Shown piece by piece: positions 1 to 58,034 of a stretch of 58,034 nt of DNA. Each line of letters starts with the position of its first letter. The first letter of the stretch is position 1. The stretch comes from Fuerstiella sp. (GTDB taxonomy: Bacteria; Planctomycetota; Planctomycetia; Planctomycetales; Planctomycetaceae). The stretch is from the NCBI GenBank assembly GCA_029247265.1, contig JAQWLN010000044.1, positions 1-58,034 of the forward strand, in the 5' to 3' direction. The notes under the pieces were generated by a model. That model did no database searches. It was given only the letters and a program-made list of their open reading frames with translations, and was not told where the DNA came from. The translations under genes were made by a program, and so were the position numbers.

Positions 1-161
1 AAGCCATTCAGGACGTTCTTGCATTGCCGACGACCAAGCGTGGCCGAGATCAGGTGAAGAAAAAAAGACTCTCACCTGGCGTGAAGAAGTGGATGAAGCA
101 TCTCGACGAAAAAAACTCTCCAGAAGAATCCAAAACAAAGCGTAAAAAGAAGAACGGTTGA
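1..161 (+). CDS. C-terminal end of an unidentified protein (5' truncated by window edge)
   Basis: An open frame enters from the left edge (first full codon at base 3) and stops with TGA at 159-161. It gives about 52 residues ending in a strongly basic, lysine-rich tail (KTKRKKKNG). Codon use looks coding, but nothing identifies the family. The tail could bind nucleic acid, which is inference only. It lies upstream of the recombinase in what is probably the same integrated element. Confidence 0.5.
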   Translation, partial: AIQDVLALPTTKRGRDQVKKKRLSPGVKKWMKHLDEKNSPEESKTKRKKKNG

Positions 162-473
162 CAAATCATGCTTTGTGTTGGCAAACTGAAAGACACTGGG
201 AACGGGGGGGCAACCCCGAACCCAGCTGACCAACACGCCTTTGTAGTAGAAAGACGGTGGCTGCCGTGCATGCTATGCACTGGATTCATTGCTCGCAAAC
301 GCACATTCCGCGTTCGCATCATCGCGCGAGTGTTTCCCGCATCCATACGAACTGCGGAGTCAGTACGCGCACAAATGGGGACATCTTTCGAGGTGTGTCT
401 GGTCAACCGATTCCCGGGGAGGTTGTCTCCCCCGGGCCGGTATTCCTCAAAGTCGCCACGTGGAAACTTGACG
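162..473. other. Intergenic stretch with one strong hairpin
   Basis: No convincing gene is seen here. A GC-rich hairpin lies at 413-436: CCCGGGGAG, a five-base loop, then CTCCCCCGGG with one bulged base. There is no T tail, so it is not a classical terminator. Confidence 0.3.
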
Positions 474-722
474 ATGACCCGCACATTGACGAGGAGCGCC
501 GGAATCCTCAGCGACGCGGAATTCCGCGCCGCCGTTTCCGGGGCTGAGCGATTTCTGCGCGAGGCAAGCGAACGGGACCGGCAGCGCACGAATGCCGAAT
601 CTGTTGACGGGCCGAGCAACCCAATTGACGCCAAACAGGCAGTTCCGAATACGAACCCGATGTGGGAATCTACAGATCGTAATTCTAGATGCGAATTTTC
701 GATTCTACTCACAGCGCGATAA
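474..722 (+). CDS. Possible small protein upstream of the recombinase
   Basis: This ATG-initiated frame codes for 82 residues. The first 40 or so have GC-rich third positions like neighbouring genes and look helical (SDAEFRAAVSGAERFLRE); the rest is polar. No clear ribosome-binding site precedes the ATG, and the family is not recognised. A small accessory protein beside a recombinase, such as an excision factor, would fit the position. The sequence itself does not show that role. It may be non-coding. Confidence 0.3.
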   Translation: MTRTLTRSAGILSDAEFRAAVSGAERFLREASERDRQRTNAESVDGPSNPIDAKQAVPNTNPMWESTDRNSRCEFSILLTAR

Positions 723-801
723 CTCGCCGGAGCGAGCACCGGGGCACCATCACCCGGCTTACCGCTTTTTCTTTTCTGATGGTTGTGGATGGGAGTTCGT
801 T

Positions 802-2247
802 GTGGCGAGTGTAAACAAGGACTCAAAGGGCTGGCGGATCCGCTTCGTCGACGCGAACGGAAGCCGGCGCACGTTGCGCCCGGGGAAAGTCAACAAGTCG
901 AAGGCCGAGACGATTGGACGACATGTCGACGAACTGAATTCCTCCCGGTCATCAGGGCTGGCTATCGACCGTCAAACGTCGCTGTGGCTGGCTGAGATTG
1001 GCAAGACCATGCACAAGAAGCTGGTGGCCGCGGGCTTGGTTGATCCTCTCGTTGAGACACTCGACACATCGGAGCCAGTGGAACGAAAGCTTTTGAGCGA
1101 AGCCATCGATTACCACATTGCCAGAGGCCGGACGCTGAAAGGCCGTCATGCCTCACCGGGAACGGTCAGGAAGTGGCAGGCTGCCGCCAAACATCTGAAG
1201 GATTACTTCGGCACACGCCCAATTGATGGCGTCACGGTGGAAGATGCCGAACAATTCCGTGACTGGCTTGGGGAAAAGGTGATTCAAACGACAGGAAAGC
1301 CATGGTCTGAAAACAGCATTCGTAGTGTTATCGCATCGACCAAGATGTTCTTCAATGCCGCAAAACGTCGGAAGTGGATCGACACAAACCCCTTTGAAAA
1401 CGAGATTTCCGATACTCAGGAGAACAAAGAACGCAGTGTTCACGTGAACAGAGAGACGGCTGCTTTAGTGATGGCTGCATGTCCGGATACCCAGTGGAAG
1501 CTGATGTTTGCCCTTTGGAGATTCGCCGGCCTGCGGAAGATGGAAATCTACGGCCTGCGGTGGGAACACGTCCTTTGGGATGAGTGCCTCATGGTCGTTC
1601 CGTCCAGCAAGACGGCACACCACGCCGGCTGTGAGGAACGCATCCTGCCGATTGCAGAGATCCTGCCGTATCTGGAACAGGCGTTCGACGAAGCTGAGGA
1701 AGGCACAGAGCGGATCATCACTCGCTACGACAGGTCGAACAGCAATCTCGACAAGCCGTTCAAACAGATCGTCATCAATGCCGGTGTGGTTCCATGGCCG
1801 AAAGCGTTCCAAAACCTTCGTGCCAGCTGTGAGACCGACTGGCTGGATTGGGTCGGACCAAACGGCGAAAGGAACTCAGCACACGTCGTCGCAAGCTGGG
1901 TCGGGCACAGCATCCAGGTCCAGAACAAGCACTACGCTCAAGTGGACCGTCATCACTTTGAACAGTTCAACCGAGCGGTGGCCCCGCAGGTGGCCCAGCA
2001 GACAGGCGAACACGGCGGAACAGGCAAGAACGACATCAGGGAAGAAACGGAGAGGAGTAGCGTTTTGCCTGCCTCTTCGTCTCTGTTCCCTTCTGTGCGT
2101 ATCGAATCAGTTACCCCGCAGGGACTTGAACCCCAACTTACAGAACCAGAATCTGTCGTGCTACCGATTACACCACGGGGTAATGTGGTGACTTCTGTCA
2201 CTGAAGTGCGGCAATCTATCAACGCCTCCCGGCGATGTAAAGAATGA
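802..2247 (+). CDS. Tyrosine-type site-specific recombinase (integrase)
   Basis: Integrases of this family cut and rejoin DNA at attachment sites through a tyrosine nucleophile. The protein has an N-terminal SAM-like DNA-binding region (SPGTVRKWQAAAKHLKDYF) and a catalytic domain. Visible catalytic elements are the first Arg in FAGLRKMEI, the Lys in SSKTAHH, the second box in FQNLRAS, GH in WVGHS and the Tyr in NKHYAQV. The GTG at 802 was chosen because GGGAG lies six bases upstream; the frame is open further upstream (to 592) but that part does not look coding. The catalytic domain ends near base 1980. The frame then runs on through an antisense tRNA-Gln gene (2111-2182), so its last residues are read from tRNA sequence. 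This suggests the element integrated at that tRNA and the integrase borrowed its 3' end from the target. The rest of the element lies to the left, outside the window. Confidence 0.85.
   Translation: MASVNKDSKGWRIRFVDANGSRRTLRPGKVNKSKAETIGRHVDELNSSRSSGLAIDRQTSLWLAEIGKTMHKKLVAAGLVDPLVETLDTSEPVERKLLSEAIDYHIARGRTLKGRHASPGTVRKWQAAAKHLKDYFGTRPIDGVTVEDAEQFRDWLGEKVIQTTGKPWSENSIRSVIASTKMFFNAAKRRKWIDTNPFENEISDTQENKERSVHVNRETAALVMAACPDTQWKLMFALWRFAGLRKMEIYGLRWEHVLWDECLMVVPSSKTAHHAGCEERILPIAEILPYLEQAFDEAEEGTERIITRYDRSNSNLDKPFKQIVINAGVVPWPKAFQNLRASCETDWLDWVGPNGERNSAHVVASWVGHSIQVQNKHYAQVDRHHFEQFNRAVAPQVAQQTGEHGGTGKNDIREETERSSVLPASSSLFPSVRIESVTPQGLEPQLTEPESVVLPITPRGNVVTSVTEVRQSINASRRCKE
2111..2182 (-). tRNA. 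tRNA-Gln (anticodon CUG)
   Basis: The reverse complement folds into a full cloverleaf. The acceptor is TACCCCG/CGGGGTA, the D stem GTGT/GCAC with an AATCGGTA loop, the anticodon stem ACAGA/TCTGT with loop TTCTGGT (anticodon CTG), and the T stem TGGGG/CCCTG with loop TTCAAGT. The discriminator base is A and no CCA is encoded. The gene lies antisense inside the 3' end of the recombinase reading frame, as expected for an integration target. Confidence 0.9.
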
Positions 2248-2466
2248 AAGCCGCTGTGTTTTGCTGCATTTTCGACACAGGAGGGCGCCGCAGGTTCTGG
2301 ACGGTCACCAGCTTTTTACGCATTTATTTCGCACATTTTTTGCATGTCTCCAACGCCAACGCGAATTTCTTTCAGATACGCTTTCATTTCTTGTGCTAAT
2401 CCCGTCTCATCCGGGAATGTAAATCGTCTTTGTCCGCTTCCTGATAACGTTGGACCGAGCAATATC

Positions 2467-2853
2467 ATGGTCGAGAATTCAGACTCCAGCAACGACGGTG
2501 GCTCAGGCGCGGCACAATATGCGCTGACTGAAGATGGAATTCTCAAGGTCTACAGTGTCGGGGAAACGACTGTCCTCGGTTTTGGTGGCCATGAGGTGCC
2601 TTCGGAATTTAATGCGGCTCATTACCGAGCGGCGATCACGGACCTGCTGGTCGGGAACAACTGTCAGACCGTGGCATTTGATCTGACCGGCGTTAAGTTT
2701 GTTCCCAGCGGAATGCTGGGGCTCTGGATTTCCCTCAGGCAAATGGAATCAGGTCCCGTCGTGCAGGTCTTCAATCCCTGCGATGACGTACAGGAAGTGC
2801 TGCAGGTCACGAACCTGAACACGATGATCGAAGTCCGCGAAGTGGATGTTTGA
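2467..2853 (+). CDS. STAS-domain protein (anti-sigma factor antagonist type)
   Basis: This is a 128-residue single-domain STAS protein of the SpoIIAA/RsbV type. In characterised systems such proteins bind an RsbW-like kinase in the dephosphorylated state and free a sigma factor or other partner. The core strand-helix reads VAFDLTGVKFVPSGMLG, with Ser81 at the usual phosphorylation position. The ATG at 2467 fits the domain size; the frame is open to 2344 but the extra N-terminus is not STAS-like. No kinase or sigma factor is adjacent. An RsbW-like ATPase lies 39 kb away at 41655, but a partnership is speculative. Confidence 0.8.
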   Translation: MVENSDSSNDGGSGAAQYALTEDGILKVYSVGETTVLGFGGHEVPSEFNAAHYRAAITDLLVGNNCQTVAFDLTGVKFVPSGMLGLWISLRQMESGPVVQVFNPCDDVQEVLQVTNLNTMIEVREVDV

Positions 2854-2898
2854 CGGTCAGTGAGTTTGCCCCGAGGCCCCGGTAGAATCCGTTGAGGC

Positions 2899-4230
2899 CT
2901 ATTTTGCAGCCAGTGACACGCGTCGGATTTCGTGGTCGTTACGAATGATGATGTGTTTGTTGGCGTACGCCGGCATGACCCAGTTCACAAGTGCGTCCGC
3001 AAATCGGCGAGGTCCGTAGCCGCACTGAGTATCCGGTTCGATCAGTTTTGTGCGGTCGATCAGTTGCGGACCTTCGGGTGAAAACTGCATGATCATTAAT
3101 TCGCCAAGATCATTGTTCACAAAGTAGCGATCGCCGTTCTTCACCCAGAACATAGACCCCCAGCGTCCCTGCCGAGTCAGCTCTGTATTTTCCCAGATAC
3201 GTTCTCCGTCACTCAGCTGCAAACCTCGCAATTCACCATAACTGCAGGTTCCGTAAAAGTGGTCGCCCTGCACAATGGGCGTTGTGATGACGGCGTGCAG
3301 ACTTTTCGTCTGCTTCGGTTTTTCACCACTGCCCCCGTTTTTCCACAGCATCTCCGCAGAACTGGCGCCGGCTTTCACCAGCATTGATCCGTCATAGAAC
3401 CCGCTGACCAGCAGCCGATTTCCGGGCAGCAAGACGGGACGTCCGAGAGCCATGTTTGATTTTGCGTTGAAGGGCACTTCCCACAGAATTGTGCCGTCAA
3501 CGGGATTCATGGCTGAAAGTTTTTCCTTGTGCCACTGAACCAGTTGTGGTGTGCCGGCGATCTCAAAGATTTCCGGCGCGCTGTATGGCAAATCATAACC
3601 GGCAGGAAGCGATTTCCATTTTTCTTCGCCCGTTGTTTTATCCAGAGCCCGTAGCAGTCCGTCGGATCCGCCACAGGCAAAGATGACCGTGTCTTTCCAG
3701 AGGATCGGAGATGCCGACACGGCGAATATGGGCACCTGTGCGTCGAACGATTCCAACGCGTCATGTTCCCAGATGATCTTTCCCGTCGGAGCGTCCGTGC
3801 AGTGAATTCGTCCCGTTGCGCCAATCGTGTAGACTCGATCACCATCCACCAGCGGTGTGGCTCGGGGGCCGGTCGCGTACGAATGCAGCTGACGACGGTA
3901 ATGCGTTTGCCATTCGTGTTGCCAGATGACGTCGCCGGTTTCTTCATCCAGGCACAACAGACGTTCTAACGCTTCCAGAGTTTTCGTTTCCGGTTGTGGT
4001 CGGTAGTCCGTCACGAAAATGCGTCCGTCGGCGACGACCGGTCCCGAGTAGCCGGAACCGATGTTGACGGTCCACGTCGGTTGCAGACCACCTTCGGGGA
4101 ACTGGTCAAGGACACCGGATTCGTTCCAATTGCATTGCCGATCGTTGCCGGACCATTGAGTCCAGTCGTCGGCAGCGGCAGTGTTCGCGAAGATAGCCAG
4201 GACCAGACAGAACATGAATCTCGACAACAT
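2899..4230 (-). CDS. Secreted PQQ-like beta-propeller repeat protein
   Basis: A 443-residue protein with a signal peptide (MLSRFMFCLVLAIFANTAAA, then DDWTQWSG). Repeated blades of the pyrrolo-quinoline-quinone type follow, for example LCLDEETGDVIWQHEW, DAPTGKIIWEHD and LDKTTGEEKWKS. Such outer proteins are very common in Planctomycetes, usually without demonstrated cofactor or substrate. No heme motif or obvious catalytic residues are visible. It may be a scaffold rather than a dehydrogenase. It is oriented like the DUF1501 gene upstream, with a 300-base gap. Confidence 0.85.
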   Translation of the reverse strand: MLSRFMFCLVLAIFANTAAADDWTQWSGNDRQCNWNESGVLDQFPEGGLQPTWTVNIGSGYSGPVVADGRIFVTDYRPQPETKTLEALERLLCLDEETGDVIWQHEWQTHYRRQLHSYATGPRATPLVDGDRVYTIGATGRIHCTDAPTGKIIWEHDALESFDAQVPIFAVSASPILWKDTVIFACGGSDGLLRALDKTTGEEKWKSLPAGYDLPYSAPEIFEIAGTPQLVQWHKEKLSAMNPVDGTILWEVPFNAKSNMALGRPVLLPGNRLLVSGFYDGSMLVKAGASSAEMLWKNGGSGEKPKQTKSLHAVITTPIVQGDHFYGTCSYGELRGLQLSDGERIWENTELTRQGRWGSMFWVKNGDRYFVNNDLGELMIMQFSPEGPQLIDRTKLIEPDTQCGYGPRRFADALVNWVMPAYANKHIIIRNDHEIRRVSLAAK

Positions 4231-4533
4231 GGCAGTTTCTTTCAGGCTTCGTGGCAGCAGGTAGCAGGTGTCTCACAATTCTAAACCGGAAGTGCTTGTG
4301 AGGTATCTGTGGCGAGCGTTTTTCTGAAAACAACGACCGGTTTCGCAGGCATCTTTGAAGCAACAACTGCCAGCGGTTCAGCAGCTTCCGACAGCGAATT
4401 ACGCTGATCCATGGCTCCGAAAAACGTTTTCACGCGGGCTCCGTGTGCTTCCCACGCGCCCCGACGATTCACGTGTATTCGTAAGCTGGTCGAGCGGTAG
4501 CTCGCATAAACCGTCGAAGACGGGCGGCCGGCA
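4231..4533. other. Intergenic gap
   Basis: About 300 bases lie between the DUF1501 gene and the propeller gene, both on the minus strand. Open frames here look like shadows. No promoter, terminator or RNA could be supported. Confidence 0.3.
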
Positions 4534-5889
4534 TCACGACAGAATTGTGTTGATGACACGTCCCTTGGGCACGACTTCATAGGGCCGGCCCAGCGAATCC
4601 GTAATCTGAGTCGCTGCATCGATACCCAGCAGGTGATACATCGTTGTGATCACGTCGCCAGGACTGACGGGCGATTCTGCGGGTGTCGCTCCCTGGCGAT
4701 CACTTGCGCCAAAGACGAAGCCCTGACGGATACCCGCACCGGCAAGCATCACGGTGTAGCAGGAATTCCAGTGGTCCCGTCCGGCGTTGGCGTTGATTTT
4801 GGGCGTGCGTCCGAAGTCTCCCAGAACGGCGACCAGGGTCCGGTCCAGCATGTTGCGGTCGGTCAGGTCCTGCAGCAAGCTGCTGCAGGCTGCGTCGAAT
4901 TCGGGCAGCAGACGTGTCTTCAGACTGGTGAAGTTGTTGCCATGAGTATCCCACGTGGCGTTCGCGTCGGGCGCCCATGACAGCGTGACGAAGCGTGTTC
5001 CGGATTCCAGCAGCCGTCGAGCCAGCAGCGTGCTCTGACCGTAGATGTTTCGTCCGTAGCTGGCGCGCGTGGTGGCTGATTCTTTTTCCAGGTCAAAGGC
5101 GTCCTGCGTCGTGTTCGATGTCAGCAATTCGAAGGCCTGTGACTGAAAATCGTCGATCGCAGAAATGGATAGGTCATTTTGCACCTGAAGTCCGTTGCCC
5201 AGTCCTGTCAGTAATTCGCTGCGATTCTGCAGGCGGTTGCGGGACACCGCTTCCGGCAGATCGAGATTTTCGACATGGAAGTCGGCGGCATCCGGATTGT
5301 TGAGCACCCAGAACGGATCGAATGTCTGTCCCATTAAGCCTCCCAGAAAACCGGGTTGCAGTGGCCCGGCGGCACCTTCCTTTGTCTTGTATGGCAGGGC
5401 CACGTACGGCAGAGTACGATTTGCAGGAGGTCGGAAACGGGCCAGCACAGATCCCGGGGAAGGTCGGTCAGTCGGTTGTGCGCCGCCACCCAGTTCACCT
5501 CGGTCATGACCTGTAAGGGCGGCATAGACGGCAGCGGCGTGAGAGTTGTTGACGCTGTGGTTCATCGAACGAATCAGCGTCGTGCGGTGCATGTGTTGCG
5601 CCAGCCGCGGCAGGTGCTCGCTGAGGGATACGCCAGGCAGACTGCTGTCGATCGGCTGAAAATCGCCGCGAATCTCTGATGGCGCATCCGGCTTCAGGTC
5701 CCACATGTCCAAATGGCTGGGGCCGCCGTTGAGGAACAGAACGATGCAGCGATCGGCACGGGGCGTCAGCCCGGACGCTGTAGCGGATGCGGCGGTCCCG
5801 AGAACTCCCGACAGACCTGCTGTGCCAAGTTGCAGCAGGTGGCGTCGCCGTCCGATGCGCGCGTGTCGTTGATGCCGTGAAGCCATCAA
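4534..5889 (-). CDS. DUF1501 family protein
   Basis: A 451-residue DUF1501 protein, a family related to the alkaline phosphatase/sulfatase fold. It is usually paired in Planctomycetes with a PSD1 cytochrome. The N-terminus resembles a Tat leader (RRRHLLQLGTAGLSGVLG). Family motifs are visible: FLNGGPSHLDMWDLKPDAP, SMNHSVNNSHAAAVYAAL, YGRNIYGQSTLLARRLLESG, and a C-terminal VLGDFGRTPKIN with HWNSCYTVMLAGAG. No PSD1 gene is adjacent here; the window's only PSD1 gene is 24 kb away. Biochemical function is unknown. Confidence 0.9.
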   Translation of the reverse strand: MMASRHQRHARIGRRRHLLQLGTAGLSGVLGTAASATASGLTPRADRCIVLFLNGGPSHLDMWDLKPDAPSEIRGDFQPIDSSLPGVSLSEHLPRLAQHMHRTTLIRSMNHSVNNSHAAAVYAALTGHDRGELGGGAQPTDRPSPGSVLARFRPPANRTLPYVALPYKTKEGAAGPLQPGFLGGLMGQTFDPFWVLNNPDAADFHVENLDLPEAVSRNRLQNRSELLTGLGNGLQVQNDLSISAIDDFQSQAFELLTSNTTQDAFDLEKESATTRASYGRNIYGQSTLLARRLLESGTRFVTLSWAPDANATWDTHGNNFTSLKTRLLPEFDAACSSLLQDLTDRNMLDRTLVAVLGDFGRTPKINANAGRDHWNSCYTVMLAGAGIRQGFVFGASDRQGATPAESPVSPGDVITTMYHLLGIDAATQITDSLGRPYEVVPKGRVINTILS

Positions 5890-6066
5890 TTGCCCTTCCT
5901 GACGAAATTACGGTTCCGCAGCCGGCGATTGTACTTCAGGCGGAGACTGCTCAACAGCGTAACTCCTTTCTCCAGTAGAGATGCTGCCCGTTCCTGTCAC
6001 TCTATGTTGCGCCGGGAGCGTTGGTAACGCTCTGTCAGGGGACCAGTGTGGCCTGCCGCCGGGACT

Positions 6067-6573
6067 CTACCGGGCAATGAAAATATTTGTCGCGTCGATT
6101 CGCAATCGATCACCGTCCATCGAGCCGAGACCTTTGACGATCACCATCTGCTTTTCTTTGACATCGAAGAGCTCACGACTGTCGATGGGGGTGACGGTGC
6201 CGTCGTCATCATGAAATCGGATGGCGGCAACATAGTCGTCGATGTCACGGCTGCAGAACGGGCAGGCATGCGGATCGTGGTCGTCATCCCCATCATGCCC
6301 GGTGGCGTCGGTCAGCACAAACGCGGCCTTGCCGACTTCCCATGGGGGCATCTCACCCGCCCAGATTCGGCCGCGCAGAACGACCTCGGTTTCGGCGACA
6401 GCGTCCGGTTCCATCAGCAATTTGCGAATCTTGCTGACGGACGTCTGTTCCGTCGGCGCGGACGACAGGACAAGCTTTTGACGCAGAGCCAGGGCTTCAC
6501 GGTCCACGGCGTCGCCACAGCCGACAGTCGTTGCAGCGGACATCAAGGCGACGAACAGGATCCCGTGTCTCAC
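6067..6573 (-). CDS. Lipoprotein with CPFC motif, partner of the His/Asp-rich lipoprotein
   Basis: A 168-residue protein. The GTG at 6573 was chosen because GGAGGAG lies just upstream, overlapping the TAG stop of the preceding gene, so the two are translationally coupled. The N-terminus is a lipoprotein signal (ALMSAATTVGC as lipobox). The body has an OB-fold-like stretch (TEVVLRGRIWAGEMPPWEVGKAAFVL). It is followed by a metal-ligand cluster, HDGDDDHDPHACPFCSRD, and ends in a strand-rich region (QMVIVKGLGSMDGDRLRIDATN). I do not recognise a named family. The CPFC motif with adjacent His and Asp suggests metal binding, possibly receiving metal from its neighbour; this is inference. Confidence 0.7.
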   Translation of the reverse strand: MRHGILFVALMSAATTVGCGDAVDREALALRQKLVLSSAPTEQTSVSKIRKLLMEPDAVAETEVVLRGRIWAGEMPPWEVGKAAFVLTDATGHDGDDDHDPHACPFCSRDIDDYVAAIRFHDDDGTVTPIDSRELFDVKEKQMVIVKGLGSMDGDRLRIDATNIFIAR

Positions 6574-6577
6574 TGGG

Positions 6578-7261
6578 CTACTCCTCCGTGTCCGACTTGC
6601 TTGATTCTGATTTTTCGCCGGCTTTGTCGTTGTCGTCATCATCATCGTGGCCTTCGACCTCGACCTCGTCGTGGTCGTCGTCATGCTTCTCATCATGGTC
6701 ACCATCTTCGTGGTCGTCATGATCGCCGTGCTTGTGATCTCCGTCTTCGTCGTGATCTCCATGTTCATGGCCGTGTTCGTCATCGTTTTTAAGTGCCGGG
6801 CCCGCGGCTGCCGTGATGGCGGTGATTGCCGCGTCAATTTTTTCCGAAACTTCGCTGTAGGCCGAACCTTCGTCTTCGCTGTGCATACTTTTGTCGACGG
6901 CGCCGAAGGCATCCAGTAGTGCTTCCACGTTGGACTCGATCGTCGCTTTCGCTTCGTCAGAAAGATGTGACTCGCCGGCAAGTTCAGAGACTTCTTCCAG
7001 CAAATGCCCAACGTCATGCAGCGGTCCATGAGCCGCTTCGCCGTCGTCTTTGGCAAATGCGTCACGCACCGTATCGCGCAGTTCCGTCAGTTCGTGCAGA
7101 GCCCCTCCCAGTGTTTCGGCATGCTCGTGTCCGTGTTCATGCTCGTGCTCGTGACTGGCCATCACCGGGGCCGGTTCTGGTTCTGATTGTTCAGCACAAC
7201 CGACAAAGACGACGACACTCAGAGAAAAGGCGGATGCAACAAGACCAGCGTTGGAAATCAT
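6578..7261 (-). CDS. Histidine/aspartate-rich lipoprotein, probable metal-binding
   Basis: A 227-residue protein with a lipoprotein signal (VVVFVGC). A His/Glu run (SHEHEHEHGHEHAE) follows, then a helical middle of about 100 residues with no low complexity, and a C-terminal tail of over 60 residues made almost only of His, Asp, Glu, Lys and Gly. The tails resemble metal-sponge segments of metal chaperones, but the folded middle was not matched to a family. It is the first gene of a two-gene operon with the CPFC lipoprotein; its stop codon overlaps that gene's Shine-Dalgarno. It probably sits on the outer face of a membrane and buffers zinc, copper or nickel, which is inference from composition. 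Confidence 0.75.
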   Translation of the reverse strand: MISNAGLVASAFSLSVVVFVGCAEQSEPEPAPVMASHEHEHEHGHEHAETLGGALHELTELRDTVRDAFAKDDGEAAHGPLHDVGHLLEEVSELAGESHLSDEAKATIESNVEALLDAFGAVDKSMHSEDEGSAYSEVSEKIDAAITAITAAAGPALKNDDEHGHEHGDHDEDGDHKHGDHDDHEDGDHDEKHDDDHDEVEVEGHDDDDDNDKAGEKSESSKSDTEE

Positions 7262-7474
7262 GAGTTTTGCTCGCGAGGTGGGGGCCCGTCACCGTGAAGG
7301 TGGACGGTGTCAGTGAAGAACGTTCCGTACAGTGCATTATCGCACTTCCGAAGTATACGCAGTGAGTGTCTCATTCGTTGACCGATAATCTTGTGGAATC
7401 GTCAGGTTATCAGAGTCTTTTTCCGGCGTTGACTGTGTTCTGTGTATCTCAATGGTCAAAAGCGGCAGCGGCCG

Positions 7475-8689
7475 TCAGTGCTGCAGATCGAAGTCTCCCG
7501 GAGTATTCAGGTCACCCGGATTTGTGGCAATTCGAGTTGCTGGCAACGGAGGAAGTTCCACCCGAGTGGTCCCCCCCGGAGCCCGTTTCACTGCCATGCC
7601 GTGCATCGCCTCCGTTTCCATTTCCGCGATCCATCTTCGCAGTGCGCTGGCATATTCCTGAGACAATTCGCCCTTTACAAGCTCTCTCAGGAACTCGGCG
7701 GCGCCATGGTCGGAAAGTTCGGCCTCTTCAGCAGACGCAAATCGTTTCGTGGGGTCCGGGTGCAGCAGCTTTCGCAGCAGCAAGATGAGCAGTTCGCTGT
7801 AGGCAAACGTGTCCAGTGGCAGCATTCCCGGAAGTCGTTCCAGGATGCCCTCTTTGGCCTTACGCAATTCCGAGTATTTGAGTCCGGCAAACGGCTTGGA
7901 ACCGGTCAGCATTTCCAGCAGCATATATCCCAGACTTGCAAGGTCCGATTGCGGAGACGCTCGAAATCCGGCCAGCACTTCCGGTGCTGCGTATTCAAGT
8001 GTGCACGGCTGTCCGGCCGGCGGTCTGCCGACCCAAAACGCCGAACCGATATCAATGAGCTTCACCTGGCCGGTACGTTTGACCATCACGTTGGATGGCT
8101 TCAGGTCGCAATGAATGATTCCTTCCCGATGCAGCGCTGAGACACCGGACAGGCATTCGCGAATAATGGCCACCGCCAGTCCCGGCTTCAGTCGGCAGTC
8201 GACTTCGCCCGTGGTCACAATTTCATCATTGAGCTGTTGCCAACGACCCTGAGTGACCGCATCGTGAACGATATCAAGAGTTTCGCGCCGCAGAATATGG
8301 AGTAGATCGAACCCATCGATCCACTCCATCTCCAGGTAAAAGACGCCATCTTCTTCAAGGAAGCCGTGGACGTCGACCAGGTGGTCATCCTGAATCCGGG
8401 CCGCCATCGAGGTGACCTCGGCAAGACGAAGCATCTCACGATCATACTTTTCGACCGTTCCAAACTGGTCGGGCGAAAAGAATTTCAACGCCAGCGGCAT
8501 GCGAAAACTGCCAGCTCCTCTGCGTTCCGTCAGAATGACGGTTCCCTGTCCACCTGTTCCCAGCGTCTTCAGAAAGGGGCGTTCCGTGCGCCAGCCGATC
8601 TGTTCACGCTTCAGCATCGACTGGTAGTCGGACAACCGTTGCTGCAACTGGTGCTGTGTCTGATTCGAGTTTTCTGGCGTCGCGCCCAC
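7475..8689 (-). CDS. Ser/Thr protein kinase, non-RD type
   Basis: A 404-residue soluble Hanks-type kinase. Visible elements are the glycine-rich loop GTGGQGTV (44-51), the ATP-anchoring Lys69 in LALKFF, the catalytic loop HCDLKPSN with Asp195, and DIGS in place of DFG (Asp213). The APE box is AAPEVL. The residue before the catalytic Asp is Cys, not Arg, so it belongs to the non-RD class, which often does not depend on activation-loop phosphorylation. There is no membrane segment or C-terminal sensor, only a short Pro-rich tail. The start is a GTG with weak ribosome-binding signal; the ATP-binding region supports it. No substrate is evident from neighbours. Confidence 0.85.
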   Translation of the reverse strand: MGATPENSNQTQHQLQQRLSDYQSMLKREQIGWRTERPFLKTLGTGGQGTVILTERRGAGSFRMPLALKFFSPDQFGTVEKYDREMLRLAEVTSMAARIQDDHLVDVHGFLEEDGVFYLEMEWIDGFDLLHILRRETLDIVHDAVTQGRWQQLNDEIVTTGEVDCRLKPGLAVAIIRECLSGVSALHREGIIHCDLKPSNVMVKRTGQVKLIDIGSAFWVGRPPAGQPCTLEYAAPEVLAGFRASPQSDLASLGYMLLEMLTGSKPFAGLKYSELRKAKEGILERLPGMLPLDTFAYSELLILLLRKLLHPDPTKRFASAEEAELSDHGAAEFLRELVKGELSQEYASALRRWIAEMETEAMHGMAVKRAPGGTTRVELPPLPATRIATNPGDLNTPGDFDLQH

Positions 8690-9153
8690 GTGAAGGAGTT
8701 TTGGTAGGGTTTAACCGGAGTTGTAAGGTCTTGTAAGGCGGCCTGAATCTCGAACCTGAAGATTTGAAATACGAGATCTCAAGGCAAACGATGAAAGACG
8801 CCACCTGAAAAAAATGGGGTTTTTCACATCCCACTGTCCACCGATCACGGGAAGTTGCCACCTGTTATGCCGTGGCAACATCAACCCGTTGCAGCATTAT
8901 CGGGAATACGGGACGGCATCGGTTCGTGCAATTCCAGATTGCGGAACCTGCGTTCTTAACAGTACGGATATTTCCTATGTCGACCAGAATCTGATGGTAA
9001 AATCGTCTTAAACTGTTCACAATTCCCAGTTCTGCCATGTTTCCTCACCAAAAATCTTCTTTTCGGCCCTACTGATGGCACACTTGTAGCATAAACCGTG
9101 CGCACAATCGCGCAGACACTTCGCCAATCCCCTAACTCCCCCCTGAAGCCGCC
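8690..9153. other. Divergent intergenic region
   Basis: About 460 bases separate the divergently transcribed kinase and coiled-coil genes. It should hold both promoters, but no convincing -35/-10 pair, operator or RNA could be picked out. Open frames here are short and look non-coding. Confidence 0.3.
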
Positions 9154-9936
9154 ATGAACACGCGCATATTGACTCTCACCGTCCTGTTTCTTGCCTGCAC
9201 AACTGTTGATGCAGGTGTGTTTTCCAAATGTTGCCCGGCAAAGACTCGCCGTGCTCAACGTGCCTGTCTCAAAGCACGTTCTGCCGGTCCGACGACGAGA
9301 CTGTGGAAAGGGAAGGACGGGGAAATTCGGGAAGTCATCAGTTACTGGGCTGCACTTCACCGATCCGTGGATGCGGAGCATCTTGAAGTGGACCTGGCGG
9401 GCGTTCAGTCCGAACTTGAAACAACCCAGGCCGAAGTGGTCGCACTTCGTGACAAAATAGCCGCGGAAAAGGCGTCTTTCGAGCAGCAGATTGCAAAACT
9501 GAAGAACCAGCTTGGCAAGCAGCGAAAACTGGCTGCGTCTGAAAAACAGCGCGCTCAAAAAGCCGAAGCGGCTCACACCAAAAGTGCCGCGGACGTGGCG
9601 AGACTTCGTGCTGCGGGCAAGAAGACACAAGCGATGCTGACAAAGGTTCGGAATGACTTAAAGCAGACGGCCGCAGATCGCGACAAGCTGAACGCCGCAA
9701 ACGCTCAGCTGCAGAAAGATGTGGCGGATATGACAGCTGCAAAGACTGCGGCCGATTCAGCCGTCCAGGCGGCTCAGGCCGATATCAAAAAGATGAAGCA
9801 GGAAGCTTTGGAAGCCAAAAAGGCAGCCGTCGTTACAGAAGAAGCAGACTACGAAAAGGATCCTCCGAAAGAGGATGACGCTGCAGCTGAAGAAAAACCA
9901 GATGAAGAAGAAAAACCGGAAGCCGCAAACAACTAA
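9154..9936 (+). CDS. Secreted coiled-coil protein
   Basis: A 260-residue protein with a signal peptide (MNTRILTLTVLFLACTTVDAG) and a small Cys-containing segment (FSKCCPAKTRRAQRACLKA). A long heptad-repeat coiled coil follows (about residues 75-215, rich in Ala, Lys, Glu and Gln), then an acidic tail (EEADYEKDPPKEDD onward). No enzyme motif is seen. It is likely a structural or envelope-associated protein. It forms a single-gene unit: a strong intrinsic terminator follows the stop codon by about 30 bases. Confidence 0.7.
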   Translation: MNTRILTLTVLFLACTTVDAGVFSKCCPAKTRRAQRACLKARSAGPTTRLWKGKDGEIREVISYWAALHRSVDAEHLEVDLAGVQSELETTQAEVVALRDKIAAEKASFEQQIAKLKNQLGKQRKLAASEKQRAQKAEAAHTKSAADVARLRAAGKKTQAMLTKVRNDLKQTAADRDKLNAANAQLQKDVADMTAAKTAADSAVQAAQADIKKMKQEALEAKKAAVVTEEADYEKDPPKEDDAAAEEKPDEEEKPEAANN

Positions 9937-9967
9937 CTGAACTCGGCCAAGCTGGTCGCAGCATCTC

Positions 9968-10006
9968 AAACGACCGCATTCTAAACCGGATGCGGTCGTT
10001 TTTTTA
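9968..10006 (+). terminator. Rho-independent terminator
   Basis: The stem ACGACCGCAT (9970-9979) pairs perfectly with ATGCGGTCGT (9990-9999) around a ten-base loop and is followed by a run of T. It ends the coiled-coil gene and lies just before the convergent ispH stop. Confidence 0.9.
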
Positions 10007-10009
10007 TTG

Positions 10010-10942
10010 CTAAACGCGCAGCTCGTGCAGTTCCTTTGGCAGATTGAAGTGCACGTTCTCCTCTCGGAGAGTTTCCTCCGAGAACTCGGCGTTGAAGTGC
10101 GTCTTGAGGTAGTTCAGGCATTCCTCAACGACAACTTCTGGTGCACTGGCGCCGGCGGTAATGACGACTGTGGAATCCTGTGCAAACCAGTCCTTCCGCA
10201 GCTCGGCGGCTCCGTCCACAAGGTACGACGGAACTCCCTGACTGGCTCCGATCTCCATCAGTCGTCGACTGTTGCTGCTGTTCTGGCTGCCGAGAACAAT
10301 CAGCACATCTGCCGATTCCACCAGCATCTTCACTGCTTCCTGGCGGTTGGTCGTTGCGTAGCAGATGTCTTCTTTTTTCGGGGATTCGATGCCGGGGTAT
10401 CGCTTCTTTAACGCGCCGATGACATCCGTGGCTTCCGCGACACTGAGTGTGGTCTGAGTCAGGTAAGCGAGTTTGTCATCGATCCCGAATGGTAGTCTGT
10501 CAACTTCGGACGGTGTTTCCACAAGGGTGATACTTTCAGGGGCTTCGCCCATGGTGCCGATGACTTCGTCATGTCCTTCGTGACCAACCAAAATGATGTG
10601 GTAGCCGTTATTGGCATAACGGATCGCTTCAAGATGGACCTTCGTAACCAACGGACACGTGGCGTCCACAGTCTGCAGGTTTCGCTCTTTGGCCACGTTG
10701 CGAATTTCGGGTGACACTCCATGAGCGCTGAACAGCAGAATTGAGCCATGAGGTACTTCCTCGATGGAGTCAACGAATGTCACGCCCTGTTTTGTGAAAC
10801 GATCGACCACATATTTGTTGTGGACGATTTCGTGGTACACATAGATTCCCGGGCCGACTCGACGAATCGTTTCGTCGAGGCATTGGATGGCCATGTTGAC
10901 GCCGGCACAAAATCCGCGTGGGTTGGCGAGAAGAATTTTCAT
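10010..10942 (-). CDS. ispH: 4-hydroxy-3-methylbut-2-enyl diphosphate reductase
   Basis: IspH (LytB) performs the last step of the MEP pathway, reducing HMBPP to IPP and DMAPP with a 4Fe-4S cluster. The 310-residue protein is full length. The three cluster cysteines are visible: Cys12 in NPRGFCAGV, Cys96 in DATCPLV and Cys194 in DICYATTNRQ. His41 (YHEIVHN), His124 and Glu126 (GHEGHDEV) and the SQNSSNS phosphate-binding loop are also present. It starts 33 bases after the obg stop on the same strand, so the two probably form one transcript. Confidence 0.97.
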   Translation of the reverse strand: MKILLANPRGFCAGVNMAIQCLDETIRRVGPGIYVYHEIVHNKYVVDRFTKQGVTFVDSIEEVPHGSILLFSAHGVSPEIRNVAKERNLQTVDATCPLVTKVHLEAIRYANNGYHIILVGHEGHDEVIGTMGEAPESITLVETPSEVDRLPFGIDDKLAYLTQTTLSVAEATDVIGALKKRYPGIESPKKEDICYATTNRQEAVKMLVESADVLIVLGSQNSSNSRRLMEIGASQGVPSYLVDGAAELRKDWFAQDSTVVITAGASAPEVVVEECLNYLKTHFNAEFSEETLREENVHFNLPKELHELRV

Positions 10943-10975
10943 GAAGTGTATCAGATAGGGAGGCCGGAAATGGAC

Positions 10976-11992
10976 TTACGACGTGATTGCAGAAACGTCG
11001 TCTTCCAGTTCTGCCAACCGTGCCACGATCATTTGGTTTAACTGGGGAATTCCCTGGCCGGTGACGGCTGAAATCAAATGTACGTCTTTGCCCGACGTTT
11101 CCCGAAGCAATTCCGCACACGTTTCGGCGTCCGGCAGTTCTGCCTTGGTTACACACAGGATTTCCGGGCGCCGGGCCAGCACGGGATTATACTTTTCGAG
11201 TTCTTCGCGAATCTGGTCGTAGTTGCTCAATGGGTCGGAATTGTCTGTGGGCGACGGTTCGACCATGTGGACGATCAGTCGGGTTCGTTCGATGTGTTTC
11301 AGAAATTCGTGCCCAAGTCCGGCACCCAGATGAGCTCCTTCGATCAGCCCCGGAATGTCGGCCAGAACATATTCGACATCTAATGTAACCTGAACGAGTC
11401 CAAGATTGGGGTACTTCGTGGTAAAAGGATAATCAGCGATCTCCGGAGTCGCTCGTGACATGCGGCTGAGCAGCGTGGATTTTCCGGCGTTGGGTTTACC
11501 AACTAGGCCGACGTCTGCGATGAGCTTCAGCTCGAGCGTTACTTCTCGCTCTTCTCCGGGGTGGCCCAGCTCGCATTCTCGCGGTGCACGATTCGTGGAG
11601 CTGGCGAAGCGTTTGTTGCCTCTGCCGCCCCAGCCGCCTTTGGCGATGACGACGGAATCGCCATGTTGCTGCATGTCTTTTAGCAGGTTTTCGTGTTTTG
11701 TATCCTTCACGAGTGTTCCGGGTGGGACCAGAATAATCTCGTCTTCGCCGCCGCGGCCTGTTTTGAGACTGCCAAAGCCGTGCTGGCCGCGTTCAGCTTT
11801 CCAGTGGCGATGCCCAACTATGTTACCCAGTGACCCCAGATTGCGGTCAGCCTGGATGATAATGTTGCCGCCGTTGCCGCCATCTCCGCCGTCCGGTCCG
11901 CCGCGGGGAACGTGGGCTTCTCGACGAAAACTGCTGCAGCCGTTGCCACCGTCGCCTGCTCGACAAAGAATTGAAACTCGATCCACAAACAT
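10976..11992 (-). CDS. obg: Obg family GTPase
   Basis: Obg/CgtA is an essential GTPase acting in ribosome assembly and stress control. The glycine-rich Obg fold opens the protein (FVDRVSILCRAGDGGNGCSSFRREAHVPRGGPDGGDGG). It is followed by the G domain with G1 GKPNAGKS, switch region YPFTTKYPNLG, G3 DIPGLIEGA and a G4-like VTKAE. The frame is open to a TTG at 12055, but the ATG at 11992 matches the usual MFVD start. G4 reads VTKAE where NKxD is typical, a known variation. The C-terminal extra domain of some Obg proteins is absent. It is the first gene of an obg-ispH pair. Confidence 0.95.
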   Translation of the reverse strand: MFVDRVSILCRAGDGGNGCSSFRREAHVPRGGPDGGDGGNGGNIIIQADRNLGSLGNIVGHRHWKAERGQHGFGSLKTGRGGEDEIILVPPGTLVKDTKHENLLKDMQQHGDSVVIAKGGWGGRGNKRFASSTNRAPRECELGHPGEEREVTLELKLIADVGLVGKPNAGKSTLLSRMSRATPEIADYPFTTKYPNLGLVQVTLDVEYVLADIPGLIEGAHLGAGLGHEFLKHIERTRLIVHMVEPSPTDNSDPLSNYDQIREELEKYNPVLARRPEILCVTKAELPDAETCAELLRETSGKDVHLISAVTGQGIPQLNQMIVARLAELEDDVSAITS

Positions 11993-12486
11993 ATTCGTAA
12001 TACCAAAGGGCAGCATATGTGGCATTTTGCCACGTACATCGATGCGGGGGGCCAACTTATGAACGCCAAAATACGCCGCCAGCTCAGATAGTGTTCAAAC
12101 GACTCATCCCGTTCGGATTCTGGCGGCACACCACAAGTATTGTAACGTGACTTGCCTCTTACAGAGCGTTTTCTTGCTTACTGGTTCTGAGAGAACCGGG
12201 TATTTTCAAACAGCCCTGAACACCCCAGGGGTTTGATATGGCCGTTCCCAGTGCCTCTTAAGGCCTGAAAAGTGAAGGCGAGTTTTAACCTGGGACCAGT
12301 TTAACGTTTGAAACGTGCCTCTGCTGTGAATGCTCGCTGTCGTTCACCTTTTCATCCTCATCTAGCTTTTCCGCTGATGTTTTCATGATAACCTGTTAGC
12401 AGGCCCTTCGGTTTCCCATACTAGGTATTCTTTTGCAGAAGGTTTGGGGTCGGGCCTCCCTTCAATTTACCGATCAGGACGACTTG
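11993..12486. other. Divergent intergenic region upstream of obg
   Basis: Roughly 490 bases separate obg from the divergent KAS III-like gene. Part of it may be 5' extension of either frame. No RNA, operator or clear promoter was recognised. Confidence 0.3.
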
Positions 12487-13653
12487 GTGAAGCATTTTCA
12501 TTCAGCAACGAATGCGGAAAAGATTGGTCTGTCAACAATTGTTGATGTGTTTGATCGCGCAGACCTGTTCGAAGTGCTTGACAACGACGCTGTGTTGACG
12601 TTGTCACGACTGGGCGGAAAAACAGGTTTCAGAGACTCTGCCGCTATTCGCAGGTCAACGGGAATTACCACGCGTCGTCGCTTGCGGGACGGCATTCGGC
12701 CACTGGATCTGGCTGTTGAGGTGTGTCGCAGGCTGGAAACTGTCAGCGGCTGTCGAATGGGTGAATTCGACGCGATCCTGTTGTGCCATTCGAATACTGA
12801 CTCGAATGCGTGCTATCGGCTGGCTGACGCTCTGTCGCAGGAGCTCGGGCTGTCCAGCGGGGCGATTGCGGCATTTAATCATGGGTGCTCCGGATTCATA
12901 AAGCTTGTGCCGGAAGGCGCAATGCTGCTGGACAGTTATGAGCGTAACGCCAGAGTCGCTCTTGTATCCGTGGAGACCCCCGAATACTGGCATGACGGAG
13001 CTGATCGTTTGTTCTGTGGAATCGTTTCTGCAGGAGCCACTGCTGCTGTGCTGGAAACGGGCCGGGGGCTTCCAGTCGGTGCCTCACGGAGCGACGATTT
13101 TGAGATCCCGCCGGAGCGTCGTTTGAATGCTGACCCGCTCTTTCGGATGGAAACGACTGACGTCTTTGATTTCCGAGGCGAACCCTGTCACCGGACCGTG
13201 ATGCGGATGAATGCGGAACCCGTCTTTATCAATGGCATCGAATTGATGCTGGACAATCTGAGGGCGGCGATGCTGTCTATTGACCGACAGCCTGGGCAAC
13301 GAGTTGTTGTCGCCCCGCATCAGCCCAGTGGCAAACTCCTTCGAGCTCTGATTGCCGCTGCAGTCATGGAGTTTCCGGACGTCGAGTTTCTGAACAACCT
13401 GGAATCGTATGGCAATACGATTTCTTCATCGGTGCCGACATTGATGTCCCGTATCGATGAGGTACTGGCCCTGAACAAGATTGAACCTTTGCGGGATAAC
13501 GACCACATCATTCTGCTGGCAGCCGGGATATGCATGACGGATATTGCTGACCGCATGGCTGCCGGACATACGTGCCTGCAGTGGCGGGGGAACACGTTAA
13601 ATGTTCTCCACCGCCAGCAGACGCCGGAAGATGCAAACGTCTCAGTCAGCTGA
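12487..13653 (+). CDS. 3-oxoacyl-ACP synthase III-like (FabH/thiolase-fold) enzyme
   Basis: A thiolase-fold condensing enzyme of the KAS III group. The catalytic Cys-His-Asn triad is complete: Cys in FNHGCSGFI, His in VAPHQPSGKLL and Asn in ESYGNTISSSVP (152, 296 and 328 counting from the upstream TTG at 12433). The start is uncertain. GTG at 12487 has AGGA seven bases upstream; the TTG at 12433 would add 18 residues. The N-terminal 60 residues do not resemble FabH. This is unlikely to be the housekeeping FabH, since no acyl carrier protein or other fatty acid genes are nearby. It may start a specialised acyl product. Its stop lies two bases from the stop of the convergent DUF1080 gene. Confidence 0.8.
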   Translation: MKHFHSATNAEKIGLSTIVDVFDRADLFEVLDNDAVLTLSRLGGKTGFRDSAAIRRSTGITTRRRLRDGIRPLDLAVEVCRRLETVSGCRMGEFDAILLCHSNTDSNACYRLADALSQELGLSSGAIAAFNHGCSGFIKLVPEGAMLLDSYERNARVALVSVETPEYWHDGADRLFCGIVSAGATAAVLETGRGLPVGASRSDDFEIPPERRLNADPLFRMETTDVFDFRGEPCHRTVMRMNAEPVFINGIELMLDNLRAAMLSIDRQPGQRVVVAPHQPSGKLLRALIAAAVMEFPDVEFLNNLESYGNTISSSVPTLMSRIDEVLALNKIEPLRDNDHIILLAAGICMTDIADRMAAGHTCLQWRGNTLNVLHRQQTPEDANVSVS

Positions 13654-13655
13654 TG

Positions 13656-14441
13656 TCATTCTTCCAGTACCATGATTTCGACTTTTCGAAAGTCGCATGG
13701 GTGGCTTTCTGACTGCAGTGATATTGTGCCGCCATGCAGTGCAAGTTTGCCGTCCACGATCAGCTTCCCGGCGCTGTCATCCCGTTCGTCCAGTTGTGGT
13801 TCTGTGTACTCAAGAACCACGTTGCCGTCGAGGATGTGTTTGATGACTTTGTTGCCACGCACCTCGATTTCTGCGGTGACCCACTGGTCAAGATGCAGGG
13901 TCTCTGAACTGGACTTAATGCAGTGCTGTTTTTTCAGTTTGCCGTCCATGACGACGTTTGTGCCCGGCGTGCACAGGTTCGACGTTGTGCGGGGATCCTT
14001 GCCGTTGCCTGCCAGCAACTGCACTTCGATTGACACAGGGAAATCCTGATCCCTGGCCATCGTTGCCGGCTTCTGGCCGTGGACCATGACACCGCTGTTT
14101 CGGATGGCCCATCCCGGTCCGCCCGCACACTGTTCGTTTACGAATCGGTATTCCACGCGAAATCGATAGTGTGAAAACTCCTTTGCATAGAACAGATGAC
14201 CGAATCGTTCGCCGAAATCTTTGTACTGGTCGTAGCGGACCTTCATCAGTCCGTCTTCCACTCGAAAGGTGTTTCCGTAGTTTTCGCCAGGCTCGGAGTA
14301 TCGAATCTTTGGCGTCCAGCCAGTCAGGTCTTTGCCATTAAACAGTTGAACCCACGCGCCCGGTTTGAATTCCTGTTCGGCTGCAGGAATTGACGGGGCA
14401 CATAGCAGAAGGGCAACGGGCAGGGTCAGTACGTGCTTCAT
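13656..14441 (-). CDS. DUF1080 (3-keto-disaccharide hydrolase-like) secreted protein
   Basis: A 261-residue protein with a signal peptide (MKHVLTLPVALLLCAPSIPAAEQ) and one DUF1080 domain, a concanavalin-like fold. Visible motifs are WVQLFNGKDLTGWTPK, HYRFRVEYRF, NSGVMVHGQ and a C-terminal ALHGGTISLQSESHPCDFRKVEI. Members of this family act on keto-sugars or other glycosides outside the cytoplasm, and the domain is greatly expanded in Planctomycetes. It converges on the KAS III-like gene. Confidence 0.9.
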   Translation of the reverse strand: MKHVLTLPVALLLCAPSIPAAEQEFKPGAWVQLFNGKDLTGWTPKIRYSEPGENYGNTFRVEDGLMKVRYDQYKDFGERFGHLFYAKEFSHYRFRVEYRFVNEQCAGGPGWAIRNSGVMVHGQKPATMARDQDFPVSIEVQLLAGNGKDPRTTSNLCTPGTNVVMDGKLKKQHCIKSSSETLHLDQWVTAEIEVRGNKVIKHILDGNVVLEYTEPQLDERDDSAGKLIVDGKLALHGGTISLQSESHPCDFRKVEIMVLEE

Positions 14442-14620
14442 ATTTGTCTCCGGTTACGTATTTCGGTGTCAGCCGCTCGGCCAATGATTTCTGGCAGGCG
14501 GACGGTTGCTTGAGTGTTCTACAGCATTTCACGCTGCCTTGTGGCCGCGAAGAACGTTTTTCGACAGTAGTTTCGTTACTCCCACCAGCCAGCATCGTCT
14601 ACGACAATAAGTAAACTGCT

Positions 14621-16057
14621 TTAATTATCGCGAGATGCATCTTCGATGCAGTACAGATGTCCGAATGTACGAAGATATAGGCGACCATTAGCAGCGGCTG
14701 GAGAGGCTCGCATGCCTTCTGCCAACCGGTTCTTTGTTACAATCCTGAACTCATCGCTGGCTCGGATTGCTGTCGTGTCACCTTCTTCGCTGCAAAAATA
14801 GATCAGTCCATTCGCTGAAACGGGTGACGCGACATGAGTTCCGCCGACGCGGTCTTTCCAGATTTCTTCACCCGTGTCTGCCGCAACACAGCTGGCAACG
14901 CCCTTGGCGGTGATCATGTACACGCGGTTCTCCACCAGAATCGGGGCGGACAGGCTTGAGTTTCCCTTTGTCCGATTCCATCTGACGTGAGACTCGGTGA
15001 CGTCTCCCGTCGTTGACCCGTTCACCTCAACGCCAAACAGATTTTTCCCACCACTGCCGGAATGAAGAATCGCAATGTCGCCAGCAAACGCGGGCGGTGC
15101 GGCTGCATTGAAGTCGCCGTGGCGAATACCCCAGACTTCTTTTCCCGTCAGTACGTCGTAGCCATAGGCTCCTCGTGACCCCACTGAGACGACCTGGGTC
15201 CGGCCGTTAATCTCGACCAGTCCTGGTGTGCTGTACGCCTTGCGCAAATCACCTTCTCGTTTGGGGTTGCCGTCAGCGTCCAGATCGCCGTAGTCCGTTG
15301 ATCGTTTTGTTCTCCAGACTGTTTTTCCGGAATCGGTGTCGACCGCCATCAGAAACTGACTGTCGATGCCGTCGAACGTCAGGATCAACAGATTCTGAAA
15401 GATCACGGGCGACGAACCCGGCCCGCGAAAATGTCGACACTTGATATCCCGACGCTGCCACACGATTTCTGCGGTTTCCGTGCTTAGTCGAGCAGTGCCG
15501 TATGATCCAAAGTGAACGAATACGGCATCGTCCTGAAGTGCACACGAAGGTGATGCGTATGTGTTGACATTCTGGCCCAGAGGCTCCGGATCTTCGTTTT
15601 CGAACACCAGCTTATGATGCAGCACTTTCCCCGTCTCTGCATCCAGGCAATAGACGAACTGTTGCTTGCCATCTTCAGTCGCCGCGGTCAGCCAGACTCG
15701 GCCAGCGCCAATCACCGGCGTGGAATGGCCATGGCCTTCCAGTGGGATCTTCCACTTCACGTTCTTCCCCGACTGTTCGTCAAATTCTGTCGGCAGACCA
15801 TGGGCGTCAGCTGGTGACACCTGGCTGTTGAGTCCGGGACCGTTGCGGAATGGCCATGACAGATGCGATTCACCGGCAAAGATATCCGACTGGCAGCAGA
15901 GTAGTGCACAAAGAATCGCTCGACGGTAACAGGAATTGATACCGCAGGACGACTGGTGTTGAGTGCGACGGTAAGTCCGAGACGTTTGCATTGGCTGGAA
16001 GACTTCGATGAAGGGGCGAGACTGGGCTAAGAGGGCAGACTTGAAGCTCATCACCAT
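14621..16057 (-). CDS. Secreted PQQ-like beta-propeller protein (second copy)
   Basis: Blades with PQQ-like motifs fill most of the protein: YCLDAETGKVLHHKLVF, LSTETAEIVWQRRD, VDTDSGKTVWRTKR, YDVLTGKEVWGIRHG and VAADTGEEIWKDRV. The ATG at 16057 was preferred because GAGGGG precedes it at good spacing. ATG at 15991 would give a shorter N-terminus nearer the hydrophobic segment (RRAILCALLCCQ), and the open frame to 16384 is not protein-like. Most of the body has the pattern WPFRNGPGLNSQ then VKWKIPLEGHGHS seen in planctomycete outer-membrane propeller proteins. Substrate is unknown. Confidence 0.85.
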   Translation of the reverse strand: MVMSFKSALLAQSRPFIEVFQPMQTSRTYRRTQHQSSCGINSCYRRAILCALLCCQSDIFAGESHLSWPFRNGPGLNSQVSPADAHGLPTEFDEQSGKNVKWKIPLEGHGHSTPVIGAGRVWLTAATEDGKQQFVYCLDAETGKVLHHKLVFENEDPEPLGQNVNTYASPSCALQDDAVFVHFGSYGTARLSTETAEIVWQRRDIKCRHFRGPGSSPVIFQNLLILTFDGIDSQFLMAVDTDSGKTVWRTKRSTDYGDLDADGNPKREGDLRKAYSTPGLVEINGRTQVVSVGSRGAYGYDVLTGKEVWGIRHGDFNAAAPPAFAGDIAILHSGSGGKNLFGVEVNGSTTGDVTESHVRWNRTKGNSSLSAPILVENRVYMITAKGVASCVAADTGEEIWKDRVGGTHVASPVSANGLIYFCSEEGDTTAIRASDEFRIVTKNRLAEGMRASPAAANGRLYLRTFGHLYCIEDASRDN

Positions 16058-16413
16058 AACGATTCGCCCCTCAAAATTCCCGCGTTTTTGTACTTGTACG
16101 CATGAAGAAAGGCAGTTCTGTGGTATCCGGCGGCGATCGCCTGCGTTTGAGTCGGCATCATCAATTGCCTCTCCGTCATGAATCCACTGTGGCACCGCAG
16201 TATGCTGGTCTGTTGGAAGTGAATCTGCTGGCACTGGCTTGCTTCTGGCTTCAGGCAGGAGAAACTGTACAGTGTCCCGCTCGACCATGCCGCCGACGTT
16301 TCTAACGGAGTATCGCCACAACCGAAATTGGCATGTCTCGCTACCGCTGGTCATCTCCGGATGAGCTCGACATGGGCCGTTCATCTTCTGAAATTCTGTA
16401 GACCCTTTGCTGA

Positions 16414-17517
16414 ATGTCCGAACCCGTCGAGAGAATTCTGCTGCTGACCCACGAACTGTCGTTTCGTGGCGCGTCGATTCATGCGCTGAGGCTTGCGAAG
16501 GGGCTGGAATCCAGGCAGATTGAGACGGTCGTTCTGTGCACGCAGCGGCATTCGCTCGATTCGACGTTGACGAATAACGTACGGATCGTAAATGTGCCTG
16601 GATATTCTGTTCCTGTGTGGGGACGGGTTGTTCGCCGTACCGTGCTGCAAAATCTCAGCGCTCAACCGCCGGACGTGATTCACGTTCTGGGACCTCGCCT
16701 GCTGCCTCAGGCCTTGTGGCTGGGAAGACTGCTGGAACGCCCCGTCGTTCTGGGGCTGACAGATCAGGGTGAAGCCGGGCAGGTTGCTTTACCGGCTCCC
16801 AACGATATATGCAGAGCCATCGTGTGTGTCAGTGAAAGTGTCCGGTCTGCGCTGCCGGCGCAGCTGGAATCAATTGAGCAGCGCGTCATCCTGCCTGGAG
16901 TGCCGCTGGACGTGACTCACCGCACGCCGCCGATTCTGAAGGACGGACACATTCCCGTTGTTGGCATGGCCGGGCCGCTGGAAGTGATCAAAGGTGGATC
17001 GTTTTTTCTGCGAGCGTGTCATCGAGTTCTGCAGGCAGGTGTTCCGATTCGTATTGTGGTTACCGGTTCCGGCCCGGAAGAACGCAATCTCCGCAGATTG
17101 TCAACGTCACTCGAACTGGACGAACATGTGACGTTTGTGGACGACGGTACCTCGATGGAAGCCTACCTTTCGGCGATCGACATTTTTTGTCTGCCGTCTC
17201 TGCAACAGGGGTTCGGGGTGATCATGCTTGAGGCCATGGCACTGGGGCGCCCGGCGATCGCATCGGGCGTTGGCGGTGTGTTGAGCGTTCTTGAGGACAA
17301 CAAGACCGGGTTAATCGTGCCACCATCCGACAGCCGTGCTTTGGCCGACCGCATGCTGGAATTGCTGAACGATCCGGAACGAGCCAGAGAAATCGCGATA
17401 GCCGGTCAGAATCTTGTGGAAGACCGATTCACGGTGGACCGGATGGTCGACGAAACCATCACGCTGTATAACGATGCAGCTCCGGTCGTGTCGGACGCCA
17501 GCTATCGTTCGGAATAG
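16414..17517 (+). CDS. Glycosyltransferase family 4 protein
   Basis: A 367-residue GT-B fold glycosyltransferase. The N-terminal half begins ILLLTHELSFRGASIHALRLAKGL. The C-terminal nucleotide-sugar domain contains VVGMAGPLEVIKGG, VVTGSGPEERNL, and the donor motif QQGFGVIMLEAMALGRPAIAS. In the latter the first acidic residue of the usual E-x7-E is Gln while the second Glu remains. GT4 enzymes build lipopolysaccharide, exopolysaccharide or glycolipids. No other sugar genes are adjacent, so the acceptor cannot be guessed. Confidence 0.9.
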   Translation: MSEPVERILLLTHELSFRGASIHALRLAKGLESRQIETVVLCTQRHSLDSTLTNNVRIVNVPGYSVPVWGRVVRRTVLQNLSAQPPDVIHVLGPRLLPQALWLGRLLERPVVLGLTDQGEAGQVALPAPNDICRAIVCVSESVRSALPAQLESIEQRVILPGVPLDVTHRTPPILKDGHIPVVGMAGPLEVIKGGSFFLRACHRVLQAGVPIRIVVTGSGPEERNLRRLSTSLELDEHVTFVDDGTSMEAYLSAIDIFCLPSLQQGFGVIMLEAMALGRPAIASGVGGVLSVLEDNKTGLIVPPSDSRALADRMLELLNDPERAREIAIAGQNLVEDRFTVDRMVDETITLYNDAAPVVSDASYRSE

Positions 17518-17674
17518 AGCAGGTCACTGATTGCCGCAGGCGATGCTGGCTCGTGGCGCGCCAAAGCGGCTACTGGAAACAGATCATTTATGGCTCTCGG
17601 TGAAGATTTCGGGAAACATTTCCATACCATCGTCGGTGCGTCTGCGGCGTAATTTGCACACAGGATAGATTGAC

Positions 17675-18904
17675 ATGAAGGCGGAGATCATCGCCATTGG
17701 TTCTGAGTTGTCGTGCGGGGCACAGCTGGACACCAACAGCCAGTGGCTCAGTTGCGAACTGGAAGCTCGTGGCTGGACCGTTCAGCGACACACGACCGTG
17801 GCTGATGACCGCGATGCCATGGTTCGCATTTATCAGGAAGCCGCACAACGTTCTCGGGTTGTGCTGATCACCGGCGGCCTGGGTCCCACGCTCGACGACA
17901 TCACTCGCGATACGCTTGCGGAAGCCTTTGGGCAGCAGCTGGTCGAAGACGAAGATTCATTGAGACACATTGAGGCATTGTTCAGCAGTCGCAATCGGCA
18001 GATGCCGGAACGGAACCGGGTTCAGGCGCTCCGTCCGGAATTCGCTTCCGTGTTACACAATGCTCACGGTACTGCTCCCGGAATTCTGTTGCAGCTTTCA
18101 GTGCCGGCGTGCACCATCGGAGTGTTGCCGGGCGTGCCTGCCGAAATGCGCCGCATGTTCCATGAGCAACTGGTCAGGGAACTTCCCATCAGCGATGTGT
18201 TTGTGCGTCGGTCAGTGATTCGCACGTTTGGTTTCGGCGAATCTGATGCGGAACGCCTGTTGGGGGATCTGACGGCTCGCGGACGAAATCCGGAGGTTGG
18301 TATCACTGCCAGCGACGCGGTCATTTCGCTGTCCGTGACGGCTCGTGCCGGCAGCGAAGCAGAGTGTGAACTGCTGGCGGCGGCTGTTCGCGATCAGATC
18401 AGGGAAAGGCTGGGGGACGCTGTGTTCGGCGAAGGTGAAGTGGAATTGCATCATGCCGTTGCCGGTCAGTTGCTCAGTCGGGATCTGAAGGTCGCCTTGC
18501 TGGAAGGGCCGACAACCGGCGGGCTCATCGGTCAATGGCTCACGGAAACTGAGGAGTTCGCCGGTCGACTGGCATACAGTCAGTTATTCCCAACTGCGTT
18601 ATCGATGGCACCGCACCATGCGTCATCAGCGGAAACGAATGGAAACTGGGAACAGGCGTTACGCGAGCACGGCGAAAAATTGCTGTCGCAACGAACCGCA
18701 GACTTCGTGCTGTTGTCGTCCCCGAGCACTCTGACGGTTAATGACAGTGGTGTCCGTAAACAACAGGGAAGTATCGTGCTGTTGGGCGCTGACATTGATC
18801 AGTCGCAGGATGTCAGCATGACTGGTAATCTGGACGTCTTTCGCAGCCGAGCCGCACGAATGGCTTTGAATCAGCTGCGGCTTCATCTGCTGAATGCCAG
18901 GTGA
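17675..18904 (+). CDS. CinA-like protein with degenerate amidase domain
   Basis: A 409-residue CinA-type protein. The N-terminal MoaB/MoCF-like domain is well preserved (MKAEIIAIGSELSCGAQLDTN, VVLITGGLGPTLDDITRD, GTAPGI, PGVPAEMRRMF). In known CinA this domain has ADP-ribose pyrophosphatase activity. The C-terminal half is placed like the nicotinamide-nucleotide amidase (PncC) domain, but the catalytic-serine motif ESCTGG is replaced around 276-283 by EGPTTGG. The rest is also divergent, so amidase activity is probably lost. The start has no strong ribosome-binding site but matches the family N-terminus exactly. A GNAT gene follows closely. Confidence 0.85.
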   Translation: MKAEIIAIGSELSCGAQLDTNSQWLSCELEARGWTVQRHTTVADDRDAMVRIYQEAAQRSRVVLITGGLGPTLDDITRDTLAEAFGQQLVEDEDSLRHIEALFSSRNRQMPERNRVQALRPEFASVLHNAHGTAPGILLQLSVPACTIGVLPGVPAEMRRMFHEQLVRELPISDVFVRRSVIRTFGFGESDAERLLGDLTARGRNPEVGITASDAVISLSVTARAGSEAECELLAAAVRDQIRERLGDAVFGEGEVELHHAVAGQLLSRDLKVALLEGPTTGGLIGQWLTETEEFAGRLAYSQLFPTALSMAPHHASSAETNGNWEQALREHGEKLLSQRTADFVLLSSPSTLTVNDSGVRKQQGSIVLLGADIDQSQDVSMTGNLDVFRSRAARMALNQLRLHLLNAR

Positions 18905-18982
18905 TTGTTCTTCAGGCCATGTTCCGGTACTACGTCACGTGTTCTGCCGGGACACTCTTTTTCATTTGCACACTTTCATCTG

Positions 18983-19429
18983 ATGACTAAACCGACAACA
19001 GATAGCGAATCCGCCCCGGATGTCACAGTTCGGCCGGCAACCCCAGTCGACCTTCCCGCATTGGCACAGTTGATTGCCGAATTTGTGAAGGCGAATCGGC
19101 TGCTGCCAAGGACTCAGGACGAGCTGGATGATCTCATCCCCTTCGGGTTTGTGGCGTGCCTTGGCGACCAGCTGGTGGGTTTTGCCGCCCTGGAAATCTA
19201 CTCCCCCAAACTGGCAGAAGTCCGGAGTCTTGCTGTCGTACCGGAAATGCAGGGCAATGGCCTTGGCAAACGGCTGGTGCAGGAATGTGTTGAACTGGCG
19301 CAGAATCGCAACGTGCTTGAGGTGATGGCCATTACATCCGCCGAGGATTTCTTCCAGTCGTGCGGTTTTGACTTCACCTTACCGGGCGAAAAGAAGGCTC
19401 TGTTTGTGCGGACGCGGGAAGAGGACTGA
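18983..19429 (+). CDS. GNAT N-acetyltransferase (N-acetylglutamate synthase-like)
   Basis: A 148-residue acetyltransferase. The acetyl-CoA loop reads VVPEMQGNGLGKRLVQ. The segment LPRTQDELDDLIPFGFVACLGDQLVGFAALEIYSPKLAEVRSLAV follows the pattern of the C-terminal domain of N-acetylglutamate synthases. It could make N-acetylglutamate for arginine synthesis as a stand-alone GNAT, but no arg genes are near. The ATG at 18983 gives the family-like start (open frame to 18905). It lies about 80 bases after the cinA-like stop, so it could share that transcript. Confidence 0.8.
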   Translation: MTKPTTDSESAPDVTVRPATPVDLPALAQLIAEFVKANRLLPRTQDELDDLIPFGFVACLGDQLVGFAALEIYSPKLAEVRSLAVVPEMQGNGLGKRLVQECVELAQNRNVLEVMAITSAEDFFQSCGFDFTLPGEKKALFVRTREED

Positions 19430-19596
19430 CTTCCGTCCGTGTCAGGAATCCGATCCTTGACGGTTTTTTCAGCGGTGAATTGCTGCGCAAACAATTCGAC
19501 GTTAACGTTCGCGGCATTCATCGGATTTTGGTCCGCGGATCAGAGTGAATGTTTTTGGGCCGGTGGCCTGCCTCTTAAGACAAAAGGAATCTCAAT

Positions 19597-19806
19597 ATGT
19601 CTGATGTTAAAGTTAATGTTCGCGACAATGGGCCGTTCCTGGTTTCCGGTCCCATCACTGTCGACGACGCGGAAGGCAACTCGTTTGACCTGGGTGGCAA
19701 GGAAACGATCGCTTTGTGTCGCTGCGGCGCTTCTGAGAAACGTCCGTTCTGCGATGGCGCTCACAATCGCTGTGGCTTTGAATCAGCCGAACGTGCGTCC
19801 TCGTAA
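19597..19806 (+). CDS. CDGSH iron-sulfur domain protein
   Basis: A 69-residue protein of the mitoNEET type. The 2Fe-2S ligands are three Cys and one His: Cys41, Cys43, Cys52 and His56, in ALCRCGASEKRPFCDGAH. Family members hold a redox-active, acid-labile cluster in the cytoplasm and may transfer it. The sequence before the cluster is typical (GPFLVSGPITVDDAEGNSF). It is a single small gene of complete family length. The upstream bases TTAAGACAAAAGGAATCTC contain an AAGGA at good spacing. Confidence 0.93.
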   Translation: MSDVKVNVRDNGPFLVSGPITVDDAEGNSFDLGGKETIALCRCGASEKRPFCDGAHNRCGFESAERASS

Positions 19807-19876
19807 ACGAGTGGTGTTGAATCAGGAAGACTCAGCCTGTTCCAGCGTCGTTCTCAGTTCCTGACGGGATTTCGAA

Positions 19877-21853
19877 GTGCACAAAACACTCCTGCTCCTG
19901 ACCGCTCCCATTTTCTTGCTCGTTCCGCTAACAGGCGATGACATCGCTGCTGCAGAACCACCGTCGGCAGAACTTGCAAAGGAATTGCAGGACGGATTGC
20001 TGCGACTGCAGGCTCAGGTTGCGGAGCTTCAAAAGAATCCGGTGCTGCAGTCGCGTGATGGCAGAGCTCGCTTTGCAGACGTGGCTGTGTTCCCGAAAGC
20101 CGTTGCCTGGATGCTGCGACACAACGAGTTTCCGAATAAGGACTACGTCAATCAGGCCCGCAAGGCCATTGCACTGGGAGCTCAGCGAGCGAGCCAGCTG
20201 ATGGACAGCAAGGCGTCGTGGGAAGCACAGATCGGTACGACGATACGTGGCTATTTTTCGAAGATTGATGGTTCGGTTCAGCCGTACGCGTTGACGCTGC
20301 CGGAAGGCGTCAATCCCAGGTCCGGCACTCGCTGGCCTCTGCACGTGAAACTTCACGGTCGAGCCAACGATATGAACGAGGTGAACTTTATCTCACGGCA
20401 CGAGGGCAGGGCACTGCCAAAGGACCAAGCGTGGGTTCAGCTGGACGTTTATGGACGCGGTAACAACGCATACCGCTGGGCCGGAGAAACCGATGTCTTT
20501 GAAGCGATTGCGGATGTACGTCGTCGATTTCGCATAGACGATAATCGGGTGACGTTGCATGGGTTTTCCATGGGCGGTGCCGGAGCATGGCATCTGGGGC
20601 TGCATCATCCAGCCAGGTGGTCATCGGTAGGGCCGGGAGCGGGCTTCATTGATTTCTACAAGTACCAGAATCAGACGGAACTGCGACCGCCCTGGCAGCA
20701 CGAAACACTTGGGATTTACGACGCCATTGATTACTCACTGAATGCCGCCAACGTTCCGATCTGCACCTACGGTGGCGAGAATGATGCTCAGCTGGTCGCC
20801 AGCACGGCTGTTGTGGCCGCCGCAAAAGCACTGGATGTCGACATCCAGTTGCTGATTGGTCCGGGCATGGGACACAAATTTCATCCGGACAGTTTCCGGG
20901 AGTTCATGGCGTTTCATACAGAAAAATCGCAGGCTGGTCGTCGACGAAATCTGGGTCGACAACAGATTCGATTCACTACCCGCAGTCTGCGATACAACGC
21001 ATGTGACTGGCTGACCATTCATGAAACGGAACAGGTCTATGTTCCGTCAACTGTTGAAGCCCGCATCAATGACGATAACAACGTTGAAGTTTCAACGGTT
21101 AACGTGGCCATGTTAAGTCTCGCTCGCGACGTCGGCACTCACGCGATTATCGATGGAGATACGTTGCCGTGTTACGACGCTGCTGAGGGGCTGCTGCCCA
21201 ATGTGTATTTTGAAAAAACGGCTGACGGCTGGAACGTGCTGGACTATCAAGTGTCAAAGCTGGTGCCCGAAAATCACGATCTGAACAAGCGGCATGGCTT
21301 GCAGGGACCGATTGACGATGCCTTCATGGATGCCTTTGTGTGTGTGACTGGGGCGGAAAAAACACCTGTGAAGTCACATGCTGGCTGGGTTGCATGGACG
21401 ATGAATCGTTTTCGGCATGAATTCGACAAATGGATGCGGGCCGAAGTTCGCACTGTCCGGGACACAGAAATCACCTCGGAAATAATCACGCAGAATAATC
21501 TTATCCTGTTTGGTGACCCATCCTCGAATGCTGTGTTGCAGAAGATTCTGCCGCAGCTGCCCGTTCAATGGACGGAAGACGGAATCTTTGTCGGCGGCCA
21601 GTCGTTTCCCGCAGACACACATGGCCTGAGCATGATCTACCCCAACCCATTGAATCCACGCAGGTACGTCGTGATCAACTCAGGGCACACGTTTCACGAG
21701 AGTGATTTCAAGGCATCCAATTCATGGTTGTTCCCGCGACTTGGAGACATCGCCATCCAGAGATTCTCGCGAAATGCGGACGGCAGCTATGCGGAAGAAA
21801 CTGTCTGGGCTGCCAATTTCAATGCTCACTGGAAGCTGTCTGGCTCCGAGTGA
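19877..21853 (+). CDS. Secreted alpha/beta hydrolase (prolyl-oligopeptidase/esterase type)
   Basis: A 658-residue protein starting at GTG with a signal peptide (KTLLLLTAPIFLLVPLTG). A helical region (30-115) precedes an alpha/beta-hydrolase domain. The nucleophile elbow is GFSMGG with Ser231. Candidate acid and His are in YGGENDAQLVAS and GPGMGHKFHPDS. A 300-residue C-terminal part follows, partly immunoglobulin-like. Similar planctomycete proteins are called prolyl oligopeptidase family or phospholipase/carboxylesterase; the substrate is unknown. It is a single gene followed by a hairpin at 21901. Confidence 0.85.
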   Translation: MHKTLLLLTAPIFLLVPLTGDDIAAAEPPSAELAKELQDGLLRLQAQVAELQKNPVLQSRDGRARFADVAVFPKAVAWMLRHNEFPNKDYVNQARKAIALGAQRASQLMDSKASWEAQIGTTIRGYFSKIDGSVQPYALTLPEGVNPRSGTRWPLHVKLHGRANDMNEVNFISRHEGRALPKDQAWVQLDVYGRGNNAYRWAGETDVFEAIADVRRRFRIDDNRVTLHGFSMGGAGAWHLGLHHPARWSSVGPGAGFIDFYKYQNQTELRPPWQHETLGIYDAIDYSLNAANVPICTYGGENDAQLVASTAVVAAAKALDVDIQLLIGPGMGHKFHPDSFREFMAFHTEKSQAGRRRNLGRQQIRFTTRSLRYNACDWLTIHETEQVYVPSTVEARINDDNNVEVSTVNVAMLSLARDVGTHAIIDGDTLPCYDAAEGLLPNVYFEKTADGWNVLDYQVSKLVPENHDLNKRHGLQGPIDDAFMDAFVCVTGAEKTPVKSHAGWVAWTMNRFRHEFDKWMRAEVRTVRDTEITSEIITQNNLILFGDPSSNAVLQKILPQLPVQWTEDGIFVGGQSFPADTHGLSMIYPNPLNPRRYVVINSGHTFHESDFKASNSWLFPRLGDIAIQRFSRNADGSYAEETVWAANFNAHWKLSGSE

Positions 21854-21900
21854 ATTGAAGAGCTGGCTCCTATCCGCGCATTGAATCCAGATTGACAGTC

Positions 21901-21918
21901 GGCCGGTAGGAACCGGCC
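21901..21918 (+). terminator. Hairpin between convergent genes
   Basis: GGCCGGT pairs perfectly with ACCGGCC around an AGGA loop. On the plus strand a pyrimidine-rich tail with TTTT follows (overlapping the end of the pseudouridine synthase gene). It may terminate the hydrolase transcript. The T run is short, so confidence is moderate. Confidence 0.5.
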
Positions 21919-23001
21919 CTACCTTTTCTTTGCACGAGCTTTCCCGCGGCCTTCGCTCATGGGGCGGCTCCCTGAGGCCGGTTTGCGGGATGTCGCCTTC
22001 TTCCGACCGGCTGCGCGTGTTTGCCCGGAGGGTTTCTTACCCGCCGGTTTGCCGCTGGCTTTTTTTTTGAAATCCGGTTTGTCACTGGTGCCGGGTTTTG
22101 ACGACGACGACCGCCCGGATGGTTTCGGCTTCGCTTTTCTCGGTCGACGTTTGCCGCCCAACCGACTCTGTGTTTCCTCAATGAACCCATACAGGCCGCG
22201 TAATTCTTCGGATCGAAGTTCACGACACTGCCCGACAGCAAGGTAGCCGATTCGCAGCGGGCCAAAGGCGATTCGTTGCAGGTTGATGACCTTGTGCCCG
22301 GCCCTCGCCAGCAGACGGCGAATTTCTCGGTTCTTGCCCTCCCGCAGCTCCAGTTCCAGAAACGTACTACGGCCTTTTCTCTTCAGCAGTTTTATGCTCT
22401 GGAACCGAAAGAAGCCGTCGGAAAAATGCATGCCCTTTTCCAGCTCGGCGATCGCTTCCGCTGTCGGAACGCCCACCACCTGAGCTCGATAGCGGCGAAC
22501 GACTTCGTAGCGGGGATGTGCCAGATGTTCGGCCAGGCCTCCATCGTTCGTGACCAGCAGCAGTCCCTGAGTGTTTTCGTCCAGTCGACCGACGGTAAAC
22601 ATTCGCTGGTCGCGGCTTGGTACAAGATCCACCGCCCGCGGTCGGCCGCGGGGATCTCGGTTGGTACACAGAACACCTTTGGGCTTGTTCAGCAGAAAGT
22701 ACTTAAACGCCGGAAGTCGCAATCGTTCGCCGTCGGCCCGCACATCCTGCTGCTGAGGATTGACAGATCGAGCCGGGTCGGTCACGACTTTACCGTCCAC
22801 CGTGACTCGACCATCGCGAATCAGTGCCTCGCAGTTTCGGCGGGAATCGACCCCAGCGTTGGCCAGAAACTTCTGTAGACGCAGATCGTCGTCCGACGAC
22901 AAAAATGCCGGACGGGAAGATTGCCGCTGGCCCCTGCCGGTTGGTGCTGAACGACGTTTGCGGTTTTGAGAGCGCGATGGCTTGGGTGACATGGACCGCA
23001 T
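21919..23001 (-). CDS. Pseudouridine synthase of the RluB/RsuA family with long basic tail
   Basis: The enzyme isomerises uridine in ribosomal RNA. A basic N-terminal stretch is followed by an S4 RNA-binding domain (LRLQKFLANAGVDSRRNCEALIRDGRVTVDG) and the catalytic domain, with nucleophile Asp141 in VGRLDENTQGLLL, then KVINLQRIAFGPLRIG. The last 75 residues or so are low-complexity Lys/Arg/Ser/Pro/Gly (KPSGRSSSSKPG, KKASGKPAGKKPSG). This tail is a common planctomycete feature, but long here. Whether it targets RluB or RsuA positions cannot be decided. ATG at 23001 or the second Met at 22992 are both possible starts. Confidence 0.92.
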   Translation of the reverse strand: MRSMSPKPSRSQNRKRRSAPTGRGQRQSSRPAFLSSDDDLRLQKFLANAGVDSRRNCEALIRDGRVTVDGKVVTDPARSVNPQQQDVRADGERLRLPAFKYFLLNKPKGVLCTNRDPRGRPRAVDLVPSRDQRMFTVGRLDENTQGLLLVTNDGGLAEHLAHPRYEVVRRYRAQVVGVPTAEAIAELEKGMHFSDGFFRFQSIKLLKRKGRSTFLELELREGKNREIRRLLARAGHKVINLQRIAFGPLRIGYLAVGQCRELRSEELRGLYGFIEETQSRLGGKRRPRKAKPKPSGRSSSSKPGTSDKPDFKKKASGKPAGKKPSGQTRAAGRKKATSRKPASGSRPMSEGRGKARAKKR

Positions 23002-23275
23002 CCGCGGAAAAGTTTAGTTTCAGAGAGCAGGCGCAACGCCGTAATCGGCGGCGATGACAGATGAACAGGCGCGACAAAACGTGAGAAATTACAGGTTGTC
23101 GCTTTGCACCCTTATCAGAAATTCCGTTCTGGGATGCAAGCACTGCCGTCGGCCATCGTACCCGTCTCACACACAAAGCAGAGACCGAAACAGTGAGATT
23201 CTCGGTCTTGGCATCGATGTTCGTTGGGCGATCATGCCTGACGTACTCTGTGGCGAGGCCAGCGTCTCACTTCGT
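23002..23275. other. Intergenic gap
   Basis: About 270 bases lie between the pseudouridine synthase and ThuA-like genes, both on the minus strand. Frames here are shadows, and no regulatory site could be supported. Confidence 0.3.
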
Positions 23276-24322
23276 TCACGGAGTCGGGCGGAAGTTCCAT
23301 TCCGGGCTGCCTTTAGGGTCCGGCAGGTGAGGCGTCTTGCCCAGACCAAGGTCATTCAGCTTCAGATCGGCGTCCTTCCAGTAATTTTCGACTCTGATGA
23401 AGCCGTAGAAGCTGGGGTAGAACGGATCCACAAAACCAACGTCTGCATTCGAAGGGACTTCCTGACCTGTCAGATGATAAGCCGCATTCACAATCAGGCG
23501 ACGCAGGTCTTCGCTGACGAAGTCGACAGATGCTCCGGCCGTTGTACAGAAGGATCGGCCCTCACTCTGACCGTCCGGCGTTGCATATGTATGCAGCCAT
23601 GCCAGTGCCTGCATTGGACTGTTCTTGTCACCTGCAATTGGTTTGGAGGCCGGGTCCAGTGTTTCGGTGACTGCGCCTCGCAGCAAAACGGTATCGGCAT
23701 CGGTCAGGTGAGTCACGCCGTAGACGTCGCTGGGGGCAAAGACGTCTTTGACGCTGTTCAGGATCGCATGTTCGGCATTGGCTTCTTCAACAACGCCTCG
23801 ACAGCCCTGCCGCTTGTGGCCGCCGTGATGGCTGACCCACTGCTCGCCCAGCACCTTACGCCCAAATTCACCATAGCTGATACTTCCGAAGTTGCCCTTG
23901 CCGTTAAACGCATGAGTTGCCGTGCGAATGCCGATCACCGGTTTGCCGGCGTTCAGGAATTTCGTGATATGCGCGGCCCCTTTCTTATCCGGCGTACGGA
24001 AACGAGTCCCGATCAGCATCAGATCTGCAGAGTCCAGAGCATCCAAACCACGCAGTCCGGCTCCGTTATTGGCGTCGATGTAGTCCGTTCCGTCAGGACC
24101 GAATGCGAACAGCACGGTGCACTTGAATCCATGCTTCTGGCTGAGGATTTTGCCCAGCATCGGCATCGATTCCTCCGTGCGATACTCTTCATCACCAGCG
24201 ATCAGCACGATGTGTTTTGCGTCGGCGCCAGCATGTGGCGGACTGAATACCAGACGGTCGGCGGCATGGGTGATCTGTCCGGCAACGACCAGCAGCATCA
24301 GGCAGAATGTTCTTCTTATCAT
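23276..24322 (-). CDS. Secreted ThuA-like domain protein
   Basis: A 348-residue protein with a signal peptide (MIRRTFCLMLLVVAGQITHAAD) and a ThuA/glutamine-amidotransferase-like fold. Family features include IVLIAGDEEYRTEESMPML, GLDALDSADLMLIGTRFR, KFLNAGKPVIGIRTATHAF, and a His pair in WVSHHGGH. ThuA-type proteins act in trehalose and other disaccharide use, but the planctomycete versions are mostly uncharacterised. Its start is about 50 bases from the stop of the sulfatase on the same strand, so these two probably form one operon. Confidence 0.85.
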   Translation of the reverse strand: MIRRTFCLMLLVVAGQITHAADRLVFSPPHAGADAKHIVLIAGDEEYRTEESMPMLGKILSQKHGFKCTVLFAFGPDGTDYIDANNGAGLRGLDALDSADLMLIGTRFRTPDKKGAAHITKFLNAGKPVIGIRTATHAFNGKGNFGSISYGEFGRKVLGEQWVSHHGGHKRQGCRGVVEEANAEHAILNSVKDVFAPSDVYGVTHLTDADTVLLRGAVTETLDPASKPIAGDKNSPMQALAWLHTYATPDGQSEGRSFCTTAGASVDFVSEDLRRLIVNAAYHLTGQEVPSNADVGFVDPFYPSFYGFIRVENYWKDADLKLNDLGLGKTPHLPDPKGSPEWNFRPTP

Positions 24323-24373
24323 GAATTGGTTTTCCGTGTCTTGAATGAGTGAGAGGGTGCCGTGGCACCGAGT

Positions 24374-26245
24374 TTATTTCTTTGGTTTCCTGAAGGGTTT
24401 GCCGGTCAGGTATTCCAGTCGGCGTTTGACCGTATCATTCTTCGCCACATCCGATCGAAACAAATCTTCTGAAACGTCGAATTCGTAGCCGGGTTCTGCG
24501 TCTTTCAGTAAAACAAGGCTGTTCAGCATCAGCCCCGCTTCGACCCCCGAAGAGGTCTTCCTGAGTGCCGAGAGAATATCCGCCTGCGGATCTCGTTTTC
24601 CAATCAGGCCCAGGAATTCTGCGGCCCGTACTTTTACCAGAACGTGCAGATTCTGATCGGCAAACTTTTCAGCCAGCGGTGCCAGTGTCGTGGCCTGTTC
24701 ACCAAATGAACTGCACGTGACAAGTGCCCAGTAGATCTCCCAGCGATTCAGCCCGCCCAGTACCTTCTTCAGTTCACCTTCGGCCTCTGCGTACGGCAGC
24801 AACTGCAGATTGGCGATATCCACCATCCGGCCAATGGCGGCAGTGTTTGCCCGTCCGAACTCCACAGGATTGTCAAAGGCGGCATCCACCAGATGGCTCT
24901 CGGGATAGAAGCTGAGATCCGGCAGTTCCTTGACGCGCGCTGTCAGTCGATTCCGCATGTCCTGCAGCACTTCTGCGTAAGCCGGGTCGGTGGCCAGGTT
25001 GTTGACTTCGTGTGGATCGGCTTCTACATCAAACAGCTGTTCTGCAGGACGAGCTTCAAAGAACTGACTTCGCTGGGCGTTGAGTTTTCCTTCCTGGTAC
25101 AGCTTGCGCCATTCGGTGTAGGCCAGCATGCGGTATCGATAATTGTTCTGCAGGCCGTCGAAGTTGAACGGCTGGTAGTTGCGCACGTAGTCAAATTTTC
25201 CCTTTCGCAGTGTCCGCACCAGGTCATATTTTTCATCAAAACGGTCCGCGTAACCGAATGCTTCGTCCCGGATTTCGACTTCCTTCTGCGAGACGCCACT
25301 TCCCAAGAACGGTCGGCCGTCCATCTGTTCGGGCACTTTGACACCAGCAAGATTCAGGGTTGTCGGCCCGAAATCGATAAAGCTGACGAAGCCCTTTCGC
25401 CTGGATCCGAGTTCCGCAGCGGCAAGGTGTTTCCATTTGGCGGGGACTCGCACAACCAGTGGCACGTGCAGACCGGCTTCGCAGGCGTAGCCTTTGCCGC
25501 GAGGCAACACGCCTCCATGGTCACCGAAGTAAAAGATGAACGTGTCTTCCAGCAGCCCGTCTTCTGTCAGGGCATCAACGACAGATCCGATTTGCCGGTC
25601 CATCTGCATGATACGGTCACGATACCGGGCGTTCGTATAACGAAATGTCGGCGTGTCTGGATGGTATGGTGCCACGAACACGCTGTCCGGGTCCGTCTTT
25701 GTTTTTTCCGACGCCATGACCTTTGCGGAAAAATGCAGCGAGCTTTCGTGGCAGATCGGAAAGCTTTGCATGTAGAAAAACGGCTGGCCATCCTTGCGTT
25801 TGCGCCAGGACGCCTTTCTTGACGACTCGTCCCACACGTTTTTTCCGGAGACCGCGTTGTAGTCTGTCTTGTTATTGTTGGCGGTGTAGTAGCCCGCGTT
25901 CCGCAGGTATTCCGGGAACATCTTCATTCCGTCGGGCAGTGGCACGGAGACGGATCGGCGGTGGTACTGGGTGCCGATGCGCGGCCCGTAGCAGCCCGTG
26001 GCCAGCGTCGTCCGGGCCACACTGCATACCGGAGCATTGGAAAACGCATGGTCAAATGTAAGGCCGTGGTCGGCCAGTTCTTCAATACGAGGAGTGGAAG
26101 CGCCATGTTCGTCAAAGTGTTGCAGGTAATGGACCGAATTGTCTTCCGAAACCAGCCAGACAACATTGGGCCGATCCGCAGCATGTAGACAGCCTGTTCC
26201 GCACAGGACCACTGTCAGGACTAAGAACGTGATGAATCGTGTCAT
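24374..26245 (-). CDS. Sulfatase with atypical formylglycine motif
   Basis: A 623-residue secreted sulfatase-family protein with signal peptide ITFLVLTVVLCGTGCLHAAD. Metal-binding and core motifs are visible: NVVWLVSEDNSVH near the N-terminus, APVCSVARTTLATG around Cys74 and FYFGDHGGVLPRGKG. The formylglycine box is normally C-x-[PA]-x-R; here it reads CSVAR, so position three is Val. The Cys and Arg are kept. The protein ends in a HEAT-like helical region and not in a standard sulfatase tail. Substrates are probably sulfated polysaccharides; the adjacent ThuA, DUF6807 and Gfo/Idh genes fit sugar catabolism. Confidence 0.88.
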   Translation of the reverse strand: MTRFITFLVLTVVLCGTGCLHAADRPNVVWLVSEDNSVHYLQHFDEHGASTPRIEELADHGLTFDHAFSNAPVCSVARTTLATGCYGPRIGTQYHRRSVSVPLPDGMKMFPEYLRNAGYYTANNNKTDYNAVSGKNVWDESSRKASWRKRKDGQPFFYMQSFPICHESSLHFSAKVMASEKTKTDPDSVFVAPYHPDTPTFRYTNARYRDRIMQMDRQIGSVVDALTEDGLLEDTFIFYFGDHGGVLPRGKGYACEAGLHVPLVVRVPAKWKHLAAAELGSRRKGFVSFIDFGPTTLNLAGVKVPEQMDGRPFLGSGVSQKEVEIRDEAFGYADRFDEKYDLVRTLRKGKFDYVRNYQPFNFDGLQNNYRYRMLAYTEWRKLYQEGKLNAQRSQFFEARPAEQLFDVEADPHEVNNLATDPAYAEVLQDMRNRLTARVKELPDLSFYPESHLVDAAFDNPVEFGRANTAAIGRMVDIANLQLLPYAEAEGELKKVLGGLNRWEIYWALVTCSSFGEQATTLAPLAEKFADQNLHVLVKVRAAEFLGLIGKRDPQADILSALRKTSSGVEAGLMLNSLVLLKDAEPGYEFDVSEDLFRSDVAKNDTVKRRLEYLTGKPFRKPKK

Positions 26246-26466
26246 GAGAATCGATGATTATCGGTACAGGGACAGGAAGGTGCAATTGGCAGTGGTTTAT
26301 CAATCACGTGCCACACGGTGCTGATATGATGAACGGTCACGTCACTAAACGCCAGCGTCAGGTAACATGTGTTGGCAGTCATCATTCCGGAGCTTCCGCA
26401 TGCATTGAAAGGGGCGGGGGCCTAGCTGCGCTCATTCGCTGAGCCCCAATGCACCACTATCCTTTT

Positions 26467-27513
26467 ATGAGATTGACCAGCATGAATCTGAATACGGTTG
26501 TCTTTGTTGTCACGGTCCTCGCAATGTTGCCAGCAGGGGCTCCCGGTGACGATTTTCGCCCGGATCGATGTGAGGTTCTGCCATTGCTGGATCACCAGGT
26601 TTCTTTTTCCATTGATGGAGTTGAAAAGCTGCGGTGGCATTTTGGGGACCAGTATCCTCGCCCGTTTTTCTATCCGTTTAACGGACCATCGGGAGTTTCA
26701 CTGACTCGTATGGGGCATCCAGGTGCACAGAACCATGACCATCATCGGTCTGTCTGGTTTGCTCACCACAAACTCAACGGTGTTGACTTCTGGTCGGACA
26801 ATACAAGGGCACGTGTTCGGCAGAAACACTGGTACCGATATCGGGATGGAAGCGAAGAAGCCGTCATGGCGTCATTGCTCGGATGGTTCGATGAGGGCGG
26901 GAAGGAGGTCATGGAACAGGACGTCATCGCCGCACTTCGTCCGATGGATGCCGGAGAGCACGCGTTGGAGCTGCAGATCACGATGCGTCCGCCGCAGGGT
27001 GTTGATACCGTAATGCTGGGCAAAACGAATTTTGGACTATTGGCCGTGCGCGTGTCTAAGACGCTGTCGGAATATTTTGGTGGAGGTCAGCTAAGCAACA
27101 GCGAAGGCGTGGCCGGAGAACCCGGTATCTTCGGAAAACGAGCGCGGTGGATGGACTACAGCGGGCCTGTCGTCGTGGGGACTGGAGAAGCTCGACACCT
27201 GGTGTGTGAAGGGATCACGTATTTCGACCATCCCGACAATCCTCGCTACCCAACGTATTGGCATGTTCGCGAGGACGGCTGGATGGGGGCGTCCTTCGGA
27301 ATGCAGGAAGAATGGAGAATCGACCGGCAGAATCCGCTGGTGCTGCGATATCTGCTGCATGCCCATTCAGGCGAATACGATCACGATAAAGCAGAAGATG
27401 TTCAACAGCGTTTTGCGAAAAGGCCGGGATTTCAGATCCGCCAACCGAATGCAGACGAGAGGCACCGGCAGTACGAAGTTGAGCGTATTACCGTCTCGAA
27501 TGCAGTCAAATAA
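26467..27513 (+). CDS. DUF6807 (PmoA-like) secreted protein
   Basis: A 348-residue DUF6807 protein with signal peptide (LNTVVFVVTVLAMLPAGAPG). Typical features are RPFFYPFNGPSGVSLTRMGHPG, NHDHHRSVWFAHHKLNGVDFW, MDYSGPVV and HPDNPRYPTYWHVREDGWMGASFG. The many His residues may bind metal. The family was named after genes near methane monooxygenase, but in Planctomycetes it sits among sugar-degrading genes. Here it is divergent from the sulfatase with a 220-base gap. An in-frame ATG at 26449 gives a longer, less convincing N-terminus. Confidence 0.85.
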   Translation: MRLTSMNLNTVVFVVTVLAMLPAGAPGDDFRPDRCEVLPLLDHQVSFSIDGVEKLRWHFGDQYPRPFFYPFNGPSGVSLTRMGHPGAQNHDHHRSVWFAHHKLNGVDFWSDNTRARVRQKHWYRYRDGSEEAVMASLLGWFDEGGKEVMEQDVIAALRPMDAGEHALELQITMRPPQGVDTVMLGKTNFGLLAVRVSKTLSEYFGGGQLSNSEGVAGEPGIFGKRARWMDYSGPVVVGTGEARHLVCEGITYFDHPDNPRYPTYWHVREDGWMGASFGMQEEWRIDRQNPLVLRYLLHAHSGEYDHDKAEDVQQRFAKRPGFQIRQPNADERHRQYEVERITVSNAVK

Positions 27514-27763
27514 CCACGTGATTTCCATAGGGGAATCTGCTGACCCAGGCGATTCCGCCGTTTTTCGACTAGGTTCATATCACGAAGTTTACGCAGTCTG
27601 TCCGGTCCCAACGCTTGACAAAGGTCATATTTGGCGGTTTCATGGTTGGGGAAAACACGGAGATTTTGGCGTTGATTCGACGGTCGATAGGTCGAAGAAT
27701 GCTACTGTTGCGTGCTCCGTGGCGACTTCGTCGAAAAATAACATGAACTCTGGAGACAATTGA

Positions 27764-28147
27764 ATGTGTAGTGTGAAACTCCTCGGTCGCTTCGCGATCG
27801 CTGGTGCTTGTATGTTTGCCATCGTCGCTCTGACTGGCGATTCAGCATCTGCTCGTCCCAAATACCAGCAGGTGATGAGCAAAGCTTATCCCGAGCTGAC
27901 CAAAAAGCACGGCAAGAATGACAAACTGTCCTGTGCGGTCTGTCATCCATCCAAGAGCAAGAAGAAACGAAACAATTATGGCGTTGCCGTTGGCAAGAAC
28001 GTTGGCAAGAAGAATCAATCCGATTTGGAGCTGATCAAAAAAGCCATTGAAAAGGCTGAAAAGGAAAAGAGCGCTACAGAAGGCAAGACCTTCGGCCAGC
28101 TGATTGAAGCCGGTGAGCTGCCAGGTACCAAAGACGAAGCAAATTAG
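27764..28147 (+). CDS. Small secreted protein with one CxxCH heme motif
   Basis: A 127-residue protein with a signal peptide (LLGRFAIAGACMFAIVALTGDSASA). One heme-c site is visible in KLSCAVCHPSKSKKKRN (Cys57, Cys60, His61). The rest is Lys/Glu-rich and predicted helical; no Met ligand is obvious. It could be a small periplasmic electron carrier or a heme-bearing scaffold. It is a single gene with its own terminator 18 bases after the stop. Similar small proteins occur beside planctomycete cytochromes, but no named family is claimed. Confidence 0.75.
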   Translation: MCSVKLLGRFAIAGACMFAIVALTGDSASARPKYQQVMSKAYPELTKKHGKNDKLSCAVCHPSKSKKKRNNYGVAVGKNVGKKNQSDLELIKKAIEKAEKEKSATEGKTFGQLIEAGELPGTKDEAN

Positions 28148-28164
28148 TTTGCTTTTGTGAATCA

Positions 28165-28198
28165 AACGCGAGCCGTCGTCAAAACGGCTCGCGTTTTT
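28165..28198 (+). terminator. Rho-independent terminator
   Basis: AACGCGAGCCGT (28165-28176) pairs perfectly with ACGGCTCGCGTT (28184-28195), and TTTT follows. It ends the small heme protein gene. Confidence 0.9.
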
Positions 28199-28344
28199 TA
28201 TGCGCACCCGGAAAGATTGAGTTTCCTGGTGGGCAATCATTTCACACCGACGGGTACTTGCGGTTATGCTGCGCGTACTCAGCGGGGTACCTGTCCCCCC
28301 GTTTTGCACTCCCGCCCAATCCCTGCCTCAATCCGGAAGCTTCC

Positions 28345-29646
28345 ATGAGCGCCGCCAGCGAATCCAATCGTCGTCAGTTTCTCTCCACAAGTACGGCTGC
28401 CACTGCTGCTCTGGCTGTGTCGCCAACACTGTCTGCCGGCGCATTTGCCAGCGGCAGCGACCTGCTGAAGGTCGGTCTTGTCGGGTGTGGTGGTCGAGGA
28501 ACCGGTGCTGCGTCTCAGGCGCTGAATGCAGATTCCGGTGTGGAACTGGTTGCGATGGCGGACGCTTTCGACGACCGCCTGCAGAGTTCCCGAGCTCGCC
28601 TGCAGCGACAATTCAATAAGGACAACGAGATTCCTCGCGTCAACGTCGTTGACGATAATTGTTTTGTTGGCTTCGACGCCTACAAACAGGTCGTCGAAAA
28701 AAGCGATGTTGTTGTGCTGGCGTCGACTCCGCACTTTCGTCCACGTCATCTGAAAGCGGCCGTGGAAGCCGGCAAACATGTCTTTTGTGAGAAGCCGGTT
28801 GGCGTCGACGGACCTGGCGTGCGATCCGTGTTGGAATCTGTGCAGAAAGCTCGCGAGAACAACACATCCATTGTTAGTGGTCTGTGCTGGCGTTATCACC
28901 ACGGCAAGCGAGCCGTCTTTGATCAGATCAAGGATGGCATGATCGGCGACATCGTTTCCATGCAGTGCAGCTACATGACCGGCGGGGTCTGGGATCCGCG
29001 AAAGACGAAAGAAGAATGCAGCAGTGAAATGGAGTACCAGTTGCGCAACTGGTACTACTACACATGGCTGTCCGGCGACTTCAATGTCGAACAGCACATT
29101 CACAGTCTGGATAAAATGTTGTGGGCCATGGATGACGAAGCCCCAGCAACGATCAGTGCCAGTGGTGGCCGACAGGTACGGACCGATCCGAAATACGGCA
29201 ACATTTACGATCACTTCAACGTCGTCTATGAATGGGCCAACGGGGTAAAAGCATTCGCTCGCTGTCGACACTGGAAGGGTTGCGAAACCGACGTTAATGA
29301 TTTTATCGTGGGCACCAAAGGCTGGGCCGATGTGATGAAGCACCGCATCTACGATCTGGACGGCAAGGAGATCTGGAAGTTCGAAGGTGAAGGCGGCGAC
29401 ATGTATCAGATCGAACACGACGAACTGTTCGCCGGCATCCGCGGGGCCAATCCGATCAACAACGGTGACTACATGTGCAAGAGCACAATGCTGGCCATCT
29501 CCGGACGTATGGCGGCTTACACCGGTAAGAAACTGACGTGGGACGAGTGCATGAATTCGCAGGAAGACCTGAGACCGGAAACCTACGACTGGGTCGACGT
29601 GCCCGTTCCGCCCGTCGCCATCCCTGGCAAGACAAAGTTCGTGTGA
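28345..29646 (+). CDS. Gfo/Idh/MocA family oxidoreductase with Tat-like leader
   Basis: A 433-residue NAD(P)-dependent oxidoreductase. An N-terminal twin-arginine signal (SNRRQFLSTSTAATAALAVS) suggests export in folded form. The Rossmann loop is VGLVGCGGRGTGAASQ, the family motif EKPVG is present, and the catalytic region includes FNVEQHIHSLDKMLWAMDD. Substrates of this family are sugars, inositols and similar polyols. The ATG at 28345 fits the leader; the open frame upstream is not protein-like. The gene lies between the small heme protein and the PSD1 cytochrome. Confidence 0.92.
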   Translation: MSAASESNRRQFLSTSTAATAALAVSPTLSAGAFASGSDLLKVGLVGCGGRGTGAASQALNADSGVELVAMADAFDDRLQSSRARLQRQFNKDNEIPRVNVVDDNCFVGFDAYKQVVEKSDVVVLASTPHFRPRHLKAAVEAGKHVFCEKPVGVDGPGVRSVLESVQKARENNTSIVSGLCWRYHHGKRAVFDQIKDGMIGDIVSMQCSYMTGGVWDPRKTKEECSSEMEYQLRNWYYYTWLSGDFNVEQHIHSLDKMLWAMDDEAPATISASGGRQVRTDPKYGNIYDHFNVVYEWANGVKAFARCRHWKGCETDVNDFIVGTKGWADVMKHRIYDLDGKEIWKFEGEGGDMYQIEHDELFAGIRGANPINNGDYMCKSTMLAISGRMAAYTGKKLTWDECMNSQEDLRPETYDWVDVPVPPVAIPGKTKFV

Positions 29647-29973
29647 AGCTTGTTATCGGCAGTCGCTGGCGCATCAGATTCCGTCGAAATGAATTCTATC
29701 AGCCTCGCTGACCGATGATGCGCGGGTGCGGAATCTCAGGAAATGCTCTGCAACATCGTCGTATGCCGCTGCTGACTATATTCGCATGCGGTGAACAGCG
29801 TGGAACGTTGTGCGCCCGTTCGGCATAATACGTCCGGCGGGCATACACCTGCTGTCCACTGAGGATTCGGTCGGAACCGGGATTCGCGGCACGCTCTGCG
29901 CAGCAGACGTATTGACCACTGAGCACCAGGATTGTCCGACACGCCTTATCAGTTTACACCTGTTTCCAAGACC
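29647..29973. other. Intergenic region upstream of the PSD1 gene
   Basis: About 330 bases with GC-rich imperfect repeats (TCAGTGGNCA twice on the minus strand around 29860-29930). No gene or clear regulatory site can be supported. The pattern is too degenerate to name. Confidence 0.25.
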
Positions 29974-32787
29974 ATGTACAAGCTACTTACTGTCGTTGCC
30001 ATCGTCACGTCGCTGACAGCCTGCAGTTCAGCCTCCGCGCAGGACGAGCAGGTAACGGAGGCTGAGAAACTCTTCGCGCTGAAGGTTCGCCCGTTGCTGC
30101 GAGAAAAATGCCTGGCGTGCCATGGGGCGGATTCAGAGAAGGTCGAAAGCAGATTTGATCTGACCTCGCGAGAAAAACTGATGTCCGGCGGCGAATCCTT
30201 TGGTGGCGATGTTGTCGTGCCCGGAAACGCCGATGAGAGTTACCTGTACTCGATGGTGACACGCACCGAGCCGGATTTTGCAATGCCGCCGAAGGAAGCG
30301 GAACAGCTGACCGAAGAGCAGGCGTGGTGGATTCGCGACTGGATCAACGGCGGTGCTCCGTGGCCGAACGACAAACGCATCGCCGAAATTTACGATCGAT
30401 ATGCGGAAGGCGTAACCTGGAAAACCAGCGGTGGTCTCAGCGACGAATGGACGAAGCGTAAATATGAGCCGGAAGACTTGTGGGCTTATCAGCCATTGTG
30501 GAAGGACGCTGATGACAGCCTGAATGGCGATATCGGCAGTACCGCCATCGACGCCCTGATCGGCGATCAAATGCGTGACGCAGGTGTGAAGCCAGCACCC
30601 GGCGCAGATCGTCAGGCCTTGATTCGCCGAGCATTCTTTGATCTGACTGGACTGCCGCCTGAACCCAGTGACGTAGCCGCCTTCGTCAGCAGTTCACGAA
30701 GCGACGACGTTGTTTACGCAGCGTTAATTGATAAGCTTCTGGACAGTCCGCACTATGGCGAGCAATGGGGGCGACACTGGCTGGACGTTGTGCGGTATGC
30801 GGACAGTTCCGGTTTCGCCAACGACTGGGAACGTCCCAACGCGTGGCGTTATCGCGACTATGTCGTTCGGGCGTTCAATGATGATAAACCGTATGATCAA
30901 TTTATCCGTGAACAAATCGCCGGCGATGAAATCGTCGCGATGCGGAAAACAGAGAACGGCCAGCCCCAAGACACCTTAACGACCGATGCCGAACTGTTGA
31001 TTGCCGCTGGTTTTCTGCGGATGGGGCCGTGGGAACACACGGGGATGAGTGTTGCCAAAGTGACTCGGCAGCTGTTCCTTGATGACATCACGGATTCGGT
31101 CGGACAGGTCTTTCTGGCTCACGCACTGCAGTGCTGTCGCTGTCACGACCACAAATTCGATCCGATCCCGACAGAAGACTATTACTCGTTTCAGGCCGTG
31201 TTTGCGACGACTCAGTTTGCTGAAGTCGACACCGCATGGCTGGTCGGTGAAAATCGATCCGGCATTGCTGAGGATCGTCGGTATCATCAGATGCGACAGA
31301 AAGCGAACAGCAATGTGCTGAGCATGTTGTCAGCAAAGCAGGCGACCAACGATCAAAAGTGGTTCGAAAAACAGGGCCTGCCGTATAAGACTCGTGCAGA
31401 AGCAAAGCAGGCCGATGCCCCCCAAGAGCATTTTCCGCCCAACAACCTGTTGAAGACACCCGACGACTTTGGTCGGGAACGCATTGGCCGCAAATGGCAG
31501 ACAAGGTTTCCGTGGGAACTTGACCGCTACAAGCCCATCGCCTTCACCGTATACAGCGGAAAGACACAGCCGATGCGGAGCATCGCGGCACGTATTCAGA
31601 AACCGCCGAATCCGATCACCAAAGGGCGACTGGAGAACACGGCTATTCTGACGGGGGGCGATTTGTTTGCTGCTGCGAAGCCCGTCACCCCGGCCGTTCT
31701 TAGTGCCGTGCCGGGAGGGCTTGAATTCAAGGTGCCGGACACGATCGAAGGTCGCCGTTCCGCATTGGCTGACTGGATTGCCAGTCCGCAAAACACGCTG
31801 TCCGCTCGAGTTATGGTGAACCGCATCTGGCAGCATCATTTCGGTCGAGGGCTGGCCGGAAATCCGAACAACTTCGGCACGACGGGCAAGAAGCCAACTC
31901 ACCCGAAACTATTGGACTGGCTGGCCGGGGAATTTATTCGCAGTGGCTGGTCCGTCAAACACATGCATCGGCTGATTATGATGTCCGACACATATCGGCG
32001 ATCAAGCTCGCACCCGGACGCAAAATTACTCGCAGAAAAAGATCCCGGGAACCAGATTTACGCGGCATTTCTGCCACGTCGGTTAAGCGCAGAAGAACTT
32101 CGTGACGCCATGCTGGCGGTGTCCGGAGAACTCAACCGTGCCGTCGGTGGCATTCCCATTCGCCCTGACATGAATCTGGAAGCTGCACTGCAGCCTCGCA
32201 TGATTATGGGATCCTTTGCCCCCAGTTATGTGCCGAATCCAACGCCGGAAAACCGCAATCGTCGTTCGGTATATGCTTTGAAGCTGCGTGGCCACCGCGA
32301 CCCCATGATGGAAACCTTTAATCAGCCGGGGTCGGAAAAATCGTGCGAAATTCGGGATAGCTCCACGATCTCTCCTCAGGCGCTGACGTTGCTCAACAGC
32401 GACGAGACCAACGACCGTGCTCTGGCGTTTGCTACGGACGTGCTCGAGGAATCGGAGTCCGACGAAGCCGCGATCACTGCTGTTTTTCAACGTGCCTTCG
32501 GACGCAGGCCCGCGGCTGAGGAAACAATCGCGTCTTTGCAGCACTGGCAGAAAATGGAAATCGTGCAGTCACGGCTGACGTTCAATCCTCGCGAGTATCC
32601 CACAGAAGTTGTCCGCCGGGCGAGCGAAGAAAATACGGGAGAACCGTTCACGTTTACCGAACGTCTGTTCGTGTACGACGACTACGTCCACGATCTGCAG
32701 CCACACGAGGTTGACGCAAAAACGCGCGCCCTTGCAGACGTGTGCCTCGCGATGCTGAACAGCAATGAATTCGCATTTGTCTATTAA
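29974..32787 (+). CDS. PSD1/PSCyt-type cytochrome protein (DUF1549/DUF1553)
   Basis: A 937-residue exported planctomycete cytochrome. The leader ends in a lipoprotein-like LTACSSAS. Domains in order are a PSCyt1 heme domain with KCLACHGAD (Cys46, Cys49, His50), DUF1549 (AFFDLTGLPPEPSDV to YGEQWGRHWLDVVRYADSSGF and CCRCHDHKFDPIPTEDYYSF) and DUF1553 (SARVMVNRIWQHHFGRGL, DWLAGEFIRSGWSVKHMHRLIMMSDTYR, NSDETNDRALAFA). Family members are almost always paired with DUF1501. The nearest DUF1501 on its 3' side is only a fragment (34443-34640), so the partner seems lost. The ATG at 29974 fits the leader; the frame is open from 29932. Confidence 0.93.
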   Translation: MYKLLTVVAIVTSLTACSSASAQDEQVTEAEKLFALKVRPLLREKCLACHGADSEKVESRFDLTSREKLMSGGESFGGDVVVPGNADESYLYSMVTRTEPDFAMPPKEAEQLTEEQAWWIRDWINGGAPWPNDKRIAEIYDRYAEGVTWKTSGGLSDEWTKRKYEPEDLWAYQPLWKDADDSLNGDIGSTAIDALIGDQMRDAGVKPAPGADRQALIRRAFFDLTGLPPEPSDVAAFVSSSRSDDVVYAALIDKLLDSPHYGEQWGRHWLDVVRYADSSGFANDWERPNAWRYRDYVVRAFNDDKPYDQFIREQIAGDEIVAMRKTENGQPQDTLTTDAELLIAAGFLRMGPWEHTGMSVAKVTRQLFLDDITDSVGQVFLAHALQCCRCHDHKFDPIPTEDYYSFQAVFATTQFAEVDTAWLVGENRSGIAEDRRYHQMRQKANSNVLSMLSAKQATNDQKWFEKQGLPYKTRAEAKQADAPQEHFPPNNLLKTPDDFGRERIGRKWQTRFPWELDRYKPIAFTVYSGKTQPMRSIAARIQKPPNPITKGRLENTAILTGGDLFAAAKPVTPAVLSAVPGGLEFKVPDTIEGRRSALADWIASPQNTLSARVMVNRIWQHHFGRGLAGNPNNFGTTGKKPTHPKLLDWLAGEFIRSGWSVKHMHRLIMMSDTYRRSSSHPDAKLLAEKDPGNQIYAAFLPRRLSAEELRDAMLAVSGELNRAVGGIPIRPDMNLEAALQPRMIMGSFAPSYVPNPTPENRNRRSVYALKLRGHRDPMMETFNQPGSEKSCEIRDSSTISPQALTLLNSDETNDRALAFATDVLEESESDEAAITAVFQRAFGRRPAAEETIASLQHWQKMEIVQSRLTFNPREYPTEVVRRASEENTGEPFTFTERLFVYDDYVHDLQPHEVDAKTRALADVCLAMLNSNEFAFVY

Positions 32788-32810
32788 GAAAGAGCAACAT
32801 GCCCTTTGTC

Positions 32811-32898
32811 GTGGACGTTGCTGGCTCGCGGGAGTCACAGGATTGCAATCAACGAGCGTTACTCGCGGCCAGAAGTCAGCATGAAACGCAGTAGCCAG
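32811..32898 (+). repeat. 88-bp dispersed repeat, copy A
   Basis: Ungapped similarity to 43643-43730, about 66 of 88 bases identical by hand count. It includes CTGGCTCGCGGGAG, TCGCGGCCAGAAGTCAGC and TGAAACGC. In one frame both copies read R-x-WLAG-x-T-x-L-x-S then RG-x-KSA and stop, so they may be relics of a shared C-terminus. It lies immediately after the PSD1 stop, at the start of the degraded region. Confidence 0.65.
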
Positions 32899-33085
32899 CT
32901 CTTCCACACGGAGAGTTCTGCATTCGCCTTGCTGCGAGTAATGTCTCAAGAACGTTGCAACCGGCCTGTGATCCGGGAAAACTGTAGAATTAACGCCAGG
33001 TTGCACACCTGTCTTAAGCAGGAAGAAGTTTCGAAGCAGAAAAAGTATTCCCGGCGGGTCCGCCGATGAACCTGCGGGCGTCCGA

Positions 33086-33779
33086 TTGCCGGTCGCTGGC
33101 ATGCAGCATCCGATGAAATTTCTCGCGGGACTGACGCAGGCCATTGAGGCGCGAAACGGAATCATCTATGAACAGGCACGAATCTCCGCAGTGGGACACG
33201 GCCGACTAGTTCGTCTGGACATGGCATGCGGGGGCAGAGTGGTCGCCGCCGAGGTCGTGTTAGCGACATCGGGATATACCCCAAATCTCGGCATGCTCCG
33301 TGGTCGAATTTTGCCGCTTCATCTTCAGGTTGTCGCTACGGAACCGCTGGATGCCTGGCAAATGGATCGCATCGGCTGGGATAGACGTGAAGGCATTTTG
33401 GATTCCCGACGCATATTCAGCTACTTCCGGCTTACGGCCGACAACAGAATTTTTTTTCGGCGGTGGCATACCTCGGTATCAGTGGGGGGGACGAACAGAA
33501 GACGATTCCGACGCAGTCTGTGCTATCGATCGTTTGGGTGAGGAACTGCATCGCACGTTCCCCGCTGAATTGGACCTGCAGGTGAATCGTGGTTGGACTG
33601 GTGTCATCGGCTACACTCTCGACGGACTACCGTCGATTCAGCGTTCGCAAAGCCATTCGGGTGTGGTTCAGGCTGTCGGCTGGTGCGGTCATGGTGTGGC
33701 GCTGTCCATCGCCTCCGGAGATTGGGTCGCTCGCATCCTGTGTGGCGAGTCGGATCAGAGCGAACTAGCCCGAGTCCTC
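33086..33779 (+). pseudogene. FAD-dependent oxidoreductase (DAO family) remnant, frameshifted
   Basis: Only the C-terminal two thirds of a D-amino-acid-oxidase superfamily protein remains (KFLAGLTQAIEARNG, EVVLATSGYTPNLG, WDRREGILDSRR, YFRLTADNRIFF, then GGGIPRYQWGG, GVIGYTLDGLPSI, VGWCGHGVALSIASG). The N-terminal FAD-binding GxGxxG part is absent. The frame breaks at an eight-T run (about 33450-33457): seven Ts would join the two frames cleanly. The relatives are gamma-glutamylputrescine oxidase-like proteins. It is probably non-functional. The frameshift alone could be a sequencing error, but the missing N-terminus could not. Confidence 0.75.
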
Positions 33780-33794
33780 ATGATTAGGTTCGCC

Positions 33795-33992
33795 GTTCAG
33801 GGTGCCATTGACCGGGTGACGCTTCTGGCGGCCGAGTTGCTGGGCGGTATGGCATTTGTCACGACAAATGATGTTGCATGCCTCCTGGCCTCCGCGCGGG
33901 CGCTGGCGTTTCATCCTCCGTCTTACGCGAGTATAGCGTCCAGTCTCGACGGTTACCTAGCTGGGAGACAGGCATCGACTCAAGCATCCTAG
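33795..33992 (+). pseudogene. Acyl-CoA dehydrogenase C-terminal fragment fused to the FAD remnant
   Basis: The same open frame continues after the DAO remnant with an unrelated stretch: LAAELLGGMAFVTTNDVACLLASARALAFHPPS and DGYLAG. This looks like the extreme C-terminus of an acyl-CoA dehydrogenase-type protein, with no sign of the rest. The join is clean in frame at about 33780-33795. It probably marks a deletion joining two former genes. Family assignment rests on pattern memory and is moderate. Confidence 0.45.
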
Positions 33993-34049
33993 TCTCAGCC
34001 GCAACAGATGAAGTGCCTGCAGCTGACGAACCGCTGAGCATTCGGGTGA

Positions 34050-34244
34050 GGTCTGAAGCATCCGCCAGAGGTGTCGATTCGATTTCAGAAATACCTGATT
34101 CTCAATGAGCAGGAACTGCACCTGGTGCAACCGGATCATCAGGCGGCGAACGTTCAACCGAGTACAGACCTCTACCTCGCGAACCAAACATATTCGTCCT
34201 CGGATCCGGCTTTCTTTGTGGAACCGTATGCCGAAGTGCATTAA
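34050..34244 (+). pseudogene. C-terminal fragment of an unidentified protein
   Basis: A frame open only after a stop at 34047 encodes about 64 residues with good protein character and GC-rich third positions (RFQKYLILNEQELHL, STDLYLANQTYSSSDPAFF, VEPYAEVH, then TAA). It has no start codon and no recognisable 5' part. It is probably the tail of a former gene. I do not recognise the family. Confidence 0.35.
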
Positions 34245-34442
34245 CTGGCGGCGACACGTCTTCCGCGCCACCTCCCACCGGTGAACTGGTTGCTGCGGGG
34301 GGGCGTGTCGTCGCAGCAGCACCGTTCTGTCCGGACGCGGCTGTCAATCCATTCCGCCGGGGCGCAGCAGCAGCAGTATTTCCGCAGATCGATCGGACGG
34401 CGCCGCGTCGGGCAACGTCCGAAGACTGTGGCTGGCACAAGG

Positions 34443-34640
34443 GCGCGTGCGGCATTCGACATTCAGGCCGAAGCGGACACGCTGCGCGATTCGTACGGTC
34501 GAAACAGCACGGGGCAAAGCCTGTTGATGGCCCGCAGGCTGGTTGAAGCAGGCGTGACCTGCGTGACCGTGCGTGTGACGGGTTGGGACGATCACACCAA
34601 ACTGGCACGTGGATTAAGGCAGCGCGGTCCCGCGTACGAT
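34443..34640 (+). pseudogene. DUF1501 fragment
   Basis: About 66 residues match the middle of DUF1501 proteins (FDIQAEADTLRDSYGRN, TGQSLLMARRLVEAGVT, GWDDHTKLARGLRQRGPAYDRG), comparable to YGRNIYGQSTLLARRLLESG in the intact gene at 4534-5889. Both ends of the domain are missing. The downstream break coincides with the truncated IS66 transposase starting at about 34645. The fragment may be what remains of the DUF1501 partner of the upstream PSD1 gene. Confidence 0.7.
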
Positions 34641-34644
34641 CGGG

Positions 34645-35461
34645 GCATGTGGGTGACGACGAACATCCGTATTCGGTGTATGACTTCACGATGAGCCGAC
34701 GTCGCGATGGACCACAGACGTTCCTGCAGGGTTTTCGTGGCTATCTTCATGCCGATGCCTATGGAGGCCACGACGCAATTTTTATCAATTCGGGCAGCGA
34801 CATTACTGAAGTGGCGTGCTGGGCTCATGCGCGACGCAAGTTTTTCGATGCGAGGGCAAACTACCCGCGGGAAGCGCATCAGACGCTGGAATGGATTCAG
34901 CAGTTATATGACATAGAAGATCGAGGTCGTGAGCTATCTGCGGAAATGCGCTGCGAGTTGCGGCGTGCGGAAGCCAACCCGATTTTGGATCGGATCGATG
35001 CGTATCTCAAAAAGCTCACACTGACCGTGCTGCCTAAGAGTGCGCTGGCCAAAGCGGTGACGTATGCACGCAACCAATGGGACGCACTTCGCTGCTACAC
35101 CACGGACGGTCGGCTGACGATCGATAACAACACGGCAGAACGGACGCTGCGTCATCAGGCAATTGGCCGAAAGAACTGGCTATTTATCGGCAGCGAAAAC
35201 GCCGGACCGCGTGCTGCGATCCTGTACTCAATCATGGCCGGTGCAAAACGGCATCGAATTGAACCATGGTCGTATGTCCGGGAACTGCTCATGCGTCTGC
35301 AGGCGGATGAGTCACAACTCGAAGACCTGCTGCCCGACCACTGGGCCGCCGCTCATCCGGAATCCATCCTGACGCACCGTCTTGATGAGTCACGGAAGAA
35401 GGCGTCGGCGAAGAAACTCCGTCGACAGCAACGTCGCCGAGCCGCCCGCTCAAAGTCGTAG
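34645..35461 (+). mobile_element. IS66-family transposase, 5'-truncated
   Basis: About 270 residues of the C-terminal half of an IS66 DDE transposase. Typical stretches are HPYSVYDFTMSRRRDGPQTFL, FRGYLHADAYGGHDAIF (second catalytic Asp), VACWAHARRKFFDA, LTIDNNTAERTLRHQAIGRKNWLFIGS (catalytic Glu) and the C-terminal GAKRHRIEPWSYVRELL. The N-terminal zinc-binding part and the first catalytic Asp are missing, and tnpA/tnpB are absent. The remaining frame could start at ATG 34583 in the other gene, but the product would be inactive. No clear inverted repeat was found on the 3' side. Confidence 0.85.
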
Positions 35462-35919
35462 CGGTGCCCATGGGCTGACCGAACGCACACAAAAACGGTC
35501 GGTTGTTAACAATTTCAGAATACGGATGAGTTCGTGACACAAAGTCGGCGTTCTTGATCCGTGCTGGCGAAGTTACCTGCAGCGACAGCAGCCGAATCAT
35601 CCAGCATCGAAACCCAGGTCGACGCTGTTCTGGATCAACAGCTGGTCGGTAACTGATCACGAATGTTTGTTTCGAATGGCCACGGCTCGTGGCCGTGGTA
35701 GAACTGAACGGAACACTGCGAGACTAATCACGCCCTTAGACGGCGACTGAGAAGCTAGCCGGTGTTCATCTCGTGGTGGGCGCAGACAAGTCCTTCGTTG
35801 CTCGTGTTAAGGGGGAATGACCGGGCGTCGCGACGCCCGCAGGCACTACAAATCGGACGTTTCTGAACAATTACAAAACTCTGGAAGACAGTGTTTTCAT
35901 TGTTCTTGTCGACTTCAAG
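35462..35919. other. Non-coding stretch after the IS66 remnant
   Basis: No gene is seen. Two strong inverted repeats occur: GGCCACG/CGTGGCC with a three-base loop at 35678-35694, and an 18-base perfect palindrome CGGGCGTCGCGACGCCCG at 35822-35839. Their role is unknown. Confidence 0.4.
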
Positions 35920-35963
35920 CCGGCTTCGGAGGCCGACACTCTATCCAGTTGAGCTACGGGAAC
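35920..35963 (-). pseudogene. 5' half of tRNA-Arg (anticodon CCG)
   Basis: On the minus strand the sequence GTTCCCG-TA-GCTC-loop-GAGT followed by the anticodon arm TCGGC-CTCCGAA-GCCGG is an excellent match to positions 1-43 of a tRNA-Arg. The anticodon is CCG. The variable loop, T arm and 3' acceptor strand are missing: the following bases do not pair with the acceptor. It is a broken tRNA, likely the scar of integration or deletion at this locus. Confidence 0.75.
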
Positions 35964-36142
35964 ATGAGTACGCTTCGGGGACTCTGATGTACGCGATTAT
36001 GGCATTGCCGAGGCCGGGCAGCAATTATCAGAGCGTCAATCGCTACTCGAAATCCCGGCTTTGCAGAGTTTTGCGCTGACTCGTCGCCGTGGCGAACGTC
36101 TTTTCACTTCAGAAAGTTGCATTGCCACGTCCGCCAGGTGGA

Positions 36143-36298
36143 TCAGAGCTGTTCTCCCAGATCAACAATAATGTCGTTCTTGTCGACCTTGAGCTTATCG
36201 TCATCACCGTTCGCGCGATTGATGTCCGCGAAGAACAGATCCTGAGACTTTTTGTTGCCTTTCAGGTCGTCCTTTTCCTGATCGTCAAGCACTGTCAT
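36143..36298 (-). CDS. Possible 51-residue acidic/basic protein
   Basis: An ATG 23 bases after the stop of the spermidine-synthase-like gene opens a 51-codon frame rich in Asp, Lys and Asn (DDQEKDDLKGNKKSQDLFF, NGDDDKLKVDKNDIIVDLGE). A weak purine-rich site (GGAATCCCGG) precedes it. The Asp spacing recalls calcium-binding repeats, but no EF-hand loop is complete. It may be a real co-transcribed gene or a relic. I do not recognise it. Confidence 0.3.
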   Translation of the reverse strand: MTVLDDQEKDDLKGNKKSQDLFFADINRANGDDDKLKVDKNDIIVDLGEQL

Positions 36299-36321
36299 CC
36301 GGGATTCCAGTAGGTTGGACT

Positions 36322-38373
36322 TCACCGCAGAATCTGAAACAGATTGCTGAAACTGTCGGTCCACAAGACTCGCCGGGGTTGTGGGGCAGATACGTTACGG
36401 AACACAGATTCGTCGTCCAGCGTCGATTTGTCCTTTGCCAGCAGAATCCATTCGCTGCTGGGATCCACTGGTGCCCGAATGTCGGGAACCTGGACGGCGA
36501 TTGAGTGCAGATCGTGTTCGTCTGCCGACCCCTCCACCACGGGGCGAAGATCGAAGTACAGATTCGAAATATGGACGGCAATGATGCCACCGTCTGCCAT
36601 ATGTTTCACGTAAATGTCGAACGCCTCGCGGGTCAGCAGGTGAGCGGGCACGGCATCACCGGAAAACGCATCCAGGACCAGCAGGTCAAATTCCTGTGGA
36701 CGTTCAGCTTCCAGCGACAGTCGTGCATCCCCCGGAATCATCTCCACGGTGGCTGGTGTGCTGCTCAGAAACGAAAAATGAGTCTCTGCCTGCTCGATGA
36801 CATCCTCGTTGATTTCATAAAACCGAAGTACGTCACCTTCCTGCCCGTATGCCGCCAATGTTCCCGCACCCAAGCCCACCAGACCAATGCGAACAGAATC
36901 GTTCTGTGACTGCAGGAATTCCATGGCCTGTCCGACTCCGGTGCGCCTTGCATAGTACGTGGTCGGTCTGGCCCACCCGCCAAACGAACTCAGTTGTAGT
37001 CCGTGGATGATTCGGCCATGTCGCAGAATTGTGGCTTTTTCGACCTTGTCCTCTTCCACCTCCAGCACGCCGTAGAAGTTGCGCGTCATCGAAACGGATT
37101 CGCCGTAGTTTGTGGCTGATTCAATGAACAGCGTGGAAACCATAACGATCAATATAATGGAAGCGGCATTGGCGGGCAGAGCACCAGCCGGCCCCAGCTC
37201 AAACCACCTTCCGTCATCGAAAACGACCCACACGGCGCAAGCAGAGGCAGCCAGCAGACAGATGTGCAGTTCCCAGAAATCGGGAAACAGCATTGGTGCC
37301 GCCAGTGCGACGAACAGGCCACCGCAGGCGCCGCCAGCCGACATCGTCAGGTAATACTTCGTCAGGTATTTCGCATCAGGACGCTGGCGAGCAATCTCAC
37401 CATGACACATCATGCAGATGAAAAACATGACTGCGAAATGGAGTCCGATCTGCACGAGAAGTGAGGCACTGGATTCGAACATTAATGTCCAGCACAGGAC
37501 GGCCACCAGCCCGCACGTAATCAGAGCATTGGCAGCGCGGCGATACCACCAGTCGCTGTCGAAGCAAAGGATGAACGACAGCAGGTAGAGTGAAAGCGGT
37601 ACCACCCACAGAAACGGAATTACGGCGACGTCCTGGCAGACAGTGTTGGTGATTGCCAGCAGAGTGGACGATGCGATCATGGCCAGCAGGAACCATGACC
37701 GGAATCGTTGCGGTCGCCGGCGACCTTTTTGAACAGGTTTGTCTTCTGATATCGAGTCGGACTGCTTGATTAAGAACAGCCGTGTTCCACAGAGGACGGC
37801 CAGACACACATAGATGCAGAATCCGACCGACCAGAATTTCGCCTGAGCGGTCATCTCAAGTGCGGGTTCAAAAACGAACGGATACGACAGCAGCGCGATT
37901 AGTGACCCGGCGTTCGAAACTGCGTAAAGTCGATACGGCGACTGTCCGGGATAGGCCTCGCTGAACCAGTGTTGTAACAGTGGTCCCGTTGCAGACAGCA
38001 GAAAATAGGGCAGGCCAACGGTAACCGCCAGCAGTGCCAGGATTCGCAGTGTTGGGTCGTCATGAGGCCCCGGTTTCCATGAGGGATCCGGCAGGATGCT
38101 CAGCAGCAGTGCTGCAACACAGATCAGCAGGCCGTGCAGTATCACCTGGCCTCGCAGCGGCACCCATCGGGAAACCAGATGGGCGTAAGCATAACCGCCG
38201 AAAAGAACGGATTGAAAAAACAAAAGGCATGTTGTCCAGACTCCCGGTGCTCCGCCAAACCAGGGCAGGATGGCCTTACTAATCAGCGGTTGAACCTGGA
38301 ACAGCAGAAACGCGCTGATAAAGATCGCTGCCGCATACAGATGCGTCGATCGATCTTTGCGTCCCGTGTCCAT
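36322..38373 (-). CDS. Membrane protein fused to a spermidine synthase-like domain
   Basis: A 683-residue protein. The N-terminal 440 residues hold about ten membrane segments (LYAAAIFISAFLLFQVQPLI, VILHGLLICVAALLLSIL and others). The C-terminal 240 residues are a spermidine synthase/SAM-methyltransferase-like domain: IGLVGLGAGTLAAYG for SAM binding, FYEINEDVIEQA, and DLLVLDAFSGDAVPAHLLT. Such fused proteins are widespread, but few are tested and some lack polyamine synthase activity. The ATG at 38373 was chosen because the upstream open frame is not protein-like. No speD or arginine decarboxylase is near. Confidence 0.87.
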   Translation of the reverse strand: MDTGRKDRSTHLYAAAIFISAFLLFQVQPLISKAILPWFGGAPGVWTTCLLFFQSVLFGGYAYAHLVSRWVPLRGQVILHGLLICVAALLLSILPDPSWKPGPHDDPTLRILALLAVTVGLPYFLLSATGPLLQHWFSEAYPGQSPYRLYAVSNAGSLIALLSYPFVFEPALEMTAQAKFWSVGFCIYVCLAVLCGTRLFLIKQSDSISEDKPVQKGRRRPQRFRSWFLLAMIASSTLLAITNTVCQDVAVIPFLWVVPLSLYLLSFILCFDSDWWYRRAANALITCGLVAVLCWTLMFESSASLLVQIGLHFAVMFFICMMCHGEIARQRPDAKYLTKYYLTMSAGGACGGLFVALAAPMLFPDFWELHICLLAASACAVWVVFDDGRWFELGPAGALPANAASIILIVMVSTLFIESATNYGESVSMTRNFYGVLEVEEDKVEKATILRHGRIIHGLQLSSFGGWARPTTYYARRTGVGQAMEFLQSQNDSVRIGLVGLGAGTLAAYGQEGDVLRFYEINEDVIEQAETHFSFLSSTPATVEMIPGDARLSLEAERPQEFDLLVLDAFSGDAVPAHLLTREAFDIYVKHMADGGIIAVHISNLYFDLRPVVEGSADEHDLHSIAVQVPDIRAPVDPSSEWILLAKDKSTLDDESVFRNVSAPQPRRVLWTDSFSNLFQILR

Positions 38374-38869
38374 GTATGCCGCCTCATTAGCTTTCGGTCG
38401 TCTGTTGCGTGCAAAGACCGCAACCCAGTGGCTGCAGACTCTATCACACGACGCACGTCGATGCATGACATTGCCAGGTCATTCCAGCCGTGCTGATATC
38501 AACTTTCGTCAGCAAAGAACGAGTTTGCCGGCACGGTGTTCGTTTCGCAGATCCGTGAAGCTGTTGCCAGGCAGCACAACCGGACTTCATGGGCTCTGTT
38601 GCGATCTGGTTTGATGCCCGGAATCTGCGTCCTGCCGCATTGATCATGGTTCCCGGGCAGACTTGTACGTTGCATGACGTTGACGACAGACCAGACAGCG
38701 TGGCAAATTCAGGCAGCAGCGTAGAACACGTCTCGCCACTCAAAACGCAGGAAATGCTCGTCATGTGGTCGGGCAACGAAAGCCACGGCAGAGATTTCGA
38801 AAAGATGCCGAACTTCCATCAGCATAACTTCGCTCGACGTTGCCGAACCCGATAGACTGCGACCGCTGG

Positions 38870-39298
<429 letters not shown>

Positions 39299-39438
39299 AC
39301 AGCTTGTTTCGTATGCTCCTGAAAGTTCTTTGACTTTAGCCAGTAATCGGCAACGATTGACATTGAGCGTGCATGTGCACGAAATTCAGACCGTATGTTG
39401 CAGCCCCTTTCGCAACGAATAAGGAATACCGTTACCTG

Positions 39439-39969
39439 ATGTATGACGAATTTGAACAGGAACATCATTTTCGCCGGTTGTGGGACGCGGTGCGCATCGA
39501 ACGTGTCGTCGCCTATTCGCTGTTTACCTTTGGTGATTCTGATCTTCCTTATTTTCTTGTAACACCACAGGGAAACGACGACGCGACCGTCAGGATTCGC
39601 CAGGGGCAGATCACGGTCAGTCGGGCCAGGATTATTACTCCGGACAACATGCGTCCAGAGTTCCGCGATTTCTTTGAAGAAAACGAAGACGCCAGTCTGG
39701 CTGAGTTTCTGATGGCGCGGTCAGCAGCGTTTTCCAATCTCAAGCTAAGCAATCACCATGGTTCTGAACGTATCGTGACGGATACGATTGAAGAAGCCGT
39801 TGATCGTTTGAATAAACAGCTGGATGCCGAAGAAGAAGACCGTGTCGCCATTCTTACAGCTCCACTGGGGCTGGCTGGTCTGGCACTGTTGAAGTACTCC
39901 TCTGAACGAATTACAGAAAGTGCCCCCGACAATCTTAATGAACTGAGGGAACGCGGGTTGCTGCCGTAG
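39439..39969 (+). CDS. Conserved-looking hypothetical protein
   Basis: A 176-residue protein of unknown function. The first half is predicted beta-rich (RIERVVAYSLFTFGDSDLPYFLV, DATVRIRQGQITVSRARII); the second half is helical (EEAVDRLNKQLDAEEEDRVAILTAPLGLAGLALL). ATG at 39439 has AAGGAA about 12 bases upstream; the frame is open to 39373. No signal peptide or known motif is present. The gene lies 140 bases after rnpB. Confidence 0.7.
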   Translation: MYDEFEQEHHFRRLWDAVRIERVVAYSLFTFGDSDLPYFLVTPQGNDDATVRIRQGQITVSRARIITPDNMRPEFRDFFEENEDASLAEFLMARSAAFSNLKLSNHHGSERIVTDTIEEAVDRLNKQLDAEEEDRVAILTAPLGLAGLALLKYSSERITESAPDNLNELRERGLLP

Positions 39970-40014
39970 ACTGATCTGAGTCGATGGGCCGGAAATCGGT
40001 CTGTTTGAGGTCCC

Positions 40015-40046
40015 TTGCTGACACGGTCGCTTGCTGACACGGTCGC
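40015..40046 (+). repeat. Perfect 16-bp tandem duplication
   Basis: TTGCTGACACGGTCGC occurs twice, back to back, 45 bases after the stop of the preceding gene. It looks like a small slippage duplication and has no evident role. Confidence 0.8.
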
Positions 40047-40167
40047 TTCTTTCCTTTCGCCCGCCGCAAAGGAGACGACCAGTCAATGGTTCCCTTTTCG
40101 TTCCCGACATTGTCCATCTGAGAAGTCATTCACTTCAGCAGGCGATTTCATGTTCTGAGTTCCTGCC

Positions 40168-40389
40168 TCAGAATGAATCAGTCGGTTTCTCCAGTTCTGT
40201 ATGAGGCATTGCGTCACCGCCCGATTTGACGATTTCGGCCAGGGCTATGGGCCCCACGCATTCCCTGCCGGATGAGGGGACAACCGGAAAATTCTGACAC
40301 CAGCACGAGAACGCCTGGTGGTTTTCGGGGTTGGCCGTGTCCGCACTACACTCAAAGATTTCTCCGGTTTGCGGACACTTCTTTTGCAT
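40168..40389 (-). CDS. CWC-type cysteine-rich small protein, partly degenerate
   Basis: A 73-residue frame whose pattern fits the cysteine-rich CWC family: CPQTGEIFEC, then SCWC, then ECVGPIALAEIV. Relatives usually read CPxCGxxFxC, CWC and CxCPxCLAE, so three ligand-type cysteines (to Thr, Gly and Ala) are missing here. ATG at 40389 was chosen because the family N-terminus begins there; the frame is open to 40527. It may be a decaying gene or a divergent relative that no longer binds metal. Cytoplasmic, with unknown function in all members. Confidence 0.45.
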   Translation of the reverse strand: MQKKCPQTGEIFECSADTANPENHQAFSCWCQNFPVVPSSGRECVGPIALAEIVKSGGDAMPHTELEKPTDSF

Positions 40390-40759
40390 GCGTCGGTTGT
40401 ACATCCATCGGCCAGTTGCGTGCAACAGAGGCTTTTTGAATTCGTTGTTGTTCGTCTGGTTTCTGCCTTCTCGGAAAACGTCCCATATCCTTCGGAGCAA
40501 GACGGCGCTGCGGTTTTGTTTTGGCACTGCGCCAGATGCGTCTGCGTACAGTTGATCCCCACCAGATCACAACATCGGTTGATCTTTCGTGACCACAGAG
40601 CGGATTCCGGGACGATGCAGGGGGACACTGGTCTGTTGGTTCAGATCGGCCGGTTGATCTTCGTTTCTGGTCTTCTTAGCTTACGTACGTAGTGGTGTGT
40701 CGTGGCAGTTGTGAAGTGGCGACACCGTTAACCGATACTCGCATGCAAGAACTTACACC

Positions 40760-41137
40760 ATGACTGAAACTGCTCCTTCTCTGTATGCACGCCTGGGTGG
40801 ATACGATGCCGTCTCAGCGGTTGCGAACAACTTACTGCCGCGTCTTATGGGCGACGAAAAACTCGGGCGCTTCTGGAGTCACCGAGGCGCTGACGGCATC
40901 AAACGCGAGAAACAACTGTTGATTGATTTTCTCAGCAGCTGTGCGGGTGGCCCGGTTTACTATACCGGTCGCAACATGACTCTGACACATCAGGGCATGC
41001 AGATCTCTGACGATGACTGGTGGCGATTCTCGGCACATGTTCATGCAACGTTGGATCACTTCAAACTCGCTGACCCTGAGAAAGGCGAAGTCGTTGCGTT
41101 TATCGAGAGCATCAAACCCGAAATTGTTGAGGCATGA
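40760..41137 (+). CDS. Group I truncated hemoglobin
   Basis: A 125-residue heme protein of the 2/2 hemoglobin family. Motifs are SLYARLGGYDAVSAVA (opening), GRFWSH, FLSSCAGGPVYYTGRNM and the proximal His77 in TLTHQGM. These proteins bind O2 or NO and detoxify NO or supply oxygen. It is a single gene with no reductase nearby. Start and length agree with the family. Confidence 0.93.
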   Translation: MTETAPSLYARLGGYDAVSAVANNLLPRLMGDEKLGRFWSHRGADGIKREKQLLIDFLSSCAGGPVYYTGRNMTLTHQGMQISDDDWWRFSAHVHATLDHFKLADPEKGEVVAFIESIKPEIVEA

Positions 41138-41654
41138 CAGCGGAGATTCCGTACCCGCTACAAAGGACGTTGAATCCTACCGGTTCGGTCCTTGGGGCCG
41201 CTTGTCGACTCCGTGCGGTTCTGGTGTGGTCCCCTAGCGGCGAAGTCATTCACAAGTGCCGTTTTTCGGGGATGTGGTTGCAATAACAGCACGCCGAGCA
41301 CGTTTTTCTCGGCCGTGAATCCGCGTAATCCGCTGTAGCCATAGCGCTGTTTCCGACGGAGGTGACCTCAGGCAAGCGGTCGGCTTCTCACATGGGCCGA
41401 CGGTTCCGATCTGCTGACACGCGCAGACGGAATTGCATGGTGAAATGCTGTTTGTGGCACAGGATGCTGTCGTCATAACCGTTGTTGTCATCACAATCTG
41501 CAAACGTTGACCATCAGACGTACTGGAACTCCAGCAGCTCGAAGGTTTCGAGGTCGTCGTTGAGCGGCCGAAACTACGTTTGAGATCAGGGCAACGCAAC
41601 ACATCGCGGTTGCTGATGCCACACATTCCAGTCCTGCCATGATCGAAAGTTGTT
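41138..41654. other. Intergenic stretch without a supported gene
   Basis: About 520 bases. A minus-strand frame at 41246-41626 is Ser/Thr/Cys-rich and has no protein-like pattern. I see no RNA, terminator or operator. Confidence 0.3.
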
Positions 41655-42281
41655 ATGGCCTCAGATTCAGATATTCAGCCCAAGATACCTGATAGGAATT
41701 TGATTCGGCAGGATCGATCGATCGATATGCCCGAGCTTCGTCTGTCTGAACTGGCTGGACCGGCCAACGCCGCATTTATTGCAGTAATGCGAGACCGATT
41801 GCTTGAGTCCGTGGATGACTTCAAACTCCGCAGCGGCGTTTCCAGCACACAGTTTTGTGTGGCTGTGGAAGAAGCGCTTGCCAATGCGTTTTACCACGGC
41901 AATCTTGAACTGGATTCCAGCCTGAAGCAGAGTGCGTCTTCCACTTTTAATGAGCTGGTTCGCCAGCGGTGCACACAGTCTCCATGGAAGGATAGATGTG
42001 TTTGCGTCACGGAGGTGGCGACTCCGTGCGGGATCTGGGTCATCGTTCGCGACGAAGGTTCAGGGTATGACTCTGCTGCTGCACTCTCGCGCGACCCTGA
42101 TCCGTACAGCTTCACGGAGAGTGGGCGAGGCCTGGTGATGATGAAAGCTTTCTCTGATGAGATGTTTTTTAACGAATCTGGCAACGAAGTGACGCTCGTT
42201 TTTTATCCGGACGGGCAACGGAACATCAATAGATTTACGGACCAGCGACCGCATGCTCTTGCCTGCGAATCATTACAGTAA
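41655..42281 (+). CDS. RsbW/SpoIIAB-like ATP-binding regulator
   Basis: A 208-residue HATPase_c protein of the anti-sigma factor kinase class. The N box is VEEALANAFYHGN (71-83), the G1 box is RDEGSGYD and the G2-like box is GRGLVMM. In known systems the protein phosphorylates a STAS antagonist or binds a sigma factor. It contains a Cys-containing insertion (RCTQSPWKDRCVCV) between N and G1. It sits directly upstream of the FHA-GGDEF gene (about 60 bases), which suggests linked signalling. The STAS gene at 2467 is a possible but unlinked partner. Confidence 0.85.
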   Translation: MASDSDIQPKIPDRNLIRQDRSIDMPELRLSELAGPANAAFIAVMRDRLLESVDDFKLRSGVSSTQFCVAVEEALANAFYHGNLELDSSLKQSASSTFNELVRQRCTQSPWKDRCVCVTEVATPCGIWVIVRDEGSGYDSAAALSRDPDPYSFTESGRGLVMMKAFSDEMFFNESGNEVTLVFYPDGQRNINRFTDQRPHALACESLQ

Positions 42282-42339
42282 TCGATGCTTTGACTTCGAT
42301 GTATGAAATTGTGAGCGGGAACGGTTTTCGGGAGTGCAA

Positions 42340-42462
42340 ATGGCCGACCATGAAATCAAAGCGTCGACGTCACTCGCAGACACGTGTGCCGATGCATATG
42401 AATTCTTTGCAAACACCAGTGTGCAGGCTGGAAAAGCATGCCTGCTGCAGATTTACCCGGCT
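42340..42462 (+). pseudogene. Displaced N-terminus of the FHA-GGDEF gene
   Basis: An ATG at 42340 has an excellent ribosome site (GGGAG, five bases upstream) and reads in frame to KACLLQIYPAR. This matches the start of FHA domains in planctomycete FHA-GGDEF proteins. The frame then stops at a TGA near 42490, while the FHA continuation (SVRLTRERTLIGRDPSCD) lies in another frame. One missing base near 42454-42459 would join them. Confidence 0.6.
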
Positions 42463-43277
42463 CGGTGCGGCTCACGAGGGAGCGGACGTTGATTGGGCGG
42501 GATCCGTCGTGTGATATTTCGGTCGATGACAACGCCATATCGCGAATGCATGCTGCCGTCGACCTGTTGGGCGGCAGATATTTTCTGACTGACCTGGACA
42601 GCACCAATGGCACGTATGTCGACGACGAATTATTGCGAGGCCGAATGCCACTGTCGGGGGGCGAATTGATTCGCATGGGCGGTTGCATCATGAAGTTCAT
42701 GTCTTCCATGAATAAGGAAGCGAACTACCATGCAGTCGTGCATGAATTGATGACGCGTGACCCACTGACGAACGCATTTAACAGAAGCTACCTGATCCCG
42801 GTGATCGATAAAGAACTTGACGTATGCCGAAAACAGAATGAGCATCTGTCACTGATTCTTCTGGACATTGACCACTTCAAGAAAATTAATGATCAGTACG
42901 GGCACCTGGTCGGTGACGAAGTACTGAGAGTTTTCTGTGAACGTGTACGCAGCGAATTGCGGAAAACAGATATGCTCGCAAGGTTCGGAGGCGAAGAATT
43001 CATCGTTGCGTGTCGTGAAACTCCCTTGAAGGGGGCCGGGCGAATTGCCGAACGAATACGTCTGCTGATTGCATCGACGCCGTTTCAAACTCATGGCGGC
43101 AGGATTGACGTTACCTGCAGTCTGGGAGTATCAAGCAGCGATGGCGTAGAGTTGTCCACGTGTGATCAAATGGTCTCTGCCGCAGATGCTCTGCTGTACG
43201 ACGCAAAGAACAGTGGACGCAATCGAGTATTCATTTTCGATCCGCACAAAACGCGATGTGACGGGAAACGTGGTTAG
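42438..43277 (+). CDS. FHA-GGDEF diguanylate cyclase (apparently frameshifted at the 5' end)
   Basis: This part encodes 279 residues in the open frame. The FHA domain (residues 8-80) binds phosphothreonine and shows ERTLIGRDPSC, SRMHAAV and TNGTYVDD. The GGDEF domain (from about 105) makes c-di-GMP and has LLDIDHFKKINDQYGHLVGD, the active GGEEF (184-188) and a product-inhibition site RKTD five residues upstream. FHA-GGDEF fusions link Ser/Thr kinase signals to c-di-GMP. The true start is probably ATG 42340, reached by a one-base frameshift. If real, the first FHA strand would be lost. The RsbW-like gene upstream is likely co-transcribed. Confidence 0.85.
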   Translation: MPAADLPGSVRLTRERTLIGRDPSCDISVDDNAISRMHAAVDLLGGRYFLTDLDSTNGTYVDDELLRGRMPLSGGELIRMGGCIMKFMSSMNKEANYHAVVHELMTRDPLTNAFNRSYLIPVIDKELDVCRKQNEHLSLILLDIDHFKKINDQYGHLVGDEVLRVFCERVRSELRKTDMLARFGGEEFIVACRETPLKGAGRIAERIRLLIASTPFQTHGGRIDVTCSLGVSSSDGVELSTCDQMVSAADALLYDAKNSGRNRVFIFDPHKTRCDGKRG

Positions 43278-43344
43278 CTGCACTGCGCTGATGGCGGCAG
43301 GTCCTGACGAACCGGCACGGTCGACGTCATTTTGTCTGGTAAGT

Positions 43345-43578
43345 TCAGTAGGTGAACAGTCGATCTTCGTCGAAACTGCGACCCGCCGCAGAGTTCAGGG
43401 CTCGAATGACTTTCCCCCTTGTATTCTTCGTGAGCCTCCGCCCCTTCACGGCACGCGCTACCATTTTGTGAGTTAACTGCTCGGTTGATGCTGCGACAAG
43501 ATCGTGTGTCTTCAGCCCAAGTTCTTCCAGAACCTGGCCAATCGGTTGAACTCCCAGGTTTCGTTCTTCTTCCGGCAA
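43345..43578 (-). CDS. Small helical, possibly DNA-binding protein
   Basis: A 77-residue frame from TTG at 43578, with AGGA nine bases upstream. The sequence has a helix-turn-helix-like pattern (IGQVLEELGLKTHDLVAASTEQLTHKMVARAVKGRRLTKNTRGKVIRAL) and is rich in Lys/Arg at the end. Codon use is like neighbours. No family is recognised with certainty; it may be an XRE-like small regulator. It is convergent with the FHA-GGDEF gene. Confidence 0.6.
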   Translation of the reverse strand: MPEEERNLGVQPIGQVLEELGLKTHDLVAASTEQLTHKMVARAVKGRRLTKNTRGKVIRALNSAAGRSFDEDRLFTY

Positions 43579-43642
43579 TGCTGCTGATCCTGTTCAAAGA
43601 CTGGTGTGCTGGTTACTCGTTAGAGCAATATACATATTTTCG

Positions 43643-43730
43643 TAGACGATACTGGCTCGCGGGAGCAACGAAACTGCCATCGAAAACCGATCTTCGCGGC
43701 CACAAGTCAGCGTGAAACGCTGTAGGCATT
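43643..43730 (+). repeat. 88-bp dispersed repeat, copy B
   Basis: The partner of 32811-32898, aligned without gaps at about 75% by hand. The shared frame reads R-Y-WLAGATKLPSK then RGHKSA and stop. It sits between the small helical protein (minus strand) and DUF1015, outside any gene. Confidence 0.65.
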
Positions 43731-43877
43731 TCGGATACTACCACGACCGACAGGCTCTCACAGCCTGGAATCGTCCGAATTTTCCTCAGCAATAAGGCTG
43801 TGACCTTGGATGGATTGCACGCAGTCGCTCCAATCCCGAATCTCTCATCCTGTACAGACTCTCACAGAAGCAGCATT

Positions 43878-45110
43878 ATGCCTCGCATCAAATCATTTCA
43901 GGCGATTCGTCCCACGGCAGAAAATGCAGCCACAGTTGCCTCGGTGCCGTACGACGTGGTCAATCGTCGGGAAGCGGCAGACCTGGCTGATGGGAACGCT
44001 CACAGTTTTCTGCACGTCGTGCGGCCAGACATTGATCTGTCCGAGGACACTAATCCTTATGCCGACGAAGTCTATGAAACGGCTCGTCGGAATCTGGAAC
44101 AACTGATCAGTGACGGTGTTCTTGCCCGCGACGAAACGTCACATTTGTTCGCCTACCGTCAAATTATGAACGGTGTGGCTCAGACGGGCATCGTCTGTTG
44201 CTGCCACATAGATGACTACGAGAACAACCTGATTCTGAAGCACGAGAAGACCCGAAAGGTCAAAGAGGACGACCGCACGCGTCACCTGCTGACTCTGAAC
44301 GCCCATACCGGGCCCGTATTTCTTACGTACCGGGACGTCGCCGCTGTCGATGCCCTGATTGCTGAAACAGTGTCTTCTTCGGAAGCGTTGTACGATTTCA
44401 CCGCACCGGACGGTGTACAGCATACGGTCTGGCAGGTTGCTGATGATTCATCGCTTGTGGAACACCTTTCGGCAGTGGCGGCGTTTTATGTCGCGGACGG
44501 CCATCATCGTTCTGCCAGTGCGTGGCGAGCGGGAGCCGAGCGCCGCGCCGCTAATCCGAATCACACGGGTGACGAAGAGTACAACTGGTTTCTGACTGTT
44601 CTGTTTCCGGCGAACCAGCTGAATATTCTGTCGTACAACCGCATTATCAAAGATCTAAACGGACAGTCTGTAGACGACGTTCTGTCGCGATTGAGAGAAG
44701 TGGGCATCGTCGAACCCACTAACGACCCGGTTCCTTTATCTGCCGGTTCGTTCTGTTTCTATCTGGACGGCTCATGGTATCGAATCACTATCCCGGCTGA
44801 TTCCATCGAACATTCCGATGCGATTGCGTCGCTCGACGTTGCAATTCTGGAGCAACGTATCTTAGAGCCGATCTTCGGCATCGAAGACGTCAGAACGGAT
44901 TCACGGATTGACTTCGTTGGCGGCATTCGAGGCACTGATGAACTTGAGAAACGAGTGACATCAGATGGCTGGGCCTGTGCGATTTCGATGTTTCCGACAT
45001 CCATTCAGCAGCTGATGGCCGTTTCTGATGCCGGTGAAATCATGCCTCCAAAAAGCACATGGTTCGAACCAAAACTGCGCAGTGGTCTGCTGGTTCACTC
45101 ACTGGATTGA
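43878..45110 (+). CDS. DUF1015 family protein
   Basis: A 410-residue DUF1015 protein. The opening is PRIKSFQAIRPTAENAATVASVPYDVVNRREA, followed by SFLHVVRPDIDL, YVADGHHRSASAWRA and LMAVSDAGEIMPPKSTWFEPKLRSGLLVH. Members of this family are related to a free-serine kinase, but most are uncharacterised; the ADGHHR motif is shared with SerK/SbnI-type kinases. ATG at 43878 fits the family start; the frame is open to 43800. Its stop codon abuts that of the convergent HtrA gene. Confidence 0.92.
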   Translation: MPRIKSFQAIRPTAENAATVASVPYDVVNRREAADLADGNAHSFLHVVRPDIDLSEDTNPYADEVYETARRNLEQLISDGVLARDETSHLFAYRQIMNGVAQTGIVCCCHIDDYENNLILKHEKTRKVKEDDRTRHLLTLNAHTGPVFLTYRDVAAVDALIAETVSSSEALYDFTAPDGVQHTVWQVADDSSLVEHLSAVAAFYVADGHHRSASAWRAGAERRAANPNHTGDEEYNWFLTVLFPANQLNILSYNRIIKDLNGQSVDDVLSRLREVGIVEPTNDPVPLSAGSFCFYLDGSWYRITIPADSIEHSDAIASLDVAILEQRILEPIFGIEDVRTDSRIDFVGGIRGTDELEKRVTSDGWACAISMFPTSIQQLMAVSDAGEIMPPKSTWFEPKLRSGLLVHSLD

Positions 45111-46283
45111 TCATTTCGTGAGCTGGACGCTGACGTCGATCGATTCGCCGTTACGAATAATCTGCAGCACCACCGTGTCACCCGGCCGGTGACTTTCCAC
45201 TTCGGACAGAAACTCGTCGACTTTCCGAGTATCCTTGCCGTTGACTCCGACAATCAAATCCGCGGCACTGCGGTCTTCTGATTCGAAGACTACGAACCCG
45301 CGTTTGACTCTGCGCATGGCTGGTCCTTGCAGCCCAACCTGGACCGCCGGCCCCTCCGGATCCATTCGCAGAATCCGCAGCCCGTCTTCGGTTTGCAGTA
45401 CTTCCGTAATGCCGATGTCCGGGCGGATGACCCGACCATGCTCGATTAACTCCGGGATGACTCGTGCAATCAGATTGGAGGGAATGGCAAATCCGATTCC
45501 CGCACTTTGCCCGGTCTGGCTGGCAATGGCCGTGTTCATGCCGATTAGTCGGCCGTGAGAATCCAGCAACGGCCCGCCGGAATTACCCGGATTGATGGCC
45601 GCGTCAATCTGAATCACAGACTTGATCGATCGTGCTCGCGTCACGGGCAGTGTTCGGTTCAGGCTGGAGATGATTCCGGTGGTCATCGTCCGTTCAAGAC
45701 CGAACGGATTGCCGATCGCCAGCACCTTCATGCCGACTTTCAACGCACTGGAATCGCCTATCGTTACTGGCGTCAGTAACTCCGGTGGAACGTCAAGTCG
45801 GATGATGGCTATGTCGTTGATAGGATCGACACCAACCGGTTCTGCGTCGTAGGACTTGCCGTTATACAGCGTCACCAGAATTCGCTGCGCTGCTTCAATT
45901 ACGTGGAAATTTGTCAGGATGTGGCCATCGGTGTCCAGCACAAAACCAGATCCGGCGTCCTCAGTGCGATTCTGACGGAACAAAGTGCGTTCCGCCCCAA
46001 TCCGCGTCGCGATATTCACCACGCTGCGGTTGGCCAGGTCATAAACATAGGCCGATGATGCTTCGTCCGGCGTCAGTCCGTCTGCCAGGTACGCCCGGGG
46101 TTTAGCCAGTGGCCGCCCAGTGTCACCGTTGCTGGCATCGGCTGTTTGGGGCATCGGCCGAGAAGGCTGAGAAAACGCTGGCTGTCCTGCGGCGGAAGGC
46201 AGAGTACTATTGGCAGTAATCAGCCAGGATCCGAAAACTGTTCCTGCAGCGGCAGACACAAAACAAATCACAATGTGCTTCAT
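45111..46283 (-). CDS. HtrA/DegP-type serine protease with PDZ domain
   Basis: A 390-residue exported protease. An N-terminal membrane or signal segment (IVICFVSAAAGTVFGSWLI) and a Pro/Ser-rich linker precede the trypsin-like domain. The catalytic triad is complete: His127 in TNFHVIEA, Asp157 in NDIAIIRLD and Ser235 in NPGNSGGPLLD. One PDZ domain follows (VNGKDTRKVDEFLSEVESHRPGDTV). It probably degrades or folds damaged periplasmic proteins, as do other members. Only one PDZ is present, where DegP has two. Confidence 0.93.
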   Translation of the reverse strand: MKHIVICFVSAAAGTVFGSWLITANSTLPSAAGQPAFSQPSRPMPQTADASNGDTGRPLAKPRAYLADGLTPDEASSAYVYDLANRSVVNIATRIGAERTLFRQNRTEDAGSGFVLDTDGHILTNFHVIEAAQRILVTLYNGKSYDAEPVGVDPINDIAIIRLDVPPELLTPVTIGDSSALKVGMKVLAIGNPFGLERTMTTGIISSLNRTLPVTRARSIKSVIQIDAAINPGNSGGPLLDSHGRLIGMNTAIASQTGQSAGIGFAIPSNLIARVIPELIEHGRVIRPDIGITEVLQTEDGLRILRMDPEGPAVQVGLQGPAMRRVKRGFVVFESEDRSAADLIVGVNGKDTRKVDEFLSEVESHRPGDTVVLQIIRNGESIDVSVQLTK

Positions 46284-46592
46284 TATTGGTCCTCTGCAAA
46301 CGACCCGGTGGGCAACCGCAAGATTTGGTGGCCGCGCGAATCATGAATCCGGCGTGTGGACGATTATCGGTTGTTGGCTTGTACGCCATGTCTGTCCAGC
46401 GTGTATGTGCCCGAATCCCGTCACGGCCTGTCGAGATTACGACACGTTCCTGTGGGGCAGAAGTCTAACAGGAACAGCCGTTTCGGGGCCAGACGTGTGT
46501 CGCTACGCTGCATGGGGCTGTTGCCTGATGAAGGCCGGGTCGCGATTCCGAACCTTTGTGCAACACCACTACCAGGTCCTCATTCGCGAAAA
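46284..46592. other. Intergenic gap
   Basis: About 310 bases between the protease start and the end of the 2028-residue gene. No supported feature; frames are shadows. Confidence 0.3.
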
Positions 46593-49500
46593 CTACTTTG
46601 GCGGTATCAGGCGAATCGTTCGCAGGTCAATCAACGATGACGACGGTTCTTGCGGCGCTGTGACAACAAGCTGGCGTCGACCACGTCCCAGGTCAATGCT
46701 GCCGGCGGACCAGGTTCTGTAGTCATCCCACGTGCCTGTGCCGGGGACGCGGGCGGTCAGCAGGCGTGTTCCGGTGGACAACTTCAATGGGTTGCCAGCT
46801 GTGGCATTGTCACAGGCGTATTCGATTTCGACTGTCCAGTGTCCGGATTTCGGAGAATTGATGTTCCATACCGCGTAGTCACTGGTCGACGACCAGTAAC
46901 CGAGATTCCCATACCTGTTTTCAAAGACCAGGCTGGGGCCGTAGATCTCAGCCGTCGAGGCTGACAGGGTTAGTGTTCCGTCCGTGTCGGCGGTAACCAG
47001 TTGAGGTTCGTTGCCTTCGAACCGTTTCCATTTCACGCCTGAGGACTGTACGAATGCAATCACGTTTACCAGATCCTGAGGCGTCAGGTCCTTTTCCAGT
47101 CCTTCCGGCATCAGTGATCGATTGGAGCAAGTCAATTCCTCGAGTTTGTTTCTAAGCAGAACATGCTCCTTGCCGTCTGTGCCCATCAGGGTCACATTGT
47201 TTCCTGTTTCGCTCAGCAACATGCCACTGAATGTCAGTCCTTCGGTACTGACGGCAGTGTAGCTGAGGAACTTTGTTTCTACGGCTTTGTTCGGATCAAG
47301 GATCGCCGTCAGCATTGCACTGGTCGAACGATTCTTCAACGCGGCAAGATCTGCACCGATCGCTTTGCCGGTATTCTGCAGTCGATGACATGTGGCACAG
47401 CGTTTTTCGAAGACAATTCTGCCGCTCATTTTGTCCCCGGCCAGGCTGACAATCTGTTCCTGATAGTCATCAACGACAGCGGAACGTGCTGTCGATGTAA
47501 TGGTTCCCAGAACTTCCCCTGCAAGTGATCTCAGACTCTCATCACGGTGATTGAGCAGTCGCTCACGAGACGAGGCATCGATGTCACTTGCCGCCAGTTT
47601 CTGCACAGCAACGGCAGTCAGCAGCAACCGGGTTCGTGATGAACTCTGGAGCAGCTGTTCCACAATCGATGATCGCACTGCAGGGGTGATGCTGCTCCAT
47701 CGATCGAACAGCGCACCTGTGGTGTCAGGCGACGTATGCACCACGGCAGTAGCGGCAGCCTGTTGCACAGCGATGGGCGAACCGGGACTGAGCAGTTCGA
47801 CAAGCTGTTCGGAGGTTTCGGGCTTCGGCGTTCCAGCCAATGTCATGAACTGCAGAGCAGACACGCGAATATCAGCGGATGTTTGGGAGTTGACAGCGAC
47901 TGCCGGGGCGCTGGATTTCGCATGAGAAATTGCTGCGACAATCTCTGCGTCGTTTTTCAGGGCCGAGTCTATTTCTTTGTGCTGCCGTATACTGCGAAGA
48001 ACCTGAGTTGCCGAATCCCAGACGCTTGATTCCGGTCGTGCAGATGAATTCAGCTGTCGCAGCATGCCGAGTACCGGTTGCCGCAGGGCACTGATTTTCT
48101 TCATTGCTGCAGCCTGACTGATGAGTTGAACGACTGTTCTGTCCGGAATGCTACCGCCGGAAACTGCCTGCTGCAAAACGTTGCCAATACTATCGGGCGT
48201 CAGCGATACCATGACTGCGTTGACAATATGGATTGCCCCTGCATCCTGTCTCAAAAGTGTCGCCAGAGCACCTGCGGCGTCGCGGTGTCGTGACGCACGC
48301 AAAGAGAATGCCAACTGCCGCCGTACAGCGGGCGACGGATCGTTGACCAGCTGCAGGACTTCCTCGGGCGGTCGAGAGTCACCGTGCAGCAGCAGCGATT
48401 CCAGTAACCTTAAGGCGTGTCGTCGTACTTCCGGATGTTGGTCGTTTAACGCGGCTTTAAGCTGACTGGTCCTCGTGGCGCTGTCTGTTGCGTTGGCGTT
48501 CCGGGACGCATAGAGCGATTGCACTCGCACCGCCGGGGACGAGTGCATTCGAGTGAAGTTTGCCAGGCGTTCGGAAGGCACAGCGTCGCGATGCTGCAGA
48601 ATTCGTTGAGCCGTGTCTCGCCACCAGCCATTGGGGCTGGAAATACGCTCGGCCAGATCGTCCAGGGCGGTGCCTTTCCATGACGTGGCGAACCAACTGC
48701 GGAGCTCCGGCTGTGGTTCCGCTCGTTGTGGCGCCTGGGAGTTAGTCTTGTCCGTGCTGGCCGTCGGCGAACAGCATTGCCCTGACGGAACCAGTCGGTA
48801 GATGCGGCCCCTGTGACTGCCCGCCTGCAGATTTAGTTTGCGTTGATACTCGGCCGGAATCCAGGTGGGGTGTTCAATGACCTGTCGATACATATCCGCA
48901 ATGTAAATGGCGCCATCCGGGCCCGTGCGCACCATAACCGGGCGAGTCCAGTTGTCGCTGCTGGCGAAGAATTCCGATTCGTTTTCGTCGTCTACCCGAC
49001 GCCCTCTGAAAGTGACACCGTCGCGTTTCATAATCAACCGTGAAACAAGGTTGTGAACCGGCTCGCACGTGAACGCATTGCCGTAGAATTCTTCTCCCAG
49101 CAACGTATCGCGGTAAATAGAAGTGCTGCACGCAGATGTGAACCGATTCGCCTTATTAAAGTCGTTAAACCGCGCCATCGTTTTACTGGTGGGGAAAATT
49201 GGTGCTGCTCCTGGAACGGCAGAGACTTCTGCCCTTGTCGTTGAGATCGCAGCATGAGGGTTGTGCTGCAGGTAGCGTTCTTCCAGTACATAGTGCCAGA
49301 TCGGGTTGGAATTGTTGTTGCCGAACCAGTTGCCGAAATCGTCCCGTTCACGTCCGAACTGTGTCTGGCCGCTGACCGTCTCAATCAGCCCGATGTCCGG
49401 ATCGATCCGGACATCACGTCCGCCGATGCCTGTTCTGGAAACACCATTTGCAACAGACGCACCGCTTTCATTCAGTGAACTTACGACGCTGATTTCGCCA

Positions 49501-52500
49501 CCGCTATCGCCGTTGGCCAGATACAGCAAGCCATCCATTCCCCATCGCAATCCGTTGACGCGGTGTTGCTGGTTCCCTTCAGTGAAACCGGTGAACAGTA
49601 CCTGACGACGGTCGGCAACCAAATCACCATCTGTGTCCTCGGCAAATACGATGTCCGGAGCGGCCGTAATGACGACGCCATTTCGCCACATCGCGATGCC
49701 GTTGGGGAAGGGCAGGCCGTCCAGAAACGTTGTCGCCTTGTCGTAGCGACCGTCGTTGTCTGTGTCTTCCAGCACTCGTACCCGTCCGCCGCCCCTATTG
49801 CCGGAGTCGTTGGCAGTGAGTGGCTGGATGTCCCTTCCATTTGGGTAGTCACCCATTTCGACGACCCATAATCTGCCCTGGACATCCCAGTCAAACGCGA
49901 CGGGGTCCCGGATCAGCGGTTCGGCGGCGACCAGTTCGACTCGCAGGTTAGGTCTTGTCGTGATACTCGCCAGCGATTGCTCAGGATTCCTGGGGCCCGG
50001 GAATCCTGCTCGCAATGCATCGGAATAGAACGTATGTGGCAGCAGCTTCTGCACTGTGTCGCAGATGATGTCTTCGGCTTCGGGTGCCAGGCGAGTCGGG
50101 TGACCGTAATAAACCATCGACCGATCGGCTTCGTAACCGCCTTCTCGCAGAATTCGCTTTGACGCAATGTAGCAGGGGACATCATTGCTGTAGGCATTCG
50201 TCCACAATCTGTCGCTGTCCAGCATTTCATTCAGCCGAATGGAGTAATCCACGACGACTTCTCCACCAAGAAATACCATTGCCAGTTCTTCACCAAAACA
50301 CCACGTCTGCACGGGATAATGTGGAACTGACGTGGGAATGGATTTGCCGTCCTCCAGCAGCCTTAGAAACTGCCGGGCATGGGCGCCGGTGTGGCCCGGT
50401 TCTTTTGCTCGCTGTTCCCATTCCTGCAGCGACGGCAACGGTCCCAGTGGCAGATCGACGCGGGCCATGTTACACAGAATGCGTGGGTTGATTGGTCGAA
50501 TTTGCCCCGTCCGCTGGCGAGGGTCGGTAGCATCAAGCAGTCTTTTTACCTCATCGGCGACAGCCCGACCGTGCTGCCTCGCCATATCGTGAGTTCCTCG
50601 TGGGGTCGGATTCGCGTCAGCGCCGCAGCCGATCGCAATCAGAGCTATGGCTCCCGTGTTGTCAGTTTCGATCATATCCGCCGCAAAACCCGGCCAGTCG
50701 CCGCTGATCTGATTAAACTGACCTGTCTCCGTCGTAGCGTGACAGGCGTAGTTCGCCAGCACGGCAATCAGCTTTCCGTCGACATCGTGTGCCGCAAGAA
50801 TCGGAAACTCGTGATCGACCGGGCCGTCAGGTGTTTCGCCAAATCCCGTCCACCGTCCGCCCACAAGAGTTCGGCGGTTGATTGCGAAATCCACTTTGCC
50901 CCGAGTTGATGACAGCTTTCCGGGCCGGCGCGAGCCAATAGCGCTGTCGATGACATTCACCAGGTTTCCGGTCAGATCTGTTTCGTATTGCTTGAGATGG
51001 GCTGCCTCTTCGCTGGGAAGATCTGTCAGGATATTCGGTGCGAAACCTCGCAGCCAGGGCCCCGAGTGCGTGTGTGTTGAGCACACGGCAAGACGTTCGC
51101 GACTGATTCCGTGCTTCGCTGCAACTTTTGTAAATACAGCTTCCGTGACAGCAGCCGGGACTCCACAGTTGTCGACTGTTACCAGGACTGTGAGTGCTCG
51201 ATCAGCTTCACCGCCAATCGCCAATGCTCGAGCATGAATTCTGACAGCGACTGCTTCTGATTCGGTTGCACGGTTTCCGTAACCCGTAAGTCGGACCGGG
51301 TAGTCGGGCGTGATGTCGACAACGGCCGCTCCGATCGGCACTGGTGGTAATGCAGACACAGATTCACGTCGATCATGTTCAGCCTGCAGGTCGTCGATGG
51401 ATACCTGTTGCATCAGATTCGGCAAATGAGCTGTGTCTTCATTTTGCCAGCAGAGTTGGCCTTCGTGAATGAAGACTCCGTTGTGCGAACCGTCGGGGCG
51501 GCGCAGTGGCAGAAGTCCTGAGTGCTTTCCCTGCTGCACAGTCTCAAGTACAGATTCTGGAAGTGACCTAAGTCCGGGGGTCTCGCGCCGGATAGCGGCG
51601 TGACTTATTGCCGCCTGCTGCGTCGCGCCTGCGTGGCGGAGCTCCTTCCTGTCACATAATGATCTGTTCAGCCTTTCTGCCGCTTCCCGAAACGACAGGA
51701 ACTTCACCTTTGAACCGTGCTTTTCGATGGCATGGTCGATCAGCTCCACGACCTGTTCTGACGTAATCCAGCCATGAGGATGGAAGACCAGATTGAAAAC
51801 GCCCTGTTTGTGAACGGTGATGTCCAGTGCGGCTTTCCAGTCTTCCACGGTGACCGGGTTGTTGACTCCATGCAGGTGCTGAGCTGACCAGTCGCTGGGT
51901 GCAACACAGGGGAACTGCCAGCATGTGTTGTTAATGACGTACGGATACGGATAGTTCCTGATGTAGTTGACAAAGTTGTCGTGCAGCGTGTTACCTCGTT
52001 TCAGACCCCGCACTTTGTACTTCCAGAATCGCTCGTTGCCGTCTTTGTCCAGCACAAGTTCGCGAGGAATCGATGGATCGTCAGATGTGAAAAAATTCAT
52101 CACTGAAGAATCGATCTGCAGGAAATGGCCCGCAGCTGTCGTTCCGTTGAAAATTTCAGAATAGAACCGAGGACTGACGGTATTCAGCGAATCGCAACAT
52201 GGAGTGCGGAAGGCGACGGGGTCATTGCCGGGAATCGCGCTGAGCAGATCGATGCAGCGGTCGTAAGTCGATTTGGCTTTGTCGAAGTCGCCTTCCTGTA
52301 ACAGCGGGCAGGGATGATCGACAGTGTGGACCTCGATGCTGAGCCCTTCTTCCAGCCAGCTTTGCAGCTGTGGATCGTCGGGCTTCACATCGCACGTCAT
52401 GATGCTGACAGGAGCTCGGCCGTCGATCTGTTTCAGGCGATTCAAAATGGGACGCAGGTACTGTTCGTGCTTTGCCGTGTCACGCATGTCGTCGATGGCC

Positions 52501-52679
52501 AGCACAACCACCGCCTCAACGCCCTCTTCACCCACCCACCGAGGCGTAATCAGCTTTGGAAAGTTCTGATCGGGATACCATGGATTGCATTCATCCAGAT
52601 TGGCAAGCCGATCATCGGCACCCGCACAAAGGGCTGCGGAAATTACGAAAATCGATGGGACGATGCAAAACCATCGCAT
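46593..52679 (-). CDS. 2028-residue secreted fusion: deacetylase, ceramidase-like, PVC propeller, HEAT, cytochrome c
   Basis: An exported giant protein (signal peptide MRWFCIVPSIFVISAALCAG). Domains in order: polysaccharide-deacetylase-like (about 45-340; motif 1 AIDDMRD with Asp63/Asp64, motif 2 HTVDH at 118-122, motif 3 FRTPCCDS). Next comes a neutral/alkaline ceramidase-like domain (about 448-890; IGAAVVDITPDYPVRLTGYG, STHTHSGP, GCGADANP). A PVC-type membrane-bound dehydrogenase propeller follows (about 905-1300; AFDWDVQGRLWVVEMGDYPNG, GLPFPNGIAMWRNG). HEAT repeats (about 1370-1750), a heme domain with CATCHRL (1761-1765), and a C-terminal beta-rich, possibly carbohydrate-binding segment (about 1910-2028) complete it. 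PVC propeller, HEAT and heme-c together is a known planctomycete layout. The two hydrolase domains ahead of it are unusual. The frame is uninterrupted with uniform codon use, so it is one gene. Confidence 0.88.
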   Translation of the reverse strand: MRWFCIVPSIFVISAALCAGADDRLANLDECNPWYPDQNFPKLITPRWVGEEGVEAVVVLAIDDMRDTAKHEQYLRPILNRLKQIDGRAPVSIMTCDVKPDDPQLQSWLEEGLSIEVHTVDHPCPLLQEGDFDKAKSTYDRCIDLLSAIPGNDPVAFRTPCCDSLNTVSPRFYSEIFNGTTAAGHFLQIDSSVMNFFTSDDPSIPRELVLDKDGNERFWKYKVRGLKRGNTLHDNFVNYIRNYPYPYVINNTCWQFPCVAPSDWSAQHLHGVNNPVTVEDWKAALDITVHKQGVFNLVFHPHGWITSEQVVELIDHAIEKHGSKVKFLSFREAAERLNRSLCDRKELRHAGATQQAAISHAAIRRETPGLRSLPESVLETVQQGKHSGLLPLRRPDGSHNGVFIHEGQLCWQNEDTAHLPNLMQQVSIDDLQAEHDRRESVSALPPVPIGAAVVDITPDYPVRLTGYGNRATESEAVAVRIHARALAIGGEADRALTVLVTVDNCGVPAAVTEAVFTKVAAKHGISRERLAVCSTHTHSGPWLRGFAPNILTDLPSEEAAHLKQYETDLTGNLVNVIDSAIGSRRPGKLSSTRGKVDFAINRRTLVGGRWTGFGETPDGPVDHEFPILAAHDVDGKLIAVLANYACHATTETGQFNQISGDWPGFAADMIETDNTGAIALIAIGCGADANPTPRGTHDMARQHGRAVADEVKRLLDATDPRQRTGQIRPINPRILCNMARVDLPLGPLPSLQEWEQRAKEPGHTGAHARQFLRLLEDGKSIPTSVPHYPVQTWCFGEELAMVFLGGEVVVDYSIRLNEMLDSDRLWTNAYSNDVPCYIASKRILREGGYEADRSMVYYGHPTRLAPEAEDIICDTVQKLLPHTFYSDALRAGFPGPRNPEQSLASITTRPNLRVELVAAEPLIRDPVAFDWDVQGRLWVVEMGDYPNGRDIQPLTANDSGNRGGGRVRVLEDTDNDGRYDKATTFLDGLPFPNGIAMWRNGVVITAAPDIVFAEDTDGDLVADRRQVLFTGFTEGNQQHRVNGLRWGMDGLLYLANGDSGGEISVVSSLNESGASVANGVSRTGIGGRDVRIDPDIGLIETVSGQTQFGRERDDFGNWFGNNNSNPIWHYVLEERYLQHNPHAAISTTRAEVSAVPGAAPIFPTSKTMARFNDFNKANRFTSACSTSIYRDTLLGEEFYGNAFTCEPVHNLVSRLIMKRDGVTFRGRRVDDENESEFFASSDNWTRPVMVRTGPDGAIYIADMYRQVIEHPTWIPAEYQRKLNLQAGSHRGRIYRLVPSGQCCSPTASTDKTNSQAPQRAEPQPELRSWFATSWKGTALDDLAERISSPNGWWRDTAQRILQHRDAVPSERLANFTRMHSSPAVRVQSLYASRNANATDSATRTSQLKAALNDQHPEVRRHALRLLESLLLHGDSRPPEEVLQLVNDPSPAVRRQLAFSLRASRHRDAAGALATLLRQDAGAIHIVNAVMVSLTPDSIGNVLQQAVSGGSIPDRTVVQLISQAAAMKKISALRQPVLGMLRQLNSSARPESSVWDSATQVLRSIRQHKEIDSALKNDAEIVAAISHAKSSAPAVAVNSQTSADIRVSALQFMTLAGTPKPETSEQLVELLSPGSPIAVQQAAATAVVHTSPDTTGALFDRWSSITPAVRSSIVEQLLQSSSRTRLLLTAVAVQKLAASDIDASSRERLLNHRDESLRSLAGEVLGTITSTARSAVVDDYQEQIVSLAGDKMSGRIVFEKRCATCHRLQNTGKAIGADLAALKNRSTSAMLTAILDPNKAVETKFLSYTAVSTEGLTFSGMLLSETGNNVTLMGTDGKEHVLLRNKLEELTCSNRSLMPEGLEKDLTPQDLVNVIAFVQSSGVKWKRFEGNEPQLVTADTDGTLTLSASTAEIYGPSLVFENRYGNLGYWSSTSDYAVWNINSPKSGHWTVEIEYACDNATAGNPLKLSTGTRLLTARVPGTGTWDDYRTWSAGSIDLGRGRRQLVVTAPQEPSSSLIDLRTIRLIPPK

Positions 52680-52758
52680 GGCACTGATACTCCGGTCGAG
52701 GTGGAAGATGCACCCCTCAGTGTATCGGATTCCGGGCAGACGTCACTCGTGAACGGTG

Positions 52759-55491
52759 TCAGTCAGTGGCGTCCGGCAGAGTCTCGACCAGCGGTGATCG
52801 CAATGTCACCGGGAATCCGCTCAGCGACGCCGAGTCGACCCCCGGAACCCTTCCGTCAGGATCGAGTGCCATACCCGCGGTACCGGAATAGAATTGTGCT
52901 CGACTCAGTGCAAACGAATGCGTGTCGAAGTCGCTGAGATCGGCACGCGAAAAATTCTCCAGCAGGTCCGGGTCGTTCCAGACATCCGAGCCGAATTCAA
53001 CAGCCTCTTCTTCCTGTTCGTCCGCTCCCTGGCTCCAGGTCTTGTTCCACTCATTGAGTGACATGAGAGTCGATTCCAGATCGAGGCTGCCACGGCTGGC
53101 ACTTTCGAGTTTCCAGTAGACGTTGTACTGGTGGAACAGATTCGCGTTGCCATGCCACGTCAGTAAGTCCGGCAGGTCGTCCAGGTAGGCGTTGCCCTGT
53201 GAGTGAATCAGGACGCCGTCTTCTGTCAGCGAGGCAAAAACACATGAGTAACTGTTCACAGAAAGCTTCGACAGTTCTCGCTGTGGATCCCGGCCGTCGA
53301 AGACATCGCTGTCTGCCATGTGTACGACAGGTTTGGAAAGGATTGTGGTGGTGTGATCGAGCGTGACGTCCAGGTGTCCGACTTGCTCCGGCATTTGTGA
53401 ACCGATATTGCTGATCAGCGAGCCATCCAGCGCGAAAGCGCACTGTTCCGCTCGCATTCGTCCCGTTGGCTGACCGTCAACCAGTACAACGTCTGTGCCG
53501 CCACGAACGGCGACTTCGTATAGCTGTATGTCAACCAGGTTGTCTGAATCTTCGTTAACAGGCGAGTCTGAAAGTCGAAAGACAGTGGTCGGCCGCCGTG
53601 ACGAATTCCGAACTTCGATGGTGCAGTCGCGCAGTTCGATTCTGTTGGGACCGTTACACTCGAACAACACCCATTCCTCAGACACGGCGTCGTTGCCGAC
53701 AATGACTCGGAGGTCCACACCAAGCAAACGCAGGTTCAGGTTATTCGTGAGGTTAAACAGTCGTCCCGGAACGGATGACTGTTCGTCGTCACCTCGAAAT
53801 TCCAGAACGGGGCGGAACCCTGTTGCCGCCCGAAGAGTAATGTTCTCGCCATTTGTACGCCCGAGTTTCGGCAGGGATGGCACCTGTTGAACGCCGTCAA
53901 ACTGCAGCAGAATCTCGTCCCCCGACTTCGCGTCAGCCAGCGCACTGCTGAGTGAATTGTGGTATTTCGGTTGACCAAGCGCAGGCTCAAGGCGAATACG
54001 TCGTTGCTCGATAGGCGGAGTGTCTATGTTTTGAGGTATTGGAACACCTGTTTCCTCGGACCCCGCAACCGGAAAGAAGGGGCCGATTGGCATGGACCCG
54101 GGCAGCGGAACCGGGTTGGAGTTTCGAGTCTGCTCCAGCGTCTGATTCAGCTCTGCAGTACCGATACTCAGTGTGAACGCACCTTGTGTTTGCGTCGAAT
54201 CTTCTCTGGCTGAATCAACTGCTGCACCCATGTCCAAAGAATCGGCGGCGCTAAGTTGGATCGCATACGAATCTTTGAGCCAGTCTGGTGGAGGCTCTTG
54301 TTTTCCCGGCAGAAAATGAAAAATCAGCGCTGTCAGACAGATGGCCAGCACGGCGCCGGACAGAAAAATGGCCCCTGATAACTCGCGAATCCGGCGAACG
54401 GGAATTCTGCGCCATACGACTCCTTCTGCAGGAACACTTCGCAAACCCATTTGTGTTGCAAGGCTGATCAGGTCCGTTAGCAGTTGACCGGGATCCTGGT
54501 ATCGCTGTTCGGCATCGGTGTTCATCATGTTCTGCACGATGGCAGCCAGTTCGACCGGAACGTCATTTGCCACCAGCCGCGGATCCGGAGGCGTTTTTCC
54601 CTGGTGATCCAGCAGCTTCTGCAGGGCGGTTCCTTCCGGATACGGCGGCCTGCCGGTAAGCATGTGATACACCGTGCATCCCAGCGAATAAATATCGCTG
54701 CGGATATCGGCCATTCGCGGATCGCGCGCCTGTTCTGGGGCGATATAGTCGAACGTGCCGAGAGTTGTGCCGGCAACCGTAATATCGCCGATCGAATCCG
54801 TTGTGTCGCGTCGCGCCAGTCCCAGGTCGACGACCTTGATACGACCGGACTGCGTGATGATGATGTTGGATGGTTTGATATCGCGATGGATAATTCCCGC
54901 CGCCGCGATGTGGTTCAACGCCAGCGTTGCCTGTATGGCGTAGTTGACTGTCTCCGCCGGACTCAGTTTACCGCGCTGCTGTATCGCTTCCTTAATGTTG
55001 ATGCCGTCTGCATATTCGTAGGCGATGTAATGAATGCCGTCCTGTTCGCCTGCAAAAAAGATGCGAGCCACATTGTCATGATTCAGTTGGGCGCACGATC
55101 GGGCCTCGTTACGAAACCTGGCAACCAGCGATGTATCGGCGGCTATTCCCGGGTGCAGTACCTTCAAAGCGACAAAGCGGGATAGTTCAAGGTCGACGGC
55201 CCGAAAGACGGCGCCCATGCCCCCGGAGCCAATTCGCTCTTCCACATCAAAATGGCCGATGCGAAGTCCACGCTCCCGATTCTGCTCATCCGTCTGTGCA
55301 CCAAAGAGACGGTCCCGGATTTCCTGCGCGGACGCTGAATAGGTGACCTCCGATGGTGCACTGTTGTCGAGGTCCGTACCCGTGCTGACAACCGTATTCT
55401 GGTCGTCGGCAACGAGCGGCCGATCCAGCAGAGGCACTTCGCCCTCTGTGGGTTTCGTCGGGTCGAGTTCAGCACTTGACTGCTGAGTCAT
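52759..55491 (-). CDS. Membrane Ser/Thr protein kinase with large extracellular region
   Basis: A 910-residue PknB-like kinase. An unstructured N-terminus precedes the kinase domain (80-345): IGSGGMGAV, Lys110 in FVALKVL, HRDIKPSN with Asp204, VDLGLAR and APEQAR. A single membrane helix (373-394, FLSGAVLAICLTALIFHF) leads to about 510 residues outside the membrane. These are not PASTA repeats: they look like a right-handed beta-helix (ITLRAATGFRPVLEFRG, IELRDCTIEVRNSSR, HLDVTLDHTTTILSKPVVHM). It may sense cell-wall or polymer ligands. The neighbouring fusion gene is on the same strand, 80 bases after, and could share regulation. Confidence 0.9.
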   Translation of the reverse strand: MTQQSSAELDPTKPTEGEVPLLDRPLVADDQNTVVSTGTDLDNSAPSEVTYSASAQEIRDRLFGAQTDEQNRERGLRIGHFDVEERIGSGGMGAVFRAVDLELSRFVALKVLHPGIAADTSLVARFRNEARSCAQLNHDNVARIFFAGEQDGIHYIAYEYADGINIKEAIQQRGKLSPAETVNYAIQATLALNHIAAAGIIHRDIKPSNIIITQSGRIKVVDLGLARRDTTDSIGDITVAGTTLGTFDYIAPEQARDPRMADIRSDIYSLGCTVYHMLTGRPPYPEGTALQKLLDHQGKTPPDPRLVANDVPVELAAIVQNMMNTDAEQRYQDPGQLLTDLISLATQMGLRSVPAEGVVWRRIPVRRIRELSGAIFLSGAVLAICLTALIFHFLPGKQEPPPDWLKDSYAIQLSAADSLDMGAAVDSAREDSTQTQGAFTLSIGTAELNQTLEQTRNSNPVPLPGSMPIGPFFPVAGSEETGVPIPQNIDTPPIEQRRIRLEPALGQPKYHNSLSSALADAKSGDEILLQFDGVQQVPSLPKLGRTNGENITLRAATGFRPVLEFRGDDEQSSVPGRLFNLTNNLNLRLLGVDLRVIVGNDAVSEEWVLFECNGPNRIELRDCTIEVRNSSRRPTTVFRLSDSPVNEDSDNLVDIQLYEVAVRGGTDVVLVDGQPTGRMRAEQCAFALDGSLISNIGSQMPEQVGHLDVTLDHTTTILSKPVVHMADSDVFDGRDPQRELSKLSVNSYSCVFASLTEDGVLIHSQGNAYLDDLPDLLTWHGNANLFHQYNVYWKLESASRGSLDLESTLMSLNEWNKTWSQGADEQEEEAVEFGSDVWNDPDLLENFSRADLSDFDTHSFALSRAQFYSGTAGMALDPDGRVPGVDSASLSGFPVTLRSPLVETLPDATD

Positions 55492-56004
55492 GAGGCACCG
55501 GAGAAGTGTCGAATTCAGTTGATGGCGTCAAGGGGCAGACGGATGTGTCTGCACACAGGAAACGCGACGCCGTCATTGAATAGACATACAGAAAGGATAT
55601 CGCCATACCGCTGAAATGGCTGTGGCAGTTCCTGAATCATACTCTCGAGGGTGGGACCGGTCAAAAACCGTCTACCACGATCCGAACGGATCCTGATGTT
55701 TAGTACAATTTGCACGGACATATAGCGGATTTGGGGAGCAATTTTGCAGCTCAACGGTGGCTATGGTTGCTGCACTGCAGTGAAGTGCACTCTGTTACAC
55801 GCTGGAATCGTGCTTCGTCCCGGCATGTGCCTGTTTTCGCTGCGTTTGTGAATTTTCACCACTCGACAATGCACTGTTGCTGCCGGTCATAACGACTGTA
55901 TCACACGCAAGGTTCCTCGTATTGACACCGACTCGAGTGCCGAACGACCGGTCTCGGTTACTTCCAATTCCTCGTCTGCAGCTTAAGGGTACACGAGACG
56001 ATGA
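55492..56004. other. Intergenic stretch upstream of the kinase gene
   Basis: About 510 bases. It must contain the kinase promoter, but no convincing -35/-10 pair or operator is seen. A perfect CACTGCAGTG palindrome occurs near 55775. No coding or RNA feature is supported. Confidence 0.3.
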
Positions 56005-56325
56005 TCAGGCTGTCATTGTTCTTTGTAACCTGGTGATGTGTTTGTCACACCGCCGGCAGGTCTTGCAGTGGGAGGCAATCGCTGTGACCAAATCGGGAGA
56101 CAACTGTTCCCGAACATACTCTTCGCCCTGGTCACATACTTGCCGACATGTGAGAGCTGGCTGTGCCGGCTGCTGCGTCCAGAGAAACAGTGAACCTGCA
56201 GAAATTGCGCCGACAACAACAGCTCGACGTAACAGTGTGGCAGTGCGCGCCGCCTCCTGCTGTCGATCCTTCACCTTCTTGATTGTGCCCGCAGGGCAGG
56301 GTTCCCAGTCTTGTTTCGTTGTCAT
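56005..56325 (-). CDS. Small single-pass membrane protein with HC2-like Cys/His motif
   Basis: A 106-residue protein. A basic N-terminus is followed by one membrane helix (RRAVVVGAISAGSLFLW, about 34-50). A Cys-rich C-terminal part follows: LTCRQVCDQGEEYVREQLSPDLVTAIASHCKTCRRC. The spacing HCKTCRRC recalls anti-sigma zinc-finger (zf-HC2) domains. By the positive-inside rule that motif would lie outside the cytoplasm, opposite to a typical anti-sigma factor. It may instead hold a metal or disulfide. Its start has no sigma factor gene beside it. Confidence 0.65.
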   Translation of the reverse strand: MTTKQDWEPCPAGTIKKVKDRQQEAARTATLLRRAVVVGAISAGSLFLWTQQPAQPALTCRQVCDQGEEYVREQLSPDLVTAIASHCKTCRRCDKHITRLQRTMTA

Positions 56326-56498
56326 GGCTATACTTTGTTCGATGAAGATGATTGGGCCTGCCGGTAAGTTTCCAGCGAAGGCGGGGCTATGTCTGTGACC
56401 AGGTTAACGGTTTTGCTCTGAAAGAGTCGATGGTGCCAACGCCCATTTTTCCGGCCGGAAAGTCGATCAGAATCTGCTCGGCTCACAATTGTTAGGTT

Positions 56499-56666
56499 TC
56501 ATACAAAGGCGGGCACGACAGGGCCAAAGTCGATCGAAACAGCAAGGTTCTCAACGTTTTTGAGGGTGATCTGTCTCCTGTTAACGGTGAGTTTGCCTTC
56601 TGACTGAAGTTCACCAAGAGTGATCGTGACAGTTTCTCGAGTCGCTCCGATGATGCTGGCCATATC
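56499..56666 (-). pseudogene. C-terminal helix-turn-helix of the Crp/Fnr gene, cut off by an amber codon
   Basis: Immediately after the TAG at 56667-56669, the same frame continues for 55 codons to a TGA at 56499-56501. It reads DMASIIGATRETVTITLGELQ, then EGKLTVNRRQITLKN, the recognition helix and wing of a Crp/Fnr regulator. A Gln codon (CAG) in place of the TAG would give a normal 236-residue protein. Confidence 0.8.
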
Positions 56667-57209
56667 CTAGTGTGAGATCTTCTGTCCGATCACAACTCCA
56701 TCCGGGACGTGACGACCGTATTTTTCGGCCAGTTCCAGCAGAAGGTGAATCAGACGTTCGCGACTCGTTTTGAACAGAAGAGACTTCAGTCGTCGTTCGA
56801 TTCGTCGCAATCGAAGTCCGAACATTTTTGTCAGGGTCATCGAGACAGTGGGGTTCTCAAGCATGAGCTCTTGAATCACATGTCGCGGCAGCAGAACGAC
56901 GAATGATTTTTCAGTGGCCTCCGCATATTCGTCTCGCCGGCTGCCATTGAAGACGCTGACTTCGCCAAATAGCTCTCCAGGTTCCATGAACCCGAGAATT
57001 GCCTGTTTGCCTTCATTGGTGACGTGGTAGATTCGCACTCGCCCACGAGCCAGCAACAGCACAGAATCGCCCATATCATTGGGCAGGTAAATCATTTCGC
57101 CGCGAGAAAATTTGCGACTGAAACATTGAGATTCGATGTTCACCACCTGTTCGGACGACAATTGTCCAAACACTGGACATTTCTTCAAATACCAAATCTT
57201 TTCGTTCAT
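56667..57209 (-). CDS. Crp/Fnr-family regulator truncated by TAG
   Basis: This part encodes 180 residues: the cyclic-nucleotide-like sensor domain (FSRGEMIYLPNDMGDSVLLLARGRVRIY, GELFGEVSVFNG) and the dimerisation helix (SMTLTKMFGLRLRRIERRLKSLLF). It ends at QKISH followed by TAG, just before the recognition helix. The usual text at this point is LSHxDLAxxIGxTRETV. The start ATG at 57209 was preferred over the upstream in-frame ATG at 57239, since NEKIWYLKKCPVFGQL is the family-like N-terminus. Without the HTH the protein could not bind DNA, unless the codon is suppressed or is a sequence error. A palindrome lies upstream at 57279. Confidence 0.85.
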   Translation of the reverse strand: MNEKIWYLKKCPVFGQLSSEQVVNIESQCFSRKFSRGEMIYLPNDMGDSVLLLARGRVRIYHVTNEGKQAILGFMEPGELFGEVSVFNGSRRDEYAEATEKSFVVLLPRHVIQELMLENPTVSMTLTKMFGLRLRRIERRLKSLLFKTSRERLIHLLLELAEKYGRHVPDGVVIGQKISH

Positions 57210-57866
57210 GTCGCTGCCGTTTTTATTAGAGCAATGCAACTTCCCGAGACGGAGATACTGACCCCACGACGCGGGTTGTGTAAGGATTCTTACAAGACCA
57301 TCAGCAAATCGAGCAGAATTCGACAGTTCGAGGCTTTTCGATGATCTCGTCCGCTATGTTGCGAGTTCGGGGCACGGTTCTGACCCTGCAGTTCAACGCA
57401 CCTGCTGTCCAGCGATTCAGAAATAGCATTTGTCTGTGAGGCCCGTCTGGACAGCAGACACGAGCAGATATGGAACAGTTGTTAGTCAGCCAACTGCCGA
57501 AAATATTAGGTTTAAGCACCAATCCTGATCTTGCGGGGCTTGGTTTTCTGCGCATTTTGATACTTTCCTGACCCAACGTCGTCATTTCCGTGTCGGTCTG
57601 ACGTCGCTCGACCAGTCGACCATCTATAGAATCCGTTGACGAGCGTGTCACAGACTCATAGGCGGTCGGACCTCGGAGCCAGCACACCACTGTTACTGGT
57701 CGATTAACATTTACTTAACCACGACAGGTCTTCACAAAGACGAATACAATTCAGAGACGGTCCTGTGAGGCATCTCTGAAGTCAGCGTTCTTGAAGGTCT
57801 AAAACGCCCGTCGCGGGCAGATCCGAGCGGAATTCGCTCAATCAAATAATTCTCGGACCCGGTTAC
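57210..57866. other. Long divergent intergenic region
   Basis: About 650 bases between the Crp/Fnr gene and the aminotransferase gene. It contains a 16-base palindrome at 57279-57294 and a GCCCGTCGCGGGC hairpin near 57807. A minus-strand frame at 57301-57690 does not look coding. Confidence 0.3.
57279..57294. promoter_or_regulatory. Possible operator upstream of the Crp/Fnr gene
   Basis: A perfect inverted repeat TGTAAG-GATT-CTTACA lies 70 bases upstream of the Crp/Fnr start. Its size and spacing resemble Crp/Fnr operators, but it does not match the Crp (TGTGA) or Fnr (TTGAT) half-sites. It could be an autoregulatory site. No promoter was identified with confidence. Confidence 0.3.
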
Positions 57867-58034
57867 ATGCGCAGCGAATCAGACGTTTTCTTTGACGATA
57901 CACCCTTCGAAATTCCCGTGGCGGAACGGGTCAAACGTTTGCCACCGTACATGTTCGGGGCCATCAATAAGCGAAAACACCAGCTTCGGGTGGATGGTGT
58001 CGATGTGATTGATCTGGGCATGGGGAATCCGACT
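57867..58034 (+). CDS. N-terminus of a class I/II aminotransferase (3' truncated by window edge)
   Basis: The first 56 codons from ATG 57867 read [20 protein letters not shown], then [21 protein letters not shown] and [10 protein letters not shown]. This is the start of a PLP-dependent aminotransferase of the alanine/aspartate or LL-diaminopimelate type. The family member cannot be set without the rest. It is divergent from the Crp/Fnr gene. Confidence 0.85.

Follow-up and report, generated by a model that had tools for sequence, protein, structure and literature searches.

A single open reading frame in the window (the whole 58,034-nucleotide stretch of DNA analysed), which comes from a marine planctomycete, encodes a 2028-residue protein in which two hydrolase domains are joined to a propeller cytochrome; this triple fusion is a genuine variant of a common, poorly understood protein family, because close relatives retain its layout. 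The frame (46593..52679, minus strand) begins with ATG and contains no internal stops. Pfam and TIGR profiles, together with the predicted model, recover every segment that the initial annotation had placed in it. Read from the N terminus, the protein has a CE4-type deacetylase, an FG-GAP relic and a ceramidase-like domain, followed by the DUF7133 propeller, the HEAT repeats, a CxxCH cytochrome c and a weakly CBM6-like tail (Table 1). From the appearance of its first 20 residues, the protein is apparently exported. Few protein families are as expanded in planctomycetes as the DUF7133-type propeller cytochromes, whose role is almost unknown; a paper on Verrucomicrobia says the same of related planctomycete-type cytochromes (PMC5615132). 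The fusion of two recognisable enzymes with a heme offers a testable handle on the function of this family, with the expectation that the substrate of the hydrolases should equal that of the propeller.

Table 1. Features of the 2028-residue fusion protein and their positions in the window
Feature	Residues	Position	Strand	Basis
Signal-peptide-like N-terminus, MRWFCIVPSIFVISAALCAG	1-20	52620..52679	-	By eye from sequence
CE4-type polysaccharide deacetylase (predicted), including signal stretch	1-345	51645..52679	-	Pfam, fold match, motif residues
Linker with FG-GAP module remnant (RPDGSHNGVFIHEGQLCWQNEDTAHLP)	346-445	51345..51644	-	Alignment with FG-GAP-bearing relatives
Neutral-ceramidase-superfamily domain	446-880	50040..51344	-	Pfam, fold match, residue counts
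DUF7133/TIGR02604 beta-propeller	890-1302	48774..50012	-	Profiles, model, Foldseek
HEAT-repeat region	about 1303-1745	47445..48773	-	HEAT_2, HEAT (Pfam)
Cytochrome c domain	1746-1882	47034..47444	-	TIGR02603, motifs
C-terminal beta module, weakly CBM6/35-like	1883-2028	46596..47033	-	CBM_6, PDB 2w47

The core of the protein is that of the PVC-type heme-binding CxxCH proteins, which have the same TIGR02604/DUF7133-HEAT-TIGR02603 arrangement (both TIGR models score above cut-off in the fusion) but are ordinarily about 1000-1100 aa long, the fusion adding two N-terminal hydrolases and a CBM-like tail. DUF7133 was matched at residues 899-1298 with 522.8 bits and TIGR02604 with 290.4 bits (curated cut-off 122.2), and the propeller model has a pLDDT of 86. 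The top four Foldseek matches to this model (2ism, 3a9g, 6jt5 and 1cq1) are all PQQ sugar dehydrogenases, one of them putative, with 2ism the best (E 4.8e-10) and 6jt5 a fungal pyranose dehydrogenase; TM-scores against the PQQ enzymes are moderate (0.48/0.61), and the non-enzymatic HHIP occupies ranks 5 and 6. By sequence, the propeller profile gave no match to solved structures at E 1. A local profile alignment sets H1039 against the catalytic His of the GSDH family (the NH of NHNGG) with a probability of only 48%; a second local alignment gave 22%, and the global alignment yielded only a 35-column edge match. A His in this column is present in 67/67 deacetylase-linked rows and lost in 12 of the 22 ceramidase-linked rows without a deacetylase, and is therefore not essential across the whole family. 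No pair comparable to the PQQ-binding Arg-Asn pair of GSDH was aligned in the propeller; here we take the catalytic His and the PQQ-binding Arg, Asn and Lys to have these roles in PQQ sugar dehydrogenases. PF07995 is not among the Pfam matches of the fusion protein at E 0.1, and PqqE gave no match above cut-off in the source genome (G000, 90.5% complete) and exceeded the cut-off in 1 of 56 relatives. With PF07995 unlisted, PqqE not found and the Arg-Asn pair unaligned, plain membership of the PQQ sugar dehydrogenases was not accepted. Fungal AA12 pyranose dehydrogenase (6jt5, 6i1q), whose propeller fold is among the top Foldseek matches, likewise carries a cytochrome and a CBM; it differs in having PQQ-binding residues and in lacking hydrolases, and its heme is b-type.

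Downstream of the propeller, HEAT repeats were detected by HEAT_2 (32 bits, cut-off 27.7) and HEAT (27.2 bits), and the heme domain by TIGR02603 (110.3 bits, cut-off 68.15) and, narrowly, by Cytochrom_C (21.7 bits, cut-off 21.3). The sequence CATCH (CxxCH) lies at 1761-1765 and MPEG at 1857, the latter likely supplying the Met ligand of the heme; both motifs are kept in 16/16 aligned rows, which argues for a working heme. The C-terminal module is under the cut-off for CBM_6 (18.4 versus 28.9 bits) and matches PDB 2w47 with E 0.00095.

Based on the domains, their order, their conservation and the CE4 and zinc-site residues, we tentatively propose a single-chain glycan enzyme, probably periplasmic or secreted, that would remove the acyl groups of a sugar before oxidising it, a reading that we hold to be plausible while falling short of probable. 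From these features we infer a substrate, an order of steps, a redox activity and a cofactor. The CE4 and zinc ceramidase-like domains would deacylate an amino sugar or acylated sugar, an N- or O-acetyl group coming off before a second amide or ester is cleaved; the propeller, with its PQQ-sugar-dehydrogenase fold, would bind and oxidise the bared sugar, and two electrons would pass singly to the heme c domain and then to the cytochromes of the cell, while the C-terminal module would hold the glycan and the HEAT stack would space the domains. If this is true, decoration removal and oxidation of the bared sugar would occur on one chain.

The initial annotation had already suggested that deacylation and electron transfer act on a common substrate, and the source genome lends the idea support. 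It contains 33 stretches matching DUF7133, from which 14 regions were taken and 9 proteins scanned with Pfam. Besides the fusion described here, proteins of this genome attach the core to a sulfatase with SGSH_C, GDSL acylhydrolases, ThuA and sugar-binding-type modules; the fusion partners of the core are enzymes that remove decorations from sugars. One paralogue (L186) is above cut-off for both DUF7133 (132 bits) and Glucose/Sorbosone dehydrogenase PF07995 (34, cut-off 25), and another protein (G000:C1:30324-34952) has a ceramidase-like-DUF7133-HEAT-cytochrome layout. A wider form of the glycan-enzyme proposal, possible if on the doubtful side, is that the DUF7133-HEAT-cytochrome core represents a new class of cytochrome-linked glycan dehydrogenases, using imported PQQ or another cofactor, with unmasking enzymes that planctomycetes attach to it interchangeably (deacetylase, zinc amidase, sulfatase, GDSL esterase, ThuA), of which the protein in the window would be a two-step version.

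Alternatively, the propeller may itself be a glycoside hydrolase, so that three catalytic parts trim one glycan and the heme serves in sensing or structure or is vestigial. We consider this unlikely, as the structure matches of the propeller are dehydrogenases and lactonases rather than glycosidases (Foldseek), and the invariant CxxCH and MPEG speak against a vestigial heme. Bearing on the enzymatic evidence for this alternative, the expression host E. coli BL21(DE3)pLysS carries its own lacZ. The single biochemical report found for a propeller-HEAT-cytochrome protein calls Lac161_ORF7 a beta-galactosidase, which was purified and reported to hydrolyse lactose with a Km of 1.8 mM; this protein has the same TIGR02604-HEAT-cytochrome layout without the hydrolase domains and is likened to the fusion by layout (PMC5342196). 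It was, however, made in that lacZ-bearing host, and the authors themselves remark that its Km resembles that of E. coli LacZ (2.0 mM), so LacZ carry-over may explain the activity (PMC5342196).

The deacetylase passes Polysacc_deac_1 narrowly (residues 55-164, 24.3 bits, cut-off 23.1). In the predicted model of residues 20-885, the CE4 deacetylase 3rxz is the next match after the ceramidases (E 3.1e-5); by profile the domain matches PdaC 6h8l (E 2.9e-4), and the peptidoglycan deacetylases PdaC and PgdA are its nearest solved sequences. The CE4 motif residues are D63 D64, H118, H122, R158, D263 W264 and H300. D63, D64, H118 and H122 are present in 79 of 82 aligned deacetylase rows, as is HxxxHP with the D-H-H triad (D64, H118, H122, P123), the other 3 rows being gaps; R158 and H300 are present in 80/82, the remainder again gaps. 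We take D64, H118 and H122 to be the CE4 metal triad and HxxxHP to carry its usual meaning. The check on catalytic residues that had been recommended thus came out in favour of this predicted deacetylase, its CE4 motifs being invariant wherever aligned. The proximity to PdaC and PgdA would also suit a housekeeping or sensing role in which both hydrolases act on the envelope of the cell itself, whether on peptidoglycan or on lipid A-like amino sugars, with the cytochrome linking this activity to redox state, as would the single copy in most genomes listed and the lack of operon partners. We judge such a role decidedly unlikely: the CBM-like tail and the fusions of the core to sulfatase, GDSL and ThuA look like foreign-glycan use, and 86 of the 170 family genomes searched lack the gene.

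Ceramidase_alk was matched at residues 449-676 (68 bits, cut-off 32.1), over the N-terminal half of the profile only (columns 3-232 of 509), and the top matches to the hydrolase model are four ceramidase chains (2zws, 2zxc and two chains of 4wgk), 2zws being the best (E 2.3e-21). With neutral ceramidase (2zws, 4wgk) the domain has in common the fold and the residues H536, H647, E807 and Y837, presumably zinc ligands, which are kept in 38/38 propeller-linked ceramidase-like rows. It differs in the unmatched C-terminal part of the profile and in N690, which occupies the place of the ceramidase serine in the GDVSPN loop; this position is Asn in 37 of the 38 rows and Asp in 1, whereas it is Ser in 6/6 planctomycete-phylum rows scoring >350 bits to the neutral-ceramidase equivalog NF041649. 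Because the model has low confidence around this loop, the Ser-to-Asn case is made from the sequence alignment alone. Against NF041649 the fusion scores 31.1 bits, far under the cut-off of 1200. Hence the expected catalytic residues stood for the zinc site and failed for the serine, and a sphingolipid role, first raised as an option, is doubtful because of this Asn. It is very improbable that the ceramidase-like domain deacylates a sphingolipid or other acylated lipid whose released base or sugar is then oxidised by the remainder of the protein: the zinc site and the fold match favour it, while the loop residue and the NF041649 score oppose it, and the deacetylase and carbohydrate-type modules indicate glycans.

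Of the 8 genus genomes compared (named relatives: Fuerstiella), 7 carry the triple-fusion layout, among them the single-contig genome G005, with 53-90% identity over the hydrolase domains; the layout is thus due neither to chance nor to assembly. An assembly join or chance read-through of adjoining genes, which we regard as practically negligible, is refuted by these relatives, and the frame proves as uninterrupted as the initial annotation had read it. The same domain order, for which a search elsewhere had been advised, also occurs at further loci. Among the best 80 of 237 deacetylase loci (named loci, whose counts therefore lean to near relatives), both hydrolases occur in 17 (13 complete and 4 truncated where the contig ends) and the ceramidase-free form is commoner (42 whole); in 7, the deacetylase ends at a stop without a propeller, so that of the two observations named in advance as telling against a fusion, separate genes and an assembly join, separate deacetylase genes do exist.

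The novel element is the triple layout; the core and two-part fusions, deacetylase-FG-GAP-propeller-cytochrome and ceramidase-like-propeller-cytochrome, are already common in the family. In Planctomycetes, deacetylase-FG-GAP-DUF7133-HEAT-cytochrome-CBM proteins have a deacetylase about 70% identical to that of the fusion, the same order and the same tail, but lack the ceramidase-like domain and retain the FG-GAP module. Ceramidase-like-DUF7133-HEAT-cytochrome proteins (the 22 rows above) share the Asn-loop domain, propeller and cytochrome and lack the deacetylase. The initial annotation knew of no described system of this kind, which holds for the triple layout, as we found no description of it in openly readable journal papers, and does not hold for its isolation.

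The ceramidase-domain tree assigns a single origin to the triple fusion (support 100/99). The propeller tree, rooted at its midpoint, does not establish nesting cleanly: two changes are required for the triple-fusion rows, as G007 (L004) clusters with the ceramidase-free L041 (support 85). No conserved neighbours pointing to a substrate were seen among the compared relatives' loci: the source genome has the order kinase - fusion - protease in common with G001 and G002 only, neighbours differ in G004, G005 and G007, and the G006 contig carries the fusion gene alone. The FG-GAP relic in the linker is an addition to the domains listed originally, and relatives keep FG-GAP repeats there.

The fusion is encoded by one unbroken reading frame that begins with ATG (see table), in which Pfam and NCBIfam profiles match, in order, Polysacc_deac_1, Ceramidase_alk, DUF7133/TIGR02604, HEAT repeats, TIGR02603/Cytochrom_C and, at the C-terminal end with a Pfam score below threshold, CBM_6. 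This agrees with the initial annotation, which had placed two hydrolases and a propeller-HEAT-heme unit in a single protein. By inspection, residues 1-20 resemble a signal peptide. The cytochrome c part has a single CxxCH (1761) and an MPEG motif (1857), each kept in 16/16 aligned rows. The annotation had also allowed that the frame might be an assembly join (the window's contig is part of G000, an assembly of 280 contigs and 6.5 Mb that is 90.5% complete); this is ruled out by the genus relatives. The deacetylase was found in 7/8 Fuerstiella genomes (a search of G003 at E 1e-20 gave no match), and all seven carry the triple layout, tail included, in one frame (the window and L031-L036), among them G005, an 8.9-Mb genome in one contig. 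One further locus labelled Fuerstiella, L106, has the form lacking the ceramidase-like domain. The triple fusion is thus real and conserved, and is a variant of the PVC-type propeller cytochromes for which no description was found in the literature searched.

Beyond the genus, the deacetylase occurs in 84/170 family genomes and 16/294 phylum genomes. Of 237 named loci with the deacetylase, the best 80 divide as follows: the full triple layout in 13, both hydrolases in a protein cut by the sequence end in another 4, deacetylase-propeller-cytochrome-tail in 42, the same without the tail in 1, deacetylase and propeller only in 9, and the deacetylase only in 11. Seven of these 11 close in their own stop codon (L087, L111, L117, L119, L124, L128, L129) and four are cut by the sequence end; at L111 a frame of its own near the deacetylase encodes the propeller-cytochrome. 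In-frame stops or split frames were seen in relatives from G037, G046 and G039 and at L046/L059, where the propeller spans two frames; they reflect decay, sequencing error or real splitting.

All 17 triple-fusion rows, including the window's own and its copy L001, form one clade (100/99) in the 42-row ceramidase-like tree, with a deacetylase-free protein of G010 nearest (93/91). In the 90-row propeller tree, rooted at the midpoint only, the triple rows and four deacetylase-propeller rows form a group of 21 (98) apart from most ceramidase-propeller rows; L008 and a nine-row ceramidase group attach one step outside it (98). Residues 346-445 have no Pfam match; their counterpart in relatives is 130-330 residues with FG-GAP repeats (L033, L035, L038, L041, L044, L047), of which the window's fusion retains the last 50 residues (NGxFVHxxxLCWQNEDTA). 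L033 and L035 retain the module, which is eroded here and in L031, L032, L034 and L036. The simplest account is that an older two-part protein gained the ceramidase-like domain in a single insertion, between its FG-GAP module and its propeller, with later loss possible.

The deacetylase matches CE4 enzymes in PDB profile searches (PdaC, 2.9e-4; PgdA, 0.022) and structurally (3rxz, insect chitin deacetylase 5znt, PdaC, PgdA). D63, D64, H118 and H122 are conserved in 79/82 rows (three gapped), and R158, D263, W264 and H300 in 80/82 (two gapped). Profile matches of the ceramidase-like domain are two solved neutral ceramidases (4.5e-19, 1.2e-17), and four positions that we take to be zinc ligands are conserved in 38/38 rows. 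Where ceramidases have their serine, presumably the nucleophile, the residue is Asn in 37/38 rows and Asp in L053, but Ser in 6/6 phylum rows scoring >350 bits to the ceramidase model, all below that model's own cut-off. Two stand-alone paralogues in G000 (L133, L136) also have Asn; this loop is modeled at pLDDT <50 (P0001, 685-695). Because the zinc positions are kept and the serine is replaced, the domain is, as judged from sequence, a metal-dependent ceramidase relative with an altered loop, either inactive or of other chemistry.

A propeller model built from 53 rows (pLDDT 86) ranks PQQ-type sugar dehydrogenases 1-4, HHIP 5-6 and then further PQQ-type sugar dehydrogenases, and H1039 aligns to their catalytic-His column. 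The His is present in 67/67 deacetylase-linked rows versus 10/22 ceramidase-only rows. The model shows the fold of these dehydrogenases; a dehydrogenase role is likely but open, because fold and His fit, but the Arg-Asn pair that binds PQQ was not found in the alignment, PF07995 does not match the fusion, and PqqE exceeded the cut-off in only 1/56 relatives and not in G000 (90.5% complete). With the propeller His missing in 12/22 ceramidase-propeller proteins, some members of the family may have lost the presumed redox site; in paralogue L037 it is Ala, with additional HEAT repeats at the C-terminus. The leading reading, although less likely than not, is that the fusion is an enzyme whose one chain would both unmask a glycan and oxidize it.

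DUF7133 matches 33 stretches in G000, and nine long proteins (L181-L189) were scanned with Pfam. Their partners include ThuA, GDSL and sulfatase domains (see table), and the DUF7133-HEAT-cytochrome core thus behaves as a chassis accepting decoration-removing enzymes.

Coordinates and domain partners of the fusion, its neighbors and related G000 proteins
Feature	Contig	Coordinates	Strand	Content
Triple fusion	JAQWLN010000044.1	46593-52679	-	2028 codons
Kinase gene	JAQWLN010000044.1	52759-55491	-	910-aa Ser/Thr protein kinase, long non-kinase C-terminal part
L072 neighbor		L072:12775-14286		~500 aa
L037	G000:C1	L037:4467-10271		ceramidase-like-propeller-cytochrome paralogue, 1934 aa
L181	G000			ThuA
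L182	G000			FG-GAP
L183	G000			ThuA+GDSL
L184	G000			GDSL+PA14
L185	G000:C140	L185:2227-7182		sulfatase with SGSH_C + DUF7133 + HEAT + cytochrome c, single 1652-aa frame
L186	G000			ThuA+F5/8C
L187	G000			further cytochromes+PA14
L188	G000			NPCBM
L189	G000			none

One beta-galactosidase assay on a protein with this core is worth repeating, given its LacZ-like Km and a lacZ-positive host strain, BL21(DE3)pLysS. Lac161_ORF7, a TIGR02604-HEAT-cytochrome protein produced in that strain, is reported as a beta-galactosidase with a Km resembling that of E. coli LacZ (PMC5342196). For planctomycete-type cytochromes with CBMs in Verrucomicrobia, a published study reports no known function and an inverse relation to the density of glycoside hydrolases (PMC5615132), and the available part of a study of DUF1080 in xanthan use does not mention the fusion's layout (PMC5673643).

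No neighbor of the fusion gene is conserved past the two nearest genomes. The kinase gene lies directly upstream on the same strand, an arrangement shared only with G001 and G002 (G001 C115 and L051 are one locus, as are G002 C35 and L077). Just downstream of the triple fusion in four freshwater relatives (L072, L075, L076, L116) is a same-strand gene for a protein of about 500 residues; the one scanned, at L072, matches DMFA2_C, the C-terminal region of the N,N-dimethylformamidase beta subunit, and is possibly another amidase.
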